Shown here piece after piece: positions 1-64,000 of a DNA stretch of 64,000 nt (positions within the stretch are counted from its first letter, which is position 1; every line of letters begins with the position of its first letter). The stretch is from an uncultured Clostridia bacterium (lineage in GTDB: Bacteria > Bacillota > Clostridia > Christensenellales > Borkfalkiaceae), in contig CANQFA010000005.1 in NCBI GenBank assembly GCA_947597925.1, positions 1 through 64,000 of the forward strand, in the 5' to 3' direction. Both the position numbers and the translations under genes were made by a program. Below the pieces are notes generated by a model. That model was not told the DNA's origin. It saw nothing but the letters and a program-made list of their open reading frames with translations, and did no database searches.

Positions 1-7
1 AAACGTC

Positions 8-79
8 GGTTTCCTCGTAAATTTCTTTGCCCTCATTTTGCCCCGCAGGGAGCTTCTGAATAAAGAAATTTACGAAACC
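8..79 (-). repeat. Long inverted repeat downstream of grpE
   Basis: Arms at 8-28 and 62-79 pair over about 18 bp with a small bulge and a loop of about 33 bases, just past the grpE stop. No U-run follows. It could be an mRNA stabiliser or processing hairpin between grpE and the next gene on the left (often dnaK), which lies outside the window. Confidence 0.5.
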
Positions 80-673
80 CTATTTAACTACGACGACCTG
101 TGCGAAGCGGAGGACCTTGCCCTCCTGCTCATAGCCCTTGAGGTAGACCTCCTTCACGGTGCCGCTCTCCTCGCCCTCGGCGGGATCGACTGCCATGATG
201 GCCTCGTGCTTCTGCGCGTCAAAGGGCTGCCCGATGGGGTCGATGACGGCGATGTGCTCTTCCTCGAGGATCTTCTCGAAGGCCTTTACGACGAGCCCGA
301 TGCCCTTCTTCGTCCCCTCGTCTGCGCAGCTTGCGAGGGCGCGGGCGAGATTGTCGGCGATGGGAAAGAGCTTGGAGACGACGTCTGCCCTGCCCTCGGC
401 ATAGCGGCGGGCGCTCTCGTGCGCCGTGCGCTTGCGGTAGTTCTCGTACTCCGCGCTGACGGCATACCACTTGCGGCGGAAGTCCTCTGCCTGTGCCTTC
501 GCCTCCGCGAGCAGCTGCTCCGCGTTGGGAGTATCTTCGGCGGGAGCTTCGGTCACCTCGGCTCCTTCAGTCTCGGGAACTTCCTCGGTCTCGGGAACTT
601 CGGTCTCTTGTTTCTTTTCCGTTTTCTTGTCGGACTTCACGTTGCTACCTGTGCCTTTTTGTTTTTGACACAT
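80..673 (-). CDS. grpE: GrpE nucleotide exchange factor
   Basis: Cytoplasmic co-chaperone that releases ADP from DnaK. The 197-residue product has the usual GrpE layout: a charged, low-complexity N-terminus (about 1-50), a long helical coiled-coil segment with the family-typical YENYRKR stretch near residue 80, and a C-terminal beta domain (FDAQKHEAIMAV, then GYEQEGKVLRFAQVVVVK). The ATG at 673 lacks a Shine-Dalgarno sequence and sits only 2 bases from a TATAAG box. A GTG at 640 preceded by AGGT is an alternative start. A long inverted repeat follows the stop. In related bacteria grpE lies between hrcA and dnaK. Here hrcA is absent, because the upstream gene is a divergent phosphoribosyltransferase-like gene. 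Confidence 0.95.
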   Translation of the reverse strand: MCQKQKGTGSNVKSDKKTEKKQETEVPETEEVPETEGAEVTEAPAEDTPNAEQLLAEAKAQAEDFRRKWYAVSAEYENYRKRTAHESARRYAEGRADVVSKLFPIADNLARALASCADEGTKKGIGLVVKAFEKILEEEHIAVIDPIGQPFDAQKHEAIMAVDPAEGEESGTVKEVYLKGYEQEGKVLRFAQVVVVK

Positions 674-755
674 AACTTATAATGTAAAATCGCGGAAATC
701 AAACCGATTTCCCCGAAAAAAATTTCTCCGCGGGCAAAAAATTTGTCTGCGGGGC

Positions 756-784
756 TTTACAAGCGGGAAAAATTATATTAAAAT
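756..784 (+). promoter_or_regulatory. Sigma-A-type promoter for the PRTase-like gene
   Basis: TTTACA (756-761) and TAAAAT (779-784) with a 17-bp spacer. The start codon at 831 follows a GGAGGGG ribosome binding site. Confidence 0.65.
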
Positions 785-830
785 ATAGGAAAGCGCATCC
801 CCCTCGACGGGGAGTGCGGGAGGGGAAACT

Positions 831-1466
831 ATGGATAACGAAAACATTCGCGAACTCTGCGCGAAGCGGAACAGCAAGGTACGCATCCGCGCCATAGCGG
901 GACATTTCGCGACGCAGCACTCCCACGTCAACTACTGCATCGATATGACCCGCGTGAAGTCGGAGGCGGGGCTTGCCCGTGCGACCGCGCGCCTCTTTGC
1001 CGAGAGCTTCTCGGGCACCGTGGTGGACACCATCATCACCCTCGAGCGCATGAAGATGGTGGGCGCCTTCCTCGCGGAGGAGCTCACGAACTCCACGGGC
1101 ATCAACATGCACCAGGAGCTCGCGGTCATCTCGCCCGAACTCACGGCAGATGAAAAGCTCATCTTGCGGGACAACCTCGTGCCCTATGTCAAGGGCAAGC
1201 ATGTCCTCATCCTCGCCGCGACGGCGACGACGGGCATCACCGCCATGGGTGCGGTGCGCGGCATCCGCTACTACGGGGGGGAACCTGTGGGCGTAGCGAC
1301 CGTCTTCGGCGGAGATTTCGAGATCCCCGGCGTCACGGTAAAGCGGCTCATCGGCACCGAGGACCTCGCGGACTACACCTCGTACCGCCAGGGCGAGTGC
1401 CCCCTCTGCAGGCGCGGCATCAAGATAGACGCCCTCGTCAATTCCTACGGCTACAGCAAGATCTGA
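831..1466 (+). CDS. Phosphoribosyltransferase-like protein (orotate PRTase type)
   Basis: A 211-residue protein with type I phosphoribosyltransferase features, closest in appearance to orotate PRTases. It ends with a CPLC pair and the sequence KIDALVNSYGYSKI. Where PRTases normally carry two acidic residues in the PRPP loop (hydrophobics-DD-xx-TGGT), this protein reads ILAATATTGIT, so the acidic pair appears to be alanine. It may therefore bind nucleotides or PRPP without catalysis, or be a divergent enzyme. It has its own promoter, a good ribosome binding site and a perfect terminator, so it is probably monocistronic. Recognition of the fold is fairly secure; the substrate is not. Confidence 0.7.
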   Translation: MDNENIRELCAKRNSKVRIRAIAGHFATQHSHVNYCIDMTRVKSEAGLARATARLFAESFSGTVVDTIITLERMKMVGAFLAEELTNSTGINMHQELAVISPELTADEKLILRDNLVPYVKGKHVLILAATATTGITAMGAVRGIRYYGGEPVGVATVFGGDFEIPGVTVKRLIGTEDLADYTSYRQGECPLCRRGIKIDALVNSYGYSKI

Positions 1467-1481
1467 CCGCCCGTAAATCGC

Positions 1482-1513
1482 AAAAAAAGGAGACACGCGT
1501 GTCTCCTTTTTTT
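1482..1513. terminator. Bidirectional intrinsic terminator
   Basis: Perfect hairpin GGAGACACGCGTGTCTCC flanked by seven A on the left and seven T on the right. It serves the PRTase-like gene (+) and the converging potassium-uptake genes (-). Confidence 0.9.
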
Positions 1514-1539
1514 CGTTTTGATGATATGGGGTGGGAAAA

Positions 1540-2193
1540 TCACTTCGTCTTATTGGTAAAGCTCAGAATGGTCTCCGTGTTTCCGAAGACCACGAGCTGG
1601 TCGCCCGTCTCGAAGACATAGTCGCCGTCGAGGGTGCTCACCACCGTATTTGCCTTCTTGACGGTGAGGATATTCATGCCCAGCTTCTTGCGGGGATTGA
1701 CGTCGGCGAGGCGCTTGCCCGCCCACTTCACGGGGCAGGCGATCTCGAAGATGGAGTACTCCGCGTCGATGTCGATATAGTTGATGACGTTCTCCGAGTT
1801 CAGCCGCACGGCGAGCTTTTCGGCGATATCGCGGTCGGGGTAGATGACCTCGTCGGCGCCCACACGCATGAGGAACTTGCTCTGGATCTCGGTAGCCGCC
1901 CGCGAGATGACCCGCTTTGCCCGCAGGTCCTTGAGGTTGGACGTGATCTCGAGCGAAGCCTGAAAATCTTCCCCGATGGAGACGATACAGGCATCATACG
2001 AGGGCACATCCATGGCGCGGAGGCTGTCGAGATTCATACAGTTCGCGATGAAGGCATTCGTATACTTCGACGCGACGGCATTGATCGCATCCTCGCTCTT
2101 GTCCACGATGGTGACTTCGTCGCCCATGGAGAGCATCTTCTGCCCGAGCGTGCGCCCGAACTTTCCCATTCCTATGAGTAAAAATGATTTCAT
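1540..2193 (-). CDS. Potassium uptake regulatory subunit (KtrA/TrkA type)
   Basis: Cytoplasmic RCK protein of 217 residues that gates the membrane potassium channel encoded next to it. The N-terminal Rossmann domain starts at LLIGMGKFGRTLG (GxGxxG nucleotide-binding loop) and carries the acidic residue after the second strand (TIVDKSED). A C-terminal RCK_C domain occupies about residues 135-217. The length matches KtrA (about 220) rather than the duplicated TrkA (about 450). The start follows a GGAGG ribosome binding site. It lies 27 bases downstream of the channel gene, so the two form an operon. Confidence 0.93.
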   Translation of the reverse strand: MKSFLLIGMGKFGRTLGQKMLSMGDEVTIVDKSEDAINAVASKYTNAFIANCMNLDSLRAMDVPSYDACIVSIGEDFQASLEITSNLKDLRAKRVISRAATEIQSKFLMRVGADEVIYPDRDIAEKLAVRLNSENVINYIDIDAEYSIFEIACPVKWAGKRLADVNPRKKLGMNILTVKKANTVVSTLDGDYVFETGDQLVVFGNTETILSFTNKTK

Positions 2194-2220
2194 ACCGAAA
2201 CCTCCGAAATACCGAAAAGA

Positions 2221-3615
2221 TCACCCGACGAAGAAGTCGCCCACGGGGCGGCGGACCTCCGCGGGATCCTGCTTCCTGCCGAGTGCGAAGGCGAGGGTCA
2301 AAACACCCACCCTGCCCAAATACATGAGCATGACGAGAATGAGCTTGGACCACACCGTGAGCGTGCCCGTATAGCCCATGGAGAGCCCCACCGTGCCGAG
2401 CGCGGAGACGACCTCGAAGAGGGTGCGGGTAAAGGTATCCGGCCCCTCTAAGGGCACGCCGCCCGCCGTGAGCACGTCGGGCTCGATGGCGCAGATCACC
2501 ATGGTGGAAATGAGGATGAGCATGAGATAGGCCGCAAAGATGGCGAGGGCCTGTCCGAAGAGCCTGGTGCCGATGCGGCGCTTGCCGATGGTGATATCGC
2601 GATTGCTGCGGAAGGCCGACCACATGCCCATGATGATGACCGTAAAGGTCCCCACCTTGATGCCGCCCGCCGTACTACCCGAGCATCCGCCGATGAACAT
2701 GAGCATGATCATGAGCAGACTCCCGCTGTCCGAGAGCGTGGCGGGGTCCGTCGTCCAGAATCCCGCCGTGCGCGCCGTCGCGGAATTGAAGAGGGCGGCG
2801 AGCAGCCTTTCGCCGAAGTTCATGTCCGCGTATTGGGCATTCCCCCACTCGAAGCCGAGGAAGAGCAATGTCCCCACGAGGAGGATGGCCGTGTGCATGA
2901 TGAGGATGACACGGGTATAGAACTGGAACTTTTTGGGATTGCCGCGGCAGTCGAGCACATCGCCCCACACGCAGAATCCCAGCCCGCCCACAAAGATGAG
3001 CATGATGAGGGTGAGAGAGACAAGCGGGTCGGCCGCGAAGTAAGAGAGGGACCCCATGCCCGCAAGCTCGGTGCCACCGAGGATGTCGAAGCCGGCATTG
3101 CAGAAGGCGGAGACGGCGTGGAAGAGGGCGTACCAGATGCCCTTTGCGGTGCCGAAGACGGGGACGAAACGGATAGAGAGGAGCCCCGTGCCCACCGCCT
3201 CGAAGACGAGGGTGCCGAGCAGGATGCGGCGGACCAACTTCTTGACGCCCACGAGGTCGCCGCCGCCCACCGACTGCAGGACGGCGCGCCGCTCGTATTG
3301 TCCGAGCCCGCCGCGCTTGACCATGAGCAGGAGGACGGAGACAAAGGTCATGAAGCCCAACCCGCCGAGCTGGATGAGGATGAGGATGACGATCTGCCCG
3401 AAGAGCGTCCAGTGCACGTTGGTCTCAAAGGGTACGAGCCCCGTGACACAGCCCGCCGACACCGAAGTGAAGAGGGCGTCGACAAAGCTTGTCTGCCCCT
3501 CCCGCGCCGAAAACGGGAGAACGAGAAGGACACTGCCCAGCAGCAGGACCAGAAGATAGCCCAGCGCGAGGTAGCGCCACACGTTCATTCTCTTTTTGAG
3601 CTTCGTATTTCCCAT
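2221..3615 (-). CDS. Potassium uptake channel subunit (TrkH/KtrB type)
   Basis: Polytopic membrane protein of 464 residues with the pore-loop repeats of the TrkH/KtrB/HKT superfamily, for example SGSTAGGIKVG in the third repeat and a final LGTVGLSMG segment. It moves K+ (in some members with Na+) under control of the RCK subunit encoded immediately downstream. The start was set at 3615 (MGNTKLKKRMNVW). The promoter -10 box ends 8 bases before it and there is no Shine-Dalgarno sequence, so translation may be leaderless. An upstream in-frame start at 3633 lies inside the promoter and is unlikely. Confidence 0.92.
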   Translation of the reverse strand: MGNTKLKKRMNVWRYLALGYLLVLLLGSVLLVLPFSAREGQTSFVDALFTSVSAGCVTGLVPFETNVHWTLFGQIVILILIQLGGLGFMTFVSVLLLMVKRGGLGQYERRAVLQSVGGGDLVGVKKLVRRILLGTLVFEAVGTGLLSIRFVPVFGTAKGIWYALFHAVSAFCNAGFDILGGTELAGMGSLSYFAADPLVSLTLIMLIFVGGLGFCVWGDVLDCRGNPKKFQFYTRVILIMHTAILLVGTLLFLGFEWGNAQYADMNFGERLLAALFNSATARTAGFWTTDPATLSDSGSLLMIMLMFIGGCSGSTAGGIKVGTFTVIIMGMWSAFRSNRDITIGKRRIGTRLFGQALAIFAAYLMLILISTMVICAIEPDVLTAGGVPLEGPDTFTRTLFEVVSALGTVGLSMGYTGTLTVWSKLILVMLMYLGRVGVLTLAFALGRKQDPAEVRRPVGDFFVG

Positions 3616-3623
3616 GCGCAAAG

Positions 3624-3652
3624 ATGATAGCACTTCCCGTGTGCTTTGTCAA
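3624..3652 (-). promoter_or_regulatory. Promoter of the potassium uptake operon
   Basis: On the minus strand, TTGACA (647-652 side) and TATCAT (624-629 side) with a 17-bp spacer. The ATG of the channel gene is only 8 bases past the -10 box. Confidence 0.8.
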
Positions 3653-3664
3653 GCGGTTTTTATC

Positions 3665-6600
3665 TCATGCGAGAGAGACTCTGTCGGACACCGAGCGCAC
3701 GAAGAGCCCCTTCTCCTCGCCGTATGCGACGCATTCGCGCAGGAAGGCGGCAAAGCGCTCGTTCATGCGGATGTCCTTCCACTCCCCCGCGACGACGGCC
3801 GCGAGTTCGTCCATATAGAGCGCCACGCGGTCCTCGAGCGCCCCCTTGATGAGGGAGACCACCTCGTAGACCGTGAAGTCCTCCTCGCTCCTGCGGAGGG
3901 CGGGGCCCTCCTCCACGCGGTATCTGCCGAGAAGGATGGCCTTTTGATTCTTATAGAAATAGTCGGTGCCGCACACGCGGTCGCGCTCGAAGGCACAGCC
4001 GTCGATGAGGGCGTCGAGGCGGGCATCTACCCTGCTCCCCGTCTTGGGGATGCCGAAGGTCGCAAGACACCTCTTCCTGAGGAAGGCGCGCGAGATGGGC
4101 TCCTCTGCCGCCACGATCTCCTTGAGCCGCGCCATGATCTCTCCGTCGTGCTCCCCTCCCGTGACGAAGACGGCCGTCTCCGAGGCGGTCGGCTTGACCG
4201 ACTTGTAGGGCTTGCGGTATTTCGCCAGCCTGTCCGCCTTGCCCGCCGTCCCCGTGAGGCGGTCGAGGAAGTCCTTGATGCGCTTGAGCTCGCGCTTGGG
4301 GTTGTTGTAGTAGTTGACGCAGTTGACGCGGATGATATTCCAGTTCCCCCGCTTGAGGGTCTGCAGCTGGAGGATATTGCGGTCCTTGACCGAGAAGATG
4401 TCGGTGCCGTCGGTGATGATGCCGAGCAGGAAGCGGTGGCGGTTCTTGGGGTCGATGACCGCGACGTCGATCTTGAAGTCGGAGACGCCCACGCCCACGC
4501 GGCAGTCATAGCCGTAGCCCGAGAGCTCATCGGCGATATACCGCCCGATCCCCTCCTCGAGATGGACGGCGTCGGTGCGGGGTGCGAGCATGGTCCTGCC
4601 CTTTTCGGCGAACTCGAGGAAGGCCTTTAGCCCGGCGACGCCCTTCGAAGAGGTCTTGGCAAGGTCGATCATGGGCGAGGTCATGGTGGAGAAGACGAGC
4701 ATCTCCTCCCTTGCACGCGACACGGCGACATTGAGCCGCCTCCAGCCGCCCGCCTGGTTGAGGGGGCCGAAGTTGAGGGAGACCCGCCCGTTGCGGTCGG
4801 GACCGTAGCACACGGAGAAGAGGATGACGTCGCGCTCATCGCCCTGCACATTCTCGAGGTTCTTGACGAAGAGAGGCTCCTCGCGGTCATAGGCCGCGCT
4901 GTCGAGCTTTCTCGCCACGATCTCCTTGGTGAGCATGCGTTCGATGTCGTCGCGCTGTCCGCTCGAGAAGGTGACGATGCCCATGCTCGAGCGGGAGAGG
5001 ACGGGGTCGGAGAGCCGCCGCACGACTTCCCGCACGAGGGCCTCTGCCTCCGCCCTGTTCTTCTTGGTGAATCCCCTGTCGTATACGCCGTCGACGAGCA
5101 CGAGCTTTACCTTGCTCTCGAGGGCATCGGGCGAAGGGAAGGTGCACAGGCGGTTGTCATAATACATGCTGTTCGAGAAGGCGATGAGGCTCTCATGCTT
5201 GGAGCGGTAGTGCCACCTGAGGTGCCGCTCGGGCATGCCGAGGGCGAGGCAGTCGTCGAGCACGCTCTCGAGGTCCTCGTTTTCGAGGTTGTCCTCGTCC
5301 ACATAGGATGCGTGGAAGAAGGAGGTGGGCGGGAGCTGCTTGGGGTCGCCGACCACGACGGCCGCCTTTGCACGGGCAATGGAGCCCACCGCCTCCGCCG
5401 TAGACATCTGCGAGGCCTCGTCGAAGATCACGAGGTCGAATTCGTCCGCCACGGGACGGAGGTACTGCGCCACCGTCGTGGGGCTCATGAGGAGGCAGGG
5501 ACAGAGCACGCCCACGAGGGTGGGGATCTCTCCGAGCAGGTTGCGGATGCCCGACCCGCGCAGGTTGGTCTTGGAGAGGCGGGTAAAGGCGGAGAGTTCC
5601 AGCGAGAGCGAGCCGTCGTCCTCGGGTGCGGGAAGGCGGGAGATGAGCAGATTTCTGAGATACTCCCGCGTCACCTTGGTATAGTCCTCCCATGCGAGGC
5701 GGAACTTCTCCACCGTCTCGTCAAAGGTGCCCACCGTCATGCGCGAGAGCGCGGGATCGGCGGGGATATTGATCTCGAGGAAATTCTTGTAGACGTTCTT
5801 CTCGAAGCCCGCGAGGACGTTCTCTATCTTGAGCCGTCCGCTCTCGAGGGCGTCGGTGATGAAGGTGAGCCCATACCCCTCGAGCTTCTTGGCGGTCGCG
5901 CGGTACATGCACCAGTTGGGCAGCATGTCCACGTTGTCGATGAGGGAAGAGGCCTTCGTGGAGAAGTAGTCCAAGACGTCTTCGTCGCGCAATTTGCTGC
6001 GGTCCGCCTGCGTCACGGTGAGGAAGCTCTCCTCCGCCGCGAAATAGCTCTCCGCCGCCTTCAGGTAGCCCTCGAGTACGGGCATGGTATAGCCGTTTGC
6101 TGCGCGGATGCACATTCCGTTAAATGCATCTGCATTGTAGTCGAGGAAGGTCGCGGCGCAGAGCGCGTGGAGGGAATTGAGCCCCTCCAGAAACTCCGCA
6201 CGCCGCTTGAAGACGATATTTCCCGCGCGGTCGCAGAAGGACTTCGAGAGGGTCGTGGAGGAGGTGATCCTGCGGATGGCGCCGTCGATGTCGATGACGG
6301 TCTGCAAAAACTTGGGCACGTCGTCGTCCGAGATCTCGTGCAGGGCGACGCGGGAGAGCCGCTTCACCATCGCCTTCGCGCCCTTGAAGAGCCGCCAGTC
6401 CCCGCCCATCTCGAGATAGCGGGCGATATCCGCGCATCCGTCGAGGTCGACGAGAGTTTTGAAGTGCTTGTAGTAGTAGGCGAGGCAGGTGTCGAGGCGG
6501 CGGTTGGCATTGAAGAAGGTATAGAAGGCGTCCTCCTTCACGCCCGTGAAATATTTGGCATATTTGCCCGAGGCGAGCCCGCGGGCGATCTCGGAGAGAT

Positions 6601-9259
6601 TTCTGAGCTTCTTGCGGGTGATCGCCGAGACGCGCTGGCGGTAAAACTCGAGGAAGAGGCCCAAGAAGGACTTCAGGTGCTTGATCTCGGTGAGGATGAC
6701 CTCCGAGGCGCAGAACACGCGGTCGCGGAGCTCCTGTGAGTACTCCGAGAGGTAGACATTTTCAAAGGGCGAATTGAAGACGCCACCGCACTCCTTCGCC
6801 GCCGCCGCGGCCGTGAGGATCATGCTCCTGCACTCCGAGAGCTTCTTCTCGGTGAGGGTATCGTAAAAGGAGCTCTCGATGTCGAGCACGTCGGGGGCAT
6901 TCTTATTCTTGAGATAGCCGAGGATGGCGCCGTAGACGGAGATACCCAGCCTCCTCTTCCTGTGCAGGGCGGTCATGGGCTCTTTCAACTCTTCGCGGAG
7001 GGCGACGAGTTCGCGCGACCGCTCGCCGAAGGAGACCTCCTTCTGCGTGCCCGCGAGGGCGAGGGTCTCCTCCATGCGGCGGAGGACGCCCGCCTTGTCC
7101 GTCTTCCCCGAGTGGAGCTCGAGGCAAAATTCGCCGATGCCGATGCGGTCGAGGCGCTTCTTTACGACGTCGAGCGCCGCCTTCTTTTCGGCGACGAAGA
7201 GCACCCGCTTGCCCTGTGCGAGTGCATTGGCGATGATATTGGTGATGGTCTGGCTCTTGCCCGTTCCGGGAGGGCCGTGGAGCACAAAGGAGGCACCCGT
7301 GCCCGCAAGTGCTATGGCGGAAAACTGTGAACTGTCCGCCGAGAGAGGCAGGAGCACCTCTTCCGGATCGGCGGTGTCCTCCTCCGCGGTATAGGCCGTC
7401 TTCTCGGCGTGTCCCTCGAAGAGGGCGCTCACGGTGGCATTCTTCTTGAATTCGTCGATATGGAGCCGCACGTCGTTCCAGAGTAGGAAGGTCTGGAAGG
7501 AGAAGGTGGCGAGGTAGACGTCCTGCGTGAGCTCCCATCCCTTCATGGCGGCCGTCTCGGCGCGCACCATGGCGATGATCTCGGAGATCTTGAGGGCAGA
7601 GACGTCCCCTCCCAGCCCGCGGATATCGATATTGAATTCCTGCTTCAGAAATTCGAGCAGGGTCGCATTGACGAAGTACCCCTCTTCGCCGAGGGAGACC
7701 GAAAAGGACTCATTGCCCTTCGCCCGCGCGAGACCCACGGGGGCGAGAACGACGGGAGCATACTTGGGCCGGCCGTCTTCCTTGGAGATGTATTTCAAAA
7801 ATCCGAGGGCGAGATAGAGGATCTTCGCGCCCGATTCCTCCACCGCCTCCCTGTTCTTGCGGAGGAGCTTCGTGGCGGTCTCCTGTGCCGAGCGGGCGCT
7901 CTCGAGGGCGCGCAGCACCCCCTTTTCCCGCTCGAGGGCGGCGAGGTCGCGCTTCTGCTGGGAGACTTCGGCGCCGAAGGGCGCGCCCTCCTGCCCGTCT
8001 GCCTTGAGGCTCATCTCCTCCTTTGCGGAGAGGGCGGCATACAGCCCGTCGGGATCGCTCTCGGCGAGGTGCAGGGCATTTTTCCCCGTGAAGTTGAGGA
8101 GGGTATTTTTGGAGGTGAGGTCCAGAAGGCGCCTCTCCCACTGCTTGTTGCGGGGCTGTTTGCCGTCGAGCTTGAGATCGCGGAAGACGGGAAGGGGCGC
8201 GGGAGCATTCTCCGCGGACATCTCCTCCTCGTGGTAGATCTCGTAGCCCTTGAGACCCTTGCCGCGCATCGGGCAGACGGCGATCCCCCCCATGCGGCAG
8301 CGCTTGATGTCGACGAAGATCTCATAGAGCCCCGCCTCGAGCTTCTGGCGGAAGTGATTTTCGGAGGGCGTATACCCCACACTCTTGTCGAGAAAGAGGT
8401 CCTCCGTGTCGAAAAAGCTCAGGTTGTTGATGCCGTCCGAGATATAGCGCGCCACGATGTCGGCATCGTCAAAGGCCGAGTCGAGGAAACAGCTGTCGTA
8501 GAGCCACACGCCCACGCCGACATAGTTCCTGCCGAGCGCGAGCACGGGATGCAGGTGCACCGCCTCGAGGCAGGCCGCCACGAAGACGGCGAGTTCGAAG
8601 GGCGTCGCCTTCTTCTCCTTGAGGATGGACCCCTCGCGCACCGCCGAGGCGGGCGAGCAGAGGTCGGGCTCCTCGTCGTGTTCGATGCCGACCGCCTTCA
8701 CCGAGGCATAGATGGCGGCGATGATCCGCCGCACCGTATTCTTATCCGTCCCCGTGTAGCCGTAGAATTCGGCGTCTTCCTTCCACTTCTTGAGCCGCTT
8801 GCCCGCCTCTTGCAGGATGACGGAGGTATCCGCCGTGCGGGGACGCACAAAGGCGGCGATGCGCTCTGCATTGCCCGTGAGCCCCTCCCAGGTATCGAAG
8901 GGGAGCACCGTCACCTGCGCGGACGCCGAGGCGGTCTCCTTCCCCGCGATGAGCACGGAGACATTCACCGTGACGAGGCGGGTCTCGTCGCATTCGGCGA
9001 GATAGAGGGGCGAGAAGAGCTGCTCCGCCTCCACGAGCACGGCGCTCTCATAGGGCACCTCCACTTCCTTTTCAAAGGGGATGATGAGCCCCTCTCCGCA
9101 GGAGATCTTTACGGTGAGCGTGACCGCCTCTTCGAAATGATTTTTTATCTGTACGCCTGCGGGCGTCTGCAGAAAATAGTCGGTATAGCCCACGAACTTC
9201 GGGAAGCGAAGCTCGAGCGCTACCTTTTCGCTCGTAAACTTTCTCTTTCTGGCTGCCAT
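3665..9259 (-). CDS. DUF4011-type superfamily 1 helicase (Hhe-like)
   Basis: A 1,864-residue DNA/RNA helicase. The N-terminal part (about 1-560) includes the DUF4011-like region with WERRLLDLTSKNTLLNF. Walker A GPPGTGKSQT is near residue 660 and Walker B DEASQM near 1278. C-terminal superfamily 1 motifs follow (NVAVSRAREEM), then a Vsr/MTES_1575-like nuclease-fold region (DFKIDVAVIDP, then GIITDG). The second acidic residue often seen in that fold (GIECDG) is not evident, so nuclease activity is uncertain. The start at 9259 follows AGGAGGA; an in-frame start at 9328 has no such site. Similar DUF4011-helicase-Vsr proteins have been reported as antiphage systems. The gene stands alone with its own promoter. 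Confidence 0.85.
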   Translation of the reverse strand: MAARKRKFTSEKVALELRFPKFVGYTDYFLQTPAGVQIKNHFEEAVTLTVKISCGEGLIIPFEKEVEVPYESAVLVEAEQLFSPLYLAECDETRLVTVNVSVLIAGKETASASAQVTVLPFDTWEGLTGNAERIAAFVRPRTADTSVILQEAGKRLKKWKEDAEFYGYTGTDKNTVRRIIAAIYASVKAVGIEHDEEPDLCSPASAVREGSILKEKKATPFELAVFVAACLEAVHLHPVLALGRNYVGVGVWLYDSCFLDSAFDDADIVARYISDGINNLSFFDTEDLFLDKSVGYTPSENHFRQKLEAGLYEIFVDIKRCRMGGIAVCPMRGKGLKGYEIYHEEEMSAENAPAPLPVFRDLKLDGKQPRNKQWERRLLDLTSKNTLLNFTGKNALHLAESDPDGLYAALSAKEEMSLKADGQEGAPFGAEVSQQKRDLAALEREKGVLRALESARSAQETATKLLRKNREAVEESGAKILYLALGFLKYISKEDGRPKYAPVVLAPVGLARAKGNESFSVSLGEEGYFVNATLLEFLKQEFNIDIRGLGGDVSALKISEIIAMVRAETAAMKGWELTQDVYLATFSFQTFLLWNDVRLHIDEFKKNATVSALFEGHAEKTAYTAEEDTADPEEVLLPLSADSSQFSAIALAGTGASFVLHGPPGTGKSQTITNIIANALAQGKRVLFVAEKKAALDVVKKRLDRIGIGEFCLELHSGKTDKAGVLRRMEETLALAGTQKEVSFGERSRELVALREELKEPMTALHRKRRLGISVYGAILGYLKNKNAPDVLDIESSFYDTLTEKKLSECRSMILTAAAAAKECGGVFNSPFENVYLSEYSQELRDRVFCASEVILTEIKHLKSFLGLFLEFYRQRVSAITRKKLRNLSEIARGLASGKYAKYFTGVKEDAFYTFFNANRRLDTCLAYYYKHFKTLVDLDGCADIARYLEMGGDWRLFKGAKAMVKRLSRVALHEISDDDVPKFLQTVIDIDGAIRRITSSTTLSKSFCDRAGNIVFKRRAEFLEGLNSLHALCAATFLDYNADAFNGMCIRAANGYTMPVLEGYLKAAESYFAAEESFLTVTQADRSKLRDEDVLDYFSTKASSLIDNVDMLPNWCMYRATAKKLEGYGLTFITDALESGRLKIENVLAGFEKNVYKNFLEINIPADPALSRMTVGTFDETVEKFRLAWEDYTKVTREYLRNLLISRLPAPEDDGSLSLELSAFTRLSKTNLRGSGIRNLLGEIPTLVGVLCPCLLMSPTTVAQYLRPVADEFDLVIFDEASQMSTAEAVGSIARAKAAVVVGDPKQLPPTSFFHASYVDEDNLENEDLESVLDDCLALGMPERHLRWHYRSKHESLIAFSNSMYYDNRLCTFPSPDALESKVKLVLVDGVYDRGFTKKNRAEAEALVREVVRRLSDPVLSRSSMGIVTFSSGQRDDIERMLTKEIVARKLDSAAYDREEPLFVKNLENVQGDERDVILFSVCYGPDRNGRVSLNFGPLNQAGGWRRLNVAVSRAREEMLVFSTMTSPMIDLAKTSSKGVAGLKAFLEFAEKGRTMLAPRTDAVHLEEGIGRYIADELSGYGYDCRVGVGVSDFKIDVAVIDPKNRHRFLLGIITDGTDIFSVKDRNILQLQTLKRGNWNIIRVNCVNYYNNPKRELKRIKDFLDRLTGTAGKADRLAKYRKPYKSVKPTASETAVFVTGGEHDGEIMARLKEIVAAEEPISRAFLRKRCLATFGIPKTGSRVDARLDALIDGCAFERDRVCGTDYFYKNQKAILLGRYRVEEGPALRRSEEDFTVYEVVSLIKGALEDRVALYMDELAAVVAGEWKDIRMNERFAAFLRECVAYGEEKGLFVRSVSDRVSLA

Positions 9260-9313
9260 GTCTTCCTCCTCTGCCGTCTCGGCACACGGTCCGAGTCCTG
9301 ACGATTCCACACT

Positions 9314-9342
9314 ATTATACCATTTCACCCGCGAAAAAGCAA
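9314..9342 (-). promoter_or_regulatory. Promoter of the DUF4011 helicase gene
   Basis: On the minus strand, TTGCTT and TATAAT with a 17-bp spacer. The predicted start codon at 9259 lies about 55 bases downstream. Confidence 0.65.
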
Positions 9343-9390
9343 TCCCGCGGGCAAATGTTCGGAAAATTTTTTCTCACTTTTCCATAAAAC

Positions 9391-9421
9391 AAAAGAGAGG
9401 AGACCGCAGGGGGCTCCTCTC
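9391..9421 (-). terminator. Intrinsic terminator after yhbY
   Basis: Stem GAGAGGAG/CTCCTCTC (arms 9395-9402 and 9414-9421), followed on the minus strand by TTTTGTTTT. It ends the obg operon. Confidence 0.75.
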
Positions 9422-9434
9422 CTCGCATTTTTTC

Positions 9435-9728
9435 TCAAAAGAGGATATGGGGGTAGTTTTCGCGCGAAGAGCGGCGGTAGAAGATGGCCTTCCGCCCGAT
9501 GACCGCCACGAGCTCGGCGCCGAGCAGGTCGGCGAGGTTCTCGGCGAGATTTTCCCCGTCCTCCCCCGCGGCGGGCAGCAGGGTGAGCTTGATAAGCTCC
9601 CGCGCCTCGAGCGCCTCGGAAAGGCTCGAGAGGAGATTTTCCGAGATGCCCTCTTTGCCCACCTGCATGATGGGTTTCATGGTAGAGGCCATCGACCTCA
9701 GGTTTGCACGCTGTTTGGAAGTAAACAT
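9435..9728 (-). CDS. yhbY: YhbY-family RNA-binding protein (CRM domain)
   Basis: Small CRM-domain protein of 97 residues that associates with pre-50S ribosomal particles. The start MFTSKQRANLRSMA and the conserved QVGKEGI and ELIKLTLL segments are typical, and the length equals the family norm. The start at 9728 is preceded by GAGGAGG; an upstream in-frame ATG at 9779 lies inside the preceding gene. It is the last gene of an operon with obg and an uncharacterised gene. Linkage to the ribosome-assembly GTPase obg is common in Bacillota and supports a ribosome-assembly role. Confidence 0.93.
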   Translation of the reverse strand: MFTSKQRANLRSMASTMKPIMQVGKEGISENLLSSLSEALEARELIKLTLLPAAGEDGENLAENLADLLGAELVAVIGRKAIFYRRSSRENYPHILF

Positions 9729-9738
9729 TCTTTCCTCC

Positions 9739-11229
9739 TCATTCCCCGTCGCGCGGGGCAAATTCGAATCCGCAGTCATACACCATCACCCCTTCCGCAT
9801 TGACGACGACAAGCTTGGCATCATATGCCATGAGGAGAGGGGCGAGACAGCGGAGGTTCTTGAAAAATTTCCGCTCCCCGGGGACCACAAAGTCGAGGAT
9901 GAAGCCGTCGCCGCAGTCCGCCGCGCCGATCCCCGCGCCGCCGTACTCCAAATCGTCGCGAAGGAGGATGGGCTCGGGGATGAGCTCGCTCGCATTTGCG
10001 AAATAGTAGCTGATGGTATCGAAGGCCTTCTCCTCCCCGTACATGGGGCGGGGAATGTAGAGATAAGCAAAGGCGATGAGGCGGAAGACGGAGGACATCT
10101 CCTCCAAAGAATTGCGGTTCAGAAAGGAGAGCTCGAGGCAGCCCGTCACGCCGTCCGTGATCTTCTCGCGGTAGGGAAGTTCGTCCTCCCCCGCCTCCTT
10201 GTCATAGCCTACGGACCTCCGCGCGGCGGGAGAGTCTTCCTCGCCGTATTCCTCCCTGTAGCGCGCCTCCAGTGTCTCCGCGAGCTCCTCGAAGGACAGG
10301 AGGTCCTCCTTTTCGTCGGTGATGAGGTAATCCGAGACCACATTGGAGAGCACGTCCTCCCCCATGCGCGCGGAGAGCGCGGCATGGAGATCGCCGAGGA
10401 CGGCGCGGCAGGTCTCCGCCTTGAGCTTGCCGAGATGGGGATAGCGGCAGAGGACGGTCACCTGCGAGGGCAGATCGCTCGGGACGATGCGAAACATCTT
10501 TCCCTTGAACTTGTGCTTGCCGTCGTAGTGATAGATGCCCTTCACGCGGAAGGGGAAGACCTTCCACCCCGCCTCGGACATGGGTCCCGCCGAAGCGTTC
10601 CCCACGAAGGCGAGAAAGTTGATGAGCTCTATGACGACGGGCCTGTGGTCGAAGTCGGGGCAAATGCAGAGCGCATAGCTCCCGTCCAGGACGCCGCCGT
10701 AAAATGTGAGCGGAAAGCAGAAATTTTCGAGTTCGTCATTCAGGATCTTGTTGAGCTTTTCGTTGTCACCCCTGTCGATGCAGTCGGAGAGCTCCTCGAG
10801 GGAGCGGGAGATCATGTACCAGAAAAAAGCGGCGCACTGCGCAAAGTTCCACTTGTCGTCCTTGCCGTCCCGCTCATAGCACAGCCCCGAGAGGGTGATC
10901 TCGCGGTGATGCCCGCCGAGGTCCCCGCTGTTGCCGCCGTACCGCTCACAGCCGGGACAGACGCGCTCCACCTGTCTGCGCAGCAGGGCATCGTACTCCT
11001 CGGCGGAGTAGAGGTTGACGCTGACGGGGAAGAGCCGCGCGGCGTCCTCTATCTCGAGTTCCTCCTCGCGGATGCTCTCGTAGATGAAGTCGGGCGCCAT
11101 ACAATTTTCCTCCGCGAGGCGCCGAACGCGGACATGGTCCCCTTCTCTGAGCTCTGAGACCGAGGAGATCCCATCGGGGAAGAGATAGTAGCGATAGTCG
11201 TAAAAGAATGCCTGTACCCGTTTTTCCAT
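9739..11229 (-). CDS. Uncharacterised protein between obg and yhbY
   Basis: A 496-residue soluble protein I do not recognise. It starts MEKRVQAFFYDYRYYLFPDG after an AGAGGAA ribosome binding site. It has a possible zinc-binding CPGC pair near residue 91 and is rich in acidic and aromatic residues. No signal peptide, membrane segment or nucleotide-binding loop is visible. It is separated from obg by 11 bases and from yhbY by about 10, so it is co-transcribed with two ribosome-assembly genes. A linked role is possible but is only inferred from position. Confidence 0.8.
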   Translation of the reverse strand: MEKRVQAFFYDYRYYLFPDGISSVSELREGDHVRVRRLAEENCMAPDFIYESIREEELEIEDAARLFPVSVNLYSAEEYDALLRRQVERVCPGCERYGGNSGDLGGHHREITLSGLCYERDGKDDKWNFAQCAAFFWYMISRSLEELSDCIDRGDNEKLNKILNDELENFCFPLTFYGGVLDGSYALCICPDFDHRPVVIELINFLAFVGNASAGPMSEAGWKVFPFRVKGIYHYDGKHKFKGKMFRIVPSDLPSQVTVLCRYPHLGKLKAETCRAVLGDLHAALSARMGEDVLSNVVSDYLITDEKEDLLSFEELAETLEARYREEYGEEDSPAARRSVGYDKEAGEDELPYREKITDGVTGCLELSFLNRNSLEEMSSVFRLIAFAYLYIPRPMYGEEKAFDTISYYFANASELIPEPILLRDDLEYGGAGIGAADCGDGFILDFVVPGERKFFKNLRCLAPLLMAYDAKLVVVNAEGVMVYDCGFEFAPRDGE

Positions 11230-11240
11230 AGCAATTCCTC

Positions 11241-12518
11241 TCAGATCACAAATTCGAACTCCACGTCGCCGACGATCACGGTATCCCCCGCCTTGCAGCC
11301 CTTCTCCTCGAGCGACTTAAAGACGCCGCGAAGTTTGAGGACACGCTGAAAGTAGTTCATGCTGTCGGGGTTGTTGAGGACGACATTGCGGCAGAGCATA
11401 TCCACGAGTCCTCCCACCACGACATAGCAGCCGTTTTCGTCGAGGAAGATCTCGAACTGCGTGTTGTCGGCCTCTTCGAAGACAAATTCGTCGGCGGGAA
11501 TGCGCTCGGCGGGCGGGAGCTCCTTGAGGATGTCCCAGATGGCCGCGAGCAGCTCCGCCTTCCCCTCTCCCGTGAGGGCGGTACAGGGAAGGATGGGGTA
11601 TTTCTTGCCGTACTTTTTCTTGAATTTTTTGACATTGTCCTCCGCGCCCGCGATGTCGCACTTGTTGAGCACCACCACCATGGGGAGAGACGCCAGCTTT
11701 TCGGAGTAGTTCCTGAGCTCGTCGTTGATGACTGTAAAGTCCCTGAGGGGGTCGCGCCCCTCCACGCCCGAGATATCCACCACATGGCAGAGCATGCGGG
11801 TGCGCTCGATGTGCCGAAGGAAGTCATGCCCGAGCCCCGCGCCCTCCGCCGCGCCCTCGATGAGCCCGGGGATATCGGCGGCAATGAAGGTGTCGTCGTA
11901 GTACCGCACGACGCCGAGATTGGGCGAGAGGGTGGTAAAGTGATAGTCGGCGATCTTGGGCCGCGCCGCGGAAATCTTGGAGAGGAGAGTCGACTTTCCC
12001 ACATTGGGGAAGCCCACGAGGCCGACATCGGCGATGACCTTCATCTCGAGGATGAGCTCGTGCACCGCCGTCTCCTGCCCCTTCTGCGCAAAGTTGGGCG
12101 CATGGCGGCGCGCGGTCGTAAAGCGCACGTTGCCCTTTCCTCCCCGTCCGCCCTTTAAGATGACGTGCCGCTCACCGTCCTCATAGACGTCGCAGACGAT
12201 CTTCCCCGTATCCATGTCGCGGATCAGAGTGCCGCAAGGGACCTTTATGACGACATCGGCGCCCCGCTTGCCATAGCACTGGTTGGAGCCGCCGCGCTCG
12301 CCGTTCCCCGCGAAATATTTCGCCGTGTAGCGGAAAGGGAGGAGGTCGTGCATATCCTTGTCACCAACAAAGACGACATCGCCGCCGTCGCCGCCGTCGC
12401 CGCCGTCGGGCCCACAGGCAGGCTTGCCCTTATAGGCCTTAAAGGAGTTCATGCCGTCGCCGCCGCACCCCGCCCTGACCTTGATCTTGACCTTGTCGGT
12501 AAATCCATTGGTTGCCAT
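11241..12518 (-). CDS. obg: Obg/CgtA ribosome-assembly GTPase
   Basis: Essential GTPase acting in 50S maturation and stress signalling. Residues 1-158 form the glycine-rich Obg fold (GDGGDGGDVV). The G domain then has G1 GFPNVGKSTL, switch II DIPGLIEGAA and G4 NKCD. A C-terminal OCT domain extends to the end. From 12518 it is 425 residues, within the usual 420-440. The start MATNGFTDKVKIKVRAG is canonical. No Shine-Dalgarno sequence precedes it, and the -10 box TATACT ends 6 bases upstream, so a leaderless mRNA is likely. It heads an operon with an unknown gene and yhbY. Confidence 0.97.
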   Translation of the reverse strand: MATNGFTDKVKIKVRAGCGGDGMNSFKAYKGKPACGPDGGDGGDGGDVVFVGDKDMHDLLPFRYTAKYFAGNGERGGSNQCYGKRGADVVIKVPCGTLIRDMDTGKIVCDVYEDGERHVILKGGRGGKGNVRFTTARRHAPNFAQKGQETAVHELILEMKVIADVGLVGFPNVGKSTLLSKISAARPKIADYHFTTLSPNLGVVRYYDDTFIAADIPGLIEGAAEGAGLGHDFLRHIERTRMLCHVVDISGVEGRDPLRDFTVINDELRNYSEKLASLPMVVVLNKCDIAGAEDNVKKFKKKYGKKYPILPCTALTGEGKAELLAAIWDILKELPPAERIPADEFVFEEADNTQFEIFLDENGCYVVVGGLVDMLCRNVVLNNPDSMNYFQRVLKLRGVFKSLEEKGCKAGDTVIVGDVEFEFVI

Positions 12519-12524
12519 ACCATG

Positions 12525-12553
12525 AGTATAACAGATTTCGCCCAAACTTGCAA
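12525..12553 (-). promoter_or_regulatory. Promoter of the obg operon
   Basis: On the minus strand, TTGCAA (548-553 side) and TATACT (525-530 side) with a 17-bp spacer. Only 6 bases separate the -10 box from the ATG at 12518. Confidence 0.8.
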
Positions 12554-12584
12554 GAGATTTTTTTTGGATTTTTTCCGAAAACGC

Positions 12585-12636
12585 TTGACAAGTAAACTTG
12601 GCAGTGCTATGATAAGAGTGCCAAGCGAACTTGGCA
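12585..12636 (+). promoter_or_regulatory. Promoter with triplicated ACTTGGCA operator
   Basis: TTGACA (12585-12590) and TATGAT (12608-12613), 17-bp spacer. ACTTGGCA occurs at 12596-12603 inside the spacer and at 12629-12636. Its inverse TGCCAAG is at 12619-12625. TGCCAAG-CGAA-CTTGGCA is a perfect palindrome. This is probably the operator of the small XRE regulator encoded at the end of this cassette. Confidence 0.7.
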
Positions 12637-12648
12637 AAGGAGAAAATG

Positions 12649-13056
12649 ATGGAAAACGAAAACCTTCCGAAAGAAGAAGCCGTTCTCCCGCAGGAAGCGG
12701 AGCACGAAGGCGCCCTCTCGCGGGACGAAGTCCTGTCGCGGGCGCAGAAGGAAAATCAAAACGGCGACGAGCGGCAGCGCTCGCAGATGCAGTGGGCGAA
12801 CTATGCGGGATTCATCGCCACGGAAATTGCCTGCGTCATCATCATGTTCACCCGGCTCTTTACGAGCGACGAATTCACGCCCGAGTTCTTCTGCATCATG
12901 TTTACGGGAGTGGCGGCCCAGAACATCGTGCAGGCGTGCGTCAATAAAAACAAAAAAACGAGGACAGTCTTTATCGTCTGCGCCGCCCTCATTACGGCGG
13001 GGACCGTCCTCTATTGGATCCTCTGGATCCTCGGGCTGTGCGGCATCGATCTCTGA
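12649..13056 (+). CDS. Two-TM membrane protein paired with an XRE regulator
   Basis: A 135-residue protein with a charged, Glu/Lys-rich cytoplasmic N-terminus (about 1-45) followed by three hydrophobic stretches (YAGFIATEIACVIIMF, the FCIMFTGVAAQNIV region and VFIVCAALITAGTVLYWILW). It resembles the small DUF6442-like membrane proteins found beside a 70-residue Cro/C1-type regulator in Bacillota. The start at 12649 is 6 bases after AAAGGAG; ATG at 12646 or TTG at 12631 are alternatives. The downstream regulator begins 10 bases after the stop. The function is unknown. Confidence 0.75.
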   Translation: MENENLPKEEAVLPQEAEHEGALSRDEVLSRAQKENQNGDERQRSQMQWANYAGFIATEIACVIIMFTRLFTSDEFTPEFFCIMFTGVAAQNIVQACVNKNKKTRTVFIVCAALITAGTVLYWILWILGLCGIDL

Positions 13057-13066
13057 GGGCAAAGGC

Positions 13067-13279
13067 ATGGACGACAAACTCATTCTTCACAACCGATTGA
13101 AGGAGATCCGCGCGGAAAAGGGCATCTCGCAGGGCGGGCTTGCCGCCATGGTGGGCGTCTCGCGCAATACCATCAGCTCTATCGAGACGGGACAGTATTG
13201 CCCCACAGCCAAGCTCGCGCTCATCCTGTGTATCGCCCTCGACAAGAAGTTCGAAGAGCTCTTCTATTTCGGGTCTTAG
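13067..13279 (+). CDS. Small XRE-family transcriptional regulator
   Basis: A 70-residue protein that is essentially one helix-turn-helix domain: LKEIRAEKGISQGGLAAMVGV, then SRNTISSIETG as recognition helix. It ends with the FEELFYF tail typical of this regulator class, which often pairs with a small membrane protein. It lies 10 bases after the membrane protein gene and probably autoregulates the cassette through the ACTTGGCA repeats upstream. AAAGG precedes the ATG by 1 base, so translation may depend on coupling. Confidence 0.88.
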   Translation: MDDKLILHNRLKEIRAEKGISQGGLAAMVGVSRNTISSIETGQYCPTAKLALILCIALDKKFEELFYFGS

Positions 13280-13320
13280 ACGTTTTCACCCACTTTTCAT
13301 GCAGTAGGCACTTCCCTTTG

Positions 13321-13349
13321 TTGACAAACCCGCGCAAAGGGTGTAAAAT
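13321..13349 (+). promoter_or_regulatory. Promoter of the serine protease gene
   Basis: TTGACA (13321-13326) and TAAAAT (13344-13349) with a 17-bp spacer. A ribosome binding site AAGGAG lies before the ATG at 13380. Confidence 0.8.
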
Positions 13350-13379
13350 TCTGCTGACCCGAAAATAAGGAGATGTGTC

Positions 13380-14585
13380 ATGAAAAAACAGAAGCTTGTC
13401 TGCGGAGCCGCACTGGCTCTGAGTCTTATGCTGGCCCTCTGCGCCTGTACACCCATGGGTGAGACCGCCTACCGTGTCACCCTGAAGGAGTCCGATGCCC
13501 CCATCGCGACCACTGCCGAGGAGATGCTGGCGGCCATCCGCCCCACCGTGGTCGATGTGACCTGCTACACGGAATCGGGCGCGAGCGCGGGAAGCGGCGT
13601 CATCATCTCCGAAGCGGTGGGAGAGGGCGAATACTTCATCGTCACCAATCATCATGTGATAGAGGGCGGCACGGCGTATTATGTCGATGTGCTCACCATC
13701 AAGGAGGACGGTTCGGAGAGCACCGTCCTGTATGAGGCCGACCTCGTGGGCAGCTCGAAAAAGCGGGATATCGCCGTTCTCTCCGTCCGCCCCGGCACCG
13801 AGCTCAGCACGGCGACCTTTATCGACGACAGCGACAGGGTAAAGGTGGGCGCCGAGGTCTTCGCCATCGGCAACCCCCTCGGCATCTTGGGCGGCACCGT
13901 GACGCACGGCATCGTCTCGGCGACCGAGCGCGACGTCTCCATCGACGAGATCGGGACCATGACCCTCATGCAGACGGATACCTCCATCAACGGGGGAAAT
14001 TCGGGCGGCGGGCTCTTCAATGCACAGGGCCTCCTCATCGGGATCATCAACTCGGGCTTCGACTCCTATAACGGCCAGAGCGTGGAGGGGCTCAACTTCG
14101 CCATCCCCGCCAACGATGCGAAATATGCCGCCTCCGAGCTCATCTCCACCCACCGCGAGACAGACGGCATCGTCACCCAATACGGCTATGTCGAGGGCGA
14201 CGCGCGGATGGACCTCTCCTTCGATCTGACGGCGCTCTATACCGACGCCACCCTCTCCGCGCGGGCAAATTTCCTCATCGGCGGCGCGGCGAGTACGGAG
14301 AGCCCGCTCTATGCGACCTGGGGCGGCAATGCGAAGGTCATCGTCTCCGTCTCTGTGGGCGGAAAGCGGCAGGACTTCTCGGCGGGCGGCAGCGGTTCCT
14401 ATGACCTCATGGAGGAAGCGAACAGTCTGATCGCGGACGTGGTAGCGGGCGACGAGGTCACGATCGAATACCGGGAGATCCTCGGCCGCTCCACAGGCGG
14501 GTTTTTCGGCAGCACCTATTACTATGCCGACTCCGCCGTGAAGACCATCTCCGTCACAGCCGAACAATACATCTACGAACCGTAA
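13380..14585 (+). CDS. HtrA/DegP-like trypsin-type lipoprotein
   Basis: Surface serine protease of 401 residues. The N-terminus is a lipoprotein signal (MKKQKLVCGAALALSLMLAL, then C-A-Cys23). The chymotrypsin-like fold shows the triad His92 (in TNHHVI), Asp130 (KKRDIAVL) and Ser208 (NGGNSGG). GNPLGILGGTVTHGIVSA is typical of HtrA. No PDZ domain follows; instead residues of about 270-401 form an extra domain of unknown role. It has its own promoter and a strong hairpin downstream, so it is probably monocistronic. A role in envelope protein quality control is inferred from the family. Confidence 0.92.
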   Translation: MKKQKLVCGAALALSLMLALCACTPMGETAYRVTLKESDAPIATTAEEMLAAIRPTVVDVTCYTESGASAGSGVIISEAVGEGEYFIVTNHHVIEGGTAYYVDVLTIKEDGSESTVLYEADLVGSSKKRDIAVLSVRPGTELSTATFIDDSDRVKVGAEVFAIGNPLGILGGTVTHGIVSATERDVSIDEIGTMTLMQTDTSINGGNSGGGLFNAQGLLIGIINSGFDSYNGQSVEGLNFAIPANDAKYAASELISTHRETDGIVTQYGYVEGDARMDLSFDLTALYTDATLSARANFLIGGAASTESPLYATWGGNAKVIVSVSVGGKRQDFSAGGSGSYDLMEEANSLIADVVAGDEVTIEYREILGRSTGGFFGSTYYYADSAVKTISVTAEQYIYEP

Positions 14586-14655
14586 GATGCGGAATTGCGT
14601 TTGCTGCACGGCGGCGGAATGACGCTTATATTCAAAATGACATCTACAGCACAAG

Positions 14656-14683
14656 CAAGCGCCCGAGGAACCTCGGGCGCTTG
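14656..14683. terminator. GC-rich hairpin after the protease gene
   Basis: 13-bp perfect stem CAAGCGCCCGAGG/CCTCGGGCGCTTG with almost no loop and only a weak T-run. It lies between converging genes, so it may serve as terminator for either strand. Confidence 0.6.
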
Positions 14684-14719
14684 TATGATATTGCGCTGAT
14701 TGAGTTTATCCGCTGTGTA

Positions 14720-16477
14720 TCACGCGTCTTTCTTTATCCAAGGGGTGGGCTCCTTCGTCACGGGGTCATAGTGCCACCACCAGTCATGGCTCGCCCATTC
14801 TCTCTCCGTCGGCTCCTCCTCCGTAAAGTAATACAGTGTAGCATTGAATGTGCTATGATTCTCTATAAGATCCCAACTTTGCGCTATTCCCTTGTAATAG
14901 ACGGCTTCCAGGCTGCTGCAACCAGAGAACGCCTCGTATCCAATCTCGGTCACGCTGTCGGGAATGATGATGCTTTCGAGACTGCTGCAACCAAAGAACG
15001 CCTCGCCTCTAATCTCGGTCACGCTGTCGGGAATGGTGATACTTGTAAGCCCGCTGCAACCAGAGAACGTCTCGCCCCCAATCGAAACTACAGGGGTCTT
15101 GTTTTTGCCCGCTGTAGAGGGTATTACGATCTGACGGATATCGGCACCCAAGTCTACATCTTTCAAGACAAATTTATTGTCATTATTGTATTCAAAGATC
15201 AGGCCGGACCTCGTGCGGTGGCACACTTTGCAGAGACCGCCGACATCGAATTCATGTGCTCCCTGCACTGTCTCCGAGCAGCTTCTGCATTTGCCGCTGT
15301 GAGTCGTATCATCCGTAACGAAATCGCAGCTATGGACATGGACCGCCCCCTCCTTGGCGTATACCATCTCGATCTCGCCTACGGAGATTCTGATCACGCC
15401 GTTTGTCAGCGTCCCGCTTGCGATCTCCATATTGGACCCGAATAACTTCTCGTAAAATACGATCGTATCCCCGTCCAGTTCATAGGTGCCCGTCTCGCCT
15501 GCACCGTCCGTCCATTTGCCGTCTTCCAGTGTATAAAAATCTCCTCGGTCAAACAACTTGTCTTCATAGCGATAATAGGTCCCGTTGATCTTTTGGGAAA
15601 GTATAGCGGAGTTGATCATCGGGGCCATAATAATGAGTGCGATGACAACAACAAGCAAGACGGCGACCGGTATCACCATGCTCTTATGCGACCTTACCCA
15701 ACGGGAAATGCCGCTCTCCGGGACATTTTTCGTGGCATTATATTGCGGATACCGCTTCCGCACATAGAGAACGCCGCCCGTAAAAACACAGTAGATGATG
15801 GAAAACGACAGTATGAGTTGCGGACCTGCGCCGCACAGGAAGAGCCCGAAACACTCGTCAAAGGCCGCCACGCCGCCCATCTCCACAGTGGACATCACAA
15901 AGATCAGGAACCAAAGGCCAACACTGATGCAGGGAAGGCGCATCTTGCGCTCGCCCGATTTCAGGAAACAGTAGACCCAATAGGCCGTAAATAGGACCAT
16001 AAAGAGCGCTAAGGTAAAGAGTGCTATGACTGCGAAATGCAGCTGCGGAGCCTCCGCTTTTACTCCGTCCGACGAGAGCCCTCCGAGCATGGCGTAGAGA
16101 TTTCCATAGCTCTCCGACTCCCCGCCGAGGGAAGGCGTGACCGCCACGGGCGCGAGGAAGAAGAGGAACAGAACGGGCGTCAGGATCAGATTCAGGAGAA
16201 AGGGAAAGAGCGCGAGTCTATTTGCCGTCTTCGACCTCAGCGGCACCTGCGTGGTCCTCGTCTGCGTAGGAACAGGCGCGGTCACAGGAGCGGGCGCCGG
16301 CGCAGGGGCCGGAGCGGGCGTTTCGTAAAACGAATAACCGCAGTTATTGCAGAAGCGCGCATCTCCCGCAAGTTTTGTCGCACACCGCGGGCAAGACTTC
16401 TCTTCCTGCCACTCCGTGCCGCAGTTGGGACAGAATTTTCCATCAAATTCAGTCCCGCATTTCGGACATTTGTTCAT
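14720..16477 (-). CDS. Zinc-ribbon membrane protein with LRR domain
   Basis: A 585-residue protein. It begins with two or three zinc ribbons (CPKCGTEF/CPNCGTEW, CPRCATKL/CNNCGYSF) and a proline-alanine linker. Four hydrophobic segments follow (about 85-260) with a further one near 275-295. Next is a lipocalin-like region (INGTYYRYEDKLF, then TGTYELDGDTIVFYE), a third Cys/His cluster, and BspA-type leucine-rich repeats (ITIPDSVTEIRGEAFFGCSSLESI) near 470-540. The ATG is read from a TTGACT-17-TATAAT promoter divergent to a small XRE regulator, which may control it. The function is unknown; sensing or adhesion at the envelope is possible. Confidence 0.8.
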   Translation of the reverse strand: MNKCPKCGTEFDGKFCPNCGTEWQEEKSCPRCATKLAGDARFCNNCGYSFYETPAPAPAPAPAPVTAPVPTQTRTTQVPLRSKTANRLALFPFLLNLILTPVLFLFFLAPVAVTPSLGGESESYGNLYAMLGGLSSDGVKAEAPQLHFAVIALFTLALFMVLFTAYWVYCFLKSGERKMRLPCISVGLWFLIFVMSTVEMGGVAAFDECFGLFLCGAGPQLILSFSIIYCVFTGGVLYVRKRYPQYNATKNVPESGISRWVRSHKSMVIPVAVLLVVVIALIIMAPMINSAILSQKINGTYYRYEDKLFDRGDFYTLEDGKWTDGAGETGTYELDGDTIVFYEKLFGSNMEIASGTLTNGVIRISVGEIEMVYAKEGAVHVHSCDFVTDDTTHSGKCRSCSETVQGAHEFDVGGLCKVCHRTRSGLIFEYNNDNKFVLKDVDLGADIRQIVIPSTAGKNKTPVVSIGGETFSGCSGLTSITIPDSVTEIRGEAFFGCSSLESIIIPDSVTEIGYEAFSGCSSLEAVYYKGIAQSWDLIENHSTFNATLYYFTEEEPTEREWASHDWWWHYDPVTKEPTPWIKKDA

Positions 16478-16509
16478 CGATGTATAACCTCCATAGGATA
16501 TGATAAAAT

Positions 16510-16538
16510 ATTATATAGGAAAAAAGACTATAAGTCAA
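16510..16538 (-). promoter_or_regulatory. Promoter of the zinc-ribbon/LRR gene
   Basis: On the minus strand, TTGACT (533-538 side) and TATAAT (510-515 side), spacer 17 bp. It lies in the 94-base divergent region shared with the XRE gene. Confidence 0.75.
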
Positions 16539-16559
16539 GCCTTTTATGGAAATTTCTCC

Positions 16560-16565
16560 TATAAT
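16560..16565 (+). promoter_or_regulatory. -10 box of the XRE gene, possibly leaderless
   Basis: TATAAT ends 6 bases before the ATG at 16572 and no Shine-Dalgarno sequence lies between. The -35 region is weak, as expected for a regulated promoter. Confidence 0.5.
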
Positions 16566-16571
16566 TTAAGC

Positions 16572-16781
16572 ATGGAGATCGCAAAGCGGGTGGGGGAAAA
16601 CTTAAGAATGGCGCGAAAGGCCATGGGACTGACGCAGGCACAGCTCGCGAAAGAGCTCGGGAAGTATCAGCCCGACTACAGCGACTATGAGCGCGGCAAG
16701 ACGGAGCTCGACTATGCCAAGATCGTCTTCCTCTGCAAGCGGCTCGATATCACCCCAAATGACCTCTTCGGGATCGAATAA
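16572..16781 (+). CDS. Small XRE-family regulator
   Basis: A 69-residue Cro/C1-type helix-turn-helix protein: VGENLRMARKAMGLTQAQLA, KELGKYQPDYSDYERGK, and a C-terminal helix ending NDLFGIE. It is divergent from the zinc-ribbon/LRR membrane protein, whose promoter shares the 94-base spacer, so it is a likely regulator of that gene and of itself. The start codon directly follows a TATAAT box by 6 bases without a ribosome binding site. A strong terminator follows 4 bases after the stop. Confidence 0.88.
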   Translation: MEIAKRVGENLRMARKAMGLTQAQLAKELGKYQPDYSDYERGKTELDYAKIVFLCKRLDITPNDLFGIE

Positions 16782-16784
16782 AAA

Positions 16785-16812
16785 ACGGATGGCGGGAGCC
16801 ATCCGTTTTTTG
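16785..16812 (+). terminator. Intrinsic terminator of the XRE gene
   Basis: Stem ACGGATGGC/GCCATCCGT with a GGGA loop, preceded by A-run and followed by six T. Confidence 0.9.
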
Positions 16813-16867
16813 TTTTGATTGGGTCTGTTTCGGACATGGTGGCGTCAAACGGCGCCATCTTTCATTT

Positions 16868-18349
16868 TCAGAACTGGAAATAGAGGAATGCCGAGAGGTC
16901 GGACCCCGCGAGCAGGAAGAGCCAGAAGACGGCGACGGCGAGGATCGCATAGAAGTACACGGAGATGCGCTGGGCATAGGCCGTGTGTTCCTCCGCACCG
17001 AGCAGCGCGGGCGGGTCCTTTTCCCCGTCGTAGGCCGCGAAGTACCACATCAGGCACATCCCCGCAATGGCGAGCGCGATGACGGGGACGGACAGCGCGG
17101 TGATCCCGAGGGAGGACATGGCGGCCTCGAAGCTCCCGAAGCGGGTAAAGAGCACGGTAAAGACCTCCCCCATCTGCCCCAGCGATTGGGAGCGGAAGGT
17201 GAGTGAGGGCAAGATGAGCGTGAGCCACATCACGACCCTTCGGAAAAGGAGGAAGAGGCGGTTTTTGGGATCCAGTCCGTGCCGCTCGCAGAAGGCGAGG
17301 GCGGGCTTTTTGATGAGGTGCTCGAGATTGATAAAGAGCGCCACATAGAGCCCCCACAAAACATACGTCCAATTTGCGCCGTGCCACAGGCCGCACAGGA
17401 AAAATACGATCAGCGTATTCAGAATTCTCCGCGCCTTCCCCTTCCGATTCCCGCCGAGGGGGATGTAGACATAGTCGGTGAACCACCGCGTCAAAGTGAT
17501 GTGCCAGCGGCGGAAGAACTCGGTGTAACTCGCCGAGAGATAGGGTCTGTCGAAGTTCTCGGTGAGGTGCACCCCCATCATGCGCGCCACCCCCGTGGCG
17601 ATATAGGAGTACCCCGCGAAGTCGCCGAACATCTGCACCACGAAGAGGAGGGCGGCCAAAAGCACGGAGAGAGAATTTGCTGCGGCGAGGTCGCCGAAGA
17701 CGTGGTTGACATAGATGCCGAGATAGTCCGCCACCACGCATTTCAAAAAGAAGCCGTACAGCATGACGCGGAGCCCCTTTGCCATGTCCTCGCCGCTGAA
17801 CGTGTGCTCCTCCTTGAGCTGCGGGAGAAGGTCGCCGGGGCGCTCGATGGGTCCCGCCACGAGCTGCGGGAAATAGGACACGAAGAGGGCATAATACCCG
17901 AAGTGATACTCCGCCTCGAACTTTCCCTTGTAGACGTCGATAACATAAGAGAGGGTCTGGAAGGTATAAAAGGAGATGCCCACGGGGAGGATGAGGTTGA
18001 GGGCGAAGGAGTCGAGGTGCAGGGCGAAGAGGTTGAGGAAGGAGATGACGCTCCCGACGAGGAAGTCGAAGTATTTGAAAAATACGAGAACGCCGAGGCA
18101 TACGACGAGCGCGGTGACCAGCCAGAACCGCCGCCACCCCTTCTTCTGTGTGCGCGAGATGGCGATCCCCGCGCCGTAGGAGACCGCCGTCGTTCCGAGG
18201 ATGAGGAAGACGAGCTGCGGATTCCAGCTCATGTAGAAATAGTAGCTCGCGACGAGCAGGAGCGCCCAGCGGAACTTGTGCGGCAGCAACCAATAGAGCA
18301 GCAGGACGATGGCGAGGAAGAGGAGGAATTGCAAAGAATTGAAGTTCAT
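16868..18349 (-). CDS. MBOAT O-acyltransferase (AlgI/DltB-like)
   Basis: A 493-residue polytopic enzyme of the membrane-bound O-acyltransferase family. It carries an acyl group across the membrane for attachment to an extracellular glycan. The two invariant histidines are visible: His283 (RRWHITLTRWF) and His323 (LCGLWHGANWTYVLWG). PQLVAGPIER and the IPLGGNRKG loop are typical of AlgI/DltB. It starts after GGGAGGG and overlaps the small membrane gene by 4 bases. It is last in a leftward run with two SGNH-type proteins and an AMP-forming ligase, the parts expected of a Dlt/Alg-like acylation pathway. Confidence 0.94.
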   Translation of the reverse strand: MNFNSLQFLLFLAIVLLLYWLLPHKFRWALLLVASYYFYMSWNPQLVFLILGTTAVSYGAGIAISRTQKKGWRRFWLVTALVVCLGVLVFFKYFDFLVGSVISFLNLFALHLDSFALNLILPVGISFYTFQTLSYVIDVYKGKFEAEYHFGYYALFVSYFPQLVAGPIERPGDLLPQLKEEHTFSGEDMAKGLRVMLYGFFLKCVVADYLGIYVNHVFGDLAAANSLSVLLAALLFVVQMFGDFAGYSYIATGVARMMGVHLTENFDRPYLSASYTEFFRRWHITLTRWFTDYVYIPLGGNRKGKARRILNTLIVFFLCGLWHGANWTYVLWGLYVALFINLEHLIKKPALAFCERHGLDPKNRLFLLFRRVVMWLTLILPSLTFRSQSLGQMGEVFTVLFTRFGSFEAAMSSLGITALSVPVIALAIAGMCLMWYFAAYDGEKDPPALLGAEEHTAYAQRISVYFYAILAVAVFWLFLLAGSDLSAFLYFQF

Positions 18350-18594
18350 CGTTTCCCTCCCGATCTCAGAAAACCGAATACATTGAGGACGAGGAAGATG
18401 AGGACCATCATGCCGACCTCCTCGTACCCTGCGCCCGAGATCATCGCCCAGATCGTCGTCCCCGTAAAGAGGACGGCCGAAAGGATGGGGAACCCGTAGC
18501 CCGAGCTCCTCTTTACGAGGTCAAAGATGAGAAGCAGCAGCGCCGCTCCGTATAAGAGCAGAAAGAGGGGAGACCCCGCAATGACACTTTGCAT
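18346..18594 (-). CDS. Small membrane protein of the acyltransferase cluster
   Basis: An 82-residue protein with three hydrophobic helices (LFLLLYGAALLLLIFDLV, PILSAVLFTGTTIWAMI, VGMMVLIFLVLNVFGFL) and a basic C-terminus. It starts 3 bases after the ligase stop and overlaps the MBOAT start by 4 bases, so translation is coupled to both. I do not recognise the family. Its place resembles that of the small accessory proteins (such as DltX) in D-alanylation operons, but this is inference from position only. Confidence 0.75.
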   Translation of the reverse strand: MQSVIAGSPLFLLLYGAALLLLIFDLVKRSSGYGFPILSAVLFTGTTIWAMISGAGYEEVGMMVLIFLVLNVFGFLRSGGKR

Positions 18595-18597
18595 GAT

Positions 18598-20130
18598 TCA
18601 GAACAGCTTCTTGAGTTGATTTTTGTCGGGTTTTCCCGAAGAGGTGAGCGGGAAGCTCTCCACGATGAGGATATGTGCGGGGATCTCGTGTCCCGAGAGG
18701 ACGGACGCCAAGGCCCTTTTCAGTTCCGCCTCGTCCGCCGTCTCCCCTCTCTTCAGGATGACCGCAGCGCAGGGGATCTCGCCGAATTTCTCATCGGGCA
18801 TGCCCACGACGACCGCCTGACGGACCATGGGCAGGTCGGAGAGGGCGCGCTCGATCTTCACGGCGGAGAGATTTTCCCCTCCGCGGATGATGAGGTCCTT
18901 TTTCCTGCCGCTGACATGGAGGATGCCGTCGGCGTCAAAGTAGCCGAGGTCGCCCGAGTGCAGCCTCCCCTCTCTGTCATAGATGGCGCGCGTCTCCTCT
19001 TCATTGTGATAATATCCGCTCATCATGGTCATGCCGCAGATGCAGATCTCCCCCTCGCTGCCCACGGGAAGGACTTCGCCGTCCTCGCCGAGGATGTCGA
19101 CTTCGGTCATGGGATAGAGCCTGCCCACGCCCGCCGCCCTGAGCGACACGGGGTCGCGGTAGCGCATGGTGGAGACGCCCACGCATTCGCTCATGCCGTA
19201 GCCGGGCATGAGGCGGAGTCCGAGCTCGCCCTCGATATAGGACATCTGTTGCTCGGTAAAGGGTCCTCCCGCCATCAGGCCGAGGCGGAGAGAGGAGATG
19301 TCGGCGGTCTTATGCTTGCCGTCCGCGAGGAGCCCCAAAAAGAAGGTGGGGACGGAGTAGAGGACGCTGACGCGGTATTTCTCGATATACGAGAGCACGG
19401 TGTCCACGTCGATCTCGGGCGGAAAGACGAGGGCATGTCCCGAGAAGACGGAGCAGGCGACCACCGCAAACCCGAAGACATGGTTGAGGGGAAGGATGGA
19501 GATCGCCACATCCTTTTCATCCTCTTCGAAGAGGGGCATGGCGTCGACGGGATTGGCAATGACCGCCCTGTGACTGAGCGTGACCGCCTTGCTCTTTCCC
19601 GTGGAGCCCGAGGTGAAGATGATCATGTAGAGATCCTCGGGGTCATAGCCCGCCGCCGCGGCACGCACGGCCTCCTTGTCGATGGGATAGCTTCCGAAGA
19701 GGAGGGCCTTCCCCTCTTCCTCTCCATGGGCAAGCTCCCAGTTCCCCTCTGCGGAGAGACCGCCGCCCGCGCGCTCATTGGTGAGCCACCAGTCGGGGGA
19801 GATGTCCACGCCCGAATCGGCGACATAGTTCTTCACGGGAAAATGCGCGTCGCAGTTCACGACGACGGCGCCCACTGCCGAGAGGGCCAGTGCGAGGAGG
19901 GCGGTATCGGGCGAACGGGTGGCACGGAGGGCGACGAGGTCCCCCCGCTTCATGCCCCGCGCGAGAAACTCCGAGGCAATGCTGTCGCAGAGCGCAAGCG
20001 CCTCACGGTAGGTGAGACTGCGCGTCGCATTGACCGTGAAGAGGTGCCCGCCGTCCTCTTCGGCATGTCTCGAGAGATAGCCGTAGAGGTTCACTCTGCA
20101 TTGTTCCAGTTTTTCATGAGGGATCTTCAT
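18598..20130 (-). CDS. AMP-forming acyl ligase (acyl-CoA synthetase family)
   Basis: A 510-residue class I adenylate-forming enzyme that activates a carboxylic acid with ATP. Motifs are A3 IIFTSGSTGKSKAV, A5 GYGMSECVG, A7 HSGDLGYFD, A8 GRKKDLIIRGGENLS and the A10 lysine in LTSSGKPDKNQL. The protein ends 6 residues after that motif, leaving no room for a fused carrier domain. The start at 20130 follows TAGGAGGAT; a TTG at 20136 is too close to it. The gene is flanked by SGNH-type and MBOAT genes, so it probably supplies the activated acyl group for extracellular transfer. The acyl acceptor (CoA or a carrier encoded elsewhere) is unknown. Confidence 0.9.
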   Translation of the reverse strand: MKIPHEKLEQCRVNLYGYLSRHAEEDGGHLFTVNATRSLTYREALALCDSIASEFLARGMKRGDLVALRATRSPDTALLALALSAVGAVVVNCDAHFPVKNYVADSGVDISPDWWLTNERAGGGLSAEGNWELAHGEEEGKALLFGSYPIDKEAVRAAAAGYDPEDLYMIIFTSGSTGKSKAVTLSHRAVIANPVDAMPLFEEDEKDVAISILPLNHVFGFAVVACSVFSGHALVFPPEIDVDTVLSYIEKYRVSVLYSVPTFFLGLLADGKHKTADISSLRLGLMAGGPFTEQQMSYIEGELGLRLMPGYGMSECVGVSTMRYRDPVSLRAAGVGRLYPMTEVDILGEDGEVLPVGSEGEICICGMTMMSGYYHNEEETRAIYDREGRLHSGDLGYFDADGILHVSGRKKDLIIRGGENLSAVKIERALSDLPMVRQAVVVGMPDEKFGEIPCAAVILKRGETADEAELKRALASVLSGHEIPAHILIVESFPLTSSGKPDKNQLKKLF

Positions 20131-20142
20131 GTGCAAATCCTC

Positions 20143-22293
20143 CTACAGGTTCAAAAAATATTCGATATAGAGGTCGGTATAGCGGAGGGAGGCCTCGGTG
20201 TCGAGGCGGTATGGCTGGTCGTAGAAATCCTCGATCGGCCACACGACGTCGGCGAGGGAGAAGATGAGGGGTGCGGACATGGTCTCGAATTCCTCGTCGA
20301 AGCGGTCGCTCACCTCGTAGATCTGTGCGAGGACGGCGGGCAGAACGGAGTCGGCGCAGATGGGGCCGAAGCCGTAGTGCACGTCGAGGCCCATGCCGAG
20401 GAAGCGGCGGATCATCTCCTCCGTCTTGCGGAAGGCCTCGCCCCCCACGATCTCCGAGAGTTCGCGCGGGTGGTACATGACCATGTCATCTACGGGGCCG
20501 TCGCGCTGTTTGCCGAGGTCGCCCCGCTCGGTCATATAGTCGAGATAGTCGGCATAGGAGCCGTGCGAGCCGCTCTGCCTGAGGAGATATTTCGTGACGA
20601 GATAGTCATTGAGCGCGGAGATCACGCCGTCGTAGCGCCGCATGTCGAGGGTGGCGAGGAGGTCGTAGTTGAACTCCGTCATGCGGAAGGCCCGCTGGTC
20701 GAGGGAGAGGTCGTACATCATGAGGTAGGGGGAGCCGAGGTCGCCGTTGTAGACGAGGGTATCCCCTTCGCGCAGATATTGGGCGAGGAGGTCGAGCTGA
20801 AAGAGACTGCCCGTGTCCCCCTCTACCGCGAGGTTATAGCTGTTCCTCCCCGTCTGCTCGGTGAAGTAGGCCGCATTGACCCCGTACCAGGTGGCGCAGC
20901 TGCCGAAGAAGACAGTGCGCGGTCCCTCGCCCGAGCGGCCGAGAAGTTCGAGCTTATTGGCGAGCTGGGCGGACTCGTTGGTCCCGCTGAGGGGCTCCGT
21001 GGCGGCATTGATGCGGATGGTCGAGACGGGGCAGTTCACCCCGAAGGCATTGTAGTCGATGTAGTGCATGTTGTCCGAGAGGACGATCTCGGCGAGGGCG
21101 GTGCACCCCGCAAAGGAGCGCTCCATGACATATTCCACGGTGTTCGGGAGGACGAGCTTTTCGAGGGCAAGATTTGACGTGAGGGCCCCGGGTGCCGTCG
21201 CGATGACGGGATATCCCCCTACCATGTCGGGGATGACGAGCTCATTTTCATTTGAGAGGTACACTTTCGTGATGACAACGCCGAGGCCTTCTGCAGGTGC
21301 ACTCTCCGCGAGGCGGGCGAGAAGGCCCGATTTATCCTCTCTCTCGGCGTGAAGGGTAGAAATTTCGCCCTTTTCGATGAGAACATAGTCGAAAAGTGCG
21401 GGGTCCGACGTCTTCGTCCACTCCGCATAGAGCAGGATGGTCTCCCCCTTTTCCACAGTCACGCGGCTCCCGAGCCCGACATGGGTGCCCTCTCCGTCGT
21501 CTCGGGTGTTCCAGCCCGTGAGGAGATACCCCTCTCTCGCGATGCCCTGTCCCTGCGACGTATTGGGGTGGATGCCGTGCTCGAGGCGGTTCGTCTCGGT
21601 GAAGTAAGTCCCCCGCCGCCCGTCGGTATACTCCCCGCCGTTCAGGGCGTATCCTATGACGGCGGCGCCCTCCTGCGGGGTCAGGACGATCTCCTCGTCG
21701 TCTGCGATCTCACGCGCCGTCACGGTGACAGAGGCGGAGTGGGTGACCTTTTCGAGGGTGAGGGTCACGAGGCGGCTTCCGTCCTCGGCGGGCTCCCCAT
21801 CCACGCCGTCCGCATGATAGCTCCCCTCATAGTCGGCGCTCGCAAAGGTGCTCCCCCGCGGAAACAGGAGGACAAAGACGGCATCTTCCCCCTCGCGAAG
21901 GGTGCACGAGGGCGCCTCGCAGGTGAAGTTGTCGGAGGGCGCAAGCGTCACGGTCACGCTCCGTCCCACCTCTTCGCAGAGGATGTCGACATAGGCGGAG
22001 TAGCGCACGCGGCTGAGGGTGAGCGCCACGGTGCTCGTCCCGTCCTCGCCCTCTGCGACGTCGAAAAGGCTCCCGTGGTAAGAGGTCCCGAGGAAGCGGT
22101 AGCCGTTTTTGATATGCAGGAGAAAGGAGGCGTCTTCCCCTCTCGGGACGCTCTTCACATGCTCCTCGGCGGTATAGGCCTCGCTCTCGGCGAGCACCAC
22201 GTTGCAGAGCGCCGTCTCCTCGACGGGAGGCGGTACACATGCCGCAAGGAGGAAGAGAAGGGCGAGAAGAAGCGCCGCAAGTTTTGCCTTCAT
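20143..22293 (-). CDS. Lipoprotein with InlB-like, LRR and SGNH-like regions
   Basis: A 716-residue surface lipoprotein (MKAKLAALLLALLFLLAAC). Two or three related beta-repeats of about 70 residues come first, then an InlB/Flg_new-type repeat (GREGYLLTGWNTRDDGEG-like region near 250) and a BspA-type LRR (APGALTSNLALEKLVLPNTV). The C-terminal half (about 420-716) is SGNH/AlgJ-like, starting VFFGSCATWYG. Compared with the neighbouring SGNH protein, the C-terminal FYDxxxH site reads FYDQPYR, so the catalytic histidine seems lost. The ATG lies 1 base after the stop of the upstream gene, showing tight coupling. It may be an inactive partner or glycan-binding subunit of the acyl-transfer complex. 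Confidence 0.8.
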   Translation of the reverse strand: MKAKLAALLLALLFLLAACVPPPVEETALCNVVLAESEAYTAEEHVKSVPRGEDASFLLHIKNGYRFLGTSYHGSLFDVAEGEDGTSTVALTLSRVRYSAYVDILCEEVGRSVTVTLAPSDNFTCEAPSCTLREGEDAVFVLLFPRGSTFASADYEGSYHADGVDGEPAEDGSRLVTLTLEKVTHSASVTVTAREIADDEEIVLTPQEGAAVIGYALNGGEYTDGRRGTYFTETNRLEHGIHPNTSQGQGIAREGYLLTGWNTRDDGEGTHVGLGSRVTVEKGETILLYAEWTKTSDPALFDYVLIEKGEISTLHAEREDKSGLLARLAESAPAEGLGVVITKVYLSNENELVIPDMVGGYPVIATAPGALTSNLALEKLVLPNTVEYVMERSFAGCTALAEIVLSDNMHYIDYNAFGVNCPVSTIRINAATEPLSGTNESAQLANKLELLGRSGEGPRTVFFGSCATWYGVNAAYFTEQTGRNSYNLAVEGDTGSLFQLDLLAQYLREGDTLVYNGDLGSPYLMMYDLSLDQRAFRMTEFNYDLLATLDMRRYDGVISALNDYLVTKYLLRQSGSHGSYADYLDYMTERGDLGKQRDGPVDDMVMYHPRELSEIVGGEAFRKTEEMIRRFLGMGLDVHYGFGPICADSVLPAVLAQIYEVSDRFDEEFETMSAPLIFSLADVVWPIEDFYDQPYRLDTEASLRYTDLYIEYFLNL

Positions 22294-22294
22294 C

Positions 22295-23719
22295 TCAATA
22301 CCCCGTGAGGTACGCGCCGTAGCGCGACCAAAAGTAGTCATTCAGATAGTCCGCAAGTCTCCCCGCGGGGACATAGGCCCTGCACAGGGGCGCCCCGTCG
22401 AAGAGGGCGAAGTACACGCTGCACTCCGAGGGCGCGCGGTCGGGATGGAGGTAGAGCGCGCGGAGAGCGGTGCATCCCGCAAAGGAGCCGTCGGCAATGC
22501 CGTAGATATATCGTCCGATATGGAGCTCCTCGAGGGCGGTGTCGCCCGCAAAGACATCCTTATCGAAGGAGAGGACGCGCTTCCCCTCATAGAAGTCGGG
22601 AAGGGTCAGGACCGTGCGCGTCTTCCCCTCTTCGGTGAGGCCCGTGATGTTCCAGCCCGTGCCGCTCTCCTCGTAGGTAAAGAGCGCCGCATCTTCTCCG
22701 TCTTCGCCCCCCACGTCGGGTTCGGGCACTTCGGGCTTTTCGGGGAGGACGATGCCGTCGGGCGAGCTGTCCTTGAGGTAGGCCTTCAGGTCGCGCACCA
22801 ACCTGTCCGTATACACCACCGCGCCCGCGGAATTCACATGCACGTTGGCATCGTAAAACCAGTCGCTCTCGAAGAGATATCCCTTGGGGTCGCCCAAAAG
22901 TTCACAGTCGAGGAGGCCCTCCACATGGTCATAAAAGGCGTCGATGTCCTCCTCCGAAGTTTCGGGTTCGATCCCCGCAAGGTTGACGGGTGCAAAGCCG
23001 AAGAGCAAGGTAGCGCCGCGGCTCTCCACAAACCTGTTGTATTCGTTGATATAGTCCGCAAAGTCCTCGGAAAAGAGGGCGGGGTCATAGGAGATGCGCG
23101 AGAGGGCATCGTACCCGAGCGGAAGTTTATTATAGGGCCTCGCGTAGGTCATCTTGCAGCGCGCGTCGAAGGATGCGGCCGCATAGACGTCGGTGGGCGC
23201 GGGCGGGTTTCCGCCCGCGAAGTAGGCAAATTTCCTGCCCACATATCCCAAAAATCCCCCCACCATCTCCCCGCTGTTGCGGAGGCCCGTGAGAATGGAA
23301 AAGTCGCCGTCGGCGGCATTCCAGAGATATTCACTGTTAAAATAGAGCGACATGGACTGGCTCACCTGTTCGGGGGCGAGGATCACAATGTCGCCTTCGG
23401 AGATATTGACGCGCGAGAGGTCCATCATCGCCTTGGTGCCTATGGCGCCGTACAGTCCGAAGGGGCACACGGTATAGCCGTCCATCTCCCCCTCCATGAG
23501 CTCGGGGTCGAGCCCGAACGCCACGGCGCTGTTCCCCACCACCACGATCTTCTTTCCCGTCGTCTTCTTCAGGTTCTCATACATCTTCGGAAGGACGGCA
23601 TAATAGGTGGCGCCGTACTGCGGGGGGAGGCAAAATCCCACCGCAATCAGGCATATGGGGATGGAAATGAGGAGGAAGAGCACAATTGAAATTGCGATGA
23701 GATTGCGCTTTGTTTTCAC
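22295..23719 (-). CDS. Membrane-anchored SGNH (AlgJ/DltD-like) protein with LRR tail
   Basis: A 474-residue protein with one N-terminal membrane anchor (NLIAISIVLFLLISIPICLIAVGF) and an extracellular SGNH-type domain. Block I is VVVGNSAVAFGLD and block V is WFYDANVHVNSAG (Asp-x-x-x-His). A BspA-like leucine-rich segment closes it (LSFDKDVFAGDTALEELHIG). I chose the GTG at 23719, preceded by AGGTGA. An in-frame ATG at 23785 would put a perfect hairpin inside the coding region and has no ribosome binding site. With the MBOAT protein it would transfer or remove acyl groups on a cell-surface glycan; the glycan is unknown. Confidence 0.83.
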   Translation of the reverse strand: MKTKRNLIAISIVLFLLISIPICLIAVGFCLPPQYGATYYAVLPKMYENLKKTTGKKIVVVGNSAVAFGLDPELMEGEMDGYTVCPFGLYGAIGTKAMMDLSRVNISEGDIVILAPEQVSQSMSLYFNSEYLWNAADGDFSILTGLRNSGEMVGGFLGYVGRKFAYFAGGNPPAPTDVYAAASFDARCKMTYARPYNKLPLGYDALSRISYDPALFSEDFADYINEYNRFVESRGATLLFGFAPVNLAGIEPETSEEDIDAFYDHVEGLLDCELLGDPKGYLFESDWFYDANVHVNSAGAVVYTDRLVRDLKAYLKDSSPDGIVLPEKPEVPEPDVGGEDGEDAALFTYEESGTGWNITGLTEEGKTRTVLTLPDFYEGKRVLSFDKDVFAGDTALEELHIGRYIYGIADGSFAGCTALRALYLHPDRAPSECSVYFALFDGAPLCRAYVPAGRLADYLNDYFWSRYGAYLTGY

Positions 23720-23750
23720 GGAACTGTCACCTTTTTCCCCGAACAAGGTA

Positions 23751-23776
23751 TCGACTGCGAATTGCTTCGCAGTCGA
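23751..23776 (-). repeat. Perfect 11-bp inverted repeat before the SGNH gene
   Basis: TCGACTGCGAA, loop TTGC, TTCGCAGTCGA. It sits between the GH3 gene and the GTG start of the SGNH gene. No strong U-run follows, so it could be an mRNA processing or stability hairpin, or an operator, dividing the two halves of the run. Confidence 0.65.
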
Positions 23777-23808
23777 TTCCTTCATTCGTAGATTTTCGAG
23801 ATCTTATC

Positions 23809-26800
23809 TCAGCTCTTTTTGCGGCGGATGAACTTCATGATGGCGAAGACGCCCCATGCCGCAAGGAGGACGGGGATCACGACATCGAGTGCGATGATGA
23901 GGGTGACCCACCACTCCGTCTGGTAGCCGATGATGTTGATCTGGATGGAGTTGCTGTTCGCGACCGCATACAGAATGTTCTTCGCCGACTGGCGGAGAAT
24001 GGTCACGTCTTTTGCACTGTTTGCGTCGACATCCGTCCACATCAGGTCACCCGTGGAGGTGAGGATGAGGTCGTTGCCCGCATAGAGCATCTGGCGGGAA
24101 TCCATGTATCTCTCCGTCTTGTAGTCGCAGATGACGAGCCCGCGGAAGCCCCACTCGTTGCGGAGCACCTGCGTCATGAGGCGATAGTCGCCGCCCGTCC
24201 AGCGCGTGCCGATCCTGTTGAAGGAGGACATGATGCCGAGGGTGCCGACGAACTTCGTCGCTTCCGTCACGTCTTCGAACTCGTCGATGATCTCTTCACT
24301 CACGGTGTCGTGACCCTTGACTGCAAGTTCGAAGGGCTTGAGATAGAGCTCTCTGAGCGCCTGCTCGGTGCAGTAGGTGGACACGCCGCCGCGGTTGGTC
24401 TCCTGATCGTTGAGGGCGAAGTGCTTGAGGTCGGCATAGACGCCCTTGGAGTGCGCGCCGTTGATGACGTTGACCGCCATCTTGCCCGAGATGATGGGAT
24501 CTTCGGAGTAGTACTCGAAGTTTCTTCCCGAGAAGGGGCTGCGGTGCAGGTTGACTGCGGGAGCGTACCAACCCGTGAAGGGAAGGCCGTTGTTCTTGTT
24601 GGCGGCGTCGCCCCAGAGACCGTTTTCACCGACGAAGCGGCCCATCTCATAGGCGATCGTCTTATTCCACGTGGAGCCGATGACGATCTCGCTCGTGAAG
24701 TTGTTGTCATCCTCATACATTGCACTCGTCGCGCCGCCGATGAAGTTGACGAAACCGATGGGACCGTCGGAGTCATTGGTCAGGTTCTTGCCGATGGACT
24801 CGATGGCGTTGGTCTTGAATGCGCCGTCGGAGACGAGCATTCTCATCTCTTCCACGGTGAGCTTGTCGAGGAGCTCTTCCCAGCGCGCGTCGTCGTAGTC
24901 GACCGTGTTGTCCTCCTGAAGGAGGTCGTGCAGGATGAGCTCGCTGTCCGTCTTGCCGGTCGCGGGCATCTCGGTCACTTCGTCGATGACGGGGTTGTTG
25001 TGGGCATAGCTTGCGAGGGCATCCTGCTCCTCCATGCCGCCCTTCTCCTCAAAGGAGATCACGCGGTCCTTGAGCGTGGGAGCCGTGGGGAAGGTCCCCT
25101 CGAAGTTGGTACGGGACATGCCCTTTCTCGTCTCGCCGTTGACTCTCACGTCGCTCAGGCGGTACTGGATGTCGAAGTAGTCTTCCGTCGTGAAGAGGTT
25201 CTCGACCTTCGTGCCCGTCGTGGTGTCATTTTCGAAGCGGACATCTTCCGCGAGGGTGACGACTTCGGAATCATAGGCATTCGCCGCGACATGGGAGTTC
25301 GCGCTCGCGAAGAAGGTGTAGTCGCCGTGCTCGAGCTCATAGCCCATGAACTCATTCTTATTGGCGTCGTTGTAGTCGTAGGAAGCGAGGTCATAGGCCT
25401 CCACCGTGAAGGTCACGGTCTGCTTCTCGCCTGCCGCCAGAAGTTTGGTCTTGGCGTAGTCCACGAGCTCGACATAGGACTTCTCGATTCCGCCCGCATA
25501 GTAGGGCTTGCTGACATAGAGCTCCACGACTTCCTTGCCCGCCACACTGCCGGTATTCTCCACCTCTACCGAGATGGTGACCACGCTCGAGCTGTCCGCG
25601 AGGGTGCCCGAAACATTCGTGATGGTCTGGTTGAAGGTCGTGTAGGAGAGGCCGTAGCCGAAGGGGAAGACGACGTTCTCTTCGTACCAAGCGGAAGAAG
25701 GATCGTCCTGCGCTTCCTCATAGGCGCGCGTCTCGTAGTAGCGATAGCCGAGGTACACGCCCTCTTCGTAAGTCACCATGTTATAGGCGGAGCTGATGGC
25801 GCTGTCTGCGCTCTCGCTGCCGAGGAAGGCCGTATTGGGCGTGCCGTTTTCGGTGGTCTGCGAGCCGTCGCCGAAGTTCTGCCACGTGGGATCCTTGGTG
25901 TAGTCGGCGGCATAGATGTCCACCGTCCTGCCCGAAGGATTTGCCTCGCCGTTCAGGAGGGATCCGATCGCCTCGGCACCCGTGGCGCCGGGACCGCCGA
26001 TCCAGAGCACGGCGTCGATGCGGGGATCGGAGGGCGTGTTATTGTACTGCGCCACGAAATCGCACTGGAAGGCCGTGAGCGTATTGAGCATGACGATGAC
26101 CTTGTCGAAGCGCGCGGTGACCTCGTCGAGGAGCGCCTCTTCGTTCTTGTCGAGCTGGAGATAATGTCTCGTCGCGTCGTCCTGCTGCGTGCGGGGGAGG
26201 TCCCAGCTCTCGCCGCCGAGGCGGGAGATGACCACGATCGCCGCGTCGCTGTATTCGCTGTAGCTATTCTTGACGGCGGCGGTGTAGCTCGACATGGGCG
26301 TCTCGCCGATGTCGAGGGTGGGAGATCCCGAGCTGCCCTCGGTGAGGGCGGGGTTATTGGAACGGCCCTTGCCCGAATCACTGCTCTCGTAGAAGCTCTT
26401 GAGGGTGGGATTGTACTCAATGCCGCCCGCGGTGAGCCCGTCGAAGAGGGTCTTGGTGTTCTTGCTGGTGCCGCTGCCCGAGCCCGAGCCGCCGAGCACG
26501 AGGTTCACGCTGTTCTTGCCGAACACGCTCACCTTGCTGCCTCTGGCGATGGGAAGCGCATTGTCCTCATTCACGAGGAGCACGGCGCCCTCCTGCTCGA
26601 TCTGGAGGTTAAGCTTGTTGCCCGCCTCTACGGCTGCTGCCTTGCTTTCATAGTCGGACACGTAGATCTTCTCATAGGTGTCGTCCATGATGGGTTTCTT
26701 GAGACCGAGCATGGTCCCGACGATGGAGTGATACAGTGATGTCTCGGGGACCACGAGCATGTTGAGCACGATGAGGAACGCCACGAAAAACGCCGTCACG

Positions 26801-26853
26801 GCCGCCCAACTGATGACTCCGCCCAGTCCGCTACCTTTCTTATTTTTACTCAT
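23809..26853 (-). CDS. Membrane-anchored GH3 glycosidase, permuted domain order
   Basis: A 1,014-residue glycoside hydrolase family 3 protein. It starts with a membrane anchor (about 12-34) and ends with another (about 975-1008, followed by RRKKS). The GH3 C-terminal-type domain comes first (VSVFGKNSVNLVLGGSGSGSG near 107), then [11 protein letters not shown] and a fibronectin-III-like region. The TIM-barrel-type domain comes last ([22 protein letters not shown]), with the likely nucleophile in GFRGLVICDYK (Asp near 910). This swapped order is known from some rumen beta-glucosidases. It probably cleaves exo-beta-glycosides at the cell surface. It lies 19 bases after the InlB-repeat lipoprotein gene, in an operon with a second GH3. 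Confidence 0.92.
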   Translation of the reverse strand: MSKNKKGSGLGGVISWAAVTAFFVAFLIVLNMLVVPETSLYHSIVGTMLGLKKPIMDDTYEKIYVSDYESKAAAVEAGNKLNLQIEQEGAVLLVNEDNALPIARGSKVSVFGKNSVNLVLGGSGSGSGTSKNTKTLFDGLTAGGIEYNPTLKSFYESSDSGKGRSNNPALTEGSSGSPTLDIGETPMSSYTAAVKNSYSEYSDAAIVVISRLGGESWDLPRTQQDDATRHYLQLDKNEEALLDEVTARFDKVIVMLNTLTAFQCDFVAQYNNTPSDPRIDAVLWIGGPGATGAEAIGSLLNGEANPSGRTVDIYAADYTKDPTWQNFGDGSQTTENGTPNTAFLGSESADSAISSAYNMVTYEEGVYLGYRYYETRAYEEAQDDPSSAWYEENVVFPFGYGLSYTTFNQTITNVSGTLADSSSVVTISVEVENTGSVAGKEVVELYVSKPYYAGGIEKSYVELVDYAKTKLLAAGEKQTVTFTVEAYDLASYDYNDANKNEFMGYELEHGDYTFFASANSHVAANAYDSEVVTLAEDVRFENDTTTGTKVENLFTTEDYFDIQYRLSDVRVNGETRKGMSRTNFEGTFPTAPTLKDRVISFEEKGGMEEQDALASYAHNNPVIDEVTEMPATGKTDSELILHDLLQEDNTVDYDDARWEELLDKLTVEEMRMLVSDGAFKTNAIESIGKNLTNDSDGPIGFVNFIGGATSAMYEDDNNFTSEIVIGSTWNKTIAYEMGRFVGENGLWGDAANKNNGLPFTGWYAPAVNLHRSPFSGRNFEYYSEDPIISGKMAVNVINGAHSKGVYADLKHFALNDQETNRGGVSTYCTEQALRELYLKPFELAVKGHDTVSEEIIDEFEDVTEATKFVGTLGIMSSFNRIGTRWTGGDYRLMTQVLRNEWGFRGLVICDYKTERYMDSRQMLYAGNDLILTSTGDLMWTDVDANSAKDVTILRQSAKNILYAVANSNSIQINIIGYQTEWWVTLIIALDVVIPVLLAAWGVFAIMKFIRRKKS

Positions 26854-26871
26854 CTCGATTCACCTCACATC

Positions 26872-28536
26872 TTATGCATCCACATACAGGTTGTCGTACT
26901 CGGGATGCCACGAGAGCGTAGCCCCGCTCGCCTCGACACGGATGTAGTCGACGGTGGGAGCCGTCGCCTGCGTCGTACCGCCGCAAGCCGCATCGTTATT
27001 GGTTATGAGCTCGATCGTATTCCATCCCTCGACGAGGGCAAAGGTCCTGTTGATCTGATACTCATCGAAGGTGCCGCCCTTGTACATGCCGCCGCCCGCA
27101 TTCGGGCCGCCGTCGACAGTGAATTCCCTGTAGCTGAGCGCGGTGCCGTTGACCTTGATCTGGTAGCCATAGACTTCGTCTGCCAGGTTGCTCTCGGGTC
27201 CGTAGGTCACATACTGGTAGAACTCATTGCTGAGGGCGAGGAAGAGTCTCGCACCCGACACGGCCCTGTCACTGTAGATCCTGAAGGTCAGCGTTGCGCC
27301 GGGCTTGAAGAGGTAGGTGACATAGTGCGGTTCGACTGCGGTATGCATGCTGTCGAGGAGCGGATAGGGCTGAGAAGATGCCCCGGTGAGGTCGCCCTGA
27401 ATGACGCCCGTGCCGTGCGTGGAGTTCGAATAGCCGAGGAACTCATAGTTGGGGTCGAAGGGCGTGAACTCTGCGTCGAACTTATTGTCCTGAGGCGTCG
27501 TAAGGGGTGCGATCCAGTGCGCATACAGGTTGACGATCCCCTTCACTTCGTAAGGGAGCGTGACCTTATTGCCGCCGCGAGCCGCGCTGTACCAGCCGTC
27601 GAACTCGAAGGTGTAGGCGCCCTGCACGCGGGTAGGCGTGTAGGAATCGTCGATCATGGCGCCGTAGGGAAGTTTCGTGTCGAGCACGTACTGCTCGCTT
27701 GCGCCGGTGTAGTTGCTGTTGAGACGCACGATATACGTCTCTGCTTCCCAAACCGCATAGAAGGTCACATTGCCCTCGGGCGTGTAAGGGAAGACGGCGT
27801 CGGGTGCCTCTGCATCGGGATCGGTCGCCCAGCCGAGGAACTTATTTCCGTCGCGGGTGACTTCGGGAAGATCGTCCGCTTCGATCGCGGCATCGCCCTC
27901 GACCCATTCGACCGTGGAGACCACGCCCTCTTGGCCCGAAAGAGACTTGCCGCCGTTCGCGTCGAACTTCACCTGATAGCTTGCCGCGCCCTCTTCGATC
28001 CATGCCGCATAGAAGGTGACATCTCTCTTCACGATATAGGGGAAGGTGACGGTGGCGCCCTTTGCGTCCGTCCAATAGCGGAAGGTGTGCTGCTCATAGA
28101 TGGGAAGCTCTTCCTCCGCAAGCGCGGAAACTTCCGCGTTGTATTCGATTTGTTTTACGACCGGCGTGGAGCCCTCGAAATTGAAGTCGAAGGTCACGTC
28201 ATAGACGGCGGCATCCCACTGCGCATACAGCGTGATGTCCCCCGTGGGGGTATAGGGGAAAGTGACTGCCTCCCCTCCGTTTTCGGCCTGCGTCCACTCC
28301 GAGATCTCATATCCCGTGCGGACGGGCTCTGCGGGCTCCTCCATGCTCTCGCCCTTCTTCACATAGACCCTGCGGGGGCGCGAGGTCTCATCTTTGTAGT
28401 CGAGCGTGACGGTGTACTCGTCAGCGCTGCCTACGGGATTGGGGTCGTTGTTCTCGGGCACACAGGCCGCGAGAGAGACAGTGAGCATGATGCCTGCCAC
28501 GGAGAGGGCGATCCATTTTTTATTCAAAAATTTCAT
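26872..28536 (-). CDS. Lipoprotein with four InlB B-repeats and CBM-like domain
   Basis: A 554-residue surface lipoprotein (signal ends SVAGIMLTVSLAAC). Four InlB-type beta-grasp repeats run from about 40 to 350, each ending in a pattern such as DITLYAQWD or DVTFYAAWI. The C-terminal 200 residues look like a jelly-roll carbohydrate-binding module (LTFRIYSDRAVSGARLFLAL, NRTFALVEGWNTIELITNND, VDYIRVEA). It is encoded between two GH3 glycosidases, so it probably binds the glycan they degrade. The start follows an AGAGGTTG-type ribosome binding site. Confidence 0.85.
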   Translation of the reverse strand: MKFLNKKWIALSVAGIMLTVSLAACVPENNDPNPVGSADEYTVTLDYKDETSRPRRVYVKKGESMEEPAEPVRTGYEISEWTQAENGGEAVTFPYTPTGDITLYAQWDAAVYDVTFDFNFEGSTPVVKQIEYNAEVSALAEEELPIYEQHTFRYWTDAKGATVTFPYIVKRDVTFYAAWIEEGAASYQVKFDANGGKSLSGQEGVVSTVEWVEGDAAIEADDLPEVTRDGNKFLGWATDPDAEAPDAVFPYTPEGNVTFYAVWEAETYIVRLNSNYTGASEQYVLDTKLPYGAMIDDSYTPTRVQGAYTFEFDGWYSAARGGNKVTLPYEVKGIVNLYAHWIAPLTTPQDNKFDAEFTPFDPNYEFLGYSNSTHGTGVIQGDLTGASSQPYPLLDSMHTAVEPHYVTYLFKPGATLTFRIYSDRAVSGARLFLALSNEFYQYVTYGPESNLADEVYGYQIKVNGTALSYREFTVDGGPNAGGGMYKGGTFDEYQINRTFALVEGWNTIELITNNDAACGGTTQATAPTVDYIRVEASGATLSWHPEYDNLYVDA

Positions 28537-28576
28537 AACAACCTCTTAAAAAATTTTTGCCCTGTTAACCGAAGAA

Positions 28577-28606
28577 CTTCGGTGAACGGAAGCCCGTCCA
28601 CCGAAG
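28577..28606 (-). repeat. Hairpin between GH3 and InlB-repeat genes
   Basis: Arms CTTCGGTG (28577-28584) and CACCGAAG (28599-28606) with inner ACGG/CCGT pairs. CTTCGGT/ACCGAAG half-sites recur nearby. There is no T-run, so an intercistronic processing hairpin that lets the two genes differ in expression is plausible. Confidence 0.55.
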
Positions 28607-28661
28607 TTGTGTTCGGTCATTACGTTAACGCAAACTATCGGTGCTTGACGCTATCGCAATA

Positions 28662-31600
28662 TTATTTGTCTTCCTTCTTTCTGAGCACGAGGAACGCGCC
28701 GCCGAGCACGGTGAGAGCCGCAACAGAAGCTGCGCCGAGGCCGATGATGCCGCCGCAGCCGCCCTTGGCAGCTTCGCCTGCTTCACCCTTCTCGCCCTGA
28801 GGGCCTGCGGGACCTGCGGGGCCTGCGGGGCCGGCTTCACCGGTGTCGCCCTTGTCGCCTTTCTCGCCCTTGTCGCCTTTCTCGCCCTTGTCGCCTTTCT
28901 CGCCCTTGTCGCCTTTCTCACCCTGAGGGCCGGCGGGGCCTGCGGGGCCTTCCTGCTGCTCAAGGGTATCGATCTGCGTCTGGAGATCGTCGATTTGGGA
29001 CTGGAGATCATCGATGAGATCCTGGAGATCTTCGATCTGGCCCTGGAGACCTTCCACGAGCGGATCGGTGATCGTGAATCTCACGGTAGCCGAAGTCGTG
29101 ATGAAGTTCTGCCCGCCCTTGCCGCTCACGGTGATGGTGACATCCACATAGTTCACGACGACAGTCTCACGGCCCTGACGGACGGTGGAGCTCGTCATGG
29201 CGAGCGCCGTGCCGCTGATCATGCCCGTTTCGGGATCGATCGTGAGGCCTGCGGGAAGTCCCGTTGCGCTGTAGGTGTACTGGCCTGCACCGAAGAACTC
29301 ATCGAGGTACTCGGTGTTGAAGTATGCGCTTGCATCGGCGGTGACGGTCTGACCCATCCGACCGGTGACAGGCGTGACGGTGCCTGCAGCCTGAGAGGCG
29401 ATGAAGCCGTTCATGGCAGCTGCGCTGTTGACATAGACGTAGAGGATGCGCTTTGCGGTCTCTCTCGTCCAGTACCACTGGGTGTAGTTCTCAGCTCCGT
29501 CGACGACGACGGCGTTCTTCTCCTCATCCCAAGTACCGGCGATGGCGTTGTTGCCCGTTGCATTGCCGAGAGGGAAGGTGAGACCGCGGACCATGCCTGC
29601 GCCGGTCCAACCGGTGTTGAGGCCGCCCTGATAGAAGTCGGTGACGGTTGCGCCGCGATAGCCCCACTCATTGGTGTAGAGCTGGACGTTGAGCGCATAG
29701 GATGCGGAGGACTGGAGGCCGATGTTGTTGAATGCGGACATCATGCCGTTTGCGTGGCCTTCCTTGATAGCAAGCTCGAAAGGCTTCGCATAGATCTCGC
29801 GGATCGCCTGCTCGTTGCAGAAGGTTGCGAGACCATTCATACGTCCAGCTTCCTGATCATTGAGGAATGCGTGCTTGATGTAAACCTTGCCGCCGACTTC
29901 GGTGCATCCGCCGACGACTGCCGCCGCGATCTTGCCGCCCTGCACGCCGTCCTGCGAGTAGTACTCGAAGTTACGGCCGGAGAGAGGCGTACGGTGAATG
30001 TTCATAGCGGGGCCGTACCAACCGGCGCCTGCGTTCCAGATCTCTTCTTCGCCGACGAGTCTGCCTTCCTTTCTTGCGAGGTCGACATTCCACGTCGCCG
30101 CGATGACGGTCTCACCGACCCAGAACCAACCGTTGATGTTGTTGGCCTTGAGCTGGCCGGGGCCATCCTGGTCGGTAACTCTCTGCTTACCGATGGTGTC
30201 GATCGCCACGTTCTGGTAGCCGCCTGCGCTGACGAAGGAGACGAGTTCCTGCCAGGTGAGCTGGTCGAGGAGCTTATCCCACTCTGCGCTGTCGTAGTCC
30301 TCACCGATCATGTCCATGATGGTGATTTTGTAGAGCCCGGTCTCTTCATCCGCAACGCCCGTGCCCTGCGTCTTGCCTTCCATGTCCGCCTTGGTCTTGA
30401 CCCAAACGTTTGCATAGTCGGTCTCGGCAGCTTCGGTCACGGCATTGTCGCCGTCCATCGCCACGGTGAAGTTCTTGTGCTGGAAGACGCTTGCCGCTTC
30501 CTTCGTGAAGAGATTGTCGTTCTTTTCGCCGACGAGCCAGACGAGATCCGTGAGGTCGGAGGGAGCCGACTTGTCTGCATTGAGGAGGCCGTCTCTGTGG
30601 AGGTCATGATCGGTTCCGCTCTTGGTCCAGTGGCTTGCGGAGGTATTGTACATCTCCCAAGGACCGGTGGTCTGCGAGAAGATGTTGTTGGGGGTCTTCG
30701 CATCGCCGTCCTCATCCCAGGTAAAGAGAGTAGCTGCGTTGAGCGTCTCGCTGTCGAGCACGGTGTGGGAGTTCGATCTCACGGAGAGCACATAGTCGCC
30801 GGTCTCGAGCTCGTAGCCGCTGTTGTCGTTCTTGTTCTTGTCGTTGTAGTCGAAGGAAGCGAGGTCTTTCACCGCGATCTTCACGACCACATCTTCGCTC
30901 TCGCCCGCCTCGATGACATCGGACTTCGCGAATCCGACGAGGTTGACGGCCGCCTTATCGATGCCGCCTGCCGTGTAAGGAGGGGTGCTGTAGAGCTCCA
31001 CGACTTCCTTGCCTGCAGCGGAACCTTCGTTCGTGACGGTGACGGTGACGGTGATCTCGCCGTCCTTATTCGTCAGGTCGCCGGTCACAGACTTGATCTC
31101 CTGCGTGAAGGTCGTGTAGGAGAGGCCATAGCCGAAGGGATAGATGACATTGTCGTCGTACCAGGTGTCGCCCGACTGCGCCTTCGCCGTGTTGAGGTCG
31201 GCGGCGACGGTCTCGTAGTAACGATAGCCCATGAAGATGCCTTCGGAGTAGGAGATGACCGCATTGGAGGGGGTATTCTTCGAGCCCTCTTCCCACGTCA
31301 TGGAAGGATTGGGCGTGCCCTTCGAGCCGATGGCCGCAGTTTCGTCGCCGCCGAGCTTGGTGTGATCGTAGGTCTCACCGCCGGTGAGCTCGTAAGTAGC
31401 GCCCTCGTAGGTACCGAAGTTGTAGTAGGTGGGATCGGTCTTGATGTCCGTCATCCAGATGTCGACGAGACGTCCGGAGGGATTGACTTCACCGGTGAGG
31501 AAGTCGCCGAGGACTTCGGCGCCGTTCCAGCCGGGGGTACCGATCCAGATGATGGAGTCGAAGGCGTCATCATTCTGGATGTCCGCGATCTCCATGGGAG

Positions 31601-32408
31601 AAGGCGAGTTGATGGAGACGATGATCTTCTTGAACTTGCCCTGCGCCTTCATGTACTTGGCATAGGCAAGGAGCTGACGCTCGCTGTCGTTCAGGGTCTG
31701 ATAGTGCTCATTCTTGTCGGCGTGGTTGTCGACACCGTGCACGGCGTTATCCGAGAACTCGGAGCCCGAACGCATGATGTTGATGATGGCAGCTTCGCCG
31801 TATTCCTGATAGGAAGCCTCGACTTTCGCATAGTCATTTTCCGCAAGGACCTTGTAGTCCTTTCCGCCGAAGGTGACATCGCCGCCCTCTGCAGTCGTCT
31901 CGACGTCGCCTGCAGCAGCCTCGACGAGGGTCATGTACTTGCCGTTCTCGGCGTTTGCACCGGCTGCGGTCGTAGCAGCTTTGGCTTCGGGGTTGATGGT
32001 GAGCGCATTGTCGACGCCCTGATCAAAGGTGATGACCCTCTGGGAGATCCAGTCGCCGATGTGCTGGCTGGTATTGCCGGGACGGGAAGCCGCACCCGAG
32101 CCGCCGCCGCCATCCTGCAGCGAGTAAGCGTTTTTGCCGAGCAGGGTGACCTTGGAGTCCTTCGTAAGGGGAAGCGCATTCTTCGCGTTCTTGAGAAGGA
32201 CGTAGCCCTCGGCAGCAAGCTGCTTATTGAGCTCTTCTTCCGCGTGAAGGATTTCGTCGAAGCTCGAGTACTCGGACGTGACGTCGCCTTCTCTCGCCTT
32301 GTCGTTCGCCGCAAAGACGGAGAGCGAGGAGAGACCGAGGCAGGAAGCGAGCGTCAGCGTGACCGCAAGCGTACCGATCTTCGCGATCTTTTTGCCTTGT
32401 TGTTTCAT
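28662..32408 (-). CDS. Cell-surface GH3 glycosidase on a collagen-like stalk
   Basis: A 1,248-residue secreted enzyme. Signal peptide [20 protein letters not shown], ending near FAAND. GH3 domains are in permuted order: the C-terminal-type domain first ([19 protein letters not shown]), [11 protein letters not shown], an Fn3-like region, then the barrel ([23 protein letters not shown]) with likely nucleophile Asp in [11 protein letters not shown]. An He_PIG-type Ig module follows ([19 protein letters not shown]), then a heptad coiled coil, 20 uninterrupted Gly-X-Y triplets and a C-terminal anchor ([26 protein letters not shown]). The start at 32408 follows TTTGGAGGAAAA. The stalk implies a trimeric enzyme held away from the wall. 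Confidence 0.93.
28770..28949 (-). repeat. Collagen-like Gly-X-Y tract
   Basis: Codes for 20 consecutive triplets: GPA GPA GPQ, alternating GEK and [12 protein letters not shown] x3, [12 protein letters not shown]. The DNA holds near-identical 18-bp tandem units (GEKGDK), so copy number may vary by slippage. Confidence 0.95.
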
Positions 32409-32569
32409 CGGATATTTTCCTCCAAAAAAATTTCGGCTTTTGCCCTTCTTTTCGCGCCTTGACAAGGGGTCGTCTCCCAAGGGGGCCGCAAGGGGGTGCG
32501 GCGGTTGTGCAAACCTGACAGCCAACGTGAAAAAACGCCAAAAAGAACGGCACATTCCGTTACGCCGTA

Positions 32570-32598
32570 ATATTAGCATGTGAGTTTTTATAAAGCAA
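32570..32598 (-). promoter_or_regulatory. Promoter of the GH3 operon
   Basis: On the minus strand, TTGCTT (593-598 side) and TAATAT (570-575 side), spacer 17 bp. It gives a 5' leader of roughly 155 bases, in which I see no named riboswitch. Confidence 0.55.
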
Positions 32599-32732
32599 TA
32601 GCCTTCGCAAGAAAAGTCATTTTCATCGCACGAATAGCACATCGCCCCCAAAAAGCCGCCCGAACACCGTAAAAAATTTTGAAATCTGTGCGTTTTCGGC
32701 GAAAAATCAACATATTTTCACGCGCCCCAATC

Positions 32733-32757
32733 AAAAAAAGCCCCCCGCTCGGGAGGC
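32733..32757 (-). terminator. Intrinsic terminator of the LytTR gene
   Basis: On the minus strand a 7-bp stem GCCTCCC/GGGGGGC (one G-U pair) with loop GAGC is followed by seven T. Confidence 0.8.
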
Positions 32758-32833
32758 CGTCATGAAAACCTATGACAGGAGAGATTATAATATGTTCGCG
32801 TACTATTATATGAACGCAATATCTCGCCGCGGA

Positions 32834-33547
32834 TCAGCCGTTTTGCCCGTCGAAATAGCTGAGAAAGGCCGCGACAAACTCCTTTTTCCTGCCGCGGGAG
32901 ATGTGCAGGCTCCACGGCCCTATGATGACTTCGCCCCCCGCGATGCGCTCGATATGGCGGAGATTGATGAGATAGCAGCTGTTACAGCGAAGAAAGCCGA
33001 AGGGCGCGAGCTTTTCCTCACAGCCCGAGATATTGCCCCAGTCCTCAAAATCCCCCCATGTGGTGTGAAAAGTGAGCTTGTGGCGGCTGCTCTCCACGAA
33101 GAGGATATCGCGCGCGGAGATGCGGAGGATGCGGCGGTTGCTCGCCAGAACGACGCGGTCGCGGGAATTATTGACGGCGTAGAGCACGGCGCGCTTCATG
33201 GCGGCGGAAAATGCGCGGTAGTTCACGGGCTTGAGGAGATAGTCGATCGCGCCGACTTCATAGCCGCGGATGGCCATGTCCGCCGTGTCTGCGACGAAAA
33301 AGAGGCACCCCGTCCCCCCATTTGCGCGGTACGCCTGCGCCAATTCCATGCCGCCTCCCGCGGGCAAGTCTACCGAGGCGATGATGATGTCATAGGCATC
33401 GGCGACAGAGAGAAACTTCTCCCCGTCCGAAAAGACATCTACCGTGTACTCCGTCTTTTCGGGCAGTTCGGAAAAGTACCGCGCGGTAAACTCCTTTGCG
33501 AGCGCGATACATTTTTCATCTCCCTCTAAAAGCGCAAGATTCAACAT
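32834..33547 (-). CDS. LytTR-family response regulator with degenerate receiver
   Basis: A 237-residue regulator with an N-terminal receiver-like domain (1-120) and a C-terminal LytTR DNA-binding domain (about 130-230: ARDILFVESSRHKLTFHT, FLRCNSCYLINLRHIERI). The receiver keeps the lysine (LLKP, Lys106). The phosphorylated aspartate position reads Ser58 (YDIIIASVDLP), and the usual Thr is Ala86. No histidine kinase lies nearby. It may therefore act without phosphorylation. It is transcribed away from the GH3 operon with a 90-base leader holding two palindromes, and could regulate itself or the neighbouring glycan genes. Confidence 0.9.
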   Translation of the reverse strand: MLNLALLEGDEKCIALAKEFTARYFSELPEKTEYTVDVFSDGEKFLSVADAYDIIIASVDLPAGGGMELAQAYRANGGTGCLFFVADTADMAIRGYEVGAIDYLLKPVNYRAFSAAMKRAVLYAVNNSRDRVVLASNRRILRISARDILFVESSRHKLTFHTTWGDFEDWGNISGCEEKLAPFGFLRCNSCYLINLRHIERIAGGEVIIGPWSLHISRGRKKEFVAAFLSYFDGQNG

Positions 33548-33583
33548 TCGCTTTCCCCTGCCGTCTTTCCCATGAGATGTTTT

Positions 33584-33623
33584 TATTTGCTTGCGTCAGC
33601 AAGCAAATACGCCCATGGGCGTA
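33584..33623. promoter_or_regulatory. Two overlapping palindromes in the LytTR leader
   Basis: TATTTGCTTGC-GTCA-GCAAGCAAATA (33584-33609) is a perfect 11-bp inverted repeat. It runs into the perfect 16-bp palindrome TACGCCCATGGGCGTA (33608-33623). Both lie between the LytTR promoter and start codon, so they could be an operator pair or a leader RNA hairpin. Confidence 0.7.
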
Positions 33624-33646
33624 AAAAAATTTTCCCGTTTTCCTCT

Positions 33647-33675
33647 ATTGTATCATAATCTTAATATCTTGTAAA
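33647..33675 (-). promoter_or_regulatory. Promoter of the LytTR gene
   Basis: On the minus strand, TTTACA and TACAAT with a 17-bp spacer. Confidence 0.7.
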
Positions 33676-33843
33676 GCGGTTTTCTGTGATAATTCTTTCA
33701 CAAAAGTCTTTTTCGGCTTAAATCATCTTGAGCATTTTATAGTTCAACGGGGGCATGGGACACAGAACGGGCATACCATGTCCGAGAAGGAGGAATTCAT
33801 TTTCGAAAAATATCCATTCTTTCGAAAAATGAGAGGAAAAGGG

Positions 33844-33872
33844 TTGACGCCCCCGACAAAATTTGGTATGAT
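33844..33872 (+). promoter_or_regulatory. Promoter of the NYN-domain gene
   Basis: TTGACG (33844-33849) and TATGAT (33867-33872), spacer 17 bp, just ahead of the ribosome binding site GAGGAGG. Confidence 0.8.
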
Positions 33873-33888
33873 AGAGAGGAGGTAGATC

Positions 33889-34653
33889 ATGGAGATAAAA
33901 GACAAGACCATAGCGCTTCTCATCGACTCGGACAATGTATCCGAAAAGTACTTTTCCATCATTTTGGACGAGCTCAGCCAGTACGGCAAGGTGACCTATC
34001 GCCGCCTGTACGGCGACTTTACCAATTCCAAGGCAAACGGCTGGAAACAGGCCCTGCTCGAGTACTCCATCGAGCAGATCCAGCAGGTGGCATTTACGAC
34101 GGGCAAAAACGCGACGGACTCCAAGATGATCATCGACGCCATGGACATCCTCTATAAGGGAAAGGTGGACTGCTTCTGTCTCGCCACGAGCGACAGCGAC
34201 TTTACCAACCTCGCCATGCGCTTCAGAAACGACAACCTCGTCGTCATCGGCGCGGGCGAAAAGAAGACCCCCTCCTCCTTCCGCAAGGCGTGCGATATCT
34301 TTATCCCCGTGGACGAGCTCATGAATACGGAGGGCGAGGGCGCACAGAAAAAGGCGAAGGGCACGGCCCGCACGGGACAGCGCAGGACCAAGTCCCCCGC
34401 CGACATCAAGCGGGAGGCGCTCATAGAGACGGCAAAGCAGCTCATCCTCGAGGGTGCCGAGGCGGACGGCAGGATGCACTTCTCCGCCTTCATGAATGAC
34501 CTTCGGCGCAAGGAAAACGACTTCAATCCCAAGCTCTACGGCTTCCCGAACAGCCGCCCCATCCTCTTCTTCAAGAGCCTCAAAAAGGGCGACAAACCCA
34601 TCTTCCTCCTCGAGAGGAAAAACAATGTCGACCTCATCGGCATCAATCAGTAG
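33889..34653 (+). CDS. NYN-domain (LabA-like) putative RNase with OST-HTH domain
   Basis: A 254-residue protein. Residues 1-145 form a NYN/PIN-like nuclease fold with the acidic residues expected for metal-dependent RNase activity: LLIDSDN near 12, ATDSKMIIDAMD near 75 and ATSDSDF near 99. After a basic linker, about residues 165-254 look like an OST-HTH/LOTUS RNA-binding domain (REALIETAKQLILEGA, FPNSRPILFFKSL). Together these suggest RNA binding and cleavage. It has its own promoter and terminator and precedes the TIR-STAND gene by about 180 bases. The two may belong to one defence-like neighbourhood, but they are separate transcripts. Confidence 0.88.
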   Translation: MEIKDKTIALLIDSDNVSEKYFSIILDELSQYGKVTYRRLYGDFTNSKANGWKQALLEYSIEQIQQVAFTTGKNATDSKMIIDAMDILYKGKVDCFCLATSDSDFTNLAMRFRNDNLVVIGAGEKKTPSSFRKACDIFIPVDELMNTEGEGAQKKAKGTARTGQRRTKSPADIKREALIETAKQLILEGAEADGRMHFSAFMNDLRRKENDFNPKLYGFPNSRPILFFKSLKKGDKPIFLLERKNNVDLIGINQ

Positions 34654-34659
34654 CATTCG

Positions 34660-34684
34660 GGCGGACCTTCGGGTCCGCCTTTTT
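34660..34684 (+). terminator. Intrinsic terminator of the NYN gene
   Basis: GGCGGACC-TTCG-GGTCCGCC followed by five T. Confidence 0.92.
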
Positions 34685-34763
34685 CATAAAAATCCGACCC
34701 CATGTCATCAAAACGGGCAAAACGTCGGGTCAAAAAAGGCTCGGAAAAATCGGCGGAGAGGGA

Positions 34764-34792
34764 TTGCATTTTTCCGAAAAGCATGATAAAAT
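34764..34792 (+). promoter_or_regulatory. Promoter of the TIR-STAND operon
   Basis: TTGCAT (34764-34769) and TAAAAT (34787-34792), spacer 17 bp. Start codon at 34837. Confidence 0.6.
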
Positions 34793-34836
34793 AGTGTCAT
34801 GCGGGAAAATGCGGCCTTCCCGCGGGAGATCGAAGG

Positions 34837-37680
34837 ATGAACGAGAAAAATGTCTTTATCAGCTACGGACACGGCACCCATGACGACGCGGTGAAGCGCC
34901 TCGCGGAGGACCTGCGCGCCTTCGGCTTTCAGGTCTTCCTCGACGTGGACTACTTAAAGCTCGGCGACTGGGAGAGGATCATCGACGAGCACATCCTCTC
35001 GTGCAAATATTTCCTCTTCATGGCATCGGCACGCGCCGTCTCGGAGGCGGGCTACTGTCTCAATGAGCTCTGCCGCGCGGGGGAAAATAACTCCGTCATC
35101 GTGCCCGTGATGCTCGAAAACGTCCTCCTGCCCCTCAGTATCAATAAATTTCAGCGCTTCATCCTCGTCGACTGCTTCGCGCCCGACGGGGAGCTTCTCG
35201 AGGCGAAGTACAAAAAGCTCCTCCTCGACCTTATGAGCGTTCTGAGCGGCAACTACAAGCTCGGCTTTTCCGACCGCGAACTCCGCCTGAAGTCCGCCCT
35301 CCGCCCCGTCTCGTCGCGGAACATGACCTTTAAGTACTACAGCACCTTCTGCGGGCGGCGCGCCGCCTTCCGTGCCTTCGAAAAGTTCCTCACGGGCAAT
35401 AAAAATTTCTTCTGGGTGACCTCCCGCCCGGGCATCGGCAAGACGGCCTTCATGAGCATGCTCGCGTGGCGGTACCCCGAGAGCGTGAGCGCGGTGCACT
35501 TCTGCAAGTTCAATAACTCCGACCGCGTCAATCCCAAAAATATCATCGCCTCCGTCGCCTATCAGCTCGCGGACACCCTGCCCGAGTACAAGGAAAAGCT
35601 CCTCAGCCTCATGGACCTCGACTCCCTCTTCGAGAAGAGTGCCGCGCGCATCTTTGAGTATCTCCTCATCGAGCCCATGCAGGAGCTGCCCGTGACCCGC
35701 CCCGTGGTGGTGGTCATAGACGCCCTCGACGAGTGCTCCTTCCGCGGCGAAAACGAGCTGTGCTCCATCTTTGCGCGGACATTCGAAAATCTGCCCCCAT
35801 GGCTCAAGTTTGCCCTGTCCAGCCGCAATGAAGCGGAGATCCGCCGCAGCCTCTTCCCCATCTCTGTCGAGTACACCCTCTCGGAGGATGAGACGGAGGA
35901 CGACCTCAGGGAATACTACCGCGCGCAGTTCCCCGAGGCGCCCGAGATGAAGATCGAGCAGCTCCTCGCGAAGTCGGAGGGGTCCTTCCTCTACGCGAGC
36001 GAGATCGCCAAGCAGATCAAGGACGACAACCTGAGCCTCGACGACATCGACTTCTTCCCCGTGGGCATCTACGGATTTTACAATGACTGCTTCTCGCGCA
36101 TCTTCGGCACGGCGAGCGGAGTGGACTATGAGAGCGTGAAGCCCCTGCTCGAGTTCCTCTGCGTCGCGCAGGAGCCCACCGACGTCGACTTCCTCGAGAG
36201 CTATCTCGGGTGGTCGGAATACGATCTCAAGAAGACCCTCGCGCGTATCAGCGGCCTCTTCCCCATCCGCAACGGCTTCATAGAGCCCCTCCATAAGTCG
36301 CTCATCGACTGGCTCACAAACAGCGGAGATGTGGCACAGATCTTCTATATCAGCACCAAAAACGGCTACAGGCGCCTGCTCGAGTACATCGAGCAATACT
36401 ACGGCGCGGGGGACTATACAAATAAGTACGTCATAAAATATTTCGGGTCCACCCTCATCCGCCTCGACAAGTACGACCGCCTCGCGGAAGTGCTCGACAA
36501 CTACGAATTCCAGCGGTGTGTCATCGAAAAACTCGACTTCGACTTCGGGCTCGGGCGGTATCTTGCCGAGCTTCTGGAGGTCGCGAACCATCTCCCGCAG
36601 CGCTGCGTGGAGCTCCTGCAGCACCCCACCTTCATCCGCATCTTCTCCGAATACAGGCGCCTCCTCTACAATTCGGGCATGTTCTTCACCCTGAAAAAGT
36701 GCGGGCTCTCGGTGGCCCTCCGTTCGGATACTGCCGACTGGGGCATCGAGGGCGAGATCGGAAAGGTCTTCTACTACTACATCGTGGAGGACTTCGCGCG
36801 CGCCATCCGCAAGGCAAAGACTCTGCTCTCCACCCGCGAGGAGCTCAAGGCAGATGACTACCTGAAGTCCGAGCTCTACAACGTGAAGGGGCTCTCCGAG
36901 CGCAAACTCGTCCTCTTCGACGACGCCATGGAGTCCTTTGACAAGAGCATCGAGTGCATCACCGCGGTCATTGAGGACGACTATGTGCCCGAAAACGGCG
37001 ACCCCGAGTTCGAAAAGGGCATGGCGTACCTCATCAAGGGCAAGATCTACCTCCACATGCTCGACTTCCGCGGTGCCAACCGCAGCATCAAGACGGCCAT
37101 CAAGACGCTGCAGAGGAAGATAGACGAGATGCCCGAAAACGACAAGCGCATCTCCAACCTTCTCTTCCTCGCCGAGGACTACCGCGTGCTGGCGGACGGA
37201 TACATCTGGCAGCGGGAGTTCGAACTCGCCGAGGAATGCCTGCGGGAGTGTGAGACCATCTATGCGGGCAACAAGACATGCAGCGACCGCTACTATATCC
37301 GCTATAAGTACACGGGGCTCTTCCTCCGCATCATGCGGCGGGAAGCGACGGGCGTGCGGGAAGCGCTCGAGCACATCCTCGACGGGGAGGCGGTGAGCTC
37401 TTATGACAAGGGACAGGTGCAGTTCTATCTCGCCCTCAATGCCTATCTCAACGAGCGGGAGGACCCCGAGGCAGTCAAGCTCGGCATCAAGCGGGCGAGG
37501 GCGGGCGCCGACCGCTATGACTCCATCGACGCCCATCTCGAGACGGCGGAGTGCGAGCTCGCCGAAAAACTCCTCTCGGAAGTCGCGGGGATATCCTTCC
37601 GCTCCGACCGCGAGGAAAACGAATATATCGACAAGTGGATCGCCTACATCGAGGACGTATTCCGCACGGAGGAAGCATGA
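34837..37680 (+). CDS. TIR-STAND NTPase-TPR protein (NLR-like, putative defence)
   Basis: A 947-residue protein with immune-receptor architecture. A TIR domain fills 1-135 (VFISYGHG, then CLNELCRA with Glu77 at the position of the catalytic NADase glutamate). A STAND/NACHT-type ATPase follows: Walker A RPGIGKTA (197-204), Walker B VVVVIDALDE (290-299) and sensor LSSR (330). The C-terminal half is helical with TPR-like repeats (about 560-940). Such proteins normally sense a phage component through the C-terminus, oligomerise through the ATPase and deplete NAD+ through TIR. It has its own promoter and a 4-base ATGA overlap with an inositol-phosphatase-family gene, which may be part of the same unit. 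Confidence 0.9.
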   Translation: MNEKNVFISYGHGTHDDAVKRLAEDLRAFGFQVFLDVDYLKLGDWERIIDEHILSCKYFLFMASARAVSEAGYCLNELCRAGENNSVIVPVMLENVLLPLSINKFQRFILVDCFAPDGELLEAKYKKLLLDLMSVLSGNYKLGFSDRELRLKSALRPVSSRNMTFKYYSTFCGRRAAFRAFEKFLTGNKNFFWVTSRPGIGKTAFMSMLAWRYPESVSAVHFCKFNNSDRVNPKNIIASVAYQLADTLPEYKEKLLSLMDLDSLFEKSAARIFEYLLIEPMQELPVTRPVVVVIDALDECSFRGENELCSIFARTFENLPPWLKFALSSRNEAEIRRSLFPISVEYTLSEDETEDDLREYYRAQFPEAPEMKIEQLLAKSEGSFLYASEIAKQIKDDNLSLDDIDFFPVGIYGFYNDCFSRIFGTASGVDYESVKPLLEFLCVAQEPTDVDFLESYLGWSEYDLKKTLARISGLFPIRNGFIEPLHKSLIDWLTNSGDVAQIFYISTKNGYRRLLEYIEQYYGAGDYTNKYVIKYFGSTLIRLDKYDRLAEVLDNYEFQRCVIEKLDFDFGLGRYLAELLEVANHLPQRCVELLQHPTFIRIFSEYRRLLYNSGMFFTLKKCGLSVALRSDTADWGIEGEIGKVFYYYIVEDFARAIRKAKTLLSTREELKADDYLKSELYNVKGLSERKLVLFDDAMESFDKSIECITAVIEDDYVPENGDPEFEKGMAYLIKGKIYLHMLDFRGANRSIKTAIKTLQRKIDEMPENDKRISNLLFLAEDYRVLADGYIWQREFELAEECLRECETIYAGNKTCSDRYYIRYKYTGLFLRIMRREATGVREALEHILDGEAVSSYDKGQVQFYLALNAYLNEREDPEAVKLGIKRARAGADRYDSIDAHLETAECELAEKLLSEVAGISFRSDREENEYIDKWIAYIEDVFRTEEA

Positions 37681-38462
37681 GCGAATGGGAAGAGCGGGCC
37701 GCCTTTCTGGAGACGGCCGTAAGGGAGGCGGGCGTGCGCCTTCTCGGGCAGACGCCCGAGATCACCCGCCACAAGACGGCAAATGACCTCTTGACCGAAA
37801 ACGATGTCAGGACGGAGGAGTTTCTCGTGGAGAGGATCCTCCGCGAAGACCCCGCGGCACACATCATCTCGGAGGAGAGCTACGCGGGCGGCGAACTCGA
37901 GGGGCGGTGCTATGTCATCGACCCCATCGACGGTACCTGCAACTACGCGGTGCGGCTCCCCCTCTTCGGCATTCAGGTGGCATGTTTCGAGGGCGGCACG
38001 GCGAAGGCCTCTGTCCTGCACTATCCCTCGTCGGGGGATACCATGTCTGCGATCGAGGGCCGCGGAACGCGCTGGAACGGCGCTCCCATCTCCGTGGACA
38101 GGACCAAAAAGGCGGGCGACGGCATGCTCATCATCAGCGACTACTATGGAGACCTCCCCATTCCCATGCGGCGGCAATTTGCCCTCGTCGAAGCCCTCCA
38201 ACCCCGCTTCCTGAAGACGCGGCACTTCGGAGCGGCCTGCGTGGACTTTGCCCTGCTCGCGCGCGGCAATGCCCTCGCCTACATTACCTACTATTCCCAC
38301 ATCTGGGACATCGCCCCGGGACTGCTCGCCGCGAAGGAGGCGGGCTGCGTCTTTGCCGCCGTGGACGGCTCCCCCTACCGCTATGGGGAGGCGGGGCTCG
38401 TCGTCGCCAACTCCGAAGAGACGCTCGAGACCGTACTCGGCGCCTGCCGCAAGCTCGGCTGA
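37677..38462 (+). CDS. Inositol-monophosphatase-family phosphatase
   Basis: A 261-residue Mg2+-dependent sugar/nucleotide phosphatase. It has the metal site EES (about 64-66), DPIDGTCNY near 82 (canonical DPLDGTxNF) and WDIAPGLLAAKEAG near 211 (canonical WDxAAGxLIxxEAGG). Family members act on inositol phosphate, fructose bisphosphate or PAP; the substrate here cannot be told. The start overlaps the TIR-STAND stop (ATGA) after GGAGG, so the two are translationally coupled. A substrate related to NAD+ breakdown or PAP would be interesting but is only a suggestion from context. Confidence 0.92.
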   Translation: MSEWEERAAFLETAVREAGVRLLGQTPEITRHKTANDLLTENDVRTEEFLVERILREDPAAHIISEESYAGGELEGRCYVIDPIDGTCNYAVRLPLFGIQVACFEGGTAKASVLHYPSSGDTMSAIEGRGTRWNGAPISVDRTKKAGDGMLIISDYYGDLPIPMRRQFALVEALQPRFLKTRHFGAACVDFALLARGNALAYITYYSHIWDIAPGLLAAKEAGCVFAAVDGSPYRYGEAGLVVANSEETLETVLGACRKLG

Positions 38463-38474
38463 AGGGAGAAAATT

Positions 38475-39239
38475 ATGGACATCGTCACGATTTCCGAGGC
38501 CGCCATCGTTCCGACGCGCAACCTCAATCTGCTCTACATCATCCTCGACTGCATCTTCCTCGTCATCTTCGCCGCCCTCCTCATCTGGAAAAAGCGGTAC
38601 TCCACCCTCCTCTTTGCCCTCTTCGGCGGCGTGCTCTATACGGTGGTCGACTTCGGCGGGTTTTACCTCCTGAGCCACACCCGCACGGTGTATATCGACG
38701 GGGTGCTTCAGGGCATGGGTGGCACCTTTTGGGTCTTGCTCTGGATGTCGATGAGCTACGGCATGACCAATTTTGCCTTCATCTGGACCCTCATAGGCCG
38801 CGACAAGCTCGCGAAATACTGGGTCTTTCTCATCGTGATGTGGTGGATGATCTGCCCCTCCATCTCCGAACTCGGAGGCGAGGCGACGATCACGACCTCG
38901 CGCACCACGGGCGCCTATCACGGATGGATGGGCGTCGCCCTCGTCCTCTCCTACCTCCTCCTCATCATCCTTCTGCTCGCCAAGGAGCCCAAAAAGGCCT
39001 TCGTCAATGTCCTCTATCTCTGTCTCATCGGCTTCTGCGTGCAGTTCGGCTGGGAATTTTCCCTGCTCGTCAACGGCATCCGCCCCATGAACGAGGCGAG
39101 TATCCGCACCCTGCTCGTCAATTCCTGCCTGGAGACCAACCTCGGCATGCCCGCCATCTACGCCATCCGGTACTTCTGGTCGAAATATTTCCGCGAGGAC
39201 CTCACGCGCGTGAAAAGGGAGACCGCTCCCGAGGCGTGA
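38475..39239 (+). CDS. Seven-TM integral membrane protein, unknown
   Basis: A 254-residue hydrophobic protein with about six or seven helices (LLYIILDCIFLVIFAALLIW, FALFGGVLYTVVDFGGFYLL, WVLLWMSMSYGMTNFAFIW, WVFLIVMWWMICPSI, WMGVALVLSYLLLIILLL, NVLYLCLIGFCVQFGWEF). No family is recognised with confidence. The start lies 12 bases after the phosphatase stop with an AAGGGAGAAA ribosome binding site, so it is likely the third gene of the TIR-STAND operon. It ends before a strong terminator. Confidence 0.8.
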   Translation: MDIVTISEAAIVPTRNLNLLYIILDCIFLVIFAALLIWKKRYSTLLFALFGGVLYTVVDFGGFYLLSHTRTVYIDGVLQGMGGTFWVLLWMSMSYGMTNFAFIWTLIGRDKLAKYWVFLIVMWWMICPSISELGGEATITTSRTTGAYHGWMGVALVLSYLLLIILLLAKEPKKAFVNVLYLCLIGFCVQFGWEFSLLVNGIRPMNEASIRTLLVNSCLETNLGMPAIYAIRYFWSKYFREDLTRVKRETAPEA

Positions 39240-39339
39240 TTTTCCGACCCCATTCCCGCATTTTGAAAATTTCGGAAACTTTTTCGAGGGACTTCTGCGG
39301 AGACTTTGGAACTTTTCCGAGGAACTTCATACAAAAATA

Positions 39340-39364
39340 GGGAGACGCGCGTCTCCCATTTTTT
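39340..39364 (+). terminator. Intrinsic terminator (near-bidirectional)
   Basis: GGGAGACGC/GCGTCTCCC with no loop bases beyond the palindrome, then ATTTTTT. It separates the converging TIR-operon and spo0A. Confidence 0.88.
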
Positions 39365-39402
39365 ATGGGGCATCTCTGCCCTTCCCCCTGACATACGGCC
39401 CC

Positions 39403-40152
39403 TTATACCATATCTTCCAAAATCAATTTGTCCGCCACGAGGGCGATGAACTCGCTGTTGGTCGGCTTTTCGCTGCCGAGATAGACCCGCGCGCCGAAGA
39501 TGGCATTGATGGCGTCCACCCGCCCGCGGTTCCAGGCGACCTCGATGGCATGGCGGATGGCGCGCTCCACCTTGCTCGCGCTCGTCTCATACTTTTCCCC
39601 GATCACAGGATAGAGCTTTTTGGTCACACTGCCGAGCACCTTGGGGTCCTCGATCGCCATCTTGATGCCCTCTCTCAGATAGCCGTACCCCTTGATATGC
39701 GGCGGGATGCCGATGGAGATGAAGATATTCGTGATGCGCTCCTCCACGCTCCCCGCGCGCCTGCGCTCCACTCTCTCCCCGCGCGGCGAGGCCTCCCCGT
39801 CGAGTTCGGCCGCCCGCATCGCCACGAGTTCGGCCGAGACGGGCTTCATGAGATAGTACCGCGCGCCCAGCTCGATCGTCTTTGCGACGATGGAGTCTTC
39901 CGCATAGTTGCCGAGCACGATCACGCTCACCTTGCGCCCCGCCCGTCTGAGTTCCTCGAGCACGGTAAAGCCATCGGCCGTCCTGAGGTGCAGGCTGACG
40001 ATCGCCACGTTCGGAAGGAGCGCCTCTAAGAGTTTCAGCCCCTCTTTCCCGTCGCCCGTGACGCCGCACACCTCAAATCCCGCCTCCGCACACCGCGCTT
40101 CGAGCTCTTTCGCAAAATTTTCATTGCTCTCGAGAATCATAATGCGTTTCAT
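39403..40152 (-). CDS. spo0A: Spo0A-type sporulation regulator with degenerate receiver
   Basis: A 249-residue protein. The C-terminal DNA-binding domain is strongly Spo0A: IGIPPHIKGYGYLREGIKMA, SASKVERAIRHAIEVAW, GRVDAINAIFG and KPTNSEFIALVADKL. The receiver (1-115) is atypical. The acidic pocket is Glu8-Ser9, the phosphorylation site is Ser53 (VAIVSLHLRTADG) instead of Asp, and the Thr switch is Gly81. Only Lys103 (LMKP) remains. Phosphorelay control as in Bacillus would not work on this protein without another mechanism. SD TTTGGAGG precedes the ATG. A good promoter and an inverted pair of 0A boxes lie upstream, so autoregulation is likely. Confidence 0.96.
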   Translation of the reverse strand: MKRIMILESNENFAKELEARCAEAGFEVCGVTGDGKEGLKLLEALLPNVAIVSLHLRTADGFTVLEELRRAGRKVSVIVLGNYAEDSIVAKTIELGARYYLMKPVSAELVAMRAAELDGEASPRGERVERRRAGSVEERITNIFISIGIPPHIKGYGYLREGIKMAIEDPKVLGSVTKKLYPVIGEKYETSASKVERAIRHAIEVAWNRGRVDAINAIFGARVYLGSEKPTNSEFIALVADKLILEDMV

Positions 40153-40183
40153 AAATCAACCTCCAAAGGAAGAATGTAGCAGT

Positions 40184-40212
40184 ATTATAGCGAATCTCGG
40201 AGGATTTGTAAA
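40184..40212 (-). promoter_or_regulatory. Promoter of spo0A
   Basis: On the minus strand, TTTACA (207-212 side) and TATAAT (184-189 side), spacer 17 bp. TATAAT ends 31 bases before the start codon. Confidence 0.75.
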
Positions 40213-40287
40213 GTCATTTTTAGTGATTTTGAATAAAATTTTTATTATTTTTTAGTATTTTTTGACGATTATTGGCCTTTCTTCCGA

Positions 40288-40322
40288 TTTCGACAAGATT
40301 TTTCCTCCCGAAAGTGTCGAAA
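40288..40322. promoter_or_regulatory. Inverted pair of perfect 0A boxes
   Basis: TTTCGACA (40288-40295) and TGTCGAAA (40315-40322) are oppositely oriented matches to the Spo0A site TGTCGAA, centre spacing 27 bp. They lie about 75-110 bp upstream of the spo0A -35 box and about 90 bp upstream of the tRNA-Pro promoter, so they could act on either. Confidence 0.75.
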
Positions 40323-40407
40323 TGACCGATTTCGCGATCCGAGGAGGCGCGCACGGGCGACCCGAAAAAATTTTCGCCGAAATTTTTCTTCATGGCGGGG
40401 AAATCAC

Positions 40408-40435
40408 TTGACACTTTCGGAATAATCCTTATAAT
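40408..40435 (+). promoter_or_regulatory. Promoter of the tRNA-Pro transcript
   Basis: TTGACA (40408-40413) and TATAAT (40430-40435), spacer 16 bp. The predicted start of transcription falls at the first base of the structured leader. Confidence 0.85.
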
Positions 40436-40440
40436 AGGAT

Positions 40441-40508
40441 ATGCTCTCACCGAGGCGGCACGGGCGGCTGCCGCGTAAGAGCGCAAAGCTCTCGTAGCGA
40501 GAGAGCAT
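40441..40508 (+). ncRNA. Structured leader RNA ahead of tRNA-Pro
   Basis: ATGCTCTC (40441-40448) can pair with GAGAGCAT (40501-40508) to close a 68-nt domain. Inside are GCGGCA/TGCCGC (455-460/469-474) and GAGC/GCTC hairpins. A second GCTCTC (488-493) competes with the first for GAGAGC, so two exclusive folds are possible. It may be a processing leader, a small RNA or a switch. I do not recognise a named family. Confidence 0.45.
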
Positions 40509-40512
40509 TTAT

Positions 40513-40589
40513 TGAGGTGTAGCGCAGTTTGGTAGCGCGCTTGGTTAGGGACCAAGAGGTCGCGTGTTCAAGTCACGTCACCTCAACCA
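40513..40589 (+). tRNA. tRNA-Pro (anticodon AGG)
   Basis: Complete cloverleaf: acceptor TGAGGTG/CACCTCA, D-stem GCGC/GCGC, anticodon stem CTTGG/CCAAG, loop TTAGGGA, T-arm GCGTG-TTCAAGT-CACGT, encoded CCA. The loop is that of bacterial tRNA-Pro but position 34 (base 40547) is A rather than the usual T, G or C, giving AGG. A terminator follows at 40626-40656. Confidence 0.92.
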
Positions 40590-40706
40590 TCTTTCATTCA
40601 CCAAATGACTGTCGGTGAATAAAAAGAGCGAGATTATTCAAATCTCGCTTCTTTTTATGCAATTTAGCGCATAAAACATACAATTTATGCAGATTTTATA
40701 CGGTCA
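40588..40706 (+). repeat. Direct repeat copy A (119 bp), 3' of tRNA-Pro
   Basis: About 94% identical to copy B at 40959-41077. It begins inside the tRNA CCA and contains the inverted repeat ATTCACC/GGTGAAT and a terminator hairpin (GCGAGATT/AATCTCGC, then CTTTTT). Confidence 0.92.
40626..40656 (+). terminator. Terminator of the tRNA-Pro transcript
   Basis: GCGAGATT-ATTCA-AATCTCGC followed by TTCTTTTT. The same hairpin is repeated in copy B at about 40997-41027. Confidence 0.8.
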
Positions 40707-40958
40707 AAAAGTTGGACAAAAGTGTTTCATTTTATGACTGTCTTTTTGCCATTTTTGCTTTCCTGCCAGACTTGAACTGACGACATCTAATTTTTTTCAA
40801 AAAAATATACAAAAATATGATAGACTAATCGGACGAGCGTTGTATTACACGGCGGCTCGTTTTTTGTAAGAACGGGTAGTCGGCATAGAGTCGAGCAATT
40901 AGAATTTATCTTGTAACGCGAGAGAGGGGAGTAGGGCAGTCATTTGGTGAGTCAAAGA
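40707..40958. other. Non-coding spacer between tRNA-linked repeats
   Basis: No credible gene. It holds a terminator-like hairpin ACGAGC/GCTCGT with six T near 40837-40865. A minus-strand segment near 40759-40790 resembles a tRNA T-arm (GTCAG-TTCAAGT-CTGGC), possibly an old attachment-site remnant. A 28-bp element at 40932-40959 recurs at 41083-41110. Confidence 0.5.
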
Positions 40959-40959
40959 C
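40932..40959 (+). repeat. 28-bp direct repeat, copy 1
   Basis: Identical to 41083-41110; begins TAGGGCAGTCATTTGGTGAG. Its AGTCATTTGGTGA can pair with TCACCAAATGACT inside repeat copy B, forming a hairpin. Confidence 0.9.
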
Positions 40960-41077
40960 ATCTTTCATTCACCAAATGACTGTTGGTGAATAAAAAGAGC
41001 GAGATTATTCAAATCTCGCTTCTTTTTATGCAATTTAACACATAAAACATACTGTTTATGCAAGTTTTATACGGTCA
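40959..41077 (+). repeat. Direct repeat copy B (119 bp)
   Basis: Second copy of the sequence found immediately after tRNA-Pro, with about seven substitutions. It is bracketed by the two 28-bp repeats, as if a tRNA-adjacent segment had been duplicated during integration or excision of an element. Confidence 0.92.
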
Positions 41078-41082
41078 GACCT

Positions 41083-41110
41083 TAGGGCAGTCATTTGGTG
41101 AGTCAAAGAC
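41083..41110 (+). repeat. 28-bp direct repeat, copy 2
   Basis: Exact copy of 40932-40959. Followed by a terminator at 41111-41142. Confidence 0.9.
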
Positions 41111-41142
41111 AAAAATGCCGTAGAAGTATCTGCGGCATTTTT
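41111..41142. terminator. Bidirectional intrinsic terminator
   Basis: AAAAATGCCG and CGGCATTTTT arms around a 12-base loop. It marks the left edge of the accessory island. Confidence 0.85.
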
Positions 41143-41234
41143 ATAATGTTTAGTTGATTTTCGGAAGAACTTTGTGATACAATAGAGAAAACACACATGG
41201 GTTTTGGACAAGGCATAAACAAAAAAGGGAAAGT

Positions 41235-41792
41235 ATGACGAATTTTGAAAAACAGGCGTTCAAGCTCATCGAGCCGAGAGAGCTCCTATGCGAAGGATCC
41301 GTCTGCGATTGGGGGGACGGCCGGTAGCTCGTTCGCTTCGATCTCGGGGTCTGTCCCATCAACATCGACCTTTGGCACGCGGAGGGGGAGATCTTCGCGG
41401 AGGGGAAGAGGTTCTCTCTGAAACTTCTCCTCATGCCCGGGGCGGAACTTCTCAATGGACCGAGCGAGATCTTTCACGACGAAGAAGAGTACTACCGCGA
41501 GCGCACGATGAAGTCGATGGCGGCGGAGTCCATCATCCCGAGCGGGACCTTTTCCCCGACCGCCGACCCGAACTTTCGCGAGAATGCTTCCGTCATCTTA
41601 CAGGCGAAGATCAAGAGGGTAGAAAAAGTAAAATTCGGGAAGGCGAGCGTTCTGCACATCGTATTGAAGATGGCGGGACTCGAATTCGACACCTTTTTCG
41701 ACGATGGCGTGCTGCCCTTCGCGGAAGAGGGAAATGTGATTTCGGCCGCGTTTACGGCGGTGGGAATGATGATCAAAGAGGAGGAGAAATAA
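41235..41792 (+). pseudogene. Uncharacterised gene interrupted by an in-frame amber codon
   Basis: From ATG at 41235 (ribosome binding site AAGGGAAAG) the frame reads MTNFEKQAFKLIEPRELLCE, then a TAG at 41325-41327 (codon 31). It continues in the same frame without further stop to 41792: LVRFDLGVCPINIDLWHAEG, onward to VGMMIKEEEK. The full product would be 184 residues plus the read-through position. The part after the stop keeps good coding character. It may be a recent nonsense mutation, a read-through gene or a sequencing error; a restart at ATG 41433 is possible. It lies 1 base before the ADP-ribosylglycohydrolase start, so the two were an operon. The family is not recognised. Confidence 0.7.
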
Positions 41793-41793
41793 T

Positions 41794-42585
41794 ATGTGGG
41801 GAGCTATCATCGGCGATATCGTTGGCAGCCGCTTTGAATTTGCCAACACGTACAGGACAGATTTCAGCCTGTTCAGCAACAACTGTTTCTTTACGGACGA
41901 CACCGTGTGCACCGTGGCGGTGGCAGAGGCGCTCTTGCGTTTCGGGGACGCGGGCGAGGAGACCTTCAAAAGGGAACTCGTACGCCTCTTGCGGGAATAT
42001 GTAAACCGCTATCCGAACGGCGGCTATGGCGGGAGATTCCTCCGTTGGGCAATCGATGGAAACATGGGCCCCTACAACAGCTTTGGGAACGGCTCCGCAA
42101 TGCGCGTTTCGCCCGTCTCCTGGTACGCAAAGAGCCTCGAAGAGGCGGAATATTTCGCAAAGCTGACGGCGGAGGTCACCCATAACCATCCCGAGGGGAT
42201 CAAGGGCGCCGTCGCCGTGGCGGGCGCGGGGTTCCTCGCGCGAACGGGAAAGACGAAGGAGGAGATCGGGGCCTATCTCGAACATTATTATTCCTTCGGG
42301 ATCTCTTGTGACGAATGGCGGGCAAAGCGGATGCCCTTCGACGAGACCTGTCAAGGCACAGTCCCCATTGCGATGGAGTGCTTTCTTGAAGCGGAGAACT
42401 TCGAGGCCACCGTGCGTCTTGCCGTCTCGATGGGCGGGGATTCGGATACGATCGCGGCGATGGCAGGCGGCGTCGCGGGGGCATTTTACGGTGTGGATGG
42501 ATCGCATCAACAACTCGCGCGGCGCTATCTCGATGAGGAGCTGCTCGCCGTCATCGATGATTTCATCGGGAAATATTGCAAATAA
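41794..42585 (+). CDS. ADP-ribosylglycohydrolase (DraG/ARH family)
   Basis: A 263-residue enzyme that removes ADP-ribose from proteins, nucleic acids or small molecules. The binuclear Mg2+ site is intact: FTDDTV near residue 31 and GGDSDTIAAMAG near 212. NHPEGIKGAVAVA near 130 is also typical. The ATG is 1 base after the preceding (amber-interrupted) gene and follows AAAGAGGAGG. In the accessory island it may reverse ADP-ribosylation made by a toxin or defence enzyme, but no ADP-ribosyltransferase is visible in this window. Confidence 0.94.
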   Translation: MWGAIIGDIVGSRFEFANTYRTDFSLFSNNCFFTDDTVCTVAVAEALLRFGDAGEETFKRELVRLLREYVNRYPNGGYGGRFLRWAIDGNMGPYNSFGNGSAMRVSPVSWYAKSLEEAEYFAKLTAEVTHNHPEGIKGAVAVAGAGFLARTGKTKEEIGAYLEHYYSFGISCDEWRAKRMPFDETCQGTVPIAMECFLEAENFEATVRLAVSMGGDSDTIAAMAGGVAGAFYGVDGSHQQLARRYLDEELLAVIDDFIGKYCK

Positions 42586-42604
42586 AATATGATCGAATAA
42601 GGAA

Positions 42605-42634
42605 GAAGTCGGGAGCGCTCTCCCGACTTCTTTT
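42605..42634. terminator. Bidirectional intrinsic terminator
   Basis: GAAGTCGGGAG/CTCCCGACTTC with a 4-base loop then TTTT. It sits between converging ADP-ribosylglycohydrolase and Doc-like genes. Confidence 0.88.
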
Positions 42635-42652
42635 GCTGTATTCCAAAAACCG

Positions 42653-42958
42653 TTAAACTTCGTGCGTTTTGATCCAAATGAGAAGATCCTCATACTTCAT
42701 TTCACTTTTGGCGAGAGAAAGCCCGATTTCAATGAGCTCCTCATCCGTCGCTTCCAAAGAGATGCCGTTGACTTCGAGGAAGGTCAAAAGCACATAAACG
42801 CCGATGCGCTTGTTTCCGTCCACAAAGGCATGGTTGGAGACGAGCCCCGCACAGAGCCTTGCCGCCTTTTCCTCTTTCGTGGGGAAGAGGTCTTTTCCGT
42901 CGAAGGTCATATAGGGGGCTTCGAGTGCAGATTCCAATAAGCCGACATCGCGGTGCAT
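42653..42958 (-). CDS. Doc-type Fic protein, N-terminally truncated
   Basis: A 101-residue Doc/death-on-curing protein carrying the Fic motif NHAFVDGNKRIGV, which in Doc toxins phosphorylates EF-Tu. Full-length relatives are about 125 residues and begin some 25 residues before the segment RDVGLLESALEAP. Here the frame upstream of MHRDVGLL reads into a stop at 43004-43006 without the usual N-terminus. No Phd-like antitoxin gene precedes it. It is probably an inactivated remnant, though the catalytic loop is intact. The weak start (no clear ribosome binding site) agrees with that. Confidence 0.75.
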   Translation of the reverse strand: MHRDVGLLESALEAPYMTFDGKDLFPTKEEKAARLCAGLVSNHAFVDGNKRIGVYVLLTFLEVNGISLEATDEELIEIGLSLAKSEMKYEDLLIWIKTHEV

Positions 42959-43126
42959 CTTTGCAAAATCAGTTACATGTGCTCTTCCGAGGAGGTGTTT
43001 ACGTCATCCACGAGAGTAAAAATCGCACACTTGCCGAAAAACGTGAACGTATGATGCGCTCCTCTCTCGGCATCCCGATCTTTGAATTTCATGTTGTCAT
43101 TATATGAATATCAGTTCCTGAAACAC

Positions 43127-43155
43127 TTGACAAGCCTGATGAGACTTGCTATAAT
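43127..43155 (+). promoter_or_regulatory. Consensus promoter of the RiPP-like cassette
   Basis: TTGACA (43127-43132), 17 bp, TATAAT (43150-43155): a perfect sigma-A consensus. Six bases later starts the inverted repeat CACAAGCA-AGA-TGCTTGTG (43161-43179), a possible operator or leader hairpin. Confidence 0.9.
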
Positions 43156-43160
43156 GTAAC

Positions 43161-43179
43161 CACAAGCAAGATGCTTGTG
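43161..43179. promoter_or_regulatory. Inverted repeat at the cassette transcription start
   Basis: CACAAGCA, loop AGA, TGCTTGTG: perfect 8-bp arms at +1 of the promoter. A repressor binding here would block initiation. Confidence 0.6.
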
Positions 43180-43215
43180 ATCTTAATTAAAATGTCTTAT
43201 TGAGGAGCCAAAAAG

Positions 43216-43635
43216 ATGAATTGGACGGAAAAGTACGAGGAATTTCTTCACTATTCCAAAGAAGACCTTCTGAAGTTCGGCTGCGAGACCGGATCGAAAT
43301 TGATTTCTTTAATGGATAAAAAGTATGGAGATCAAGATAAATCCTTCGCGGTATTCATGAAAATCTATGGGACATTTGTGGCCATAGACCTGGATGTAAA
43401 GCAGGAAGAATATGAGATGTTTGAAAGGATAAGCGGAGTGTCGGCATCGTATAATGAGTTCAAGGATGCGGTAAAGCAGGCCTATAACTTTGATGTGGTC
43501 ACTGAGGTTGACAACCTTGTGGATGCCGACGATGAGATGAAGGAATTAGTGATCCGTTTGGGGCTTATAATTTGCGCGTATGACGGCGAGATAAGTGCCG
43601 AGGAGAAAGCATTGATCGAAAGATATTGGAATTGA
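43216..43635 (+). CDS. TerB-like helical protein, first gene of the cassette
   Basis: A 139-residue soluble, largely helical, acidic protein. The segments VAIDLDVKQEEYEMFERI and IICAYDGEISAEEKALIERY resemble the two metal-binding helical repeats of TerB-fold proteins (Asp then Glu on a following helix), but the match is by eye. The start follows GAGGAG. It is read from a perfect consensus promoter, and 64 bases separate it from the repeat-peptide gene, with no terminator between them. A link to the radical SAM cassette is inferred from this arrangement. AT-richer than the flanking chromosome. Confidence 0.7.
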   Translation: MNWTEKYEEFLHYSKEDLLKFGCETGSKLISLMDKKYGDQDKSFAVFMKIYGTFVAIDLDVKQEEYEMFERISGVSASYNEFKDAVKQAYNFDVVTEVDNLVDADDEMKELVIRLGLIICAYDGEISAEEKALIERYWN

Positions 43636-43699
43636 CGATATCGACAAAAAGGGCCGTTTTTGCGAAAAACAGTGCTACAAAATTTCAGTGAGGTAAGAA

Positions 43700-43870
43700 A
43701 TGAAAAAATTGATCTGCAATGTATTTGATGATAATGATTTTGAGGACAGACCGCGCGAAACAGTATCAATGTCCAGTTGTCGTGGTTGGTCCAGAATTCG
43801 GTTTAACGTTGTAAAAATGTCCAGTTGTCGTGGTTGGTGCAAAATTGCATTATATGCAGCCAAATTTTGA
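43700..43870 (+). CDS. Putative RiPP precursor peptide with two MSSCRGW repeats
   Basis: A 56-residue peptide. A leader-like N-terminus (1-23, MKKLICNVFDDNDFEDRPRE) is followed by two tandem 16-residue units: MSSCRGWSRIRFNVVK (24-39) and MSSCRGWCKIALYAAK (40-55), then Phe56. The first seven residues of each unit are identical, coded by an exact 21-base repeat at 43769-43789 and 43817-43837. Ribosome binding site GAGGTAA is 6 bases before the ATG. The stop lies 12 bases before a radical SAM/SPASM gene with its own GGTGA site. The Cys-Arg-Gly-Trp core is a plausible target for a radical crosslink. I do not recognise the family. Confidence 0.8.
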   Translation: MKKLICNVFDDNDFEDRPRETVSMSSCRGWSRIRFNVVKMSSCRGWCKIALYAAKF

Positions 43871-43882
43871 CGGTGACTGTAT

Positions 43883-45157
43883 ATGAGAGTGCTGCTGTAT
43901 CCTCCTTATTTGCAGTGGGAAGTAATTTCCGATTGTAATCACAAGTGCATACATTGTTATAACTATTGGCGCGCTCATAATATACCTGTAGAAAACTGTA
44001 CGGAATTTGAAGCCATAACAGATGCGATCATCGAACGAAAGCCTCTTTATGTCGCCATCACCGGCGGAGAACCGCTTCTGGTCTTTCCGAAAGTCAAAGA
44101 GTCCATCATAAAGATGACAGATGCGGGGATCGTTTGTTCCATATCAACGAATGGGACGCTGATAACCGAAGAAATCGCTCGATTCTTAGAAGAGCGGAAA
44201 GTGGATCTGGTGATTTCGCTGCCGTCAATCGATGAAAAGATATGCGATGCGGTGTGCACGGCAAAAAATGTCGTAAAAAAGTTATCTGACGTGTGGCCTT
44301 TGTTAAAGAGTCACAATATACAGACCAACATCAATGTTGTCGTAAACAAGTTGAATATATCAACATTATACCAAACGTTGCAAGCGATCAAGGAACTTGG
44401 TTTTATTGCTCGCGTGGGTGTAGCACAGCGTCCGATCAATGCCTCTGCAGAATATTCTGAATATGAGTTGGACAAGAGTGATTTCCGGTTTATTGTAAGC
44501 GAATGTATCAGGGCGAAAAAGGAACTGGGGCTCTCGTTGGATTTTTCGGTTTGTCTCCCTGACTGCGCATTCAGAGATTTGCGGGAATTAGATGAACTGG
44601 AAAAGGGTGATTGTTTCGCGGGGACTATCGCATATGCGATTTGCACAAATGGCGATGTAAAGGCTTGTCAGTGCGATACACGCGTCTACGGCAATATTCT
44701 AACAGATGATTTCGGCGAAATCTACCGAAGAATGGCCGAATGGCGCGATGGGAGCTATTTGCCGAAAGAGTGTAAGGGCTGTAGCAGATTGTCAACATGC
44801 CGAGGCGGTTGCAGAGTCGAATCATATGCAAACGAAAATAGCTATCGTGCTTTACCGTCGTTTGCAGATCCGAACAATGTTCCCGAGATTGTAGAAAACG
44901 ACGTGGTTGATTATTCTGACGTCAAAGAAATTGCTGTGGCGCCGCAAGCGATTTTTTTGAAAGATAAAGAATGTTATCGTGTTTCAGTTGGAATTGTTGC
45001 TATGTATCTACATGACGAATTCGCCGAATGGTTGCAGGAGAATTCCAAATTTAGTTTCGAACAACTGCGTCAAGCGACCGAATTGGAGAGCGATGAACTA
45101 AATGTGGTGATAGACACGCTTTGCAAGAACGGCATTCTTGTTGCGCGTCAGGTATAG
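43883..45157 (+). CDS. Radical SAM/SPASM peptide maturase
   Basis: A 424-residue enzyme. The radical SAM cluster motif is Cys18-x3-Cys22-x2-Cys25 (DCNHKCIHC), with the SAM-binding GGEP at 61-64. A SPASM domain for auxiliary Fe-S clusters spans about 244-310 (Cys244, 254, 262, 264, 297, 300, 306, 310). The last 70 residues (FLKDKECYRVSVG to VIDTLCKNGILVA) look like a winged-helix, PqqD/RRE-like peptide-binding domain. It follows the repeat-peptide gene by 12 bases, the usual layout for RiPP precursor and maturase. It probably forms bonds within the SCRGW units. No exporter or protease gene is adjacent. Confidence 0.9.
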   Translation: MRVLLYPPYLQWEVISDCNHKCIHCYNYWRAHNIPVENCTEFEAITDAIIERKPLYVAITGGEPLLVFPKVKESIIKMTDAGIVCSISTNGTLITEEIARFLEERKVDLVISLPSIDEKICDAVCTAKNVVKKLSDVWPLLKSHNIQTNINVVVNKLNISTLYQTLQAIKELGFIARVGVAQRPINASAEYSEYELDKSDFRFIVSECIRAKKELGLSLDFSVCLPDCAFRDLRELDELEKGDCFAGTIAYAICTNGDVKACQCDTRVYGNILTDDFGEIYRRMAEWRDGSYLPKECKGCSRLSTCRGGCRVESYANENSYRALPSFADPNNVPEIVENDVVDYSDVKEIAVAPQAIFLKDKECYRVSVGIVAMYLHDEFAEWLQENSKFSFEQLRQATELESDELNVVIDTLCKNGILVARQV

Positions 45158-45172
45158 CAATGAAGCTCTGCC

Positions 45173-45304
45173 ATGGTAGCATATTTTCTTTTGTGGCCTC
45201 CCTGCGGGGGGGACGGAGAATCCGGAATTACGATTGTTGGCGAAACAACGGAATCGCTTGATTGTTTACATTGTTTGTTGAGTGCGTTATTGAGGATACT
45301 GTAG
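45173..45304 (+). CDS. Possible small ORF after the maturase (43 residues)
   Basis: MVAYFLLWPPCGGDGESGIT, continuing to SLDCLHCLLSALLRIL. It starts 15 bases after the radical SAM stop, before the cassette terminator, and holds a Cys-x2-Cys. There is no clear ribosome binding site. It could be a second small peptide of the cassette or chance; evidence is weak. Confidence 0.3.
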   Translation: MVAYFLLWPPCGGDGESGITIVGETTESLDCLHCLLSALLRIL

Positions 45305-45326
45305 AACTTAACTTTCAAACGATGAG

Positions 45327-45361
45327 GACGCTGGGATGAATTCATTCAAGCGTCTTTTTAT
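45327..45361 (+). terminator. Intrinsic terminator of the RiPP-like cassette
   Basis: GACGCT (45327-45332) and AGCGTC (45349-45354) enclose the self-complementary ATGAATTCAT, followed by TTTTTATTT. Confidence 0.75.
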
Positions 45362-45514
45362 TTCACTGCGCACCATCCGGTTTCAAAAGTTGACCATTTT
45401 GTTAAGAAATGACAATGAGCACAGGGGATGTCTTCTGGCATGAAATCGTGTTTGCTACGGCGAGGGGCCCTTGGTTGGCGGGTATATCATGCTCAGCGCG
45501 GGTGCGGGAGGAGC

Positions 45515-45543
45515 TTGACATCTGCGTGCGAGCGTGGTATAAT
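45515..45543 (+). promoter_or_regulatory. Perfect consensus promoter
   Basis: TTGACA (45515-45520), 17 bp, TATAAT (45538-45543). Drives the uncharacterised gene at 45605 and probably the phosphoesterase after it. It marks return to GC-rich sequence. Confidence 0.9.
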
Positions 45544-45604
45544 GGGCTTTACTATAGCTATACCATAGACGCGCGGGAGGGCGCGGACGTTCTCGGAGGG
45601 TACC

Positions 45605-46054
45605 ATGTCCACGATTGAAGCGACAAATCTCATCTATTCCTATTTCCTTCTCATGGGGCATCAGCCGCAGCTGAGCCTCGGGATCGAGCACGACGAAGAG
45701 GGCAAGCCCCATGTGCAGGTCCAGATCGACGTCGACCTTCTCGCCTCTCCCGCCTCAAGGATCGCGCCCCTCTCCTTTTTCTACGCGCTCGACGACGAAA
45801 AACTCAATCTCTCTGTCATCTTCTTCATGAAAAGGGGCCTGACCGAGGGCGAGATCTCGCGCCTTCGCGCCCTTCATGCAGCGGAGAAATGCCCGTTTTC
45901 CTCGCTCATCGAGGTCGGTGAGGGGGCCGAAGTCCATCTCTTCCGCGACATGCCCGTGGAGGACTTCCACGAAGGATCTCTCGAGCGGGTGCACGACTAT
46001 TTCTGCGAACGGGGCGCCCTGCTCGAGACCCTCATCGAGCTCTCGAAGAGATGA
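45605..46054 (+). CDS. Uncharacterised cytoplasmic protein
   Basis: A 149-residue protein with no signal peptide or membrane segment. It has predicted alternating strands and helices (GKPHVQVQIDVDLLA, LNLSVIFFMKRGLTEGEISRL) and an acidic C-terminal helix. I do not recognise a family. Ribosome binding site GGAGGG and a perfect consensus promoter 62 bases upstream suggest strong expression. The metallophosphoesterase gene begins 76 bases after its stop, without a terminator between. Confidence 0.75.
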   Translation: MSTIEATNLIYSYFLLMGHQPQLSLGIEHDEEGKPHVQVQIDVDLLASPASRIAPLSFFYALDDEKLNLSVIFFMKRGLTEGEISRLRALHAAEKCPFSSLIEVGEGAEVHLFRDMPVEDFHEGSLERVHDYFCERGALLETLIELSKR

Positions 46055-46130
46055 TCCGCGCCTGCATGGCATCCCATTTTCGCACCCCATGTAGTAAATT
46101 CGCACCCCATATGGCAAAAAGGAGGGCCCC

Positions 46131-46817
46131 GTGATCTTTGTGACAGGCGACACGCACGGCATCGCCGACATCGAAAAACTTCGCCGTTTCTCCGAGGAGA
46201 CGTCGAATCTTACGAAGGCGGACTATATGATAGTTTTGGGGGACTTCGGCGGCGTGTGGTCGGAGGCGACGCTGGACTCCTACAGAGCGCTCTATGAGGC
46301 CTTTCCCTTCACCACTCTCTTCATCGACGGGAACCATGAAAATTTCGACCTGCTCGAGTCCTTCCCCGTGGAGATGTGGCGGGGAGGGAAGGTGCATGTC
46401 ATCTCGTCCGACCTCATCCATCTCATGCGCGGACAGATCTATGAGCTCGGCGGGAAGACCTTTTTCACCTTCGGTGGGGCGACGTCCCTCGACCGCTATC
46501 GGAGGGTCGAGGGGGTGAGTTGGTGGCGGAGAGAATTGCCCACCTACGAGGAACTCGACGAGGGGATCGCGGCGCTCAGGGAGAGGGGCGGGAAGGTGGA
46601 CTTCATCCTCACCCATTCCTGCGATGAGAGGGCGCTCTGGTATCCGCCTCTGCGGAGCGGCGGGCAGCTCTTCTCGACCTATCCCGAGAACCGCATGCTC
46701 TCCTGGCTCGAGGACAATGCGGAGTACGGGCACTGGTACTTCGGGCACTACCACCTCGACGGCGACCTCACCGAGAGAAAGACGGTGCTCTACCGTGAGA
46801 TCCGCCGCATCCTATAG
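46131..46817 (+). CDS. Calcineurin-like metallophosphoesterase
   Basis: A 228-residue dinuclear metal phosphoesterase: GDTHG (6-10), GDFGG near 38, GNHE near 67, THS near 161 and GHYH near 206 supply the metal ligands. The substrate is unknown; relatives hydrolyse phosphodiesters or nucleotides. The start is GTG at 46131 after a strong AAGGAGGG site. It probably shares the promoter of the preceding gene. Confidence 0.92.
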   Translation: MIFVTGDTHGIADIEKLRRFSEETSNLTKADYMIVLGDFGGVWSEATLDSYRALYEAFPFTTLFIDGNHENFDLLESFPVEMWRGGKVHVISSDLIHLMRGQIYELGGKTFFTFGGATSLDRYRRVEGVSWWRRELPTYEELDEGIAALRERGGKVDFILTHSCDERALWYPPLRSGGQLFSTYPENRMLSWLEDNAEYGHWYFGHYHLDGDLTERKTVLYREIRRIL

Positions 46818-46945
46818 AGAAGACAAACGGCACGGAAAGCGGCCCTTAAGCCCGCCCTGAGAGCGTTTTGAAATTGCATCCCTGTCCCCCGCAACCACTC
46901 GCGGGGGATTTTCGGCGCTTTTCGGAAAAATTTTCATTCAAAGTC

Positions 46946-46974
46946 TTGACTTTGCGCGGAGGATGCGCTATAAT
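46946..46974 (+). promoter_or_regulatory. Promoter of the helicase-MoxR-VWA operon
   Basis: TTGACT (46946-46951), 17 bp, TATAAT (46969-46974). Transcription should start near 46981. Confidence 0.85.
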
Positions 46975-46986
46975 ATGTCTCCTATC

Positions 46987-47052
46987 ATGCAAAATTTTTT
47001 CAAAAGAGCGGTCCGCTATCCCAAAGCGGGGACGTCTTTTTTTGTACTATAA
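46987..47052 (+). CDS. Possible leader peptide in the operon leader (21 residues)
   Basis: ATG six bases after the predicted transcript start encodes MQNFFKRAVRYPKAGTSFFV plus Leu. The reading frame spans the terminator-like hairpin at 47011-47043, the geometry of a transcription attenuator. No ribosome binding site, so it would be leaderless. Speculative. Confidence 0.3.
   Translation: MQNFFKRAVRYPKAGTSFFVL
47011..47043 (+). terminator. Attenuator-like hairpin before the helicase gene
   Basis: GTCCGC and GCGGGGAC arms (imperfect) followed by seven T, lying between the promoter and the start at 47071. Either a conditional terminator or the end of a 60-nt small RNA. Confidence 0.6.
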
Positions 47053-47070
47053 GCCTCGGGAGCACATTGG

Positions 47071-50000
47071 ATGAAGCCGACAGACGACCTGTCAAAACTT
47101 ACGATCGAAGAACTCAAGCGCATCTACAAGGAGGAGAATGTCTCCGAAGCACTGAAGGCCCTCTTAAGTGAGATTGGCCGTGCGGAGCACGACAGGGCCG
47201 AAGCCGACGAGGAGGCGCACATCCGCGAAGTCACCTCGATGGACCTTCCCATGGATTGGGAAAATTCCTTCGAGGCGGATGCGCGGGCGAGGGGAGTGCA
47301 TGCGGACAGCCCCGCAGATGCGCTCGTCCTCTCTCTCCTCACGCTCGGGAAGGTGGATATCGAGTTCATCGCCGCCATCACGGGAGAGGACTGCAAGGCG
47401 GTCATCGGCGCGCTCAGGGGTTCCATCTACCAAAATCCCGAGACCTGGGAGGAGTGTTTCTATAAGGGCTGGGAGACGGCAGATGAGTATCTCTCGGGCA
47501 ATCTCCGCCGCAAGCGCCGCGTGGCTGAGCAGGCAAACGAGGCCTATCGCGGCTATTTTGCCGACAATCTCGCCGCGATCGACGGCGTCCTGCCCGCCGC
47601 CGTTCCCTCGGGGGATATCTTCGTGACGCTCGGCTCCTCGTGGGTGCCGCCCGATATCATCGACAGCTTCATTTCCTATCTCATGTCCGCGCCCTACGAG
47701 GGGACCATCCACGACGAGGTGACGGGCACGTGGGAGATCCCGAATCGGTCCGCCCTCCGCTACCGTGTCGCCTCTGTGAGCAAGTACGGCACCCTGCGCA
47801 TGCCCGCACTCACCATCATCGAGCGCACCCTCAATATGAAGGACGTGTACGTGACCGATGAGGCGGCGGCGCCTTCTTCCAAGTTGGGCAAGAAGCGCGT
47901 CGTCAACAAGGGCGATACCGTCGCGGCGGTGGAGAAGCAGGAGCTCATCGTGCGCGAATTCAAGAGCTGGGTCTGGCGGGACAAAGGGCGGAAGGAGCGC
48001 CTCGTCTCCATCTTCGAGGACAAGTTCGGCTGTGTCAGACAGCGCCGTTTCGACGGCTCCTTCCTGCACTTCCCGGGCATGGCGGAGGACGTGCACCTCT
48101 ATCCCTATCAAAAGGACGCGGTCGCGCGCATCATCTTCACGCCAAATACCCTTCTGGCGCACGATGTGGGCGCGGGCAAGACCTATGTCATGGTCGCCGC
48201 GGGCATGGAGCTCAGGCGCATGGGGCTCTCCGCAAAGAATCTCTATGTCGTGCCCAATAATCTCGTGGGGCAGTGGAAGGATATCTTCCTCGACATGTAT
48301 CCCCGCGCCCGTCTCCTCTGCATCGAGCCGAGAGTCTTCGGCCCGGGGCGGCGGAACGGCGTCCTGCGGGAGGTGCAGAGCGGGGACTACGACGGCATCA
48401 TAATCGCATACAGCTGTTTCGAACAGATCCCGCTCTCGCTCGAGTTTCACAGACAGCAATTGCGCGAGCTCTCCGCCGAGGCAGACCGCGCGGCAAAGGA
48501 GGGGGGCGCGACCTCCCGCCTCATCAAGCGTCAGAAAGATCTCAAGAAGAAGCTCGATGAGCTCGATACGCTTGAAGCGCTCGGCGGCACCATGGCGCGG
48601 AAAGAAGTCTGCTTCGACGAGCTGGGCATCACGCGCCTCTTCGTGGACGAAGCGCACAACTTCAAGAATGTCCCCGTGGAGACCAAGGTGGATTCCGTGC
48701 TCGGCATCGGCGCCTCGGGGTCCAAGAAGTGCAAGGACATGATGGACAAGGTGCACTTCGTCCAGCGGCAGAACAGCGGGAGAGGGGTCGTCTTCGCGAC
48801 GGGGACGCCCATCACCAACTCCCTCACCGATGCCTTTGTCATGCAGCAATATCTCCAGAGCGGCGAACTCGCCATGCTCGGCCTGCAGAATTTCGACAGC
48901 TGGATCGGGACCTTCGCCGAGCGCGTGACCGATTTTGAGGTGGATGTCGACACGAGCAGCTATCGCCTCGCCACCCGCTTTGCACGCTTCCATAACCTCC
49001 CCGAACTCACCGCTCTCCTCTCCTCCATCGCCGATTTCCACGGCGCGGAAGGGGAAGACGACATCCCCCGAACGGACGGCTATCAGGACGAAGTCATTCC
49101 CCAGACGGAGGAGTTTGCGGAGTATCTCCGCGAGATCTCCCGCCGTGCCGACGAGGTGCGCGCGGGCAATGTGAGCCGCAAGGACGACAACCTCCTGAAG
49201 ATCACGACGGACGGCAGAAAGGCGGCCCTCGATTTCCGCCTCGTGTGTCCCTCTGCGGGCTTTACCTATCGTTCCAAAGTCGCGCGGTGCGTGGAAAAGG
49301 TGACGGAGATCTACTTCGGGACGGAGCGATTTCTCCGCACACAGGTCATCTTTTGCGACATCTCCACCCCCAAGGAGAGCTTCAATCTCTACAGCGAGAT
49401 CCGCGAGATGCTCGTCGCGCGCGGGGTGAGGCGGGAGGAGATCGCCTTCGTGCATGAGGCCGACACCGAACAAAAGCGCGAGGCCCTCTTTGCCAAGGTC
49501 CGCGCGGGGGAGGTGCGCGTGCTGCTCGGGTCTACCTTTAAGCTCGGGCTGGGCGTCAATATCCAGGACCGCCTCATCGCGGTGCACCACCTCGACGTGC
49601 CGTGGCGGCCCGCCGACATGATCCAGCGCGAGGGGCGCATTCTGCGGCCCGGCAATCTCAACTCGCGCGTCTTCATCTTCCGCTATATCACGGAGGGGAG
49701 CTTCGACGCCTACTCGTGGCAGCTCCTCGAGACCAAGGCGCGCTTTATCGCGGAGCTCCTCTCGGGGTCGCTCACGGAGCGGAGCGGCTCGGATATCGAT
49801 GAGATAGTCTTAAGCTATGCCGAGGTCAAGGCACTCGCCATCGGCAATCCGCTCGTCAAGGAGCGCGTGGAGACGGCCAATGAGCTCGCGCGCTATATCA
49901 CCCTCCAGCGCAAGACGACGGAGGCGCGCATGCGGCTCGAACAGGAGCGCGCAGCCATCCCCGCCCAGATAGCGAGGGATGAAAAGCTCGCCGTCGAGTG

Positions 50001-50460
50001 CGAGGCAGATGCCGAAGTCTGCCTCAGATCTGCGGGGGAGAAGACCGACCTCACCTCGAAGGAGGCGGCCGAGAAGAGAAGGCTCCTTCGCGAGGCACTC
50101 GACATCGCCCGCGGTGACAGCTCCTTCGGCGAGGAGCTCGTGCTCTTCGAATACCGCGGCTTTGAGATCGTCTGTCCCGCCGAGCAGATCCCGGGCAAGC
50201 CCCGCGTCTTTGTGCGCGGGACGGGCCTGTACCCCGTGGACCTCGGCGAGACGGAGATCGGCAATTTCGTCCGCGTGGACAACTTCATCGACTCCATCCC
50301 CGACCGTGCCGTCTGCCTGAGGGAGGCGGTCGAGGAGCTCAAGCGGCGGGCCGTGGAGATCGACGCCGAGCTCGCAAAGCGGGAAGATTACGCGGAGAAG
50401 ATCGAGACCTACCGCCGCCGTCTCGAAATTCTGGATAAAAAATTGGGAGTGAAGAAATGA
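47071..50460 (+). CDS. SNF2-type DNA helicase/translocase
   Basis: A 1,129-residue superfamily 2 protein. The N-terminal 330 residues are of unknown type (phage/ICE helicase-like proteins have a methylase-associated region here, but I see no methylase motif). The helicase core has motif I DVGAGKTYV near 366, motif II LFVDEAHNFKN near 520, motif III FATGTPITNSL near 572 and motif VI QREGRILRPGN near 851. A coiled-coil C-terminus (about 930-1129) ends in charged helices. The stop overlaps the MoxR start (ATGA). The coupling to MoxR and VWA genes suggests a DNA-remodelling conflict or repair system rather than a lone helicase. Confidence 0.9.
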   Translation: MKPTDDLSKLTIEELKRIYKEENVSEALKALLSEIGRAEHDRAEADEEAHIREVTSMDLPMDWENSFEADARARGVHADSPADALVLSLLTLGKVDIEFIAAITGEDCKAVIGALRGSIYQNPETWEECFYKGWETADEYLSGNLRRKRRVAEQANEAYRGYFADNLAAIDGVLPAAVPSGDIFVTLGSSWVPPDIIDSFISYLMSAPYEGTIHDEVTGTWEIPNRSALRYRVASVSKYGTLRMPALTIIERTLNMKDVYVTDEAAAPSSKLGKKRVVNKGDTVAAVEKQELIVREFKSWVWRDKGRKERLVSIFEDKFGCVRQRRFDGSFLHFPGMAEDVHLYPYQKDAVARIIFTPNTLLAHDVGAGKTYVMVAAGMELRRMGLSAKNLYVVPNNLVGQWKDIFLDMYPRARLLCIEPRVFGPGRRNGVLREVQSGDYDGIIIAYSCFEQIPLSLEFHRQQLRELSAEADRAAKEGGATSRLIKRQKDLKKKLDELDTLEALGGTMARKEVCFDELGITRLFVDEAHNFKNVPVETKVDSVLGIGASGSKKCKDMMDKVHFVQRQNSGRGVVFATGTPITNSLTDAFVMQQYLQSGELAMLGLQNFDSWIGTFAERVTDFEVDVDTSSYRLATRFARFHNLPELTALLSSIADFHGAEGEDDIPRTDGYQDEVIPQTEEFAEYLREISRRADEVRAGNVSRKDDNLLKITTDGRKAALDFRLVCPSAGFTYRSKVARCVEKVTEIYFGTERFLRTQVIFCDISTPKESFNLYSEIREMLVARGVRREEIAFVHEADTEQKREALFAKVRAGEVRVLLGSTFKLGLGVNIQDRLIAVHHLDVPWRPADMIQREGRILRPGNLNSRVFIFRYITEGSFDAYSWQLLETKARFIAELLSGSLTERSGSDIDEIVLSYAEVKALAIGNPLVKERVETANELARYITLQRKTTEARMRLEQERAAIPAQIARDEKLAVECEADAEVCLRSAGEKTDLTSKEAAEKRRLLREALDIARGDSSFGEELVLFEYRGFEIVCPAEQIPGKPRVFVRGTGLYPVDLGETEIGNFVRVDNFIDSIPDRAVCLREAVEELKRRAVEIDAELAKREDYAEKIETYRRRLEILDKKLGVKK

Positions 50461-51572
50461 GCGAACTGAAGATGACCAATATCCCCTCCATGCCCGTGGG
50501 CAAACTCATCGACATCCTTACGGACATGTATGCCGCCGTCATCGGAAAGGGGCCCATGAGCGCCCTGCCCTCCGTCATGCTGTGGGGCCCGCCCGGCGTG
50601 GGTAAATCGCAGGCCGTCCGTGAGGTCGCCGAGCGTCTCGCCGAGCGCACGAAAAAGAGGGTCTCCGTGACCGACGTGCGCCTACTTCTCTTCAATCCCA
50701 TCGACCTCCGCGGCATTCCCACCGCCAATGCGGAGAAGACGCTCGCGGTCTGGCTCAAGCCCAAGATCTTCGACATGGATGGGGGAGACGACGTCATCAA
50801 CTTCCTCTTCCTCGACGAGATCACCGCGGCACCCCAGTCGGTACAGGCGGCGGCATATCAGATCACCCTCGACAGGGTGGTGGGGGAGCACCGCCTTCCC
50901 GACAACTGCATCGTCATCGCCGCGGGCAACCGCATGACGGACAAGTCGGTCACCTACCGCATGCCGAAGGCCCTCGCGAACCGCCTCATGCACTTCGAGG
51001 CGGAGGGCAGCTTCGACTCGTGGCGGGAATGGGCGGTCGGGAAGGGGATCCACCCCAAGGTCCTCGGCTTTCTCGCCTTCCGCAGAGATCTCCTCATGGC
51101 CTTCGACCCCGCGACGGAGGACGTCGCCTTCCCCACGCCGCGTGCATGGGAGCGGGTGAGCGACATCTTGAACAGGGTGGGCGACGATCTCGAGGAGGTC
51201 TATCCCTATATTGCGGGCCTCGTGGGGACGGGTGCCGCCATCGAGCTGCGCACCTGGGAAAAGGTCTACCGCACCCTTCCCTCGGTTGAGGACATCTTCC
51301 GCGGAAAGATGCCGCCCGTGCCCAAGGGGACGGATGCGCTCTATGCCCTCGTCGCCTCCATGACCGCCTATGCGCGGGAGCACAGGGGAGAGCTCGACCT
51401 CATCGCGAACTCCATCGTCTACGCCGAGAAGCTCCCGCCCGACTTCTCCGTGGTGCTCCTCAAGGACTACATGGCGCTCGAGAAGGGCTATCTCGAGAAG
51501 CTTATGAAGATCCCCGCCTTTCTTCGCTGGCTCTCCGCCAAAGGAAGTCTTCTGAATGGCACTTTCCGCTGA
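50457..51572 (+). CDS. MoxR-family AAA+ ATPase
   Basis: A 371-residue AAA+ chaperone-like ATPase. Walker A GPPGVGKSQ is near residue 43 and Walker B FLFLDEITAA near 117. A sensor-like segment NCIVIAAGNRMTD follows, and arginine residues lie near PKALANRLMHFE. MoxR proteins act with von Willebrand A-domain partners to assemble or remodel complexes. It overlaps the helicase stop by 4 bases and the VWA start by 17, so all three are translationally coupled. Confidence 0.93.
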   Translation: MSELKMTNIPSMPVGKLIDILTDMYAAVIGKGPMSALPSVMLWGPPGVGKSQAVREVAERLAERTKKRVSVTDVRLLLFNPIDLRGIPTANAEKTLAVWLKPKIFDMDGGDDVINFLFLDEITAAPQSVQAAAYQITLDRVVGEHRLPDNCIVIAAGNRMTDKSVTYRMPKALANRLMHFEAEGSFDSWREWAVGKGIHPKVLGFLAFRRDLLMAFDPATEDVAFPTPRAWERVSDILNRVGDDLEEVYPYIAGLVGTGAAIELRTWEKVYRTLPSVEDIFRGKMPPVPKGTDALYALVASMTAYAREHRGELDLIANSIVYAEKLPPDFSVVLLKDYMALEKGYLEKLMKIPAFLRWLSAKGSLLNGTFR

Positions 51573-52857
51573 GACCGTGCGGGCGGCACAGGGGCGGCTG
51601 CTCCGCTCAAGGCTTCGCATCCTCACCGAGCACGGCTTCTATGGGCTCCTCCTGATGCACGTGCGCTTCGCTCTCGACGAGGAACTTTCGACGGCGGCGA
51701 CGGACGGGACGCGCATCTATTTTTCGCCCGCCTTCATGGACAGGATCACCGACAGCGAGCTCGACTTCGTCCTCATGCATGAGATCCTGCACATCGTCCT
51801 CATGCACTGCAGCCGCGGAAAGGAGCTCAATTCACAGCTCTACAATATCGCCGCGGACATCGTGGTGAACTCCAATATCCTTGCGTCCAACAATGGGGCG
51901 CACGAGACCATCACGCTGGCCGAATTCGGCGAGAGCATGCACCTTGCGCCCAATGGACACGAGGGGGCGAACTATACGGCGGAGGAGGTCTATAAGATGC
52001 TCCTCGAAAAGTCGGAGAGAGAAAGGGACGATCCTATGCCGAAGGACGGGCAGAGCAAGTCCGCAGGCGATGGGCAGGGAGAGGGCAAGAGAGAAAACGG
52101 GCAGGGCATGTCCAAGGGAAGACCTCACAAAAAGAGGGAGAGCGGCACATACAGCGGCTGGGACGACCACAGCCAATGGAAGGACATGGACCCCATAGAG
52201 CGCGACGAATGGGCGAAGCGCCTCCGCGACGCCGCCGAGGCGATCTCCGTCCGCGAAGCCATGACGGGGTGCGGCTCTCTCCCCCTGTGCGCGCGGCGTA
52301 TCCTCAAGGAGCTGACCCGTCCCGAGACCGACTGGCGCGCCGTGCTCGATGCCTTCGTGGAGGAGGAGATCGTGGACTATTCCTTTTCCCCGCCCGACAG
52401 GCGCTTCTCGGAGAGCGAATTTTTCCTCCCCGACTTCAACGAGACCGAGGAAAAGGTGGAAAACATCCTCTTCATGATAGACACCTCGGGCTCCATGTCA
52501 GATGCCCTCGTGACCAAGGTCTACTCCGAGGTCAAGGGCGCGATCGACCGCTTCCACGGGAGGCTGCAGGGCTTTTTGGGCTTTTTCGATGCCGCCGTCG
52601 TGCCGCCCGAGCCCTTTTCGGACGAGGAAGAATTTCTCGTCATCCGTCCGCGGGGAGGCGGCGGGACCTCCTTTCATGCCATCTTCCGCTATGTCGCCGA
52701 GGAGATGGAGGAGCCGCCCGCGAGCATCGTCATCCTCACCGACGGGCAGGCGCCCTTCCCCGAGGAGAAGGTGGCGCGCGGGATCCCCGTGCTCTGGGTG
52801 ATCGTGGGCGACAAGATCACGCCCCCGTGGGGAAAGGTGACCCGCATCCATCCGTGA
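51556..52857 (+). CDS. VWA-domain protein with HExxH peptidase-like region
   Basis: A 433-residue protein of DUF2201 type. The N-terminal domain has a zincin-like HEILH (75-79). A charged, Gly/Lys-rich linker covers about 150-210. The C-terminal VWA domain has a complete MIDAS start, Asp309-Thr-Ser311-Gly-Ser313 (LFMIDTSGSMSDAL), and ends with GGGGTSFHAIF and ILTDGQAPF. Such proteins are the partners of MoxR ATPases. The start was chosen for its 17-base overlap with the MoxR gene, with AAGGAAG before it. Whether the HEILH site is catalytic is unknown. Confidence 0.9.
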   Translation: MALSAETVRAAQGRLLRSRLRILTEHGFYGLLLMHVRFALDEELSTAATDGTRIYFSPAFMDRITDSELDFVLMHEILHIVLMHCSRGKELNSQLYNIAADIVVNSNILASNNGAHETITLAEFGESMHLAPNGHEGANYTAEEVYKMLLEKSERERDDPMPKDGQSKSAGDGQGEGKRENGQGMSKGRPHKKRESGTYSGWDDHSQWKDMDPIERDEWAKRLRDAAEAISVREAMTGCGSLPLCARRILKELTRPETDWRAVLDAFVEEEIVDYSFSPPDRRFSESEFFLPDFNETEEKVENILFMIDTSGSMSDALVTKVYSEVKGAIDRFHGRLQGFLGFFDAAVVPPEPFSDEEEFLVIRPRGGGGTSFHAIFRYVAEEMEEPPASIVILTDGQAPFPEEKVARGIPVLWVIVGDKITPPWGKVTRIHP

Positions 52858-52894
52858 ATCCCAAAAATTTCCTCGCAAAACTTTTTCCCGGTTC

Positions 52895-52923
52895 TTGCAA
52901 TTTTTGCTGCGCTCTGCTATAAT
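52895..52923 (+). promoter_or_regulatory. Promoter of the 6S-like RNA
   Basis: TTGCAA (52895-52900), 17 bp, TATAAT (52918-52923). Start of transcription predicted at about 52930. Confidence 0.85.
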
Positions 52924-52929
52924 AATAAT

Positions 52930-53117
52930 TGACACCTGCAGTGTTCGGAGTTCGGTAAAAGACGGGATCCACAGAGTTTTTTCGGGAGTTTCGGTTGACG
53001 GGGATAGGCAAGGTCTGTTATTGCAACGGAAAGTCTGAGACCACGCCACCGGGCACCCACCTGCCAAGCGCGGGTTCACCATTTTTCGAAGTGCGGCACA
53101 GGCGGATGTCTTTTATT
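52930..53117 (+). ncRNA. ssrS: Probable 6S RNA
   Basis: About 188 nt, the usual 6S length. It starts GACACCTGCAGTGTTCGGAG and ends GTGCGGCACAGGCGGATGTC followed by TTTTATTTTT. The ends pair (GACACCTGC/GCGGATGTC, one mismatch). Internal blocks CACCCACCTGCC and GCGGGTTCACC resemble the 3' half of known 6S RNAs. It would fold as a long irregular hairpin that mimics an open promoter and sequesters RNA polymerase. No reading frame with a ribosome binding site is present. A covariance-model search would settle it. Confidence 0.72.
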
Positions 53118-53152
53118 TTTCGGAAAAATTTGCAAATGCGGTGTAAAATCGG

Positions 53153-53181
53153 TTGCAAGAATATCCGCGATATGGTATAAT
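53153..53181 (+). promoter_or_regulatory. Promoter of tRNA-Glu
   Basis: TTGCAA (53153-53158), 17 bp, TATAAT (53176-53181), 20 bases before the tRNA. Confidence 0.85.
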
Positions 53182-53201
53182 CAAGAGGAATTTTGCGAAA
53201 C

Positions 53202-53276
53202 GGCCTTGTGGTCAAGCGGTTAAGACGGCGCCCTCTCACGGCGCAATCCCGGGTTCGATTCCCGGCAAGGTCACCA
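53202..53276 (+). tRNA. tRNA-Glu (anticodon CTC)
   Basis: Acceptor GGCCTTG/CAAGGTC, D-arm with GTC/GAC stem, anticodon stem GCGCC/GGCGC, loop CTCTCAC giving CTC, T-arm CCCGG-GTTCGAT-TCCCGG region and encoded CCA. It would read GAG, the common Glu codon in this GC-rich genome. Confidence 0.95.
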
Positions 53277-53284
53277 TTTCGAAT

Positions 53285-53313
53285 AATACTCACTCCTCGG
53301 GGTGAGTATTTTT
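53285..53313 (+). terminator. Terminator of tRNA-Glu
   Basis: AATACTCAC/GTGAGTATT stem around TCCTCGGG, then TTT. Confidence 0.85.
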
Positions 53314-53335
53314 GCTAAAGTGCAGAGGAGGGGGA

Positions 53336-54220
53336 ATGAGGAGAGGACTCATCATCATCAACGCATATTCTTCCCTGGCGAGCAGTCTCAATCAGTCCGA
53401 GCGGCTGAAGGCGGAGTTTGCGCGCCTCGGGGTAGAGACCGACGTGCGGAGAAATAATTTTTTCCCCGTCTCCATTGCGGAGGGGGGCGAGATCTCGTCG
53501 GAGGCAGACGGCTATGACTTCTGCGTCTACCTCGACAAGGACAAATATGTCTCCATGATGCTCGAGAAGCGGGGCATGCGGCTCTTTAACCGTCACGATG
53601 CAATTGAGGCCTGCGACGACAAGATGGTGACGGCGGTCCGCCTCGCGGGGCGGGGTATCCCCATGCCGAGGACGCTTCCGGGGCTCCTGTGCTACGATGA
53701 AGGCGTGCATGTGCCCGAAGAGCTCCTCGACAGCGTGGAGAGGCGGCTCGGCTATCCCGTCGTCATGAAGACGGCGTGCGGCTCGCTCGGGAAGGGCGTC
53801 TTTTTGCTCGGCAGCCGCGAGGAGCTACGTGCCAAGGCGGAAGAGCTCATGCGGACGCCCCACCTCTACCAGCAGTTCATAAGCGAAAGCCGCGGGAGAG
53901 ACCTCAGGGTCATCGTGATAGGTCACCGCTGTGTCGCCGCCATGCTTCGCGAGTCGGCGGGAGATTTCCGCTCCAACCTCGAGCTCGGCGGCCGCGGGAC
54001 GCCCTATGCGCTCCCCGCGAAGACCGCCGCTCTCTGCGAGGAGGTCTCCGAGGTTTTGGGGCTCGACTACTGCGGCGTGGACCTCCTCTTCGGGGAAGAG
54101 GGAATGCTCGTCTGCGAGGTCAACTCCAATGCCTTTTTCGGCGGCATCGAGCGCGTCACGGGGGTGAACGTGGGGAGGCTCTACGCGGAGCACATCTGCC
54201 GTGAGGTCTACCACAGTTAG
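53336..54220 (+). CDS. ATP-grasp ligase (RimK/LysX-like)
   Basis: A 294-residue ATP-dependent carboxylate-amine ligase. It has an N-terminal Rossmann-like pre-ATP-grasp domain (LIIINAYSSLASS), the ATP-clamping segment YPVVMKTACGSLGKGVFLL near 145-163, RDLRVIVIGHRCVAAM, and the metal-binding end VDLLFGEEGMLVCEVNSNAFF. RimK-type relatives add glutamate or other amino acids to proteins or peptides. The start at 53336 follows GAGGAGGGGG; an upstream in-frame start at 53312 overlaps the tRNA terminator. It is a single gene followed by a strong terminator, so the substrate is not indicated by context. Confidence 0.9.
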   Translation: MRRGLIIINAYSSLASSLNQSERLKAEFARLGVETDVRRNNFFPVSIAEGGEISSEADGYDFCVYLDKDKYVSMMLEKRGMRLFNRHDAIEACDDKMVTAVRLAGRGIPMPRTLPGLLCYDEGVHVPEELLDSVERRLGYPVVMKTACGSLGKGVFLLGSREELRAKAEELMRTPHLYQQFISESRGRDLRVIVIGHRCVAAMLRESAGDFRSNLELGGRGTPYALPAKTAALCEEVSEVLGLDYCGVDLLFGEEGMLVCEVNSNAFFGGIERVTGVNVGRLYAEHICREVYHS

Positions 54221-54251
54221 GGACTGTTCTTATTTTTATCTAAATCGAAAT

Positions 54252-54284
54252 ATGGGAAAAACATGGGTGTTTTTCCCATTTTTT
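54252..54284 (+). terminator. Intrinsic terminator of the ATP-grasp gene
   Basis: 12-bp perfect stem ATGGGAAAAACA/TGTTTTTCCCAT with TGGG loop, then six T including the stem end. Confidence 0.92.
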
Positions 54285-54297
54285 CTGCGAAAATCAG

Positions 54298-54321
54298 TTA
54301 TTTCGATGAAAATCGAAATAA
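54298..54321. promoter_or_regulatory. Perfect inverted repeat upstream of the P-type ATPase
   Basis: TTATTTCGAT-GAAA-ATCGAAATAA; a further ATCGAAATA half-site lies at 54244-54252. AT-rich and about 55 bases before the ATPase start, so a likely operator, perhaps metal-responsive. Confidence 0.6.
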
Positions 54322-54374
54322 TGGGAGGCGGGCTGTCAGCATAAGAAGCGGGGGTGCGGCATAAGGTACTCTAT

Positions 54375-56972
54375 ATGGAACCGTATCGTCTTTCCGCCGA
54401 AGATGTGCTCTCCTCGCTCGGCTGTACGCGGCAGGGGCTCTCGACGAAGGAGGCGGAGGAGCGCCTCTCTACCTACGGCAAAAATGTGCTCTCGGGCGAG
54501 AAGCGGCGGGGAAAACTCCGCCTCTTTTTTGCCCAGTTCAAGGACCTCATGACGCTCATCCTCATCGCCGCGGCGGCCCTCTCGGGGGTGCTCGCCTTCC
54601 TGACGCGGGACAGGGCGGAACTCGTGGATACGGGCATCTTGCTCGTCATCATCTTTCTGAATGCCTTCGTGGGCTTCCTGCAGGAATATCGCGCCGACTC
54701 CGCGCTCGAGAAGTTGAAAAACCTCTCGCGGTGCGAGGCAAATGCCGTGCGGGACGGCAGGGTCGTGAGGCTCGATGCCGAGCTGCTCGTCCCCGGGGAT
54801 ATCGTGGAGCTTGCGGAGGGGGACCGCGTGCCCGCCGATGTCAGGGTGCTCTTCTCCGAGGACTTCCGCACCGACGAATCGAACCTTACGGGCGAGTCCC
54901 TCCCCGTGAAGAAACAGGACTGCATCGTCACGAAGTCCGCCCTCTCCGCCCGCACCAATACCGCCTTTGCCGCCACCTACTGCGTCAAGGGAAATGCGCG
55001 CTGCGTGGTGACGGCGACGGGCATGCACACCGAGACGGGAAAGATAGCCTCTCTCCTGAAGGAGGGGAAGGAGCCGCCCTCGCCCCTCGACAGGACCATA
55101 GCAAGGCTCGGCAAGACGGTCACCGTGACCGTCCTCCTCGTCGCCGCCGTGCTCTTTTTCGGAGGTCTCCTCGCGGGAAGGGTGAGTTTTCTCGAAAATG
55201 TCATGTCCGCCGTCGCCGTCGCTGTCGCGGCCATTCCCGAGGGCATGGGTGCCGTCGTCACCGTCATCCTCGCCATGGGCGTCCAACGCATGGCGAAGAA
55301 AAGGGCCGTCATGCGCAGGCTCTCCGCCGTAGGGGCCCTCGGCAGCTGCACCGTCATCTGTTCGGACAAGACGGGCACCCTCACGAAGAACAGGATGACC
55401 GTGGAGGGGGTGAGCGCGGCGAAGGATGCCGAAGAGGAGCTCCTCCGCTGCATGCGCGCCTGTCATACCGTAAAGGGGAGCGCGGGGGACTATCACGGCG
55501 ACCCCACCGAGATCGCCCTCCTCGAATATGCCGACAGACGGGCATTTTTCTTCGACCCCGTGCGGGCGGGCGGCACCCCCTTTTCCTCCGAGCGGAAGAT
55601 GATGAGCACGCTCATCGTCTTCGAGGGCAGGCGGCGGCTCTATGCCAAGGGCGGGACGGAGGTCCTCCTCGGAAAGTGCACCCGCATCCTCGATGGGGGC
55701 GTGCGGCCCATGACGGAGGAAGACCGCCGAAAAATTTTGAGGCAGTGCGCGGAGTATTCGGCCGACGCCATGCGCGTACTGGCCTTTGCCTACGGCGAGG
55801 AGCGGGAAGAGGAGCTCGTATTTTTGGGCATGGCTGCCATGCTCGACCCGCCCAAGGAGGGGGCCAAGGAGGCCGTCGCGGCATGCAGGGCGGCGGGCGT
55901 GAGGACGGTCATGATCACGGGAGACGGCGCCGATACCGCCTATGCCATTGCCGAGCGGCTGGGGATAGCTTTTTCCCGTGCAGAAGTCGTGACGGGGGAG
56001 GAGATCGACGGCATGGGCGCCGAGACTTTCGCCGCCCGTGCAGGGGGATACTCCGTCTATGCGCGCGTGTCGCCCAAGCACAAGTCGGAGATCGTGCGCG
56101 CCCTGCAGGCGAGAGGAGAGGTCGTGGCCATGACGGGGGACGGCGTAAACGACGCCCCTGCCCTCCGCGCAGCAGACATCGGAGTTGCCATGGGTTCGGG
56201 GACGGACGTCACCAAGAGCGCCGCCGACGTCGTCCTCACCGACGACAACTTCGCTGCCATGGTGGGCGCCATAGAGGAGGGGAGGAGCGTCTTCTGCAAC
56301 GTGCGGCGGACCATCTCCTTCTTCCTCGCGACCAACCTCGCCGAAGTGCTCTGCGTGCTCGCCGCCTCCCTCTTTCTGTGGCAATATGACTTCCTCACCT
56401 CCACGCAGCTCCTGTGGATCAACCTCATCACCGATTCCCTGCCCGTGCTCGCGCTCGGCGTGGAGCGCACGGAGGGGGTCATGCTCCGCCCGCCCATAAA
56501 GGAGGAGGAGATCTTTTCACGTGCCGCCATCTTCCGTATCGTGCTCTTCGGCGTCGTGCAGACCGCCATCCTCATGGGCATCTATGTCTCCGCGCTCCTT
56601 CTCTGCGGCAATGCCGTGGCGAGCACCATGGCCTTTGTCTCGCTCTCCTTTTTAGAGCTCTTTTATGCCTTTCTCGTGCGAAACGAGGATACCATGTCCA
56701 AGGCAAGGGATTTCATTTCCAATCCTACCCTGCTCGTTACGGTGGGGGTGGGCGTCCTCCTCACCGTGCTCCTCTCGGCGACGCCCCTTCGCGTCCTCTT
56801 CGATCTCGCTCCGCTCGGGGGCAGGGAATGGCTCATCGTCTTCGGGCTCACGCTCCTCATCATCCCCCTCGGAGAGCTCTATAAGGGGCTCGCACTGCAC
56901 AAAAAAAGGGCGCACCCCGTCCGCACATCGCGAACGAAACGCGCCCCACGCAATGGGGTCAAAACGCCCTGA
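54375..56972 (+). CDS. P-type cation ATPase (Ca2+-ATPase-like, type II)
   Basis: An 865-residue ion pump. Order: cytoplasmic N-terminal cation ATPase domain, TM1-2 (LMTLILIAAAALSGVLAFL), A-domain with TGES, TM3-4 with AAIPEGMGAVVTVIL (the PEGL-type ion site of SERCA-like pumps), phosphorylation site DKTGTLT, hinge TGDGVNDAPAL, and six C-terminal helices. The PEG motif favours Ca2+ (or Mn2+) export. The start MEPYRLSAEDVLSSLG at 54375 is typical; a GTG at 54354 is an alternative. Its 3' end overlaps the converging deacetylase gene by 14 bases. Confidence 0.95.
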   Translation: MEPYRLSAEDVLSSLGCTRQGLSTKEAEERLSTYGKNVLSGEKRRGKLRLFFAQFKDLMTLILIAAAALSGVLAFLTRDRAELVDTGILLVIIFLNAFVGFLQEYRADSALEKLKNLSRCEANAVRDGRVVRLDAELLVPGDIVELAEGDRVPADVRVLFSEDFRTDESNLTGESLPVKKQDCIVTKSALSARTNTAFAATYCVKGNARCVVTATGMHTETGKIASLLKEGKEPPSPLDRTIARLGKTVTVTVLLVAAVLFFGGLLAGRVSFLENVMSAVAVAVAAIPEGMGAVVTVILAMGVQRMAKKRAVMRRLSAVGALGSCTVICSDKTGTLTKNRMTVEGVSAAKDAEEELLRCMRACHTVKGSAGDYHGDPTEIALLEYADRRAFFFDPVRAGGTPFSSERKMMSTLIVFEGRRRLYAKGGTEVLLGKCTRILDGGVRPMTEEDRRKILRQCAEYSADAMRVLAFAYGEEREEELVFLGMAAMLDPPKEGAKEAVAACRAAGVRTVMITGDGADTAYAIAERLGIAFSRAEVVTGEEIDGMGAETFAARAGGYSVYARVSPKHKSEIVRALQARGEVVAMTGDGVNDAPALRAADIGVAMGSGTDVTKSAADVVLTDDNFAAMVGAIEEGRSVFCNVRRTISFFLATNLAEVLCVLAASLFLWQYDFLTSTQLLWINLITDSLPVLALGVERTEGVMLRPPIKEEEIFSRAAIFRIVLFGVVQTAILMGIYVSALLLCGNAVASTMAFVSLSFLELFYAFLVRNEDTMSKARDFISNPTLLVTVGVGVLLTVLLSATPLRVLFDLAPLGGREWLIVFGLTLLIIPLGELYKGLALHKKRAHPVRTSRTKRAPRNGVKTP

Positions 56973-57636
56973 AAACGTACCCCATGTCACGAAAACGGGC
57001 AATGATCTCGGGAAGCGCCGCCGCCGTCTCCCTATGCGGCGCGGAGTCGTGGAGGAGGAGCACGACGCGGGGGAGACCCTTTGCGGTGCGAAAGGTCGTC
57101 TCCACGAGGACGGAGCGGCTCGCGTGGGGGATCTCCTCGTCGCCGCAGACGGCATTCCATCCGACGACGGTGTACCCCATTTCCTCCAGAAGTTTCTCCT
57201 TGGAGGGGTGCTTCCCGCCGCCCGGGAAGCGGTAGACCGCGGACATGGTGCCCGTGACGCGTGTCACGAGCTCTGCGCACTTCTTCACATCGGCGAGAAA
57301 GGCCTCGTCGGAGGCATAGATCTCGTCGTAGCGGTGGGAAAAGGAGTGGATGCCTGCCGTGTGCCCCTCGCGCACGATGCGCCTTAAGACCTCCTCGCGC
57401 CCCTCCACCCGCTCTCCGACGATGAAAAAGGTCGCCTTTACCTGTTCTCTTTTCAGCGTGTCGAGGATGGAATTCGTCACCACGGTCGAGGGACCGTCGT
57501 CAAAGGTGAGATAGACCTCCTTCTCCTCCGCAAAGGAGAGGGTGGGGGTCGCCATTGCCCGCCCGCCGAGATGCGCCACGGCGACGAGGAAGAGGGTGAG
57601 ACAGAAGACCAGAATGGGGATCCAACGTTTTTGCAT
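56959..57636 (-). CDS. Polysaccharide deacetylase (NodB family)
   Basis: A 225-residue secreted or membrane-anchored deacetylase. One N-terminal hydrophobic segment (WIPILVFCLTLFLVAVAHLGG). NodB motifs: TFDDGP near 44, HSFSH near 94 (metal His-His), RFPGGG near 135, VVGWN and LLLHDS near 193. Similar proteins remove N-acetyl groups from peptidoglycan, and in sporulating Bacillota the PdaA/B group acts in spore cortex formation; the role here is inferred. The start at 57636 has no clear ribosome binding site. An in-frame TTG at 57663 is an alternative. Confidence 0.9.
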   Translation of the reverse strand: MQKRWIPILVFCLTLFLVAVAHLGGRAMATPTLSFAEEKEVYLTFDDGPSTVVTNSILDTLKREQVKATFFIVGERVEGREEVLRRIVREGHTAGIHSFSHRYDEIYASDEAFLADVKKCAELVTRVTGTMSAVYRFPGGGKHPSKEKLLEEMGYTVVGWNAVCGDEEIPHASRSVLVETTFRTAKGLPRVVLLLHDSAPHRETAAALPEIIARFRDMGYVFRAF

Positions 57637-57668
57637 ACGAGGAGTTTGCGTAAATTGCCGCAAAAATA

Positions 57669-57697
57669 TTTACATTTGGCGGAAGATGTGGTATAAT
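57669..57697 (+). promoter_or_regulatory. Promoter of the aldose epimerase gene
   Basis: TTTACA (57669-57674), 17 bp, TATAAT (57692-57697). Confidence 0.8.
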
Positions 57698-57718
57698 GGG
57701 GAAAACGAGGAGGCCACT

Positions 57719-58744
57719 ATGATCAGAACGAGATTTTTCGGCAGGACGAAGGAAGGGAAAGAGGTCCTTGCCTTTACCATTTCGGACGGGCGCAGCAGCG
57801 TCACGGTGCTCAACTACGGGGCACTCATCCACAGGCTCGTCGTGCCCGCGAAGGACGGGCGCCTCACCGACATCGTGCTGGGCTACCGCACGGTCAAGGA
57901 ATATGAGGAGCACTCGGGCCGCATGGGCGCCGTGCTCGGCAGATGCGCCAATCGCATTGGCGGGGGAAAGTTCACGCTCGACGGCGTGACCTATGAGCTT
58001 TCCAAAAACGACGGCAAGAATCATCGCCACGGCGGATTTTTCGGCTTCGACAAGAAGGTCTGGTCGTATGGCATCAAGGGAAATACGCTGGCGCTCTCCA
58101 TCGTCTCGCCCGACGGCGAAGAGGGGTACCCCGGCAACCTGAAGGCGACGGTCGTGTATACCTTCCGCGAGGGCGTCCTCCGCATCCATTACCGCGCCGA
58201 GTCGGATAAAAAGACGGCGGTGAGCCTCACCAACCACGTCTACTTCAACCTCAACGGCGAGTCGAGCGGCTCCGCCCTCGGAAACGAGCTCATGCTCTCG
58301 GCCGACGAAGTGGTGGAGCTCGGCAAGGACCGCGTCCCCACGGGAAGATTTGTAAAGGTCGCGGGGACGGCATATGACTTCAACGAGACCAAGACGGTCG
58401 GAAGGGACCTCGGAAAGGCGGGTGCGCCCGCGGGATATGACGACTGCTATGTCCTCCGCGTGCGTGAAGCCGATACGCCCTATGCGGTGGCATACGGCAA
58501 GGCAACTGGCATCGAGATGCGCTGCTATACCGACATGCCCGCGGTCCAGCTCTATTCGGCGGGCGGCCTCGACTGGCAGGGCAAGTGGTGCCGCTATGCG
58601 GCGGGTGCGGGCTTCTGCCTCGAGACGGAGGCCATTCCCAATAACGTCAATCAGCCCGCCTATGCGGAGAAGGGAAGCTCCGTCCTCGACGCGGGAGAGA
58701 AATACGACTTCTTCGCGGAGTATCACTTCGGCTTAAGGAAGTAA
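57719..58744 (+). CDS. galM: Aldose 1-epimerase (galactose mutarotase)
   Basis: A 341-residue enzyme interconverting alpha and beta anomers of aldoses such as galactose or glucose. Visible family sites: GRCANRIGGGKFTLDG, NHRHGG near 100 (substrate His), LTNHVYFNLNG near 172 (catalytic acid His) and FCLETEAIPNNVNQP near 300 (catalytic base Glu). The length is typical. The start at 57719 follows GAGGAGG and an own promoter; a perfect terminator follows. It would feed sugars released by the surface GH3 glycosidases into metabolism, though this link is only functional inference. Confidence 0.94.
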   Translation: MIRTRFFGRTKEGKEVLAFTISDGRSSVTVLNYGALIHRLVVPAKDGRLTDIVLGYRTVKEYEEHSGRMGAVLGRCANRIGGGKFTLDGVTYELSKNDGKNHRHGGFFGFDKKVWSYGIKGNTLALSIVSPDGEEGYPGNLKATVVYTFREGVLRIHYRAESDKKTAVSLTNHVYFNLNGESSGSALGNELMLSADEVVELGKDRVPTGRFVKVAGTAYDFNETKTVGRDLGKAGAPAGYDDCYVLRVREADTPYAVAYGKATGIEMRCYTDMPAVQLYSAGGLDWQGKWCRYAAGAGFCLETEAIPNNVNQPAYAEKGSSVLDAGEKYDFFAEYHFGLRK

Positions 58745-58759
58745 GAAATTTATATAAAA

Positions 58760-58788
58760 AAGGCTGTCCGCTTCGGACAGCCTTTTTT
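58760..58788. terminator. Intrinsic terminator after galM
   Basis: AAGGCTGTCCG/CGGACAGCCTT with a 3-base loop, A-rich before and T-rich after, so it can serve both strands. Confidence 0.92.
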
Positions 58789-58818
58789 GTATGGAAAGGA
58801 TGGGTTTCGTGATCGACG

Positions 58819-59007
58819 CTACGAGAGGAGCCCGTCAAAGGTCTCCTCGAAAATTTCACACAGTTTCGCGAGGATGGCATAGCTCGGTTCGCTGACGCCC
58901 GTCTCCCATCCGCTGACCGTGCGCTGGTCGACCCCGACGAGCTTCGCAAGCTCCGTCTGTGTCATACTTCTGCTCTTTCTGAGCTCTTTCAGATTTTTGG
59001 AAAACAT
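58819..59007 (-). CDS. Small XRE-family regulator
   Basis: A 62-residue helix-turn-helix protein: FSKNLKELRKSRSMTQTELA, KLVGVDQRTVSGWETG, FDGLLS at the end. The start at 59007 follows AAGGAG closely; ATG at 59019 overlaps the putative -10 box. It is divergent from a lipoprotein gene whose promoter contains a perfect palindrome, so it is probably the repressor of that gene and of itself. Confidence 0.88.
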   Translation of the reverse strand: MFSKNLKELRKSRSMTQTELAKLVGVDQRTVSGWETGVSEPSYAILAKLCEIFEETFDGLLS

Positions 59008-59027
59008 GATCTCCTTCATATCTATAT

Positions 59028-59082
59028 TTTTACCAGAAAAGTCGGTAAAATACTTGACTTACCGAGAATCTCGGTATATAAT
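59028..59082. promoter_or_regulatory. Divergent promoter with two palindromic operators
   Basis: Rightward promoter TTGACT (59054-59059), TATAAT (59077-59082). The entire 17-bp spacer is the palindrome TACCGAGAATCTCGGTA. A second inverted repeat TTTTACC/GGTAAAA (59028-59034 and 59044-59050) covers the leftward promoter. GGTA/TACC half-sites are shared, as for one repressor. Confidence 0.8.
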
Positions 59083-59103
59083 ATGAAAAAAAAGGAGATC
59101 GCT

Positions 59104-60405
59104 ATGAAAAAGAACAGACTTTTTGCCGCAGCGGCCTTTCTGACCTGCGCGGCACTCGGGGCCGCCGCCTGTGCGGGGCCGCACACGCACGAATGGGGCG
59201 AATGGACGCAAGAAAAGGCGCCGACCTGTGAAGAGGCGGGGACCGAGCGGCGGGAATGCAAGCTTGACCCCACCCATGTCGAGACCCGCCCCGTCGGCGC
59301 GCTCGGGCACAAATGGAGCGCGGAATGGTCGCAAGACGAAAGAGAGCACTACCATGTCTGTGAGAATGGGTGCGGAGAGCACCGCGACGAGGCCGCGCAT
59401 ACCTATCAAAACGGCGCCTGCACGGACTGCGGATATCTTCACCGCGAGCACAGCTTTTCGTCGGGCATCTGCACTGTCTGCGGAAGGGCGCTCTACACGG
59501 AGGAGGGTGGAAAGATCCTCTTCGGAGAATATCCGCAGAGCGAGGTAAAGGAGGCCGCCCTTATTTCGGAACTTACGGCAGCGGCGGGGGAACTTCCGAC
59601 GGAAGATAATGCGAGAGCCTGGACGAGTTACGGTTACTATGATGACAGCGGCGAAGTCGCCGATTACATGTGGTATATCGACGTGGAGTCGGGCGGCGAA
59701 CGCTACCGCGGGGTCTACTTTACGGAAGAGCGCGGCTACAGGACGACGAATAGCCTCCTGAGCGCGCAGGAGGACAACGGCTATCTCACGGAGACCGTCT
59801 ATTGGTTCCGCTTCGAGCCCATCGTGTGGCGCGTCCTCGAGAGTGCGGACGGCACGGCCTTTCTCATGTCCGATGTCATCCTCGACACAGGGCATTATTA
59901 CCACGACACGACGAGCCGCGGAGAGGGGGAGGAGACGGTGTATCCCAATAACTACAAGGAGAGCGATATCCGCGCATGGCTCCTCGGCAACTTCTATGAT
60001 ACGGCATTCGGCGCCGACGAGAAGGAGATCATCGAGACGGCCACGGTGGACAATCAGACGGGAGGTGACAATACCTACGCCTGTGAGGACACGAAGGACA
60101 AGGTATTTCTCCCGAGCTATGCGGAGGTATTAAACGCAGATCTCGGATTTGGGTCGGACTGGGGCGCCGATGCATCGCGTCAGCTCACGGCGACGGACTA
60201 TGCAAAGGCGCAGGGCATTCAGGTAAAAGATGACGGCGCCAGCGGCTGGTGGCTGCGTACGCCCGAAAACCACTATAACGGGAAATATGTATACAAGATC
60301 GCGCATGACGGGACGATCATGGGAGGCATGTTTGCCTTCGGCGGTGGCGAAGCCGTAAATTATACCTGGAACGGCATTGTTCCCGCCCTTCGCCTCCATC
60401 TCTGA
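59104..60405 (+). CDS. Cys/His-rich lipoprotein with DUF6273-like domain
   Basis: A 433-residue surface lipoprotein (signal ends CAALGAAAC). Residues of about 30-135 are repeats with paired Cys and His of the type found in Clostridia surface proteins (CENGCGEH, CTDCGYLH, CTVCGRAL). From about 140 to the end lies a DUF6273-like domain: ILFGEYPQS, FRFEPIVWRVLE, NNYKESDIRAWL, GWWLRTPE and VPALRLHL. The function is unknown; related domains occur in secreted proteins of gut bacteria. The start at 59104 follows AAAAGGAGA. Its promoter spacer is a palindromic operator of the divergent XRE regulator, so expression is probably switched. Confidence 0.88.
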   Translation: MKKNRLFAAAAFLTCAALGAAACAGPHTHEWGEWTQEKAPTCEEAGTERRECKLDPTHVETRPVGALGHKWSAEWSQDEREHYHVCENGCGEHRDEAAHTYQNGACTDCGYLHREHSFSSGICTVCGRALYTEEGGKILFGEYPQSEVKEAALISELTAAAGELPTEDNARAWTSYGYYDDSGEVADYMWYIDVESGGERYRGVYFTEERGYRTTNSLLSAQEDNGYLTETVYWFRFEPIVWRVLESADGTAFLMSDVILDTGHYYHDTTSRGEGEETVYPNNYKESDIRAWLLGNFYDTAFGADEKEIIETATVDNQTGGDNTYACEDTKDKVFLPSYAEVLNADLGFGSDWGADASRQLTATDYAKAQGIQVKDDGASGWWLRTPENHYNGKYVYKIAHDGTIMGGMFAFGGGEAVNYTWNGIVPALRLHL

Positions 60406-60419
60406 GACAAAAGGGAAAA

Positions 60420-60452
60420 GGCACTGCGGAAGTTTTCGCAGTGCCATTTTTA
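60420..60452 (+). terminator. Intrinsic terminator after the lipoprotein
   Basis: GGCACTGCG/CGCAGTGCC stem with an 8-base loop, then ATTTTTAT. Confidence 0.9.
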
Positions 60453-60527
60453 TATGGAAAAGAAAATCAAAAGTCGGGGAGGGTGCATAGGATGAAGTGA
60501 CCGCAGTGCGGTCGCGGAGTCTTACAA

Positions 60528-61289
60528 ATGCAGTGGTTTCTCTCCCTCGCGGCATGGCAGCAGGCCCTCCTCGCCTCGGCTTTCATGTACGCCTGCACCG
60601 CGCTCGGTGCGTCACTCGTCTTCTTCTCCCGCAAAGAGAGCGGGGCCGCCATGAATGCCCTCACGGGGGCCGCGGCGGGCATCATGATCGCGGCGAGTTT
60701 TTTCTCCCTCCTCCTTCCCGCGCTCGACTATGAGAGCGCTCTTCCCGCGGGTCTCTCGGTGACCCTCGGCTTCCTCCTCGGCGGGTCTCTCCTCGTCCTC
60801 TCCGACCTCCTCTTTTCCCGCCTTCGCTTCCGTTTTGGGGATATGGGGCGTGAAAACGGCCTCACCTATCTCGCCGTGACCCTCCATAATCTACCCGAGG
60901 GGATGGCCGTGGGTGTGGCGTTTGCGGCGGGCCCGGCGGGGGCGATCGCAGCCCTTCTTCTCGCCGTCGGCATCGGGATCCAGAATTTTCCCGAGGGCGC
61001 GTGCGTCGCCTTTCCCCTGCGCGCGGGGGGCATGTCCAAGGGGAAGGCCTTTTTCCTCTCCCAGCTCTCGGGCGCCGCGGAGATCCCCGCATGCGTTTTG
61101 GGCGCCCTCGCGGCCTCCTTTATCACGGGGCTCATGCCGTGGGCGCTCTCCTTCTCGGCGGGCGCCATGATCGCCGTGGTGTGCGCGGAGCTCATTCCCG
61201 AGTGCTTTTCGGGGCAAAAGACGGCGGCTTCGGCGGGCGTAGTGGCAGGATTTTCCCTCATGATGCTCCTCGACCTCCTGCTCGGATGA
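60528..61289 (+). CDS. ZIP-family divalent metal transporter
   Basis: A 253-residue membrane protein with eight predicted helices. The ZIP metal site is present: HNLPEGMAVG (TM4) and QNFPEGACVA (TM5). It imports Zn2+ or other divalent metals; members of this subgroup resemble ZupT. An AGTGCGGTCGCGGAG leader precedes the ATG, with only a weak ribosome binding site, and a short inverted repeat ACCGCA/TGCGGT at about 60500. It is followed by an SDR gene with its own promoter. Confidence 0.93.
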   Translation: MQWFLSLAAWQQALLASAFMYACTALGASLVFFSRKESGAAMNALTGAAAGIMIAASFFSLLLPALDYESALPAGLSVTLGFLLGGSLLVLSDLLFSRLRFRFGDMGRENGLTYLAVTLHNLPEGMAVGVAFAAGPAGAIAALLLAVGIGIQNFPEGACVAFPLRAGGMSKGKAFFLSQLSGAAEIPACVLGALAASFITGLMPWALSFSAGAMIAVVCAELIPECFSGQKTAASAGVVAGFSLMMLLDLLLG

Positions 61290-61301
61290 AGTTGGAAAAT
61301 T

Positions 61302-61331
61302 TTGCATATTCCGCCGCGGGCGTGGCATACT
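61302..61331 (+). promoter_or_regulatory. Promoter of the SDR gene
   Basis: TTGCAT (61302-61307), 18 bp, CATACT (61326-61331). The ATG at 61339 is 7 bases further on with no Shine-Dalgarno sequence. Confidence 0.55.
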
Positions 61332-61338
61332 TCCTTTC

Positions 61339-62226
61339 ATGAAGCAAGAATCCACAGAGCAGACAAAGGAAGAAGGGGCGGAAAGACGCGAGGTCTCCGC
61401 ACCCGTGAGAGAATACGAGCATACCATGCCCGCAAGACAGACCGCAGTTGTGGTGGGAGGCTCGTCGGGCATCGGCCGCGAGACCGCCCTACGCCTCATC
61501 GCAAAGGGCTACCGCGTGTACAATATCTCCCGCACGCCCTTTAAGGGGGAGCGCGTGAAGACCATCTCCGCAGACGCCGCGGTGGAGGGAGAGATCGGGC
61601 GCGCCGTCACGAAGGCGGGGGAGGAGGCGGGCGCCATTGACCTGCTCGTCTATTCGGCGGGATTTTCCATGGCGGCGCCCATCGAGTATGCGAAGAGCGG
61701 GGACTACCGCTATCTCTTCGAAGTCAACTACTTCGGCGCGGTCGAGGCCCTGCGCGCGGCGGCGCCCTTTCTGAAGAGAAGGGGCGGGAGGGCCGTCTTC
61801 GTAGGATCGCTCGGCGGGGCGCTTCCCATCCCGTACGATTCCTTCTATTCCTCCTCAAAGGCGGCGCTCGAGCTCTTTGCGCGGGGAGCCGACCTCGAGT
61901 TCCGTCCGCACGGGGTGCGCGTCTCGGCCCTCCTTCCGGGCGGCACGGCGACCGACTTTACCTATTCGCGGCGGGTGTATGGGGAAGAGGAGAGCCTCGG
62001 CTATGCCCCGTCGGTGAAAAAGGCCTCGGCGGCGCTTGCCAATATGGAGCAGGGCGGCATGAATCCTTCTCTCGTCGCAAATGCCGTCATCCGTCTCGCG
62101 GAGAGGAAAAATCCTCCTACCGTGTCCGCGGTCGGAGGCAAAAATTCCATTCTCATGGCGGCGGGGAGGGTGCTCCCCATGCGCGTGACGGACTGGTTTA
62201 TCAAGAAGCGTTTCAATCAAAGATAG
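61339..62226 (+). CDS. Short-chain dehydrogenase/reductase
   Basis: A 295-residue NAD(P)-dependent oxidoreductase. Cofactor loop GGSSGIG near 39-45, YSAGFS (NNAG equivalent) near 110, catalytic Ser in FVGSLGG and the pair YSSSKAA (Tyr-x3-Lys) near 172. The substrate is unknown. The first 29 residues precede the usual SDR start (MPARQTAVVVGG at 61426), so the start may be there. The promoter geometry instead suggests a leaderless transcript beginning at 61339. A terminator shared with the opposite strand follows. Confidence 0.92.
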   Translation: MKQESTEQTKEEGAERREVSAPVREYEHTMPARQTAVVVGGSSGIGRETALRLIAKGYRVYNISRTPFKGERVKTISADAAVEGEIGRAVTKAGEEAGAIDLLVYSAGFSMAAPIEYAKSGDYRYLFEVNYFGAVEALRAAAPFLKRRGGRAVFVGSLGGALPIPYDSFYSSSKAALELFARGADLEFRPHGVRVSALLPGGTATDFTYSRRVYGEEESLGYAPSVKKASAALANMEQGGMNPSLVANAVIRLAERKNPPTVSAVGGKNSILMAAGRVLPMRVTDWFIKKRFNQR

Positions 62227-62233
62227 ACGAAAA

Positions 62234-62261
62234 CATGCCCGCGGCATTCGCCGCGGGCATG
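62234..62261. terminator. Bidirectional terminator
   Basis: CATGCCCGCGGC/GCCGCGGGCATG with ATTC loop. T-rich on the minus-strand side (TTTTCG), A/T-rich after on the plus side. It ends the SDR and the twin small-peptide transcript. Confidence 0.82.
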
Positions 62262-62289
62262 AGATTTTCTTCGGGAAAATTCCCGCCGT

Positions 62290-62340
62290 TTACGCGTGCA
62301 TCAGACTTCTGATGTAGCGCAGCCAATGAATGAATCTCAT
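62290..62340 (-). CDS. 16-residue microprotein, copy 2
   Basis: MRFIHWLRYIRSLMHA, preceded by GGAGGTG with a 4-6 base spacing. It is the second of two tandem near-identical tiny genes. Of five base differences in 51 from the other copy, three are silent and two conservative (Ile/Leu, His/Arg), which suggests selection on the peptide. It is basic and amphipathic with three aromatic residues, so it may bind membranes. Too short for ordinary gene callers. Confidence 0.72.
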   Translation of the reverse strand: MRFIHWLRYIRSLMHA

Positions 62341-62413
62341 CTTACACCTCCGATAATTCTACTTCTTTTGCAGCCGCACTTCTTTGCGGGCCTGCGTGTG
62401 CCATGGGTTTCCC

Positions 62414-62464
62414 TTACGCGCGCATCAGGCTTCTGATGTAGCGCAACCAATGAAGAAATCTCAT
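62414..62464 (-). CDS. 16-residue microprotein, copy 1
   Basis: MRFLHWLRYIRSLMRA, preceded by GAGGAGGTG, a near-perfect ribosome binding site. It is the first reading frame after a TTGACG-17-TATACT promoter, followed by its paralogue 73 bases on. A longer in-frame extension to 62632 runs upstream through the promoter and lacks any site, so the short form is preferred. The function is unknown: a type I-like toxin, signalling or membrane-active peptide are options. Confidence 0.75.
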   Translation of the reverse strand: MRFLHWLRYIRSLMRA

Positions 62465-62528
62465 CTTGCACCTCCTCGGAAAAATTCTGCGTCTTTTGTC
62501 GCTCGCATTTCCCTGCGAACGCACCCGA

Positions 62529-62557
62529 AGTATAGCAAAAATGAAGCCGCGCGTCAA
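62529..62557 (-). promoter_or_regulatory. Promoter of the twin microprotein transcript
   Basis: On the minus strand, TTGACG (552-557 side), 17 bp, TATACT (529-534 side). The transcript would be about 290 nt, ending at the hairpin at 62234-62261. Confidence 0.78.
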
Positions 62558-62811
62558 GAAATTTTTGTAATTTTTCCAAAATGGATTTTTTGTAACTTTA
62601 TAACACTTCCGCCTGTTATGTCGGCTATACAATGTGAAAATCAGTATAATTCATGTGATAATAACATTCGTTTCCAAAATTCACACTTCAAAATCACATT
62701 TTTTCATTTCCTCGGCGGGGAGGGAGGAGAGGCGGGAAGAGGGGCGCCTTCTGTGCTTTTGTCACGCGCCGTTGAGAGGATTTTTCAATCGCGGAATTGC
62801 CTGCGGAATGC
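62558..62811. other. Intergenic region without a recognised gene
   Basis: AT-rich up to about 62710, then GC-rich. I see no gene with a ribosome binding site, tRNA or strong repeat. It separates the leftward microprotein promoter from the rightward pur promoter. Confidence 0.6.
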
Positions 62812-62841
62812 TTGACGGGAAGGGTGCGATTGTATTATAAT
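62812..62841 (+). promoter_or_regulatory. Promoter of the pur operon
   Basis: TTGACG (62812-62817), 18 bp, TATAAT (62836-62841). The leader to purE is about 118 nt. Confidence 0.78.
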
Positions 62842-62911
62842 AGTGTCATGATTTCGGTGATGATGGGCGGCACGGGATGCCGACTCGGCAACAATGGATC
62901 AGGATCGTTTC

Positions 62912-62950
62912 GGGCAGGTTTTTTCGCGTAGAGAAAACTGCCCTTTTACT
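62912..62950 (+). promoter_or_regulatory. Attenuator-like hairpin in the purE leader
   Basis: GGGCAG-GTTTT and AAAA-CTGCCC arms, then TTTTACTTTT, ending just before the GGAGG site of purE. The leader part before it (62848-62911) has short GC hairpins, such as GCCGA/TCGGC, but does not match a purine, PRPP or ZTP riboswitch that I can recognise. Confidence 0.55.
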
Positions 62951-62964
62951 TTTCGGAGGTAAAC

Positions 62965-63462
62965 ATGAAAAAGGTAGGCATCATCATGGGGAGCGATTCC
63001 GATCTCCCCGTCGTGGAAAAGGCATTCGGCGTGCTCGACGAACTGTGCGTGCCCTATGAAGTACACGTCTTCTCGGCGCACCGCACTCCCGTGGAGGTGA
63101 GAGAATTTTCCCTCCGCGCGCAGGAGCGGGACTTCGGCGTCCTCATCGCCGCAGCGGGCATGGCGGCCCATCTCGCGGGTGCCGTGGCGGCAAATACCAT
63201 CCTGCCCGTCATCGGCATCCCCGTCAAGGGCGGGACCTTCGATGGGCTCGACGCCCTCCTCTCCACCGTGCAGATGCCCTCGGGCATCCCCGTGGCGACC
63301 GTCGCCGTCGATGGGGCGAAGAATGCGGCCTTCCTCGCCGCCGAGATCATCGCCCTCTCGGACAAGGGACTCGGCGAGCGCCTTCTGGCTTACCGCAAGC
63401 GGGAGGCGGACGGCGTGCTCAGAAAGAATGCCGCCGTCGAGGCAAAGTACAACCGCGCGTAA
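62965..63462 (+). CDS. purE: N5-carboxyaminoimidazole ribonucleotide mutase
   Basis: A 165-residue class I PurE of purine biosynthesis, converting N5-CAIR to CAIR. Signature segments: MGSDSDLPV near 9, SAHRTP near 39 (catalytic His), AAAGMAAHLAG near 67 and PSGIPVATVAVDGAKNAA near 110. The length is standard. GGAGG precedes the ATG. It is first gene of a pur operon with purC 41 bases downstream; the promoter and attenuator-like leader lie upstream. Confidence 0.97.
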   Translation: MKKVGIIMGSDSDLPVVEKAFGVLDELCVPYEVHVFSAHRTPVEVREFSLRAQERDFGVLIAAAGMAAHLAGAVAANTILPVIGIPVKGGTFDGLDALLSTVQMPSGIPVATVAVDGAKNAAFLAAEIIALSDKGLGERLLAYRKREADGVLRKNAAVEAKYNRA

Positions 63463-63503
63463 GAGCGCACAAACAGAAAACATTTTTAAGGAGATACATT
63501 TCC

Positions 63504-64000
63504 ATGGAAAAGAGAGAACAGCTCTATGAGGGCAAGGCAAAGAAGGTCTTTGCGACCGACGACGAAAATCTGGTCATCGTCTCCTATAAGGACGATGCGA
63601 CCGCCTTTGACGGGCTCAAGAAGGGCACCATCGTCGGAAAGGGCGTCGTCAACAACCGCATGAGCAATCTTCTGATGCGGCTGATCGAGCAGAAGGGCAT
63701 CCCCACGCACTATGTCAAGGAACTCTCCGAGCGGGAGACCCTCGTGAAGAAGGTGAAGATCGTGCCCCTCGAGGTCATCATCCGCAATGTCTCCGCGGGG
63801 TCCTTTGCCAAGCGCTACGGCGTGGAGGAGGGCATCCCCTTCGACGAACCCACCTGCGAGTTCTCCTATAAGAACGACGACCTGCACGACCCCCTGCTCA
63901 ATACCTACCACGCCATCGCCCTCAAGCTGGCGACGAAGGGGGAGATCGCGCTCATCGAGAAGTATGCCTTCCGCATCAACGAGATACTGAAGGAATTTTT
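63504..64000 (+). CDS. purC: SAICAR synthetase, 3' end outside the window
   Basis: The first 165 residues of PurC, which joins CAIR and aspartate using ATP. Signatures: EQLYEGKAKKVF at the start, DDATAFDG, VPLEVIIRNVSAGSFAKRYG near 95, and DLHDPLLN near 129. The usual length is about 235-240, so roughly 70 residues lie beyond base 64000. The start follows AAGGAGA. It is co-transcribed with purE. Confidence 0.96.
   Translation, partial: MEKREQLYEGKAKKVFATDDENLVIVSYKDDATAFDGLKKGTIVGKGVVNNRMSNLLMRLIEQKGIPTHYVKELSERETLVKKVKIVPLEVIIRNVSAGSFAKRYGVEEGIPFDEPTCEFSYKNDDLHDPLLNTYHAIALKLATKGEIALIEKYAFRINEILKEF

Follow-up and report, generated by a model that had tools for sequence, protein, structure and literature searches.

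A 64,000-nt stretch of DNA, hereafter the window, contained a short open reading frame (ORF) with tandem SCRGW units followed by an ORF encoding a radical SAM/SPASM enzyme. Together these look like a real and hitherto undescribed type of modified peptide; the pair looks real because both peptide and enzyme recur in another phylum. Leaving aside which bond is formed, the two ORFs very probably constitute a RiPP precursor and its maturase. A preliminary description had proposed a pair that makes a crosslinked peptide, and the pairing of precursor with maturase was well supported by recurrence, a conserved core, a predicted RiPP recognition element (RRE), and a SPASM-like catalytic part. Features of the cassette are listed in Table 1.

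Table 1. Features of the SCRGW cassette in the window (positions are those of the window)
Feature	Position	Strand	Details
Sigma-70-type promoter, TTGACA-17-TATAAT	43127..43155	+	12/12; consensus match only
139-aa ORF, very weakly TerB-like	43216..43635	+	First gene behind the promoter at 43127; E = 0.032, 14.9 bits versus cutoff of 24.4
Precursor peptide ORF	43700..43870	+	56 aa; from ORF list and homologues at L003 and L004
Leader motif LICNV, peptide residues 4 to 8	43709..43723	+	Common to nearest sister precursors; motif picked after sequences were seen
Core unit 1, SSCRGWSRI, peptide residues 25 to 33	43772..43798	+	Unit comparison
Core unit 2, SSCRGWCKI, peptide residues 41 to 49	43820..43846	+	Unit comparison
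Radical SAM/SPASM peptide maturase	43883..45157	+	424 aa; begins 12 nt past peptide stop
CxxxCxxC cluster motif, Cys 18, 22, and 25	43934..43957	+	Invariant in 12/12 of alignment, and in window, L003, and L004 enzymes plus 13/13 C-x-C enzymes
SPASM Cys set, Cys 244, 262, 297, 300, 306, and 310	44612..44812	+	CX12GX4C and CX2CX5CX3C; invariant in the same comparisons as CxxxCxxC
C-terminal RRE-like domain, residues 354 to 424	44942..45154	+	Predicted fold
Terminator-like hairpin, GACGCT/AGCGTC, then TTTTT	45327..45359	+	Read by direct inspection; absent from scanner output

The peptide gene was as initially described, a 56-codon gene with a ribosome binding site (GAGG, read directly, 6 nt 5′ of the ATG) and two tandem 16-residue units. 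An internal repeat of 36 nt (89% identity) recurred at a spacing of 48 nt, equivalent to the 16-residue units, and SSCRGW occupied residues 25 to 30 and 41 to 46. A promoter scan returned 7 promoter-like sites, compared with 5.1 in shuffled sequences, and two of the sites scored 12/12. The interval first delimited opens with the promoter at 43127 and closes just beyond the hairpin and T-run.

Scanning of contigs with exact short patterns produced 34 matches, 13 of which were relatives, in 12 distinct loci; L014 (a 57-aa truncated ORF) and L002 (a match in the same genome, 104 residues, 30%) were left out of the counts. The two closest enzymes found were L003 (Fretibacterium MAG, 56% identity) and L004 (Synergistales MAG, 59% identity), both from Synergistota. 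A search for homologous SCRGW peptides had been set in advance as the test that could refute the pairing, and both enzymes followed such a peptide, encoded by a short ORF approximately 100 nt upstream with one unit in L003 and two in L004. The precursor gene was thus beside the maturase gene in 3/3 members of the SCRGW clade. No SCRGW peptide was found at the remaining 10 loci in the DNA stretches examined, and a peptide profile (A2) searched against the 12 genomes of L003 to L014 matched clearly only at L003 and L004 (six others, E ≥ 0.08). Flanking genes read by eye included a feoB-like gene on one side of L003 and AMP-ligase-like and rpsB-like genes around L004, and no TerB-like ORF was recognized near either. 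Since the flanks differ and no such ORF was seen there, the conserved unit is the peptide plus the enzyme. The TerB-like ORF, which went unmentioned in the preliminary description, sits in the window between the promoter at 43127 and the peptide gene, and had no plasmid or IMG/VR match, is for the same reason perhaps outside the system.

The five core units (two in the window, one in L003, and two in L004) shared the consensus [SN]-S-C-R-G-W-[SAC]-[RK]-I. The Met initially placed at the start of the motif is replaced by Tyr or Phe in L003 and L004, leaving SSCRGW as the part that was kept. Nucleotide differences between units were mostly synonymous. Units 1 and 2 of L004 differed by 7 nt in 7 codons (7/7 synonymous), and unit 1 of the window differed from unit 1 of L004 by 9 nt in 7 codons (7/7 synonymous); neither result was equaled in 20,000 random-substitution simulations (0/20,000 in each case). 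For window unit 1 versus L004 unit 2, 6/6 changed codons were synonymous. Support was weaker for window unit 2 versus the L004 units (5 synonymous and 2 nonsynonymous codons) and for comparisons with L003, where 3/6 changed codons were synonymous (P = 0.025 and P = 0.031; 3/5 for window unit 2), and the two window units differed in two codons, both nonsynonymous. Conservation of the peptide frame was established by these homologous ORFs and their differences, and a chance ORF was ruled out on the same grounds. Because the L003 peptide has a single unit, the two-ring product originally proposed does not stand as a general outcome; unit number varies.

The enzyme, placed in the preliminary description 12 bases past the peptide gene, matched Pfam Radical_SAM (58.7 bits versus a cutoff of 29.5) and fell 0.1 bit short of Pfam SPASM (21.4 bits versus 21.5). 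Its later Cys set (Table 1) has the spacing of what we take to be the SPASM motif. The C-terminal domain had been called winged-helix-like; such a domain is present and, when the predicted structure of the domain was searched alone, its best matches were mostly RiPP leader-binding domains, so that it was relabeled as a predicted RRE. The catalytic part of the predicted structure resembled peptide-modifying SPASM enzymes, with SuiB tying as the top structural match and the best matches by fold also including SkfB and CteB. NCBIfam models matched below their cutoffs, including those for the mycofactocin maturase (third among NCBIfam matches; 78.5 bits versus 265), PapB (56.2 of 340 bits; E = 3.2e-15), AlbA (46.8 of 850 bits), and DynA (41.7 of 450 bits). 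By E-values only, the StsB and YhhB models each matched 12/12 members of the enzyme alignment (A1; best E-values, 7.5e-22 and 5.9e-15). There was no excess of Cys columns specific to the window, L003, and L004 enzymes (3, versus 1 to 5 in other groups). A viperin or defense identity was rejected because the PADLOC viperin matches spanned only residues 11 to 166 of an enzyme that also has SPASM and RRE-like parts.

The pair falls within a broader family in which the remaining precursors are rich in Cys. Seventeen full-length enzymes were examined (the window enzyme, L003 to L013, L046, L047, L050, L051, and L052), the last five of which came from searches with A1. These searches matched 1/398 genomes in a sample of the host phylum, 2/149 relatives of L004, 1/196 relatives of L006, and 4/197 relatives of L012 (all at 1e-60), as well as 1/196 relatives of L008, 4/191 relatives of L005, and the same 4 among 192 relatives of L007 (all at 1e-50). 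A precursor gene was found near 16/17 enzymes: 3 had an SCRGW peptide and 13 had a Cys-rich short ORF. At L006, no short Cys-rich peptide was seen, and biosynthesis-like genes adjoin (by eye). The Cys-rich peptide was directly downstream of the enzyme in 12/13 sister loci; in L010 it was approximately 0.9 kb upstream and separated from the enzyme by another ORF. The 13 sister precursors contained 5 to 9 Cys each, and two or more C-x-C motifs were present in 10 of them (one motif in L011, L051, and L052). Across 11 loci, short ORFs with at least two C-x-C motifs made up 10/110 near the enzyme versus 5/1,282 elsewhere (2 of the 10 near ones were antisense, and 1 of the 5 elsewhere was the L010 peptide). 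Because the nearest sister precursors have the LICNV leader motif of the SCRGW peptides, SCRGW looks like a derived core within the wider family, with leader and RRE retained and the core altered.

Other genes were observed at the sister loci. A putative HExxH metallopeptidase, a candidate leader protease by eye, faced the Cys-rich peptide in L005 (7681 to 8202, minus strand) and L007 (1928 to 2647, minus strand). Similar-looking ORFs of 242 to 246 aa followed a CYCHCACACH peptide in L009 (7524 to 8258), L012 (7560 to 8288), and L013 (4642 to 5382); the L009 copy had no Pfam match. Downstream of the L007 cassette, two adjoining genes (4140 to 7323) were read by eye as serine recombinases, suggesting mobility.

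Acquisition of the cassette by transfer, as had been proposed, was supported by distribution, composition, and host, with direction left aside. With A1 (1e-60), the enzyme gene was found in 1/103 genomes of the host genus, namely, its own (60 of the 103 were ≥90% complete), and the window enzyme was found in 1/101 relatives of the host (1e-30). G+C content was 0.38 for the peptide gene, 0.44 for the enzyme gene (GC3, 0.46), and 0.42 for the TerB-like ORF, compared with 0.58 for the window; five neighboring genes had values of 0.58 to 0.63 (GC3, 0.72 to 0.86), and the related enzyme genes had values of 0.40 (L004) and 0.46 (L003). A Spo0A gene is present in the window (39403 to 40152). The distribution of Spo0A points to Bacillota. 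This suggests a Bacillota host, yet the nearest enzymes come from MAGs of Synergistota. There is no empty insertion site to read, because the adjoining gene for a 149-aa protein is also confined to its own genome (1/101 in the genus). In searches of mobile elements, 0/9 IMG/VR stretches recovered with the window enzyme were relatives, while A1 recovered at least 17 loci in 600 stretches; the best by E-value among the matches listed was L016 (26% over 334 residues), the sole IMG/VR locus of that scan checked, where no Cys-rich ORF passed the filter. A tblastn search of plasmids gave 47 records, all with <60% identity among the matches listed (20 of 47), and a phage search gave 4 records (23.6 to 25%). 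For the L007 enzyme, neither plasmids (1e-20) nor phages (1e-10) gave a match.

Several features elsewhere in the window were recorded. Right after tRNA-Pro(agg), at the edge of an AT-rich stretch, are two short MITE-like elements (40588 to 41111) with 22-nt inverted repeats as bounds and a 119-nt direct repeat (94%). A DOC/Fic death-on-curing toxin-like gene (42653 to 42958, minus strand) scored 55.9 bits in NCBIfam (cutoff, 38.65). The second 12/12 promoter and, just 3′ of it, the 149-aa ORF occupy 45515 to 46054; this ORF had no Pfam match. An SNF2-type helicase (1,129 aa) adjoins a MoxR-like AAA ATPase (47071 to 51572), with weak similarity to defense helicases, such as DrmD.

From the predicted fold and the common leader motif, the C-terminal RRE would bind the N-terminal leader of the 56-residue precursor, with its hydrophobic LICNV. 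The radical SAM domain, with its SPASM iron-sulfur clusters, would then put a crosslink in each SSCRGW[SAC][RK]I unit, and leader removal and export would be carried out by proteins encoded elsewhere. The invariant Cys in 5/5 SCRGW units is compatible with a thioether of the sactipeptide/ranthipeptide type. A thioether from this Cys to a nearby conserved residue is given about an even chance and is favored over a cyclophane; it is the parsimonious choice because Cys occurs in all 16 precursor cores and Trp occurs in few sisters. A three-residue cyclophane, linking the indole of Trp with a carbon in the side chain of the Lys/Arg at position +2 and leaving Cys for recognition only, is possible but rather unlikely, and as a subcase of the RiPP reading it shares in the probability given to the pair. 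It is favored by the pattern after the invariant Trp (Ser, Ala, or Cys at +1 and Arg or Lys at +2 in 5/5 units), by the tie of SuiB, the enzyme of the Lys-Trp link in streptide, and by described products: homologues of DarE have WNWx(K/R)xF cores, the Arg form of which (WNWSRSF) is crosslinked (PMC9055067), and XncB joins Trp to Cβ of Arg or Asn at i + 2 (PMC11002830). However, it leaves the invariant S-C-R-G before Trp unexplained, only 3/13 sister precursors contain Trp, and exchange of Arg and Lys is a common conservative change. What probability these two bonds leave falls to both together or to another chemistry. A more specific proposal, in which one enzyme forms both bonds, the Cys thioether and the Trp-x-Lys/Arg cyclophane, in every SCRGW[SAC][RK]I unit (repeated bicycles) and the clade arose by a core swap in a C-x-C precursor with leader and C-terminal RRE kept, is considered improbable.

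Readings in which the peptide is not a secreted product were also weighed. The sporadic distribution (1/103 genus genomes), with no evident partner enzyme, makes it doubtful that the pair yields a peptide-derived cofactor or redox carrier for intracellular use, as in PQQ or mycofactocin, even though no exporter or protease was recognized by eye beside the cassette and the mycofactocin maturase model ranked third. Tandem cores would, to our knowledge, also be unusual for a cofactor. That the short ORF is instead an attenuator leader peptide, regulating the enzyme gene and serving as no substrate, is highly improbable. Peptide and enzyme are indeed separated by a strong hairpin with T-rich sequence after it in L003 (z = −3.24) and L004 (z = −2.37), but a lower level of enzyme than of precursor explains it equally well, and the hairpin may serve to that end. 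The 12-nt gap in the window is too short for such a hairpin, the Cys-rich peptide comes after the enzyme in 12/13 sister loci, and the enzyme has a predicted RRE-like domain.

Taken as a modified peptide and its maturase, the pair points to a lineage of radical SAM RiPPs that retained its leader and recognition domain as C-x-C gave way to SCRGW in the core. How such enzymes select their core chemistry could be studied with the natural enzyme pairs that this lineage supplies; the system is very small, its repeated units are short, and the readout by mass is simple. Carriers of the peptide family are found in Synergistota, Clostridia, and candidate phyla, as well as in a Bacillota host.

No description of this peptide family was found in a partial listing of the literature judged by titles and abstract openings, and SCRGW was not found as a RiPP core; the string itself occurs, by title, in an MHC peptide-display context. 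The RaS-RiPP subfamilies of streptococci are likewise small radical SAM cassettes named after a core motif, but SCRGW is not among the 16 motifs in the available text of PMC13361665, where streptide is given as KxxxW. The available text of PMC9062424 presents Cluster 59 as an uncharacterized “Asp-Cys” recombinase/rSAM/peptide pathway. It resembles the present family in its minimal cassette, its Cys-rich repeating peptide, and the recombinase-like genes downstream of L007, although that text does not mention SCRGW; likened by description only, the C-x-C branch may overlap Cluster 59. The preliminary description had named streptide, ranthipeptides, and sactipeptides as relatives, which holds by fold and weak profile matches, with nothing closer. 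Sactipeptide and ranthipeptide systems (SkfB, CteB, and PapB) share a radical SAM/SPASM maturase, a short Cys-bearing precursor, and the fold and PapB matches given above, but the window enzyme is far under the family cutoffs and its core is SCRGW. In CteB, moreover, the matching domain is N-terminal to the catalytic part (residues 2 to 69 and 88 to 426), whereas the RRE of the window enzyme is C-terminal. Daropeptides, triceptides, and streptide (DarE, XncB, and SuiB) share the Trp with Lys/Arg at +2: the aromatic residue with an acceptor at +2 that marks triceptides and daropeptides was found as W-[SAC]-[RK] in 5/5 units, and Arg and Lys are known acceptors in this chemistry (PMC9055067 and PMC11002830). 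The window units differ from these in the invariant SCRG before Trp, and the enzyme differs in its distance from the DynA model.
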